A DNA stretch of 23,831 bases from a virus. The position numbers were made by a program, and so were the translations under genes. The stretch's first letter is position 1. Each line of letters starts with the position of its first letter. Positions 1-23,831 of the stretch are shown piece by piece. Where the stretch lies: the IMG/VR virus record IMGVR_UViG_3300046485_000020, positions 1 to 23,831 of that record; one strand, written 5' to 3'. Under the pieces are notes generated by a model that did no database searches, was not told the origin of the DNA, and saw only the letters and a list, made by a program, of their open reading frames with translations.

Positions 1-43
1 CGCAGCCAATGCCGCGATCAAGCGGCTCCAGAAAGGACAGTGA
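1..43 (+). CDS. C-terminal end of an upstream plus-strand gene (partial)
   Basis: The frame starting at base 2 is open from the left edge and ends at a TGA at 41-43. It encodes the last 13 residues of a protein, rich in Ala, Lys and Gln (AANAAIKRLQKGQ). An AAAGGA at 32-37 inside it could serve the next gene. The fragment is too short for any function. It is called only because the frame is open to the edge, its composition looks coding, and it sits just before another plus-strand gene. Confidence 0.4.
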   Translation, partial: AANAAIKRLQKGQ

Positions 44-49
44 ACGCTC

Positions 50-484
50 TTGAAGTCCCATCGTATTCGTGCCCGTGCTGCCAAGAGAAACGGTCATGGA
101 GTCACCGTCCGAGATGAACTGGACCAGCTCGCTCGCACGAACACGATGATCCGTGCCGGGGCAGCACTCGTGGAGGACGAAGGCAGGAGACAGTGGTGGG
201 GTAACTGCGAGAGATGTCACTCGCCTCACTGGCTGTCGTGGTGCCATTGCTTTACTCGTGCGACGTACTCAACCCGATGGGACCCGGACAACGCCTTTGC
301 TTGGTGTGCGGGATGTCATCGGTGGATGGACCAGCACTGGCCGGAGAAACAGAGATGGGTCATCGAGAAGATCGGGCAGGAACGATTTGATCGGATCATG
401 CTCAGGGCGTCCACTCCGATCAAGGTAGACATGGACTCCGTGCGCTTCCTGCTCCAGAACGACTACCAGAAGCTACTCAAGTAG
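50..484 (+). CDS. NinG/HNH-like phage nuclease
   Basis: A protein of 144 residues with the cysteine/histidine pattern of the NinG (Rap-like) and HNH group of phage nucleases. A CxxC pair (NCERC, about residues 52-56) is followed by a C-H-C and TRWDPDNAF block and a second CxxC with a histidine (WCAGCHRW), then an IGQERFD helix. Known NinG/Rap proteins act on branched DNA in phage recombination; the exact activity here is inferred. The start is uncertain. The TTG at 50 lies 12 bases after AAAGGA, which is rather far, and the next in-frame ATG is at 146, just before the conserved part and without a clear ribosome binding site. It is the only complete plus-strand gene here and converges on the late operon, suggesting it closes a recombination or replication module to the left. 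Confidence 0.7.
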   Translation: MKSHRIRARAAKRNGHGVTVRDELDQLARTNTMIRAGAALVEDEGRRQWWGNCERCHSPHWLSWCHCFTRATYSTRWDPDNAFAWCAGCHRWMDQHWPEKQRWVIEKIGQERFDRIMLRASTPIKVDMDSVRFLLQNDYQKLLK

Positions 485-493
485 GGCAGCAAG

Positions 494-523
494 AAGGCCC
501 CGAGGTCGCATCCCCGGGGCCTT
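494..523. terminator. Bidirectional intrinsic terminator between convergent operons
   Basis: A perfect 9-bp inverted repeat, AAGGCCCCG at 494-502 and CGGGGCCTT at 515-523, encloses a 12-base loop. It lies 10 bases after the stop of the plus-strand nuclease gene and 24 bases beyond the stop of the last minus-strand gene. The stem is G+C rich and begins with A and ends with T on both strands, so it can work in both directions, although the T tracts are short. Confidence 0.8.
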
Positions 524-546
524 TGCTACGCTCCGCTTCGCTCTCC

Positions 547-753
547 TCAGTGGACAGGCCCAACACGCACGTTGTTGACCGCGTTCAGGGCACCGCCTCC
601 AAGGAACAAGTTCAGAATCCACAGGATCACGCAGATGAGAACGACCACGTTCAGCACCTGCTTGATCTTCGCGTCCATCGGGACATAGGTGTTGACCAGC
701 CAGAGCAGGACCCCGACGACGATCAGCGTGATGACGATGGTGATGAGAGGCAT
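547..753 (-). CDS. Small two-helix membrane protein, Thivi_2564-like (holin candidate)
   Basis: A protein of 68 residues with two hydrophobic segments, about residues 3-22 and 33-53, separated by a short polar turn (VPMDAKIKQ). The sequence and length closely resemble small bacterial and phage membrane proteins of the Thivi_2564 type, a family of unknown function. The start has an AGGGGGAA ribosome binding site just upstream. It is the last gene of the minus-strand operon, downstream of the endolysin, where a holin is often found. The holin role is inferred from size, topology and position only. Confidence 0.75.
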   Translation of the reverse strand: MPLITIVITLIVVGVLLWLVNTYVPMDAKIKQVLNVVVLICVILWILNLFLGGGALNAVNNVRVGPVH

Positions 754-762
754 TGCTTCCCC

Positions 763-1020
763 CTACTGAGGACAGGCTCCGTCGCCGACCGAGATCAGGA
801 TGTTGACGATCCAATGGGTCCACGCCGGGAGGAAGTGCGTCAGAGACAGGATCACCGGCCTCGCAATGGGCCAATACTGGCACAGCGAAGTGACGGTGGG
901 GCTCGTGAGCCCGTTCCCAGCAAGAGCCGGATGGTCAGGCGGGAGCGTGATGGGCTGAGCCACCTTGATCTCGGCAAGCGATTCCTTCGCTGCCTTTGCT
1001 ACGGTCTGCGGGTAGTTCAT
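763..1020 (-). CDS. Small membrane-associated protein in the lysis region
   Basis: A protein of 85 residues. The N-terminal third is charged and probably helical. It is followed by a Pro-rich linker and a C-terminal hydrophobic segment (about residues 55-76) between two cysteines, one in LCQYWP and one in GDGACPQ near the end. The ATG at 1020 is preferred because AGGAG lies five bases upstream. The frame is open to a GTG at 1074, but that codon falls inside a perfect hairpin and lacks a binding site. Its position between the endolysin and the last membrane protein suggests a lysis accessory or holin-like role, which is not proven. The cysteine pair could form a disulfide if exported. Confidence 0.65.
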   Translation of the reverse strand: MNYPQTVAKAAKESLAEIKVAQPITLPPDHPALAGNGLTSPTVTSLCQYWPIARPVILSLTHFLPAWTHWIVNILISVGDGACPQ

Positions 1021-1038
1021 CTGGTCTCCTGATGGGAA

Positions 1039-1074
1039 GTGCGCCGAGGTGGTCTTGAGCCCATCGCGGCGCAC
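1039..1074 (-). other. Perfect hairpin in the lysis-region intergenic gap
   Basis: GTGCGCCG at 1039-1046 is perfectly matched by CGGCGCAC at 1067-1074, with a 20-base loop. It occupies most of the gap between two lysis-region genes. No run of T follows in the direction of transcription, so a simple terminator is unlikely. An RNA stability or translation control element is possible. Confidence 0.5.
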
Positions 1075-1085
1075 CCCGGGTTGGA

Positions 1086-1415
1086 CTAGGGCGTGGCAGC
1101 GGGAGTGTTCGCGACGACGGCAGCGGACAGTGTCGCCGTCTTCGCCTGAATGTCCGCAGACAACGCCGTCAGGGCCGCAGGATCACCCGAGGCGATAGCG
1201 GCATCCAGAGCTGCCTTGATGCCACCAAGCAGCGTGATGGCCGAGTCGATAACAGTGTCTTCCGCAGCCACGTCCTTCTGCAACTGAACGAGTTCTCCAG
1301 CCATGTGATTGATCCTTTCTGTGAGAATAGCCAGCGACCACAGGATGAGGTGCTGGTGTGCTTCGATGCGGCACAACTGCTTCTTGTTGCCCAATCCTAT
1401 CCAGTCAACGCCCAC
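1086..1415 (-). CDS. Small Ala-rich coiled-coil-like phage protein
   Basis: A protein of up to 109 residues. Its C-terminal 72 residues (from MAGELVQLQ) are a heptad-like Ala/Leu/Asp helix ending in VVANTPAATP, a type common in phage structural and lysis regions and of unknown function. Two starts are credible. A GTG at 1415 has GGGGAGG five bases upstream and overlaps the previous gene. An ATG at 1304 has AAAGGA eight bases upstream and would give 72 residues. The extra N-terminal part carries only a short hydrophobic run (HLILWSLAIL), too short for a membrane span. The longer form is listed because its codon use remains G+C rich at third positions; both may be made. Confidence 0.6.
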   Translation of the reverse strand: MGVDWIGLGNKKQLCRIEAHQHLILWSLAILTERINHMAGELVQLQKDVAAEDTVIDSAITLLGGIKAALDAAIASGDPAALTALSADIQAKTATLSAAVVANTPAATP

Positions 1416-1704
1416 GGCGGCCTCCCCTCAACAGACCGATGATGATGTCCAGCTTCTCCTCTGCCTTGTTGTCGCCTGCAATGCGTGCAGCCCTTTCGAC
1501 CTCCCAGCGCACAGAATCAGCCACCGCAATGCGATCCACGCGCACGAGAATCGGTGAGGAAATCTCCCGATAGCCGAACGCGAGCGACATGCTGATGAGT
1601 GCTGCAAGAGCAACGAGGGCCGCGAACAACTTCCCCCACCACGTAACGTCATGCGGGGCATCGCCCCATCTCCGCTGAGGTTCTGAGTTATTGCGTCCGC
1701 TCAC
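1405..1704 (-). CDS. Single-span membrane protein, lysis-region
   Basis: A protein of 99 residues with one clear transmembrane segment (about residues 23-43, WGKLFAALVALAALISMSLA). A polar N terminus precedes it, and an amphipathic C-terminal part with an Arg-rich end follows. The GTG start overlaps the endolysin stop as GTGA, so the two are probably translationally coupled. A GAGGA lies upstream. Single-span proteins next to an endolysin are often holins, antiholins or inner-membrane spanins, but the sequence does not decide among these. Confidence 0.65.
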   Translation of the reverse strand: MSGRNNSEPQRRWGDAPHDVTWWGKLFAALVALAALISMSLAFGYREISSPILVRVDRIAVADSVRWEVERAARIAGDNKAEEKLDIIIGLLRGGRRGR

Positions 1705-2258
1705 GCGACCGTCCTCATCTTTCGTGCAAGTCGGTTCAGGTATCCCGGCAGGAACTCCAGTTGATCGGGCTTACCGTCCTTGTCGGCATCGGTCAGGTTC
1801 CCCGCAGCGAGACGGCCGTAGAACAGCATCTGTTCGACTCCCACGAGACGTGCCAGTTTGTTGCCGTCCACGATCGGGCAGGCCGCAAGAGTCACGGGTC
1901 CGAGAACTCCGTCATCGGTGACGCCAAGGGCTCGCTGCAAGAGTTTCACCGCCTGCATGGCCCCCATGTGGACCGCCGCATCGAAGACGAAGTAGCGCAC
2001 CGTGTCGTTCTGGATTCGCGCGATCTTCGTGTGGTCCATGAACCATGCGTAGAACTTACGCGCCCCGTCCATCGTAAGCGCCTGAATGTCCGTAACCGTA
2101 GGAACAGCGTTCTGGATTCCAAGGTCCCTCCAGCAGTCCGTAAGGGCTGGGATCGTGATGCCGAACTTCGTCGCGCCACCGGGATCGGCAGGGTCGTTCG
2201 TGTACTTGTCCCCGCCCTCGGCAGAGATCACGGCTGTGATTTGATCGAAGTCGTTCAC
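1701..2258 (-). CDS. Endolysin, GH108-type muramidase with peptidoglycan-binding domain
   Basis: A protein of 185 residues matching the GH108 N-acetylmuramidase layout. The catalytic EGG motif is at residues 14-16, followed by NDPADPGGATKFGIT at 21-35. The second half (FDAAVHMGAMQAVKLLQRALG, then DDGVLGPVT) fits the small C-terminal peptidoglycan-binding domain usual in this family, and the length is typical. It should cleave the cell-wall glycan at the end of infection. There is no signal peptide or signal anchor, so a holin is expected. The GTG start overlaps the stop of the preceding gene (GTGA). The annotation is secure; only the host wall type is unknown. Confidence 0.92.
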   Translation of the reverse strand: MNDFDQITAVISAEGGDKYTNDPADPGGATKFGITIPALTDCWRDLGIQNAVPTVTDIQALTMDGARKFYAWFMDHTKIARIQNDTVRYFVFDAAVHMGAMQAVKLLQRALGVTDDGVLGPVTLAACPIVDGNKLARLVGVEQMLFYGRLAAGNLTDADKDGKPDQLEFLPGYLNRLARKMRTVA

Positions 2259-2869
2259 TTGGACCCCGCGTGGTGCGGGTACTTGGCAAGACCAGCCTTG
2301 AGAAAATCGGCCTGATGCGGGTCAAGATCCTGAATGCCGACGTAGGTCTCGCCGGGCTTTGCTCCCACAACGGCCCATCCCTGAGAGTTTGGATTGGTGA
2401 ACGTGTGCCCCTGTTCTTCAAGCCGAGTGATCGTGTCAGGATGGTGCTCCCACGAAGCAGACCAGAAGTGCTTCCCGGTATCATCCATGACTGCGTTCCA
2501 CACCTGACCGCGCCTGCCCATCTCTCCACCATTCGCGTTCGCCCAAGCATTCCTGATCTCAGCAGACGACAACGGGTCCGCCTTCAGAGACTTGCCGAAC
2601 CTAAGAATATCGGGACCTTCCCCTACCATCCCAACGCTTGCGCCTCCACCGAGCAGGGCCGTAAGTAGCCGCAGGTAGTCAGGCTTCGGTCCCTTCAAGG
2701 CCGCGCTTGCCTCTACCGCTGCATTCTGGATCTGCGCCGCCGGATTCGGGATCAAGGATGCAGGATTCTGAACCGCGCCCTGCACCATGTTCAGGTATGG
2801 CTGGAGCAGGGAGCCGAGATAGTTCCCAATTCCTCCATCAGTCGGAGCAGGTCCCAGCGCGCTGCTCAT
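2255..2869 (-). CDS. Probable ejection/internal virion protein (small)
   Basis: A protein of 204 residues. The N-terminal 60 residues are rich in Ala, Pro, Asn and Gln and likely flexible. A short hydrophobic stretch follows (about 68-82, LLTALLGGGASVGMV). The C-terminal half is a compact, Trp- and His-rich domain containing RRGQVWNAV, HFWSASWEHHPD and a LDPHQADFLKAGLA helix. No catalytic motif was recognised. It is coupled to the gene before it by ATGA and to the endolysin by GTGA. Its place as the last of four Ala/Gly-rich genes after the tail genes suggests a virion internal or ejection protein. Confidence 0.6.
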   Translation of the reverse strand: MSSALGPAPTDGGIGNYLGSLLQPYLNMVQGAVQNPASLIPNPAAQIQNAAVEASAALKGPKPDYLRLLTALLGGGASVGMVGEGPDILRFGKSLKADPLSSAEIRNAWANANGGEMGRRGQVWNAVMDDTGKHFWSASWEHHPDTITRLEEQGHTFTNPNSQGWAVVGAKPGETYVGIQDLDPHQADFLKAGLAKYPHHAGSK

Positions 2870-4266
2870 CGTTGCCCCTGCACACCCATGGCTCCCGCAT
2901 ACGGGATAGCCCGCAGCGCCAGAGCCACGGCCGGAGAGTTCAGCAGCAAGGCAAGGTGGGAAAGCACTTCGGGGGAACTCAGCGCCGCCCCACCGATGCC
3001 ATACTCAAGTCCGCTCTGAATCCTATGCCCCGGATTCATCGTTGCCCCCGCAGCTGCGGCAGCCCCGAAGGGAACGGCCGCCCTCTTGGCGATCTGCGCC
3101 GCCACGCCGATTCCCTTACCTACCTGCGGGGCAAGCTGGTTCTTCAGGTCAATCAACTGGCCCGTCTGCTGGTTCAACTCGGGCAGCGTGTGAGAGATGC
3201 CCGTCACGGGATCAACGTGAACGATCCCCAGTTGGGTGGCCTTGTCCTCCAGCATGGACTGGGCAGCATCTCCGGCAGCCTTGAAGAACTGGGCCTTGGC
3301 GCGATCGTCAGCGGTAACGGAGTTCGCCATCTGCTTGTCGTTCAGGGCATCGAAGATCGGCTGGGCAATCTTCTGCGCCTGCTGCTTGAACTCCTGCAAC
3401 TCGATAGGCGTCATGTTGCGAATCGGCGTGTTCGGCCCCGACCACTTACCCATGAACTTCTGCGCGTACTGGCTATACTTGGCGAGGATGTCAGGAGCCT
3501 CACCAATCTGGTTCGAGTCCAGCGCGGGCTTCAATGCCTGTCCCGCACGGTCCAAGACCTCAACAGGATCGAACGATGCCCCGCGTGCCTGCATCGTCCG
3601 CATGAACTGCGTTGCCCGCTGGCCGTACTGACCCAACTGGGTCATGGCCTTCTCCAGTCCACCGCGGGTCGCGGAAATACCCTCCCTGATGGCCGTCTGG
3701 GCAACCTCGGGAGTGAACTTCAGGGCAGCACCCATGGCCGCCTTGCCGACTCCCTGTACCCCTGCGTTCAAGACCTCTCCGGCAGGACCCATGGCGGCTC
3801 CCAAGAGCGCCTGATTCCTGACCTCTGCCGCAGGATCGGCCGGAGCGGGAACGCCCATCCCGGCGTCAATCAACTGCCGTAGCATCTCTCCCGTACCGGC
3901 CCCGGCCCCGCCACCCAACGATCCACCGACCTGCTGTCCCACCACGGCCCCAGGGATCGTCGTAGAGCCCATCGTCAGGGCACCCGAGGCAGCGCCCACC
4001 CCGGCTCCCACGACGCGCCCAGCGACGTTCCCTGCGATCCCACCGGCATTTGGGATCTGGCTCACCAGCCACGGCTCCTTCTTGGCAGCAGCCGTTGACT
4101 TGGGCTTCGGATATGACCGCTGGTGAGCCGACACCACGACCTGTCGGCCGTCCTCCATTGCGGACACGTTCCTGGGATCAACTCCAAGCACCTTCCCCAC
4201 GACCTCATCGGAAGTCCCGTCAGGGAAGATCTTCTGGTTGTCTCCGCTGGTGAATGAGCGAGGCAT
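2866..4266 (-). CDS. Internal virion/ejection protein with glycine-zipper segments
   Basis: A protein of 466 residues. Residues 71-126 form a very Gly/Ala/Val-rich stretch (repeats such as GGIAG, GRVVGAGVGAASG and VGGSLGGGAGAG) typical of glycine-zipper membrane-inserting regions. The centre (about 180-380) is helical and polar, and the C-terminal 80 residues are again Ala-rich and hydrophobic. This design fits podovirus ejection proteins, which leave the capsid and form a channel through the cell envelope. There is no lytic transglycosylase motif. It is coupled to the gene before it by a TAATG overlap. Function is inferred from composition and position. Confidence 0.6.
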   Translation of the reverse strand: MPRSFTSGDNQKIFPDGTSDEVVGKVLGVDPRNVSAMEDGRQVVVSAHQRSYPKPKSTAAAKKEPWLVSQIPNAGGIAGNVAGRVVGAGVGAASGALTMGSTTIPGAVVGQQVGGSLGGGAGAGTGEMLRQLIDAGMGVPAPADPAAEVRNQALLGAAMGPAGEVLNAGVQGVGKAAMGAALKFTPEVAQTAIREGISATRGGLEKAMTQLGQYGQRATQFMRTMQARGASFDPVEVLDRAGQALKPALDSNQIGEAPDILAKYSQYAQKFMGKWSGPNTPIRNMTPIELQEFKQQAQKIAQPIFDALNDKQMANSVTADDRAKAQFFKAAGDAAQSMLEDKATQLGIVHVDPVTGISHTLPELNQQTGQLIDLKNQLAPQVGKGIGVAAQIAKRAAVPFGAAAAAGATMNPGHRIQSGLEYGIGGAALSSPEVLSHLALLLNSPAVALALRAIPYAGAMGVQGQR

Positions 4267-5561
4267 TACTGGCCCCCGATCTGGTTGCCGTTGGCGTCAT
4301 ACCTCTGTACCTTCTTCCCGCCCTTTGTCGGTGCCGTGTCCCAACTCATCTCCGGCATGGGGACAGGAGGCTTGCCAAGGTAGGCGTTCTCCTTGTTCAG
4401 CAGGAACGACTTCTCCCACGCCAGTTTATCGGTGGCCTGTTCGATCGAATCGTTCGCCTTGGGCCAGTTCTGCTTCATCATGTTGACTTCCTGCACGTTC
4501 AGTCGGAAGCCAGAGCCAGCACCGGCGGCAAGAGCCTGGATGTTCCTGATCCCGACGATCTGCGCGTTTCCGAAGGATGCCGCAGGTCCACGACCCGCAG
4601 CAGCGTTGAGACTATTCGCTACGCCAGCGAGCGTCTTCGTCTTCCAAGCCTGTCCCCAGTTCATTCCCTTGACCGTGGGCAGGATGATCTTGGCCGCCGA
4701 CATGATGTTGTCCATGTCCAGCAAGACTTCCTTGGCCGACTTGAGTCGTTCTGCTTCGGGTCCGGGAATGGCACGCGCACCATTCTGGGCCGCCCAGACC
4801 ATCGCTGCTGCCTGTTCTTTTCCCTTGAACGGAGTCAGGTCAAGCAACTGCTCTCCACCCGGACTGGTGAAGGAGTTCTGCTTGTACACAGCGTTCATGG
4901 CCACTTCGTCGGCAGCACCACCACCAGCCCTTGCGCTGGCGTTGATCCTTGCCACGTTGGCTGAGTTCCTGCCCTGTGCGGCGATGTTCGCCAGTTCGTC
5001 AGAAGCCTTGAGCCTGCCCTCAGTGTGAGCCGCCTGCTCCCTCTGGGTCTCAAGCAAGTCAGCTTGTACCTTTGCCAGTTTCTCAGAAGTCGTGCGCGCT
5101 GTAATCGTGTCCTCAAGATTTCCAGCAGCCTCAGCCGCGCTGGCCTTCACGTCCCAGCCATCCTTCAGCGCCTGCAAGTTCTGGATGCGAGCCGTCATCA
5201 AGTCGTTGTGCTGCTGGGTCAGGCTGGCGTGGGCACGGTTCATGTACCCCGGGTCCTTGGTCAGCGTTGACCCAATGCTCCCGGTGATCGTCTGGAGCAT
5301 CTGGGACAGAGGGTCCACCTGAGGCGTGGGAGCCGCAGCGGCCTGCTGGTACTGAGCACCAGCAGCCGTAGAGGCCGCCGCAGCCTCGCTCGCACTCTTG
5401 TGCAACTCTGCCTGCTGGGCGTCCTGCGCCGCCTGCAACTGGCCCATTAGCCCCGCAGACGTGAGCGTGCTGTGCAGGCTCGCCAGAATGGACGGGTCAG
5501 ACATGAGCAACTGAGCAAGCCCGTTGGGCGTGTCGCCTACAGACGGAGGTCCGCTACTCAT
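4266..5561 (-). CDS. Probable internal virion protein, Ala/Gln-rich
   Basis: A protein of 431 residues. Residues 38-85 are an Ala/Gln-rich helix. A long helical, probably coiled-coil part (about 115-210) follows, then a more globular C-terminal domain with MNWGQAWKTKTLAGV and GAGSGFRLNVQEVN. The end is a polar Gly/Asn/Gln tail. No enzyme motif was recognised. It lies between two other ejection-type genes, with ATGA and TAATG overlaps, so it is probably made with them in fixed amounts. An internal core or ejection role is the best guess; a tail accessory protein cannot be excluded. Confidence 0.55.
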   Translation of the reverse strand: MSSGPPSVGDTPNGLAQLLMSDPSILASLHSTLTSAGLMGQLQAAQDAQQAELHKSASEAAAASTAAGAQYQQAAAAPTPQVDPLSQMLQTITGSIGSTLTKDPGYMNRAHASLTQQHNDLMTARIQNLQALKDGWDVKASAAEAAGNLEDTITARTTSEKLAKVQADLLETQREQAAHTEGRLKASDELANIAAQGRNSANVARINASARAGGGAADEVAMNAVYKQNSFTSPGGEQLLDLTPFKGKEQAAAMVWAAQNGARAIPGPEAERLKSAKEVLLDMDNIMSAAKIILPTVKGMNWGQAWKTKTLAGVANSLNAAAGRGPAASFGNAQIVGIRNIQALAAGAGSGFRLNVQEVNMMKQNWPKANDSIEQATDKLAWEKSFLLNKENAYLGKPPVPMPEMSWDTAPTKGGKKVQRYDANGNQIGGQ

Positions 5562-6157
5562 TGTCCGTACGCCTTTACCGGGGTCCCTGACTGCTGACCC
5601 ATGGAGGACAACTGCGGGTACTTGGACCGCAGGTAGGCTTGCAGGTAGGGCTGGAACGCCTCAAGACCACCGGCGAACAGGTTCTGGTTCTGGCTGGGGC
5701 CAGAGGTCTTCATCAGGGCATCCAACTGTTCCTGAATCGTGTTCTGTGCCTGACCTTGCGCCGAGTTCCATGCCGTCGTCTTTAGGCCAGCCAACTGGCT
5801 GCCCACGAGGCTCGGGAGCAACCCGGAAAGCACGTCACGGGTCCCAGAACCACTCAGGCCCCGCGCCCCCAGACTCTCAGCGACGTTGTTACCTGTCTGA
5901 TTGGCTCCAGCAGCGATCACTCCCTGTCCCTGTGAATAGGCAGGGGAGGAGATGTTCGTCTGGTAGTTCTGGTTGGTCAGGGCACCCTGACTGGCAAGGA
6001 GCTTGTTGATCTGGTCCCGAAGGTTCTGCTGCGGGTCTCCCCCGAACAACTTGCTGAAGATGCTCGGTCCGAAGGACATGAGCAGCGGCAAGAGTAGGCT
6101 CATGCCCATCGTGGCAGGAGCAGCGGCTACGGCTGCTGGTGCGGCGGCAACAGACAT
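5558..6157 (-). CDS. Small internal virion protein with N-terminal hydrophobic segment
   Basis: A protein of 199 residues. An Ala-rich leader is followed by a hydrophobic segment at about 19-36 (MSLLLPLLMSFGPSIFSKLF), then a Gln/Asn/Ser-rich body with likely helices. The start has an AAGGAGGA ribosome binding site seven bases upstream, the strongest site in the tail half of the window. The gene opens the four-gene block of ejection-type proteins right after the fibre gene. Size and pattern are compatible with the small membrane-active ejection proteins of podoviruses, but no family was firmly recognised. Confidence 0.55.
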   Translation of the reverse strand: MSVAAAPAAVAAAPATMGMSLLLPLLMSFGPSIFSKLFGGDPQQNLRDQINKLLASQGALTNQNYQTNISSPAYSQGQGVIAAGANQTGNNVAESLGARGLSGSGTRDVLSGLLPSLVGSQLAGLKTTAWNSAQGQAQNTIQEQLDALMKTSGPSQNQNLFAGGLEAFQPYLQAYLRSKYPQLSSMGQQSGTPVKAYGQ

Positions 6158-6164
6158 TGTTCAG

Positions 6165-6172
6165 TCCTCCTT
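6165..6172 (-). promoter_or_regulatory. Strong ribosome binding site (AAGGAGGA)
   Basis: Near-perfect complement to the 16S rRNA 3' end, seven bases before the ATG at 6157. It fixes the start of the first ejection-block gene and suggests high expression compared with the overlapping, weakly primed genes around it. Confidence 0.75.
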
Positions 6173-6192
6173 GACCGGGAAAGGTACACCCG

Positions 6193-8469
6193 CTAGCCGA
6201 GGTACGTCACCCGAACTCTCAGTGCGTACTTGGATGTTCCAAAGATGCCGACAGCGTTCGTCTGGTAGGACAGCTCCCCTGAAGCAAGGTAGAGCGTGAA
6301 GCGAGACTGGTCACGGATCGTTCCAGCGCCCGTCAGGGCCACCGTGGCCCCGGCCTGACTCGTGGCTCCAATGTCGTCCGTGTAGTTGACCTGGAACTGG
6401 ATCGTTCCAGCCGTCACGTCGGAAGTCGTGTCCTCCAGCGAGTAGGCAACCTCGTACAGACCCGCCGTGGCCGTGCTGGTCATGTTCGTGGAGCCAATGG
6501 CCGCGCCCTGAGCCGTCAGGTCCACCTTGACCATCTTGGATCGGGCTGCGGTGCTGGTGTTGGCTCCGACTACCGGGACGAGTCCCCCGTAGTTCTTGAA
6601 GTTCCAATCACACAGGTCAAGGGAGTTGGTGAAGGTGAAAGAGTTGTTGCTCGTCGCTCCAGACAGAACCATGCGGAGTCGCTTCGTGGTCGTTGTGGAA
6701 TCCACGAAGTAGGCACCGACTGTCGTACTTGTGGACTGGAACCGGCTGCTGGTGTTGCCAGCAACGGCGTCAAGGTTTCCCGAGATGAGGACATTTCCAT
6801 CTGCGTTTGGAAAAGTATATGAGCGACCAATAGTTAACGTTGCCGTATTTATGACCGCCGGAAATCCACTCACAGGATCAATGAAGTTCAAACCAGCAGA
6901 AGTTAGAACTCCAAAGCAGTCAACAAATAACCCAACAGCACCAGAGGGATTGTACACCTCAAGAAGATTGCCTGTCGTAGTAGACGCATTTGCATGCAGC
7001 GTGAGAATCGCCGCTACATTCGCCGCTCCCTGAGTCAGTCCAAGTGACCCCGCAGAGTTCACTGACATCATCGTCGTCAGCGCCGAGTTCACGATCTGGA
7101 GATAGTCCCCAGACTGCCCCGCACGCAACGAGTCGAGTCTCAGCAATACCCGAGTGTCCGCCCCACCCGTAACGGTCGAGTTGCTGATGCGAACCATCTC
7201 CTGTCCCACAGGAACTGGCAGGTTCGACGTGATCGTGTTCGTGAACAACGTGTAGGCCGAACTAACAGAGAGCCGGTCCAGCAGGTTGCCACCCTGCCCC
7301 AGGAACGCCCCGGCACGGAAGCTGGTGAACGAATCCCCAAGGCGGAACTCACCAGTCTGCTTCGTGTCCGTCCAGTAGGCCGCCACGCTGTTGAGCGTGA
7401 GCATGATGTTCCCGGCCGAGTTTCTGAACACCGGAGCCTTGCCACCCGTGATCTCGTTCCACTCGCCATCAGAAAGGCGCGTGAGACGAACACACTTCCC
7501 CGCCGTACTTCCATCAGCACCCACGGAGAACAACTGACCCGGGTGAGCACCTGCCAGCGTGTTCACGATCAGCGGAGCAACCGTTCCACCGATGTTCGCG
7601 TTAAGGATCAGCGCCTCGATGTCCGTCGCAGGCGTGATCGTCTGCTTCGTGGTGAAGGTGTTCGCGGCCGCCAGCAACGCTGCCCCTGCCGGCGTGAACC
7701 CACTGGTGTCGTGAAGCGTTCCATCAAGGGCAATCCACGTGATGATCGACCCGGAGGAGTCCTTCCAGTCCTGCAAGTGACCCACCTGGCCGGAGACCGC
7801 CGCGTTCACCGAGATCAGAGCCGCAGACTGGTTCGTCCCACCCGTGACCGAAATCCCTGTGGACGTTGAAACCTTCGGGTATACCGACAGGACCGTAACT
7901 ACCGATCCAGTTCCAGTGCCGGTCAGGACAATGCCGCCCGTCCTGAGGATGGCCGTGCCCGTGGAGTAACCCGACACGCTGAAAATGTCGTCAGAGTTGA
8001 CCGTGTTATGGATGCCGAATATCTGACCGCCAGCTCCGGCCGAGTTCGCTCCCGTGAACAGCAACTGAAGAAGCTGTGGGCCTCCAGAAACATAGGTCGA
8101 GGAGTCAGCGATCTGAACTGTAGGAATGTTGGTGGTGGCATAAGACGTGAGCGTCATGAACCTTGGGTTGTTGTCTACGCTGGCAGCTGATCCAAAAAGC
8201 ACCAAGGAGTCCGCCGCCTGCGTTCCACCATAGACTATCTGTCCACCAAACCTTCCCGGCTTGTACAGGTAGTTCATCAGGTCCGGAGAACTCGGGATCG
8301 GATCTCCAGATCCATTGGGAGACTGACCCTGTTCGATCCTCGCCAGACCAAACGCCGCATCACGCGCCCAGAGGTCAATGGCCGACAGCATGTTCCTCAG
8401 GCGCGGAGCGAAATCCACCGCGTCAGTTCCGGGCAGAGACCCGGGAGAGATGCCGGTGAAGTTTCTCAT
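6193..8469 (-). CDS. Tail fibre / receptor-binding-type protein
   Basis: A protein of 758 residues. The ATG at 8469 overlaps the previous stop as ATGA; the frame is open further upstream, but that part is the shadow of the nozzle gene. The N-terminal 60 residues (SPGSLPGTDAVDF, then a helix LRNMLSAIDLWARDAAFGLARI) look like an attachment segment. A long beta-rich Ser/Thr/Gly body contains typical fibre phrases such as WIALDGTLH, NTFTTKQTITP and YTFPNADGNV. The last 115 residues form a separate beta domain (TAGLYEVAYSLE, IQFQVNYTDD) like those that end many phage fibres. No pectate-lyase or chaperone motif was recognised. It is probably the host-recognition fibre or a fibre base. Confidence 0.75.
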   Translation of the reverse strand: MRNFTGISPGSLPGTDAVDFAPRLRNMLSAIDLWARDAAFGLARIEQGQSPNGSGDPIPSSPDLMNYLYKPGRFGGQIVYGGTQAADSLVLFGSAASVDNNPRFMTLTSYATTNIPTVQIADSSTYVSGGPQLLQLLFTGANSAGAGGQIFGIHNTVNSDDIFSVSGYSTGTAILRTGGIVLTGTGTGSVVTVLSVYPKVSTSTGISVTGGTNQSAALISVNAAVSGQVGHLQDWKDSSGSIITWIALDGTLHDTSGFTPAGAALLAAANTFTTKQTITPATDIEALILNANIGGTVAPLIVNTLAGAHPGQLFSVGADGSTAGKCVRLTRLSDGEWNEITGGKAPVFRNSAGNIMLTLNSVAAYWTDTKQTGEFRLGDSFTSFRAGAFLGQGGNLLDRLSVSSAYTLFTNTITSNLPVPVGQEMVRISNSTVTGGADTRVLLRLDSLRAGQSGDYLQIVNSALTTMMSVNSAGSLGLTQGAANVAAILTLHANASTTTGNLLEVYNPSGAVGLFVDCFGVLTSAGLNFIDPVSGFPAVINTATLTIGRSYTFPNADGNVLISGNLDAVAGNTSSRFQSTSTTVGAYFVDSTTTTKRLRMVLSGATSNNSFTFTNSLDLCDWNFKNYGGLVPVVGANTSTAARSKMVKVDLTAQGAAIGSTNMTSTATAGLYEVAYSLEDTTSDVTAGTIQFQVNYTDDIGATSQAGATVALTGAGTIRDQSRFTLYLASGELSYQTNAVGIFGTSKYALRVRVTYLG

Positions 8470-11000
8470 GTTCCAGCGTCTTCCAGGCCGTAGTCCGTGC
8501 TGCCAAGGATCAGCAACTCCGTGGCGAAGGTTCCAGACCCTGAAGCCACCATGGAGATCTGAAGACCCTCGCACTGGACCTTGGGTGTGACCTTGTGCAG
8601 GTTCTGCCCCTTCAACGTGATGCTCTTGGACCCGCGCACCGTGGCTCCGCTGTCGTTCGTCTTGACCCCGCTGAACGTGTAGGTCAGGAGCGGAGACCCA
8701 GAGTAGGACCCGACGTAGCCGTACAGGTCGTCCAGCATCCACTCTCCGGACATGCCAGAACGGTAGATCCTGCGCCCCGTGTAGCCGAACGTCGTGTCAT
8801 TCGCAGGCATCGCCGTGCCGGTCTCAAAGTAAACAGACCCGGCCCCTGCTGCGCTCGCCGTACCCCCGTAGCCAACGTAGATGCCTGTGTTCCCGTTGGA
8901 CCTCGGGACCGCCCACGCCGACTCCAGGCTGGCGTAGGTCCCACTCCCAGAGTCGAAGTTCCGCATGTGGACAGGACCAGAGACCTTGAAGTTGCCCTCG
9001 CTGTCGATGTTCTTCGGGTCGTAGCTCATGTGCAGGCAAAGATACGTCTCGTTCCCGTTGGCGTCGTTCCGGTAGAACATCCTCAGAGAGCGATTCTCAG
9101 GATCGTTCAGCAGGGCGATGGGGTATGCCGTGGACGTAAGAGGGATGTAGTTCCTCCACGTCTGGTTCTTGGACCGCGTGATGAAGTTGTAGCCATCCGT
9201 CGTGTGAATGCCCTTGTAACTCACGAAGGCCAGCTGCTCCGTCTCTCCATCAATCGTGAACGTACAGGCGCACATCGGGTTCACGATCCCAACGGAGCGG
9301 GAAATCATCTCCGTTGCCTTGCCACGGTCGAAGCTGGAATCCCTCTCGCTGGGCAGGTAGTTCACGCGCCAGAGCGAAGTGTCCAATCCCACGATCAGCC
9401 GATTGTTCACGACCCGGATGTGGCGAATCTGGTCGTTCTCCCGAGTCTCGAATTCGAGGTAATAGGTCGAGGGGAACGACTCCACTTCACCTGGGAATGA
9501 GTAACGAAGCAGCGATGGGTTTGACACATCGTTCACGACCATCGAATCCTGGAACAGGTCCCCCGTGCTGGACGACGGCGGCGGACCGTTCTTGGACACC
9601 TGAGACGTAATGTCCCCGAACGTGTACACGACCGTTGGGTAGACGACAGTAGTATCGACGCTTGCCGCATAGTAGACGTATAGCTTTATGTAGTCTATTC
9701 CGACTGACGTGCTTGGCTTGCTGGTCTCCAGAACGACCATGAAGTTGGAACCAGAGAAGTCCGTGTCCACGAACAACGAACCAGCCGTGTTGTTCCAGCG
9801 ATCCGTTGACCCACCAAGCGTAATCGTATCTGGACTCGCGGAGTTCGTGCTGGAGATCGTTCCCGACTTTCCGGCTCCTAGATAGGCGATGATTCCGTTG
9901 TCGAACATTCCGTCAGACAGCCTGACACCGATGTATGCAGTAATCGGTATCGGCCCAGAGCCCGCACTAACGTACCCCTGTATCTCAACAGCAATGCCCT
10001 TTATAGACCCTGCCACAGAAGACAGAGAGAACCCGTATAGTCCCTGCGTTACAGGAAACGACCCGCCCATCACTCCACTCACAGGAGTACCGGAAGCGTA
10101 CACTCCATTGTCCGTTAACATTGATGACGCTGAAGCGAACCCGAAGAATCCCCCGGATGTGTTGACGCTTCCGGGAAGGGAAGACGCCGAGGAGACCACC
10201 GAAGTGTCTGCGTGCGCCGAAACCCCTGTACCCAACTCCGCGATCATGAACCCAGTCGGGAACTCCTTGTCAGAATACAAGTCCTTCTTGGGGCTTCGGT
10301 AAATCCGCCAGTGAGTCGTGGAAGAGTTTTGGATCGTCGGCTGCTGGATTGTCGGCCTTACTCCGGTGGTGCTTACGAACACAGTGCTCACACCATTGTC
10401 TGACGAGAACGCAGACTCCAATTTTTGTGTCACGCCGTCTTGAGTGAACCTCACCACCTCAGTCGTCCAATACTCATAGTATCCCGTGACGCTCTGGGAA
10501 AACGCACCAGTAGCCGTAGTGACGTTAGGAGCAGCCACAACGGGAAGAAGCCCGTGACTTCTGGTCGTTGGAGGAGTTCCAGCGGAGGTCGCGCTCAGAT
10601 ACGACACCACGTTTGTTCCAATGGATGATGTCTGCGCCACAGCACCGTTCATCAGGAAGAACCGATTGCGGTACTGCACCACCTCAAGCGAGGTTCCAGA
10701 AGCGATCGTGGCGAGGTCAGCGAACGTCCCAGTGTCGCCCATCGGAGCAATCCGGTACTTCGTCCCGGCCATCCCAATCAGGTAGTGGTCGCCGTTGTCG
10801 AAGTGCATGTCCCGCAGGCCAGCAGCAGCCGTCGCGGCAGAGACGACTCCGAATACCTGGCGACCCGTAGCCCGCTCAAGGGATTGTCCACCGTTGCGGT
10901 AGACCATGTTCTTCATGGCAACGAGCTGGCCCTCGGACAGCATGGCAGGGTCACGGTCAGTGACGATTCCGCCAGTCAGAGGCTCTACCTTGCGTCCCAT
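8466..11000 (-). CDS. Tail nozzle protein (T7 gp12-like tail tubular protein B type)
   Basis: A protein of 844 residues. The ATG at 11000 follows the adaptor stop by one base and has GGGAG upstream. The N terminus (KVEPLTGGIVTDRDPAML, then LVAMKNMVYRNGGQSLERATG) is the usual opening of podovirus nozzle or stabilisation proteins, which start a beta-propeller. Later beta-rich parts (VVNNRLIVGLDTSLWRVNY, IDGETEQLAFVSYKGIHTT) fit propeller blades. About residues 279-451 look like an inserted beta-sandwich domain and are encoded by lower-G+C DNA. The protein should close the tail tube below the adaptor. The gene order adaptor, nozzle, fibre supports this. Confidence 0.75.
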   Translation of the reverse strand: MGRKVEPLTGGIVTDRDPAMLSEGQLVAMKNMVYRNGGQSLERATGRQVFGVVSAATAAAGLRDMHFDNGDHYLIGMAGTKYRIAPMGDTGTFADLATIASGTSLEVVQYRNRFFLMNGAVAQTSSIGTNVVSYLSATSAGTPPTTRSHGLLPVVAAPNVTTATGAFSQSVTGYYEYWTTEVVRFTQDGVTQKLESAFSSDNGVSTVFVSTTGVRPTIQQPTIQNSSTTHWRIYRSPKKDLYSDKEFPTGFMIAELGTGVSAHADTSVVSSASSLPGSVNTSGGFFGFASASSMLTDNGVYASGTPVSGVMGGSFPVTQGLYGFSLSSVAGSIKGIAVEIQGYVSAGSGPIPITAYIGVRLSDGMFDNGIIAYLGAGKSGTISSTNSASPDTITLGGSTDRWNNTAGSLFVDTDFSGSNFMVVLETSKPSTSVGIDYIKLYVYYAASVDTTVVYPTVVYTFGDITSQVSKNGPPPSSSTGDLFQDSMVVNDVSNPSLLRYSFPGEVESFPSTYYLEFETRENDQIRHIRVVNNRLIVGLDTSLWRVNYLPSERDSSFDRGKATEMISRSVGIVNPMCACTFTIDGETEQLAFVSYKGIHTTDGYNFITRSKNQTWRNYIPLTSTAYPIALLNDPENRSLRMFYRNDANGNETYLCLHMSYDPKNIDSEGNFKVSGPVHMRNFDSGSGTYASLESAWAVPRSNGNTGIYVGYGGTASAAGAGSVYFETGTAMPANDTTFGYTGRRIYRSGMSGEWMLDDLYGYVGSYSGSPLLTYTFSGVKTNDSGATVRGSKSITLKGQNLHKVTPKVQCEGLQISMVASGSGTFATELLILGSTDYGLEDAGT

Positions 11001-11001
11001 C

Positions 11002-11925
11002 TCAATACTCCCACGGGAGCCAGCGAGTAGTGTTGTCACCGATGGTGCCAAACTGGAAATGACCGGGAACCAGCATCAGCCCGTCATCAGGAATGCGCGT
11101 CTGGTCGCGGAGCATCGTGACCAGTCCATCGTTCCCGAGCGCGAACCACGTCTTCGCCTGATCCGATCGGCCCTCTCCCTTGTCAGTCAGGAAGTGCCAC
11201 TTGGCCCATGAAATCAGGTACAACTCGTAGTCCTGCGTGATGTCGATAGCATCGCCAGTGGCCGTTGTGGTCGGGATCGTCATGCGCCGGTAGTAGCGCA
11301 ACTGAAGGTCGTCCTCCGCAACAGGAGGAGTCAGCAGCCTGATCTTTCCCCGGTTCCCGACCATGAATAGGTCGTACCAGTACGGGGTCGAGGTCGTGTA
11401 CTCGTTGTACATGGAGCGGTCATAGGTGCGGCGGTTCACGTACCTAAGTTCCACGTTGGAGTTGTGGAGCCTCGCCCCATAGGACGCCTTGAAGTCGGAC
11501 GGCAGGTCGTACATGTCGCGGTTGATCGTGGCCGAGACGACCGTGTTCCCTGACGTGAAGCCCGAGACCTGCCCGTAGAACCCGAACGATCCCGAAGCCG
11601 TGGCCGAGATGCGTGTCCCGAGAGCGAAACCGGAGCACATCAGGAAGTCATCGGGAAGCAGTCCATGTCCCACGGGAGCAAGAGCAGAGGACTGTCCGGC
11701 TGATGCCGTGATGCCCGAGACCGTGAAGGGCGCGAAGACGCGAATCGGCGCGGATTCCGTTCGCAGGAAGTCCCAGTTCGCCCGGTTGTTGAAGTGCTCC
11801 ATGGCGGCAAACAAGGAACGCCCGGCGCGGGTCGTCATCTCCCCATCGCCGGACGCGCCTACCGTATCCGCGATCTCCTGGCAGACCGCGCTAACCGCTT
11901 TCGTTGACGGCTGGAACAGGGCCAT
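11002..11925 (-). CDS. Short-tail adaptor protein (T7 gp11-like head-tail connector)
   Basis: A protein of 307 residues. It opens with a helical part (TKAVSAVCQEIADTVG), followed by an aromatic-rich core with DLPSDFK, an R-rich strand pair (VNRRTYDRSM), YYRRMTIP and a C-terminal helical stretch (YELYLISWAKWHFLTDKG). These are the hallmarks of podovirus adaptor or tail tubular A-type proteins, which form a ring between portal and nozzle. The start has AGGGGGTG upstream and lies 35 bases inside the end of the GT4 gene. The assignment rests on pattern and on position directly before the nozzle gene. Confidence 0.7.
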   Translation of the reverse strand: MALFQPSTKAVSAVCQEIADTVGASGDGEMTTRAGRSLFAAMEHFNNRANWDFLRTESAPIRVFAPFTVSGITASAGQSSALAPVGHGLLPDDFLMCSGFALGTRISATASGSFGFYGQVSGFTSGNTVVSATINRDMYDLPSDFKASYGARLHNSNVELRYVNRRTYDRSMYNEYTTSTPYWYDLFMVGNRGKIRLLTPPVAEDDLQLRYYRRMTIPTTTATGDAIDITQDYELYLISWAKWHFLTDKGEGRSDQAKTWFALGNDGLVTMLRDQTRIPDDGLMLVPGHFQFGTIGDNTTRWLPWEY

Positions 11926-13231
11926 CCGTGCTCACCCCCTGCGCCGCGAGTTCACGGCGCTGCTCGTCCTCATCCTCGGCAACGATTCGCGCCCACTGGG
12001 CATCCGTAGGCCGCGGCTGCTCCACCTTGCGTTCCTCTCGCAACTCCTCCCACGACTGGATGATCTTCGGGACTTCCTTCATGGCATCCCGATTCTGAGA
12101 GACCCAGTCCTTCGCGTTCGCCGCGAGTGACTTCCTCAGCTTCACGTCCTCGATCAGGCGTGAAAGCTGGTCCTCAAACTGCTGAGGCGTCTCGAACAGC
12201 AGCCCGGTTTCTCCCTCAAGGATCTCGTCCTTGTAGGGGCCAGTCGCCTGAGCCAGTGTAGCCGCAGGCTTTCGCAGAACAGACGCCTCATAAAACTTGA
12301 TGGCCGACCGGCAGTTGTTGAACACGTTGGCAGACAGCGGGGCCAGAGAGATGTCATGGTCCATCATGACCAGACGCAGCTTGTACTCCTGATACGGGCA
12401 CCAGTCGTGGAACGTGTAGCGGTGCGGAGGGATCAGTTCGTTCACCCACGGGTACTGAGCACCCCAGATGATCCAGTGGACCTCGGGGTAGCGGCGGGTG
12501 ATGTTGCCAAGAGCCTCGCGCAGAGGGAACCAGTCTTCGTAGTGAGCGATCCCTCCCTGCCAGAGAATCTTGATCTTGTCCTGCTCCTGCTCCATGGAGA
12601 CCTGAGGGTAGTGGTCGAACCGCATGAGGTTCGGGAACACTCGGAGTCGTCTCGGAGTCACTTCTTTCTTTACGGCCTCGGCCACGTAGGGAGTCGAGCA
12701 CTGCACCTGATCGGCCATCTCAAGAATCTTGCGATAGCTCGCCAGCGTCTGACGGTTGCGAGAGAGAGAGAAGCCGTTCTCTCCGTCCTTCCACAAAACC
12801 CGACGCTCCCCGTCCTGCACGACCCCGATGTGATGGCCTAGTGGAATCTGGTTCCCGTCGAGGTCTCGGATGCCGAGGTTCTTGAATGCCTGGTTGAGAG
12901 GACTGACGTTGAAGATGTTGTCGTCCGTCTCCACGATGATCGAGGGCGGATACTTCCAGTCGCCATCACGCTTGGAGGGGAGGAACGACTGCACGCCACG
13001 GATGTTGTTGACCGGCTGCTCTCCAACGGGCTGGTAGAGGTAGATGATGTCCGCTTCACAGAAGTTCTTGATCCGATCCTCGGCAGAGACTCCCGCGTCG
13101 TTTGTATCTATGATGGACTTTACCGGAAGACCAAGGACCGCAGCCGTCTCAAGCGGCACGCCCAATCTATAGTAAAATGAGGCTGAGTGCTTATTCGGGA
13201 TCAACGTATACAAGACCATCGGCTTGGTCAT
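11891..13231 (-). CDS. GT4-type (GT-B fold) glycosyltransferase
   Basis: A protein of 446 residues with the two-domain GT-B pattern. The N-terminal domain begins MVLYTLIPNKHSASFYYRLGVP. The C-terminal domain has KIKILWQGG, the acceptor/donor motif SAIKFYEASVLRKPAATLA, and ILEGETGLLFETPQQFEDQL, the conserved end of the GT4 nucleotide-sugar site. A charged tail of about 45 residues extends beyond the domain. It would move a sugar from an activated donor to an unknown acceptor. It is coupled to the gene before it by ATGA and overlaps the adaptor gene by 35 bases, so it is an integral part of the structural operon. It has no membrane segment. Confidence 0.85.
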   Translation of the reverse strand: MTKPMVLYTLIPNKHSASFYYRLGVPLETAAVLGLPVKSIIDTNDAGVSAEDRIKNFCEADIIYLYQPVGEQPVNNIRGVQSFLPSKRDGDWKYPPSIIVETDDNIFNVSPLNQAFKNLGIRDLDGNQIPLGHHIGVVQDGERRVLWKDGENGFSLSRNRQTLASYRKILEMADQVQCSTPYVAEAVKKEVTPRRLRVFPNLMRFDHYPQVSMEQEQDKIKILWQGGIAHYEDWFPLREALGNITRRYPEVHWIIWGAQYPWVNELIPPHRYTFHDWCPYQEYKLRLVMMDHDISLAPLSANVFNNCRSAIKFYEASVLRKPAATLAQATGPYKDEILEGETGLLFETPQQFEDQLSRLIEDVKLRKSLAANAKDWVSQNRDAMKEVPKIIQSWEELREERKVEQPRPTDAQWARIVAEDEDEQRRELAAQGVSTDGPVPAVNESG

Positions 13232-13662
13232 TCTGTGGCCTCGGCAGGAGGTTCAGGGTTGATGACTCGCTCAGTCACCTTGAGACTCGATCCCGGGACA
13301 TCCAGCCCGAAGATCGAGAGCGGGAGCTTCAGGTCATCGGCAGCCGTGCCCCGGCCACCGTTCCTGCGCTGGTAGGTGATGTACTCGGGGTGACGGTCAA
13401 CGAAGGCGTAGAACTTGCGCTTGTCCTTGAGGAAGTCGGGTTCAATGATCTTCGCAGCCATGAGCATCGGCACGTTGACGAACGAGGCAACGCGCCTGAA
13501 CTCATGCCCCTTGTACCCGGTTCCATCGTCAGAGTCCCGCAAGTCCTTGATCGCATCGAGACGCGGCCCGTAATAGTCGGGGGCCGACTTCACGAGTGTT
13601 TCGGCGGACATCAGTGAGTCGAACTCCGACTGGTTCTCGTTACGGGCCACGTAGAAGTTCAT
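13228..13662 (-). CDS. Hypothetical protein, possible head-tail or capsid accessory
   Basis: A protein of 144 residues from the ATG at 13662, one base after the preceding stop. An earlier in-frame start at 13809 would overlap that gene by almost 150 bases, and its extra residues look like out-of-frame translation (Arg/Pro-rich). The body is charged, with FYVARNENQSEFDSLMSAE, VNVPMLMAAKIIEPDFLKDK and a conserved-looking FVDRHPEYITYQRR; the end is Pro/Glu-rich. No family was recognised. It lies between small unknown proteins and the GT4 gene and ends in an ATGA overlap with it. Confidence 0.65.
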   Translation of the reverse strand: MNFYVARNENQSEFDSLMSAETLVKSAPDYYGPRLDAIKDLRDSDDGTGYKGHEFRRVASFVNVPMLMAAKIIEPDFLKDKRKFYAFVDRHPEYITYQRRNGGRGTAADDLKLPLSIFGLDVPGSSLKVTERVINPEPPAEATE

Positions 13663-13663
13663 C

Positions 13664-13975
13664 TCACTGGTTCCCCGTGTCGGGAGCACCGCGGAAGATG
13701 TTCGTCGGGTTGGCGTTGGGACCGGGATTCGGAAGACCCTGTTCCTGAACGTCAGTGGAGCCCTCGGGAATGGCCCCACCCGTCGGGACCTGAGGATCGA
13801 ACTTGCCATCCGAGTCAGTGTTTCCGGGGTTGGAAGCAGGGAATCCCCACTTCACTCCGGGCTGATCGGTGGAGTTGGACGTGTCCAGAACGGGCTGCGA
13901 AGCGCCAGAAGACGGGGTGCCCGACGTGTAGTCGTGCGCGTCCCCGCTCGTGCCGCCCTTGAAGATCACGGGCAT
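13664..13975 (-). CDS. Small Gly/Pro/Asp-rich hypothetical protein
   Basis: A protein of 103 residues, low in hydrophobic residues and rich in Gly, Pro, Asp, Ser and Thr, so probably flexible or disordered. It begins with MPVIFKGGTSGDAHDY and ends with IFRGAPDTGNQ. The start has a perfect AGGAGG at 13981-13986, five bases upstream, which suggests strong expression. Such proteins beside the major capsid gene may be decoration or head-completion proteins, but no homologue was recognised. Confidence 0.65.
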   Translation of the reverse strand: MPVIFKGGTSGDAHDYTSGTPSSGASQPVLDTSNSTDQPGVKWGFPASNPGNTDSDGKFDPQVPTGGAIPEGSTDVQEQGLPNPGPNANPTNIFRGAPDTGNQ

Positions 13976-13980
13976 GTCAC

Positions 13981-13986
13981 CCTCCT
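13981..13986 (-). promoter_or_regulatory. Strong ribosome binding site (AGGAGG)
   Basis: Consensus site five bases before the ATG at 13975. It overlaps the TAG stop (13985-13987) of the 52-residue gene upstream, which helps confirm both gene ends. Confidence 0.7.
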
Positions 13987-14143
13987 ACTGGTTAACCGCA
14001 GCATCGAGCTGCGGAGAAGTTTCTGGACCAGCCTTCACCCCGAGATCGGGAGCGCCCTTGAAGATGGTGCCATTTCCCTGCGCGAGCATCGCGTCCTCCG
14101 AGTAGACCTTCGTCTGCTCGACCGTACCCTTGACCTGGATCAC
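13985..14143 (-). CDS. 52-residue hypothetical protein
   Basis: A short frame with a GTG start that overlaps the stop of the preceding gene (GTGA at 14143-14140) and a TAG at 13987-13985. It begins MIQVKGTVEQTKVYSED and contains GNGTIFKGAPDLGVKAG. It fills exactly the space between two genes of the operon, and its stop overlaps the AGGAGG of the next gene, so it fits the tight coupling seen elsewhere. The IFKGAPD sequence reappears as IFRGAPD in the neighbouring 103-residue protein. Function unknown. Confidence 0.65.
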   Translation of the reverse strand: MIQVKGTVEQTKVYSEDAMLAQGNGTIFKGAPDLGVKAGPETSPQLDAAVNQ

Positions 14144-14478
14144 TTGCCCCTCCCCTTGGAAAGAGCGCCGGGCATCCCGGGGAAAGCATTCGCGTCACGA
14201 GTGCGTCGGTTCGCGTTCTCACGCCCTGCATCGGGAGTGCGGAAGGTCGGAGACGGGTTGTCCAACGACAGGCCACCCACGCTGATGCCATCTTCCCAAG
14301 CGTCCACAGGACCACCGGGGAGTCGTCCGACCGGATATGACGCGGCGTTGCCCTGATCCACGTCGAATGCCGCAAGGTCCTGTTCGGGCTGTCCGGGACC
14401 ACCGGCCGGAATCCGAGTCGGGTCCCAGCCGCGAGTCTTGCTGGCCGCGATCAAACCGCGACTCTGATTGCCTGCCAT
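14140..14478 (-). CDS. Small hypothetical protein, Gly/Pro/Arg-rich
   Basis: A protein of 112 residues, hydrophilic and rich in Gly, Pro, Asp and Arg, with few hydrophobic clusters. It begins MAGNQSRGLIAASKTRGWDP and ends with a basic GALSKGRGK. The ATG has AAAGGAG upstream, and the stop overlaps the GTG of the next gene. No family was recognised. It is one of several small, probably flexible proteins directly after the major capsid gene; capsid decoration or completion is possible. Confidence 0.65.
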   Translation of the reverse strand: MAGNQSRGLIAASKTRGWDPTRIPAGGPGQPEQDLAAFDVDQGNAASYPVGRLPGGPVDAWEDGISVGGLSLDNPSPTFRTPDAGRENANRRTRDANAFPGMPGALSKGRGK

Positions 14479-14490
14479 GTACTGCTCCTT

Positions 14491-14688
14491 TCAGGCTTCG
14501 CTGGAGTACGTCTTCTGAGAGGTTCGATTGCCAACACGCCACTTGCTCGTGGTCAGTGTCGCATACCCGAAATCCTCTCCGATCTTCACTCGGTCTTTCA
14601 CAAGTTCGCCCAACTTCGTCCCGTAGTAGAACCGGGTGCGGCTTCCCTTGGTAACGCACAGCACCTTCTGATGGCGCGGATAACCCAC
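14491..14688 (-). CDS. 65-residue basic hypothetical protein
   Basis: Starts at a GTG (14688) with AAAGGAG at 14697-14703, eight bases upstream. A nearer ATG directly after the binding site is in another frame and less well spaced. The protein is basic and contains KVLCVTKGSRTRFYYGTKLG and TSKWRVGNRTSQKTYSSE, suggesting a small beta-rich fold. It is the first gene after the major capsid gene, separated from it by a 96-base gap with a hairpin. Function not recognised. Confidence 0.6.
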   Translation of the reverse strand: MGYPRHQKVLCVTKGSRTRFYYGTKLGELVKDRVKIGEDFGYATLTTSKWRVGNRTSQKTYSSEA

Positions 14689-14715
14689 GGGCTCATCTCC
14701 TTTCGAGTGTCACGA

Positions 14716-14767
14716 GGCGGTTTCTTTGAAGGTCGGGTGCCGAGTCCCGGCCCGCTCAGTCACCGCC
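14716..14767 (-). other. Nested hairpin in the gap after the capsid gene
   Basis: GGCGGT at 14716-14721 pairs with ACCGCC at 14762-14767. Inside, 14734-14754 forms a second G+C-rich stem (CGGG with CCCG, plus an inner CCGG/TCGG) with a three-base loop. The gap between the capsid stop (14785) and the next start (14688) holds nothing else except a ribosome binding site. No T tract follows, so it may be a partial terminator, an RNA processing site or a stabiliser of the capsid mRNA. Confidence 0.4.
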
Positions 14768-14784
14768 CCGTGATAAAACTCCAA

Positions 14785-15747
14785 CTAGCCGTTGGTAACG
14801 CCGGTCATGGCAGCCCACGAACTCGGGTGATCGAGCTGAAGCGTGCACTCGAAGAGCACGATGCCCCTCGTGTGATCGCCCGACTTGCCCATCGGCTTGT
14901 GCTGCGGGGGACGGTAGAACGCGATCTTCGCCATCGACCGATCCCCGATGTAGTACGCGCCCACAGCGGACGACGTGCTGATCGGGATGAAACGGTCGGT
15001 GATGACCGCGTACAACTGGTTGAACGGCGTCTCGAACACGTCGATGTTCGCCACGAGCCGCTGATCGGTCGCCGCGATGTTACGGACGTTGCCCGAGCCA
15101 GACGACACGGTAGCGTTCACGAACTGCCTCTTGCTCGCAGGAGCGAACCAGATCGAGTCCGGCTCAGCACCGTTCTCGAACAGGGTCTGCGACAGCGTGC
15201 AGATGTCAGCCGTGGTCACACCACCAGAGGAACTCCCGGAGATCGAGATGCCGAACCCGCGGAACCCGGCCATGAGCGGAGCCGTGGTGGCCTCAGCACC
15301 CGTGGCGGAACCCGTCGAGTTGACGGCCCACAGCCGCGACTCACAGTTGCGAGCCGTGACCTTGAACTCCTTCATGACCTGATGCTCGTACATGTCGCGG
15401 ATGCCAGCGGGATTGGCGTCCCGCTCGCGATCGGACACGAAGACGTGACGCGAGAAGATCTGCGTTCCGTTGACGAGCCGGGTGGGTGAAGTGAGCGTGT
15501 CACCAGAGAAGTCCACAGCCTCGGCAACACCGGCAGTGGAGGTCGCGGCGAGAGTGTCCACGGTCCACGAGTGGACCACGTCCTTCGCACGGATCTTGGG
15601 AGCACTGGAGAACATCGGCGTCTGGAACGAATCCAGAATCGTCACGATGTCCACTAGGTCCTCGTGGTGAACGCCTGTGGCGTTGGGGAAGAACCCAACG
15701 TCAAAGGTTGAGAGAAGACCAGCGGATACGCACTGCGAACCGGGCAT
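14785..15747 (-). CDS. Major capsid protein (DUF5309/SU10-like, HK97-type fold)
   Basis: A protein of 320 residues matching the DUF5309/SU10 capsid family. An N-terminal DLVDIVTILDSFQTPMFSSAP is followed by KDVVHSWTVDTLA, SPTRLVNGTQIFSRHVFVSD, the helix EHQVMKEFKVTARNCESRLW and MAGFRGFGI. The C-terminal half has ICTLSQTLFENGAEPDSIW and IAFYRPPQHKPMGKSGD. Members self-assemble into the icosahedral shell. The start has GGAGG upstream. It follows the scaffold gene by 22 bases, the usual order. Its Ser/Thr-rich loops (ISGSSSGGVTT, ATDQ) would be plausible sites for the glycosylation inferred from this phage's glycan genes; no modification can be seen from sequence. Confidence 0.88.
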   Translation of the reverse strand: MPGSQCVSAGLLSTFDVGFFPNATGVHHEDLVDIVTILDSFQTPMFSSAPKIRAKDVVHSWTVDTLAATSTAGVAEAVDFSGDTLTSPTRLVNGTQIFSRHVFVSDRERDANPAGIRDMYEHQVMKEFKVTARNCESRLWAVNSTGSATGAEATTAPLMAGFRGFGISISGSSSGGVTTADICTLSQTLFENGAEPDSIWFAPASKRQFVNATVSSGSGNVRNIAATDQRLVANIDVFETPFNQLYAVITDRFIPISTSSAVGAYYIGDRSMAKIAFYRPPQHKPMGKSGDHTRGIVLFECTLQLDHPSSWAAMTGVTNG

Positions 15748-15769
15748 GTCCTATGCCTCCGGCCGACTC

Positions 15770-16477
15770 CTATTGGTTGAGGAAGTCGTCCTTGATGACT
15801 GACCTGAGTCGCAGTTTGGCGTAAGCCTGCGCGTCCCTGCTGGAGCCGGTCTTCTGGAACTGCTCGAAAGCAGTCTGAAGTTCCTGCGATCCATCGGGAG
15901 CGCGACGACTTTCTCCACCACGACTCGACGGAATGGCCGCCTCCGCAGAGTTACCGACCACACCGTTTCCGGGGGGCGGTGACGTGCGGCGACGGGAGTC
16001 TCCGAACTTGAGGAAGGCGTACTCTATCGCCTCTTTCGGTGCGGCCTCGAACAACTTCGGGTACGAGACCGAGAGTTCCGGGTCGGAAGCGATGAAGGAA
16101 GCCACGTCGTTCTCGAACTGGACGTAGTCAGGATGGGAACTGACGACCCTCCCGCGAGCCTGCATCCCGTTGGTGATCGGTGCGAAGGCCCGGTTGATCC
16201 TCTCGCCCACATAGGCGTCAAGAGCATCGGTCGGGACTCCGAACTCGGTCAACCGTTCCTCGGGAGAAGACGTGCGGCGGTCCGGCACGTTCTGGCGTCC
16301 GTTCGGGAGACCATTCGTGAGGACCTGTGCGATCAAGGCGTCCTTCTTCGTGTTCTCGTCAAAGAGACGCTTGCCCTCGGCATCACTGGCCCGCTTGGCA
16401 GCAACAAGAGCCTCGACCGTGGGATAGCCCATGAGATCGGGGTTCAACGGCTGCTGGACCTGTCCATCGTCTGCCAT
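15770..16477 (-). CDS. Capsid scaffold protein
   Basis: A protein of 235 residues, highly charged, helical and rich in Ala, Glu, Arg and Ser, placed directly between the portal region and the major capsid gene as scaffolds usually are. It has an N-terminal helix (VEALVAAKRASDAEGKRLFDE), a middle HPDYVQFENDVASFIAS and PKEAIEYAFLKFG segment, a Pro/Ser-rich linker, and a basic C-terminal helix (AQAYAKLRLRSVIKDDFLNQ). A basic C-terminal helical end is the coat-binding part in P22-type scaffolds; here that is inference. An AAAGGAAG lies upstream of the ATG. Confidence 0.75.
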   Translation of the reverse strand: MADDGQVQQPLNPDLMGYPTVEALVAAKRASDAEGKRLFDENTKKDALIAQVLTNGLPNGRQNVPDRRTSSPEERLTEFGVPTDALDAYVGERINRAFAPITNGMQARGRVVSSHPDYVQFENDVASFIASDPELSVSYPKLFEAAPKEAIEYAFLKFGDSRRRTSPPPGNGVVGNSAEAAIPSSRGGESRRAPDGSQELQTAFEQFQKTGSSRDAQAYAKLRLRSVIKDDFLNQ

Positions 16478-16495
16478 GACTGACTTCCTTTCCGG

Positions 16496-16813
16496 CTACT
16501 GGTTCGCAGTGCCGTCGCCCTCGGGCGAGTTCTGACGGTCGAGTTCGTCGGCCCGTCGGTTCACTTCATTCGCCGCGATTTCGTTCTTCCAGACCGCGAT
16601 CATCCACTCACAGTCACGGATGATGGCCCGGAGGATTTCATCGTCGGTGTCGAAGTCGCCGCCCTTGTATGCCGTCGCTCGTTCTGAGCGGGACAAGCAC
16701 AGCGCCTTCACTGCCTGATGCCCTCGGTTCACGAGAGCAGGTTGCATCACTTCAACCCAGCCAGAGGTCGAAACCGTCTGGCGAATCTTCTGGCACTGGT
16801 CGTTGGATAGCAT
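16496..16813 (-). CDS. Hypothetical protein, helical
   Basis: A protein of 105 residues, soluble and helical, with an N-terminal CQKIRQTVSTSGWVEVMQ segment, a middle SRSERATAYKGGDFDTDDEI and a long charged C-terminal helix (CEWMIAVWKNEIAANEVNRR). It lies between a small gene after the portal and the scaffold. The ATG has GGAGAG about ten bases upstream. The family was not recognised with confidence. Small helical proteins in this position occur in many podoviruses without known function. Confidence 0.7.
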   Translation of the reverse strand: MLSNDQCQKIRQTVSTSGWVEVMQPALVNRGHQAVKALCLSRSERATAYKGGDFDTDDEILRAIIRDCEWMIAVWKNEIAANEVNRRADELDRQNSPEGDGTANQ

Positions 16814-16827
16814 CGTCGCTTACTCTC

Positions 16828-17139
16828 CTATGCCTTCGTTCGGACGGGCTTTGCCATCCGAGACACCCGCAGGGCTTCTTGCTCGTGGAGTTTCAGCGCG
16901 TAATTGGTGGCATCGTCCTCGTTGTCAAAAATACCGAGGTGCTGCCGCGTCCTACGATATTCTGAAATCGCGTCCTTGTTGCTCACCACCCTGCCGCCGA
17001 CAACCGTCGGGATCAGGGTGAATCCGCTGTCCGTACCAACACTTATGCTGCGAACCGTGCTCACCGTTCCGTCCGCGTTCTTAACCGGACGAATCTTCGT
17101 TACGTCAATGTTCCCCGGAACTCTCGGTCCGTTGCCCAT
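16828..17139 (-). CDS. Standalone conserved phage domain (GNID / LIPTVV / HLGIFD type)
   Basis: A protein of 103 residues made of one domain that I recognise as a recurring phage module: GNIDVTKIRPVKNADGT, STVRSISVGTD, LIPTVVGGRVVSNKDAI, then a YRRTRQHLGIFDNEDDATNYA helix and a LHEQE end. It is usually found inside large internal virion proteins or transglycosylases, but here it forms the whole protein. Its molecular role is not known. It is coupled to the portal gene by a TAATG overlap, which suggests a head or portal-associated job. Confidence 0.75.
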   Translation of the reverse strand: MGNGPRVPGNIDVTKIRPVKNADGTVSTVRSISVGTDSGFTLIPTVVGGRVVSNKDAISEYRRTRQHLGIFDNEDDATNYALKLHEQEALRVSRMAKPVRTKA

Positions 17140-19097
17140 TAGTTCGTGGTTCCCGGCATCTTGCCTGTGTTGGCCGTCTGCATCAGACGACCCAGTACCT
17201 GCGGGTCCATCTGGTCCAACGATGAACTCACCATGGTTGCGACTGACTCAGGACTGACACCAGCCTGCTCGGCCGTCTGGTTGACCGCAGGAACCTTCTG
17301 CACCAGCAGGTCATCGACGTTCGTGAAGTCGAACAGATCGAATGCCTGCCGCGCGAAGTTGCCCCAGTTGACCAGTTGCAGCAAGGCCGGATTCGAGGAC
17401 ATCATCTGGAGCAGGGCCACCAGGTTCTGCTGCCTCACCGATCGGCCCATCATCTGCGAAGCGCCCACAGCCCTCGCACGGTAGTCAGGAACAAGATCGT
17501 CGTAATCGATCTGCTCGTTGACCGCATGGTACGGAAGCCCGGTGTCCGGGTCCGTCGTTGCGATGCTCCCGAGAATCTTGATCTCCTGAGGAAGCGGCAG
17601 CCAAAGCCTGTCCATGTGGCGGAAGGCGTCGGCAAGAGGCTCAATGAAACCTTCCTCGGCCAGACGAGTCTCCATCGCCAGACGGGTCAGGGCATTCTCC
17701 TGCCTCCCAAGGAAGCCTCTCGCAGTCTCGCGGGCAGGACCAGCCTGACCCATCAGGCTCTCCGTCTCTCCGGTCCCGAGCTGCATCATCTGGAACAGCT
17801 GGCCGATCTCCGTGTAGGCGGCATTCAGCCCACTCATGTTCGGGACCAGAGCGCGGATGTTGCTCTCATCCGCTGCACCGTCCACGAGGATGATCCGCCC
17901 TGCACGGGTGAACAGGTGCTGCGTGTTGATGTTCGCCCCCGCTGAAGCCACGTACATCGGGTCAATCAGCGAGTCCAGAGCATCCAACTTCTGATTCGCC
18001 AGTCGGTTAGCGGTCTGCTGGGGACCAAAGGCAATCTCTGTCTTGGCAACCCCGTCGAACGAGTACGGGTCCGGCATCGGGCAGTAGGTGACGAAGGGCA
18101 TCTGGTTGTTGCCCATCGCCCCTTCGCGGTTCTTCATGACCACTCGACCATTGCCGACTGCAATGCAGCGGAACCGAATGCCGTCAGGAGCGAACTCTGC
18201 CGGTACGTACCCGTGCATCTCCCAGATTTCTACGGGCTTGGAGAACCGCTCGGACTGGCGGGCCTGATAGTCGTACTGGGTCCGGTACGTCACCCTGCGC
18301 TGGGCGAACTCCGCAGCCGCAGTTCCCTCAAGGGGATAGGACCGCAGGGCTTCCACAGCCTGTGGGTCGAAGTACGGGTTCGGTCCCGCGGCGTCGTTGA
18401 TGAGGTCGTCAAGGTCCACCCAGTAGCGGTGAATGGCCCACGCCATGTCCGAGAGCCTGATCTTGCCCGGCTGCTGCCAGAAGTCCAGCCGGTCCACCGT
18501 CGTCCAGTCCGGACCGTTGAACATCTCGGCGTCGTACTCACGGACCACGGGAACCGAGTAGCCGGGTGCGACTTGCTCCAAACGGCGAATACGCGTCTTG
18601 CGCGTCAGGTTCTTCCAGCCGTAGCGGGCGATCCCTGTCCCACAAATGTCTGCGGACAGGAAGAAGTCGCATGCCTTGATGATCGAATCGGCGTCCTTCA
18701 TCTGCGCCGAAATCAAGACCTCGTTCTTCTTGGCACGAGCACGATCCTCGGGAGCGTAGCCCTCGAACGAAACGATGGGCCATGACCCGAACGACGATTG
18801 CACCTTCCGGGCAACATCGCTTTGGATCATGGCGAACGTGAAGGGAATGCTCACGTTGTTGCGGAATGCCGCCAGTCGTCCCTTCCAGACTCCACGGTAC
18901 GTGTCGTACCACTGCTGGAGCTTGGTGAACGTTCCCTGGTTGTACCGCTGGGAGTGCTGCCTGCGAGCATCCACAAGTTCGATGATGCGTGCGGAGGACA
19001 CACGCACGTTCGGCAACTGAGCAGGAGCGGGGCTGTAGCGAGTCGAGCCGGGGCCACCCTTGCCCGCATACGGGTCGCCGCGTGGCGTCTGGATCAT
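17139..19097 (-). CDS. Portal protein (P22/T7 head-tail connector type)
   Basis: A protein of 652 residues, intermediate between T7-type and P22-type portals. It has an N-terminal helical part (IIELVDARRQHSQRYNQGTF, WYDTYRGVWKGR), VSIPFTFAMIQSDVARKVQ, a wing region with ICGTGIARYGWKNLTRK, the conserved FVTYCPMPDPYSFDGVA, then NRLANQKLDALDSLIDPMY. The C-terminal part is a Gln/Met-rich helical barrel-like end. Portals form the dodecameric ring through which DNA is packed. The ATG has GGAGGG upstream. It starts the head-gene block and is separated from the terminase by the glycan cassette. Confidence 0.87.
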   Translation of the reverse strand: MIQTPRGDPYAGKGGPGSTRYSPAPAQLPNVRVSSARIIELVDARRQHSQRYNQGTFTKLQQWYDTYRGVWKGRLAAFRNNVSIPFTFAMIQSDVARKVQSSFGSWPIVSFEGYAPEDRARAKKNEVLISAQMKDADSIIKACDFFLSADICGTGIARYGWKNLTRKTRIRRLEQVAPGYSVPVVREYDAEMFNGPDWTTVDRLDFWQQPGKIRLSDMAWAIHRYWVDLDDLINDAAGPNPYFDPQAVEALRSYPLEGTAAAEFAQRRVTYRTQYDYQARQSERFSKPVEIWEMHGYVPAEFAPDGIRFRCIAVGNGRVVMKNREGAMGNNQMPFVTYCPMPDPYSFDGVAKTEIAFGPQQTANRLANQKLDALDSLIDPMYVASAGANINTQHLFTRAGRIILVDGAADESNIRALVPNMSGLNAAYTEIGQLFQMMQLGTGETESLMGQAGPARETARGFLGRQENALTRLAMETRLAEEGFIEPLADAFRHMDRLWLPLPQEIKILGSIATTDPDTGLPYHAVNEQIDYDDLVPDYRARAVGASQMMGRSVRQQNLVALLQMMSSNPALLQLVNWGNFARQAFDLFDFTNVDDLLVQKVPAVNQTAEQAGVSPESVATMVSSSLDQMDPQVLGRLMQTANTGKMPGTTN

Positions 19098-19130
19098 CCG
19101 TGGTCCCTCCGGCGCGGAATACTACGCTCC

Positions 19131-19973
19131 CTAAATCGTCTCGTCCACAGTTGTCAACCACTTATCTCTGAAAACAGGCCAGACCGTCCTCAGTCCGATC
19201 TCGGTGTCGTTGACCTGATTTTCCCCGAGGTTGTTCCAGATCACCCGGGGAGCATCGTTTCCGATCCGGTCATGGACGCGGATAGCCGGGATTTTGAGCG
19301 CTCCGGCCACCGTAATCGGTGCCGAACCGCACCCGATCATGGCCCGGGACCCGGCAATGAACTGTGCCAGCTTCAGGAAGTCCCCACCGTCATCGAACTC
19401 GGACCAGCCGGGATAGGCCGTCATACCGACCTCCCGGTCATCCGGGGAGCCGACGAAGGCGATGTCATCAAACAGGGCCTCCAGTTCCTCCCTGATCGAA
19501 GAGAGGAACCGCCACATGGTAGGGGTCGAGCGGTTGTGGGGGCACACGGACTGGCCGTGGACCACGAGGCGGTTCTTCTTCTCCACATCCCCGACCTCAA
19601 GGCTGGGAGTGTTGGACAAGTCTTCAACCTCAACCCTGACCGGAACTCGGGAATCCTGGAGGGTCTGGAGGGTGATCTGCCGAGCGGGGAAGGAACGCAT
19701 CCCGAGGTGGTAGATCGTGTTCCCCTCGAACGCGCTGGTCGGCAGGTTCAGATGGAATGGCTGTCCTCCGCAACCGTAGTTCTCGACGCCTCCGACGAGC
19801 TTGACTTTCTCGACGCATGACTGGGCCTCGAACAATGAAACGAGTGGCTTGCAGGTTGTCTCGTCCATCCAGAGTTCAATCTTCTCTCCAGATTTCTTGG
19901 CGTAGTGATAGGCGACAGGCCACTGAAGGATGGAATCGCCAATCTTCCCCGGCATCGTGAACACAGTAGCCAT
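19131..19973 (-). CDS. GT9-like glycosyltransferase (heptosyltransferase-type)
   Basis: A protein of 280 residues with the GT9 pattern. An N-terminal MPGKIGDSILQWPVAYHYAK corresponds to the GxxGDxxLxxP loop of ADP-heptose-type transferases. The C-terminal FLKLAQFIAGSRAMIGCGSAPITVAGALKIPAI corresponds to the donor-binding segment. Length is slightly short for the family, mainly in the linker. The natural donor and acceptor cannot be read from the sequence. It overlaps the stop of the FkbM gene (TAATG) and is the last gene of the glycan cassette, before the portal. Confidence 0.75.
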   Translation of the reverse strand: MATVFTMPGKIGDSILQWPVAYHYAKKSGEKIELWMDETTCKPLVSLFEAQSCVEKVKLVGGVENYGCGGQPFHLNLPTSAFEGNTIYHLGMRSFPARQITLQTLQDSRVPVRVEVEDLSNTPSLEVGDVEKKNRLVVHGQSVCPHNRSTPTMWRFLSSIREELEALFDDIAFVGSPDDREVGMTAYPGWSEFDDGGDFLKLAQFIAGSRAMIGCGSAPITVAGALKIPAIRVHDRIGNDAPRVIWNNLGENQVNDTEIGLRTVWPVFRDKWLTTVDETI

Positions 19974-20587
19974 TACGACTCCTCCTTGAGCAGCCAGACA
20001 TCATTGTGACAGTTGCGACCTATTTTCTTGTACCCGAAAGACTCAAGGTAGAGATCAATCGGTCCCACCTTATCCCAGCACTCAATAACCAGCACTTTCG
20101 GCTTCCACTTCTCCAGATCACAACCCTTCAACACACTCAACTCAGTTCCCTCGGTATCCACGCACAGCAGATCCAGTTGCGGGAACTGCCAGAGGGCCAA
20201 AAGGCTGTCCACCGTGCAGACAGGCACAGGGATCTTCTTGAACCGCACCCCTTCTGTTGGGTAGAGGTCTTCCCTCAGCGTCGGGGTCAGAGCCGAGAAC
20301 GCTTCGGGGTTGAGTTCGTTGACATGGAAGATCGCTGATCCTGACTCGTGAGCACACGCGCACATGTGAACGAATGCCCGATGCCTCTTGAGCATGGGTC
20401 CGAACTCAGGGTTCGCCTCCACACTCAGGATCGTCCAGCGATGAGCCGCCTCAAGCTGGTAGGTCGTGTTGATCGAGATGCCATCCGAGGCACCTACGTC
20501 CACGCCCCAGCCGATGTAGCCTTCAGGGAACTGGTCGAGGATGAACTGAGCGAGATGTCCGTTCGGAGGCCAGAGCGTGTGGTTCAT
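19973..20587 (-). CDS. FkbM-family SAM-dependent methyltransferase
   Basis: A protein of 204 residues with the FkbM fold motifs: GVDVGASDGISINTTY (SAM site, about residues 28-43), SVEANPEFGPML, LLCVDTEGTELSVLKGCD (a family hallmark) and VLVIECWDKVG. FkbM enzymes methylate hydroxyl groups, often on sugars or polyketides; here the target is presumably a sugar because it sits among glycosyltransferases. It is coupled to both neighbours by overlaps (ATGA and TAATG). The early part of the coding DNA is somewhat lower in G+C than the structural genes. Confidence 0.9.
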   Translation of the reverse strand: MNHTLWPPNGHLAQFILDQFPEGYIGWGVDVGASDGISINTTYQLEAAHRWTILSVEANPEFGPMLKRHRAFVHMCACAHESGSAIFHVNELNPEAFSALTPTLREDLYPTEGVRFKKIPVPVCTVDSLLALWQFPQLDLLCVDTEGTELSVLKGCDLEKWKPKVLVIECWDKVGPIDLYLESFGYKKIGRNCHNDVWLLKEES

Positions 20588-21318
20588 TGAACCGACCCGG
20601 AGACTTCCGCTGTCTCCTTGCGCTTGGGTCGGCCTGCGGCCTCATGTCCCTTGAGGTCATTCAGGGCATCACCGAAGTGACTGGCAAAGAAGTCGTAGAG
20701 CGCGATGATGTCTGCGGGATAGCGGTCACGGTTCTTGGAGTCCAGTCCCGGATGGTCAATCCAGAACTCACTCGGGAGAGACTGCCGCAGGGACTCCGTC
20801 GCCAGACCAAGAGCGGCGACCACCGAAGGCCATCCCCAGTGATAGAGGCCCGGCCACGCGAAGTAGCCCAGCCTCTTGACCCACTCCCTAGAGACGAACG
20901 GCATGTCCACGTCCTTGCTCTTGTGAGCAGGGGCCACGACCATTGCACCTGCGGTGATCTGACGGATGACATGCTCATCCCACGCAGGAGTCGTGACCTT
21001 GGCATCGTCCGGCACGAACCCGAAAGCGGCGTAGCTCTCCAGCTCATCGCGGGAGATCAGGTTCGCTGCTGCCAGTGGGCCAATGCGAGGACCCCGTCTG
21101 ACGATCATGTGAGCCAGTGGACTCTCGGTCCAGCCATAGAGAGTCTTCTGGTCATCGTCAATGTAGGCCGCCACGTCCACTGACGTGCTCGTGTGCAGGA
21201 CCGAGTGAACGAGGTCAGCCAGTTGCTTGGGGCGGTCACGGGTCGGAACGATAACCAGGATCTTGGCTTCTGGTCCCACGGCCTTGGGCCACGGGTCGGG
21301 AGTCCGGGTCTTGGTCAC
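20584..21318 (-). CDS. GT-A-like glycosyltransferase, paralogue 2
   Basis: A protein of 244 residues with a GT-A-like nucleotide-sugar fold. An ILVIVPTRDRPKQLADLV start strand is followed by YIDDDQKT, RRGPRIGPLAAANLI, the probable metal-binding FVPDDAKVTTPAWDEHVI, and GYFAWPGLYHWGWPSV. It shares these blocks in order with the protein at 22684-23337. The C terminus is a charged tail (AAGRPKRKETAEVSG). The GTG start overlaps the methyltransferase stop (GTGA). No signal or membrane segment is present, so it acts in the cytoplasm. Donor and acceptor are unknown. Confidence 0.75.
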   Translation of the reverse strand: MTKTRTPDPWPKAVGPEAKILVIVPTRDRPKQLADLVHSVLHTSTSVDVAAYIDDDQKTLYGWTESPLAHMIVRRGPRIGPLAAANLISRDELESYAAFGFVPDDAKVTTPAWDEHVIRQITAGAMVVAPAHKSKDVDMPFVSREWVKRLGYFAWPGLYHWGWPSVVAALGLATESLRQSLPSEFWIDHPGLDSKNRDRYPADIIALYDFFASHFGDALNDLKGHEAAGRPKRKETAEVSGSVQ

Positions 21319-22556
21319 AGGACAAATTCCACGTTCGGGAGCGGGAAGATCATCGTCGTTCCGGACCTCAGCAAGTCCTTCTCCCTCTCCACGAACTCGT
21401 TCCTAAACGCCCATGGCAGTACCATCAGGTGCTTCGGCTTCTCGGCACGCATGTAGTCCTCGGTGTAGATGTCCAGCCACGATCCCGACATCTTGAGTCC
21501 GTACTTGAGCGGGTTCCGGTCCGCGATTCCCCTGAACGCACTATCGAGGTCGAGGTACTGGAGCAGGGCACAGCCCTTCGTGCTCGCTCCATAGAGCCAG
21601 AGGCGGTCATGGTAGGAGATCGAACCCGTGATGAGATCGGTCATTGAGTTCTTCCACTTGACCGTTCTCGACGCGAACAGTTCTGCGTCGTCCTCGCTGA
21701 CCCGCCGATGCTCAGAGAGCAGGATGGCCCCACTGCGGTAAACGATCTTCTCCGCAGCCACGCGAATGGACCCACCGTTCACGTCGTTGTAGGTGATGCC
21801 GATGATGACCAGCCCGTGACGACGGTACAGAGCCTCCAGTGCGTGAACGTCGTAGTAACACAGGTGCTCATGGCAGATCGCGTCGAAGGCGTTCTTGCGA
21901 AGCATCGTCGGGGAGTCGTTCAGTTGGTTGATCCAGACCCCGTCAGCGCTCAGGCACTTGACGATGTCCGCAACGAACTTGTTCGGGTCATCGAGGTCGT
22001 AGAACATCGCAGCCGACGTGATGACATCACAGGCACCCGTCACCTTGCTCAAGCTCATGCCCGTTGGCTTCATCAGGCACTCGTGATCGGCCGTGAAGAA
22101 GTCGGAGATCACGTGGTTCGCAATCCCCTCCAGGATGGGCTTGAAGTTGAGCGCTGGCTCACAGGCGATCTTGGTAAAGCTGGGAGGGACCTCGCCCAGC
22201 AGGTAGCCGTCATTCGCACCGATGTCCAGCCACGTTCCCGCATGATGGTAGAGCAGGCCCGTCTTCACGAGATCGGTCAGGGCGTCCTTCATGGTCTGGT
22301 TGACGCTCGACCGATACCAGAACTCGCGGTAGAGCAGGTCGGGGTCAACCGTGTGCTCAAGCTGGAGCAGTCCACATGACGAGCAGCGCATCAGGTTGAG
22401 CGGAGACCTCGGGAGGTCGAGGTCCACCTTCTTGACGAAGTCCACGAGATACTGGTCCCCGAGATAGAGAACGGGGTTCAGTTTGCCGTCTAGGCATGAC
22501 CGGCAGTGAGTCCGCTTCTTCGACACCTTACTCGGGGACATCTCGGCAATGGTCAT
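21315..22556 (-). CDS. Sugar C-methyltransferase-like protein (TylC3/NovU type)
   Basis: With the ATG at 22556 the protein has 413 residues, the usual family length. It has an N-terminal zinc site (Cys 18, 21, 58 and 61), a SAM site LDIGANDGYLL (about 110-120), the motif AICHEHLCYYDV (CHEH at 228-231), NGGSIRVAA, and a C-terminal Rossmann-like domain with LWLYGASTKGCALLQYL. Relatives C-methylate NDP-keto-deoxysugars; the HEH is part of their active site, with Tyr in place of this Cys in the TylC3/TcaB9 type. The start is chosen for AAGGA at 22564-22568, seven bases upstream. The frame is open to an ATG at 22712, which would add 52 residues before the zinc site and overlap the gene before it. 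Confidence 0.85.
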   Translation of the reverse strand: MTIAEMSPSKVSKKRTHCRSCLDGKLNPVLYLGDQYLVDFVKKVDLDLPRSPLNLMRCSSCGLLQLEHTVDPDLLYREFWYRSSVNQTMKDALTDLVKTGLLYHHAGTWLDIGANDGYLLGEVPPSFTKIACEPALNFKPILEGIANHVISDFFTADHECLMKPTGMSLSKVTGACDVITSAAMFYDLDDPNKFVADIVKCLSADGVWINQLNDSPTMLRKNAFDAICHEHLCYYDVHALEALYRRHGLVIIGITYNDVNGGSIRVAAEKIVYRSGAILLSEHRRVSEDDAELFASRTVKWKNSMTDLITGSISYHDRLWLYGASTKGCALLQYLDLDSAFRGIADRNPLKYGLKMSGSWLDIYTEDYMRAEKPKHLMVLPWAFRNEFVEREKDLLRSGTTMIFPLPNVEFVL

Positions 22557-22563
22557 CATCCCG

Positions 22564-22568
22564 TCCTT
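22564..22568 (-). promoter_or_regulatory. Ribosome binding site deciding the methyltransferase start (AAGGA)
   Basis: AAGGA lies four bases before an ATG at 22559 and seven before a second ATG at 22556. With either one the protein has the length typical of sugar C-methyltransferases. The upstream ATG pair at 22712 and 22709 has only a weak AGG. Confidence 0.5.
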
Positions 22569-22683
22569 GGATACGCTCGTCCTGAGCCTTGTTCGCATCA
22601 TGACTTCGGCCTCGTCATCCTTCCTGCGCGGAATCCCGCCTTCCATGCCATCGCTATGAACTTGATCCACATCCACGACAGTT

Positions 22684-23337
22684 TCATTTGGTCGATTGAA
22701 CCAGAGCATCATTCAACCTGCTAATAGCTCCGGGAAAGTCTTCAAGCAAGAAACTGAATACCCCCTCCCTGTCACTTTGCTCAGACACCGTTGCAATCGG
22801 AGGAAGACGGTTGTGCTGGACGTTGACCTTGTTCGCTCTTGGCCTGAAATACGCTGTAGCCCTCGCGACTGACCCAAGTACGATAGGCCAGCACCAGTGT
22901 TTGAATCTCGGAGGGGCAAACCATCCCATCGCACGATAGAACCTTGCTGTGACGAACGGGGTATCTACCCACCACAAGCCACCATTCTCGGGATCTCCGC
23001 TGTTCGGAATGTCGAACATGCAAATCGGATGTTCCTCTGCCAGATCAAGAAGATGCCTGTCCCATCCGTCAACAGTCATGGTGGAGTCGTCAGGCAACAT
23101 ACCGACGACACTGTGATCGTTAAAGTAGAGTTTGGCCAGCAGGTTCATTGATGCCACGGAACCAATCCTAGGACCTCGATGAATCACCGTAGCAGCAATG
23201 TCTTTGGTCAATGAAAGGTCGTCGTCCAAGTAAACCACAACGTCTACTAGCGAACTGGTCGCAGCTATTGAGTCAAGTAAAGTCGGAAGCATCTCTGGCC
23301 TACGAGATGGGCAGAGAACAAGAACGCGATCGTTCAT
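22684..23337 (-). CDS. GT-A-like glycosyltransferase, paralogue 1
   Basis: A protein of 217 residues with the same ordered blocks as the protein at 20584-21318: RVLVLCPSRRPEMLPTLLDS, VVVYLDDDLS (DDD at 38-40), HRGPRIGSVASMNLL, GMLPDDSTMTVDGWDRHLL and a GWFAPPRFKHWCWPIV block. A GT2-like activity on an unknown acceptor is inferred. The ATG overlaps the terminase stop (ATGA), which places it inside the late operon. The DNA is visibly less G+C rich (near 50% by eye) than the terminase and portal genes, suggesting later acquisition. Confidence 0.72.
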   Translation of the reverse strand: MNDRVLVLCPSRRPEMLPTLLDSIAATSSLVDVVVYLDDDLSLTKDIAATVIHRGPRIGSVASMNLLAKLYFNDHSVVGMLPDDSTMTVDGWDRHLLDLAEEHPICMFDIPNSGDPENGGLWWVDTPFVTARFYRAMGWFAPPRFKHWCWPIVLGSVARATAYFRPRANKVNVQHNRLPPIATVSEQSDREGVFSFLLEDFPGAISRLNDALVQSTK

Positions 23338-23831
23338 CCGATGGGTTCTCTCGGCATGACCGACCTGTAGTGATCTGACTCTCCGTGATCCTCAAAGTCG
23401 TTCTGGTCCAGTCCATCCATGCTGATCGGTGAAGCCCCGCGGTCCCACGGAGCCCGATCGTTCACGGCACGCCTCATGGGCTGGTACAACTCAGACTGGA
23501 AGGCATCCGAGTGAGCATCGGCCCAGTCAATCTTGATCCGCGGGTTTACCGCGTACTGGCCGATACGTGCCATCTGCTCGCACAGTCTCTCGACTCCGGG
23601 GGCACCCTTGACGTAGCGCACGTGGCCGTCCACCCAGAACGTACTCGCGGAGTGCAGGCGCTCGTACTTCTTGGTCGAACCACGCTCGAACTCGATGAAG
23701 CGCGGCATCGGCTCATTGGCGTCTGCGAAGAAGTTCTGGAGCGTAAGTCTCCACGCATCCTTCTTCCCGGCACGAGTCTTCTCGTCCGTGATCGCCATTA
23801 TGCGGAAGCCCTGTCTCCTGTACCGCTGGAC
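23334..23831 (-). CDS. terL: Terminase large subunit, C-terminal part (partial)
   Basis: The frame is open to the right edge (the visible part begins VQRYRRQGFRIMAITDEK), so the gene starts outside the window; the internal ATG at 23798 is not a credible start. The 165 visible residues fit the C-terminal RNase H-like nuclease end of a large terminase: MPRFIEFERGSTKKYERLHS, WVDGHVRYVKG, a helix GVERLCEQMARIG and a final acidic DWADAHSDAF, like the DD..DA motif that completes the metal site. The tail after it is polar. Terminases cut and pump phage DNA through the portal. The ATPase domain lies outside, so the call rests on the nuclease end and position. Confidence 0.7.
   Translation of the reverse strand, partial: VQRYRRQGFRIMAITDEKTRAGKKDAWRLTLQNFFADANEPMPRFIEFERGSTKKYERLHSASTFWVDGHVRYVKGAPGVERLCEQMARIGQYAVNPRIKIDWADAHSDAFQSELYQPMRRAVNDRAPWDRGASPISMDGLDQNDFEDHGESDHYRSVMPREPIG

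Follow-up and report, generated by a model that had tools for sequence, protein, structure and literature searches.

As a rule, the glycosyltransferases of phages are regarded as accessory enzymes that act on host LPS or on DNA. Among the described systems closest to the locus studied here is the virion glycosylation of Che8-type mycobacteriophages, in which capsid and tail-tube subunits carry glycans (Freeman 2023, as reported in PMC11256854 and PMC12619734) and phage-encoded glycosyltransferases are proposed to act on virion proteins (PMC11256854, PMC12619734). There the glycans have been chemically demonstrated on the capsid and tail-tube subunits, whereas the system described here is predicted from its genes. 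In Maravista, a phage related to the Che8 type, the genes are found towards the 3′ end of the genome, while the gene described below is fixed inside the head-tail genes of SU10-type podoviruses. Gene 5 of Streptomyces phage Zuko belongs to the same broader enzyme family (profile E-value 1.8e-51), lies close to the terminase, portal and capsid genes and adjoins a UDP-glucose dehydrogenase gene. However, it is located before the terminase and not at an adaptor, and Zuko is not annotated as an SU10-type podovirus. The Manatee Spring podovirus ctKR88 (MW202524) has an SU10-type major capsid protein (MCP) followed by several glycosyltransferase genes, but these gave no match to the GT4 profile used here. 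Literature searches gave no direct precedent either for glycosyltransferases within the head module of SU10-type phages or for pseudaminic acid genes in phages.

The window, by which we mean the whole stretch of DNA analysed, is a 23.8 kb virus record that encodes an SU10-type portal protein (17139-19097; Pfam SU10_portal, E-value 4e-16), an SU10-type MCP (14785-15747; SU10_MCP, 1e-47) and an SU10-type head-tail adaptor of 307 aa (11002-11925; SU10_adaptor, 8e-10), all of them, like the other features described below, on the minus strand. The MCP, portal and adaptor profiles scored 163.4, 59.1 and 39.8 bits, which is in each case above the cut-off (24.1, 30 and 27, respectively). Downstream of the MCP gene lie three small genes, which encode the Gly/Pro-rich protein s1 (112 aa, 14140-14478), the Gly/Pro/Ser/Thr-rich protein s2 (103 aa, 13664-13975) and s3, a protein of about 144 aa from its likely start that has no Pfam match (13228-13662). 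The s3 open reading frame had been listed as 13228-13809, which is probably an over-extension due to the first-ATG rule; the likely start at 13662 directly follows the s2 stop codon. The GT4-type gene occupies positions 11891-13231 as a single open frame of 446 codons that begins with ATG. It joins s3 through a 4-base ATGA overlap (13228-13231) and shares 35 bases (11891-11925) with the adaptor open reading frame, and it is separated by 5.9 kb from the other five glycan-type genes (19131-23337). The initial annotation had described a complete GT4 enzyme between small genes and the adaptor, overlapping on both sides and about 6 kb away from the other glycan genes, and in all these respects it was accurate. 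With dN/dS values of about 0.12-0.17 against three relatives, and a mean column identity of 67% in an alignment of 22 orthologues, this stretch is, judged by these two measures, a real gene beyond chance that is under purifying selection as a protein.

The GT4 protein matched the PHROG 7162 glycosyltransferase profile with an E-value of 5.1e-27, and its scores for the Pfam families Glycos_transf_1 and Glyco_trans_1_2 were slightly below the cut-offs. For Glycos_transf_1 (PF00534), it reached 23.8 bits against a curated cut-off of 26.4, which a distant relative (L110) exceeded with 45.2 bits. An AlphaFold2 model (pLDDT 88, pTM 0.84) has the two Rossmann domains of a GT-B fold, and these align to GT4 structures: residues 4-404 superpose on GT-B enzymes of the GT4 type such as BshA (Z 28.4 over 326 residues, rmsd 2.9; 3mbo_C), and a Z of 27.5 was obtained for 2jjm_A, which is titled family GT4. 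Over the same residues, the fold is shared with BshA, PimA, WaaG and PglA (Z 22-28), as are two residues of the donor-site region in the C-terminal part, Lys312 and Glu315, but the sequence identity to these four enzymes is only 11-16%. Unlike them, the window protein contains Trp-Gln-Gly-Gly-x-Ser/Ala-His in its C-terminal domain, Cys307 at the position of the first Glu of the E-x7-E motif, and a C-terminal helical tail, part of whose coding sequence overlaps the adaptor gene. Nine catalytic-domain residues (D103, D104, Q225, G226, H230, N305, K312, E315 and R366) are invariant across 33 GT4 sequences down to about 26% identity, E315 being the second Glu of the motif. The first Glu is not universal among GT4-like enzymes. 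The protein is probably enzymatically active, although catalysis is not certain because of Cys307. When the same motif patterns were searched in 84,980 cellular genomes, only two loci were recovered, one of which has the phage MCP-GT4-adaptor layout, so this subfamily is largely phage-specific. A cellular origin of the gene was considered and rejected, as it could be based on only one weak cellular locus (L059, 28% identity over about 200 aa). L058, a contig binned with a Parcubacteria genome, shows the phage layout of MCP, glycan genes, GT4 and adaptor, and for that reason it is probably a virus contig within the bin.

Relatives, all of them uncultured and with several loci drawn from the same contig, were collected separately with the GT4, the adaptor and the capsid protein as queries. 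GT4 was present in the same place in every close-relative locus that extends past s3, and wherever it was missing the locus stopped short of this place. In these relatives, GT4 is 58-84% identical to that of the window and always precedes the adaptor where the contig reaches that far; among the long contigs it was found in 14 out of 14. Many close relatives likewise show the 35-base overlap of GT4 with the adaptor and its ATGA overlap with s3, and in members of the close group without these overlaps GT4 and the adaptor still almost touch, with one exception (L025) where the adaptor open reading frame is cut. Scans with adaptor sequences as the sole query found GT4 upstream in 38 of the 39 close-group loci, the remaining one beginning inside the adaptor. 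The initial annotation had asked whether GT4 and a structural neighbour are conserved together, and for the adaptor they are, since the adjacency was seen in every adaptor locus of sufficient length even though GT4 was not the query. In one relative (L042:13041-14264) the GT4 frame lacks approximately the first 18 residues, perhaps through a frameshift or misassembly.

Among 19 relatives and the window, the median distance was lowest for GT4 (0.50), followed by the next tail gene (0.74), the adaptor (0.79) and s3 (1.03), which means that GT4 is more conserved than the adaptor and that s3 evolves roughly twice as quickly as GT4. The GT4 distances correlated with those of MCP plus portal in the same set (Mantel r 0.81, tree structure uncorrected), and on this correlation GT4 is inherited vertically with the head module. 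These data bear on the idea that GT4 is a moron, a mobile passenger gene not tied to this module, for which one could cite other PHROG 7162-like phage glycosyltransferases in unrelated places, such as beside the primase/helicase in Phapecoctavirus. The gene nevertheless occupies an identical position in all relatives whose contigs extend to it, evolves more slowly than the adaptor and shows distances congruent with those of the head genes, and no close relative with an empty s3-adaptor junction was found. As a passenger would be absent or displaced in some close relatives, we reject this reading on synteny and distance congruence and consider it barely credible.

A profile scan of viral contigs brought in 70 GT4 relatives ranging from 84% down to 26% identity. 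All distant members (about 26-34% identity) that extend far enough have an SU10-type adaptor downstream, mostly touching and often with a 4-base ATGA overlap, and the adaptors of L127 and L101-L103 were confirmed by Pfam or profile. Adaptor-only scans of the distant loci placed GT4 upstream in 21 of 21. Here, as for the close group, the adaptor profiles had been built from GT4-carrying loci, and a diverged GT4-less branch could escape them. Such branches were encountered elsewhere: in some phages with capsid proteins of about 25-27% identity, the MCP is followed by a small gene and the adaptor but GT4 is lacking, and ctnlZ23, ctXG6705 and Venkman retain an MCP, a small gene and an SU10-like adaptor but no GT4, as judged for cultured phages by annotation and a profile search of the fetched stretches. 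A tblastn comparison of the adaptor protein with cultured phages gave no match. Because the GT4-less branches keep the capsid-adaptor layout, GT4 is lineage-specific and was gained or lost at that depth. The initial annotation had reasoned that relatives with the same neighbours and no GT4 would indicate independent movement of the gene; none were seen within the family, and they appeared only at great depth (MCPs about 25-27% identical).

The genes adjacent to GT4 raise the possibility that its acceptor is a specific neighbouring product, either one of s1-s3 or the adaptor. The GT4-adaptor adjacency is almost absolute, and group-1 adaptors have an additional Ser/Gly/Ala-rich segment, which by alignment spans approximately residues 57-136 of the window adaptor and is missing from more distant SU10 adaptors. 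In a structure model (adaptor pLDDT 78), however, this insert is folded into confident beta strands, and we therefore rejected it as a disordered acceptor; group-2 adaptors, moreover, lack the insert and are still paired with GT4. The initial annotation had also pointed to small Ser/Gly/Pro-rich proteins beside GT4 as candidate acceptors. This composition applies to s1 and s2 (Gly/Pro/Ser-rich) but not to s3, which abuts GT4. The order of the small genes changes among relatives (MCP-s1-s2-s3 in 20 loci, MCP-s1-s3-s2 in 5 and MCP-s3-s1 in 2), and in some relatives they are parted from GT4 by extra genes. Together with the fast divergence of s3, this permutation argues against the small proteins as the obvious acceptor. 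It should also be noted that the order of phage late genes is conserved for reasons unrelated to substrates, and that adjacency of GT4 to a gene does not show the substrate. Overall, a specific neighbour as acceptor seems unlikely to us, and by gene order it is the adaptor, not the small proteins, that is the fixed partner of GT4. Homing-endonuclease-like genes (HNH_3, LAGLIDADG-like) were observed between the small genes and GT4 in some relatives (L029:8282-8761, L042:12501-12971 and L013:11842-12339).

The five other glycan-type genes of the window are located between the presumed end of TerL and the portal gene. They encode a GT9-like protein, so read from its sequence and without Pfam or PHROG match (19131-19973), an FkbM-type methyltransferase (19973-20587; Methyltransf_21, E-value 8e-18), a GT2-like glycosyltransferase (20584-21318; PHROG 14945, 6e-17), a methyltransferase of the sugar C-methyltransferase type (21315-22712; Pfam Methyltransf_13/23/14, 3.5e-22) and a second GT2-like glycosyltransferase (22684-23337; PHROG 14945, 3e-12). 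In the 16 complete TerL-portal intervals of the window's group, the GT9-like gene was always present and the FkbM-type and C-methyltransferase genes were each present in 14. In the far group, GT2, WbqC-like, methyltransferase and kinase-like genes are followed by GT4 within the MCP-adaptor interval. Judged from these arrangements, GT4 is functionally part of a set of genes for glycan assembly, also in genomes in which it is located away from the others.

The content of this set (GT2, WbqC-like, methyltransferases, NeuB/Pse-like) resembles that of O-antigen assembly genes, and the glycosyltransferases of pelagimyophages have been interpreted as modifying the host surface (PMC7029224). Hence, GT4 and the other glycan genes could alter the host surface polysaccharide late in infection, so as to block superinfection or to keep released phages from adhering to debris. 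This is the main rival reading, which we hold to be possible though rather doubtful. It accords poorly with the near absence of the GT4 subfamily from cellular genomes under the same search patterns and with the fixation of the gene by the adaptor and not in the variable tail-fibre region. Furthermore, no tyrosine integrase was found in 14 long contigs, which excludes lasting lysogenic conversion. Less likely, like the passenger reading, is DNA glycosylation, in which the enzymes would decorate modified bases of the phage genome as a protection against restriction. DNA-acting phage glycosyltransferases are well known (literature cited within PMC12619734), but the present genes are placed among late head genes, those of the methylated-sugar and nonulosonic types do not suit such a role, and the 14 long contigs contained no thymidylate-synthase-type base-modification gene in a search whose control was positive. 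A TET/JBP-type search was uninformative, as its control also remained without match. We consider DNA glycosylation very improbable.

The reading that we prefer, and to which we assign about an even chance, is that GT4 is a core late enzyme of a group of SU10-type podoviruses that builds a virion glycan together with the TerL-portal glycan cluster. Its product would be a cytosolic, retaining GT-B (GT4-type) glycosyltransferase that is translated together with the head-tail proteins, directly before the adaptor. With the two GT2-like enzymes, the GT9-like protein and the two sugar or FkbM-type methyltransferases as partners, it would transfer sugar from a nucleotide-sugar donor to a virion-borne glycan, for which the capsid or a connector protein is the most likely carrier, and particles would leave the cell with a sugar coat, whose purpose we can only infer. 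The phage-specific subfamily, the core status, the late-operon position, the lack of a tyrosine integrase and the mycobacteriophage precedent suggest such a role, as does the company of glycan and sugar-nucleotide genes that GT4 keeps in distant relatives. On the other side, late expression beside structural genes would also suit a modification of the host surface, WbqC-like and NeuB-like genes occur in LPS pathways too, and cultured SU10-type relatives make particles without GT4. A stricter version, in which virion assembly in this lineage has glycosylation as an obligatory step, GT4 glycosylates a head or connector protein during its synthesis, coupled to the adaptor by the overlap, and proper maturation does not occur without it, appears improbable.

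In a deep group of uncultured podoviruses, GT4 is thus as fixed as a capsid gene and passes down together with the head module, and its constant place before the adaptor suggests that adding sugars belongs to the normal making of these particles. Should the particle be what receives the sugar, glycosylation of virions would be ancient and central in a phage group that is abundant in soil and water, and more than a mycobacteriophage curiosity. The GT4-adaptor junction also offers a simple marker for finding cultured relatives. At this same junction, sugar-nucleotide genes have been inserted in distant relatives. One such set (L103:8120-12312) comprises a PseB-like dehydratase, a NeuB/PseI-like synthase, a cytidylyltransferase and a GNAT acetyltransferase, and it is at most pseudaminic-acid-like because its NCBIfam scores are under the equivalog cut-offs. 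In L101 this spot holds a cytidylyltransferase gene, and in L105 it holds genes for a dTDP-glucose dehydratase-like protein and a NeuD-like acetyltransferase. In one further distant relative, a radical SAM/B12-binding protein is encoded between GT4 and the adaptor (L104:6786-8246).
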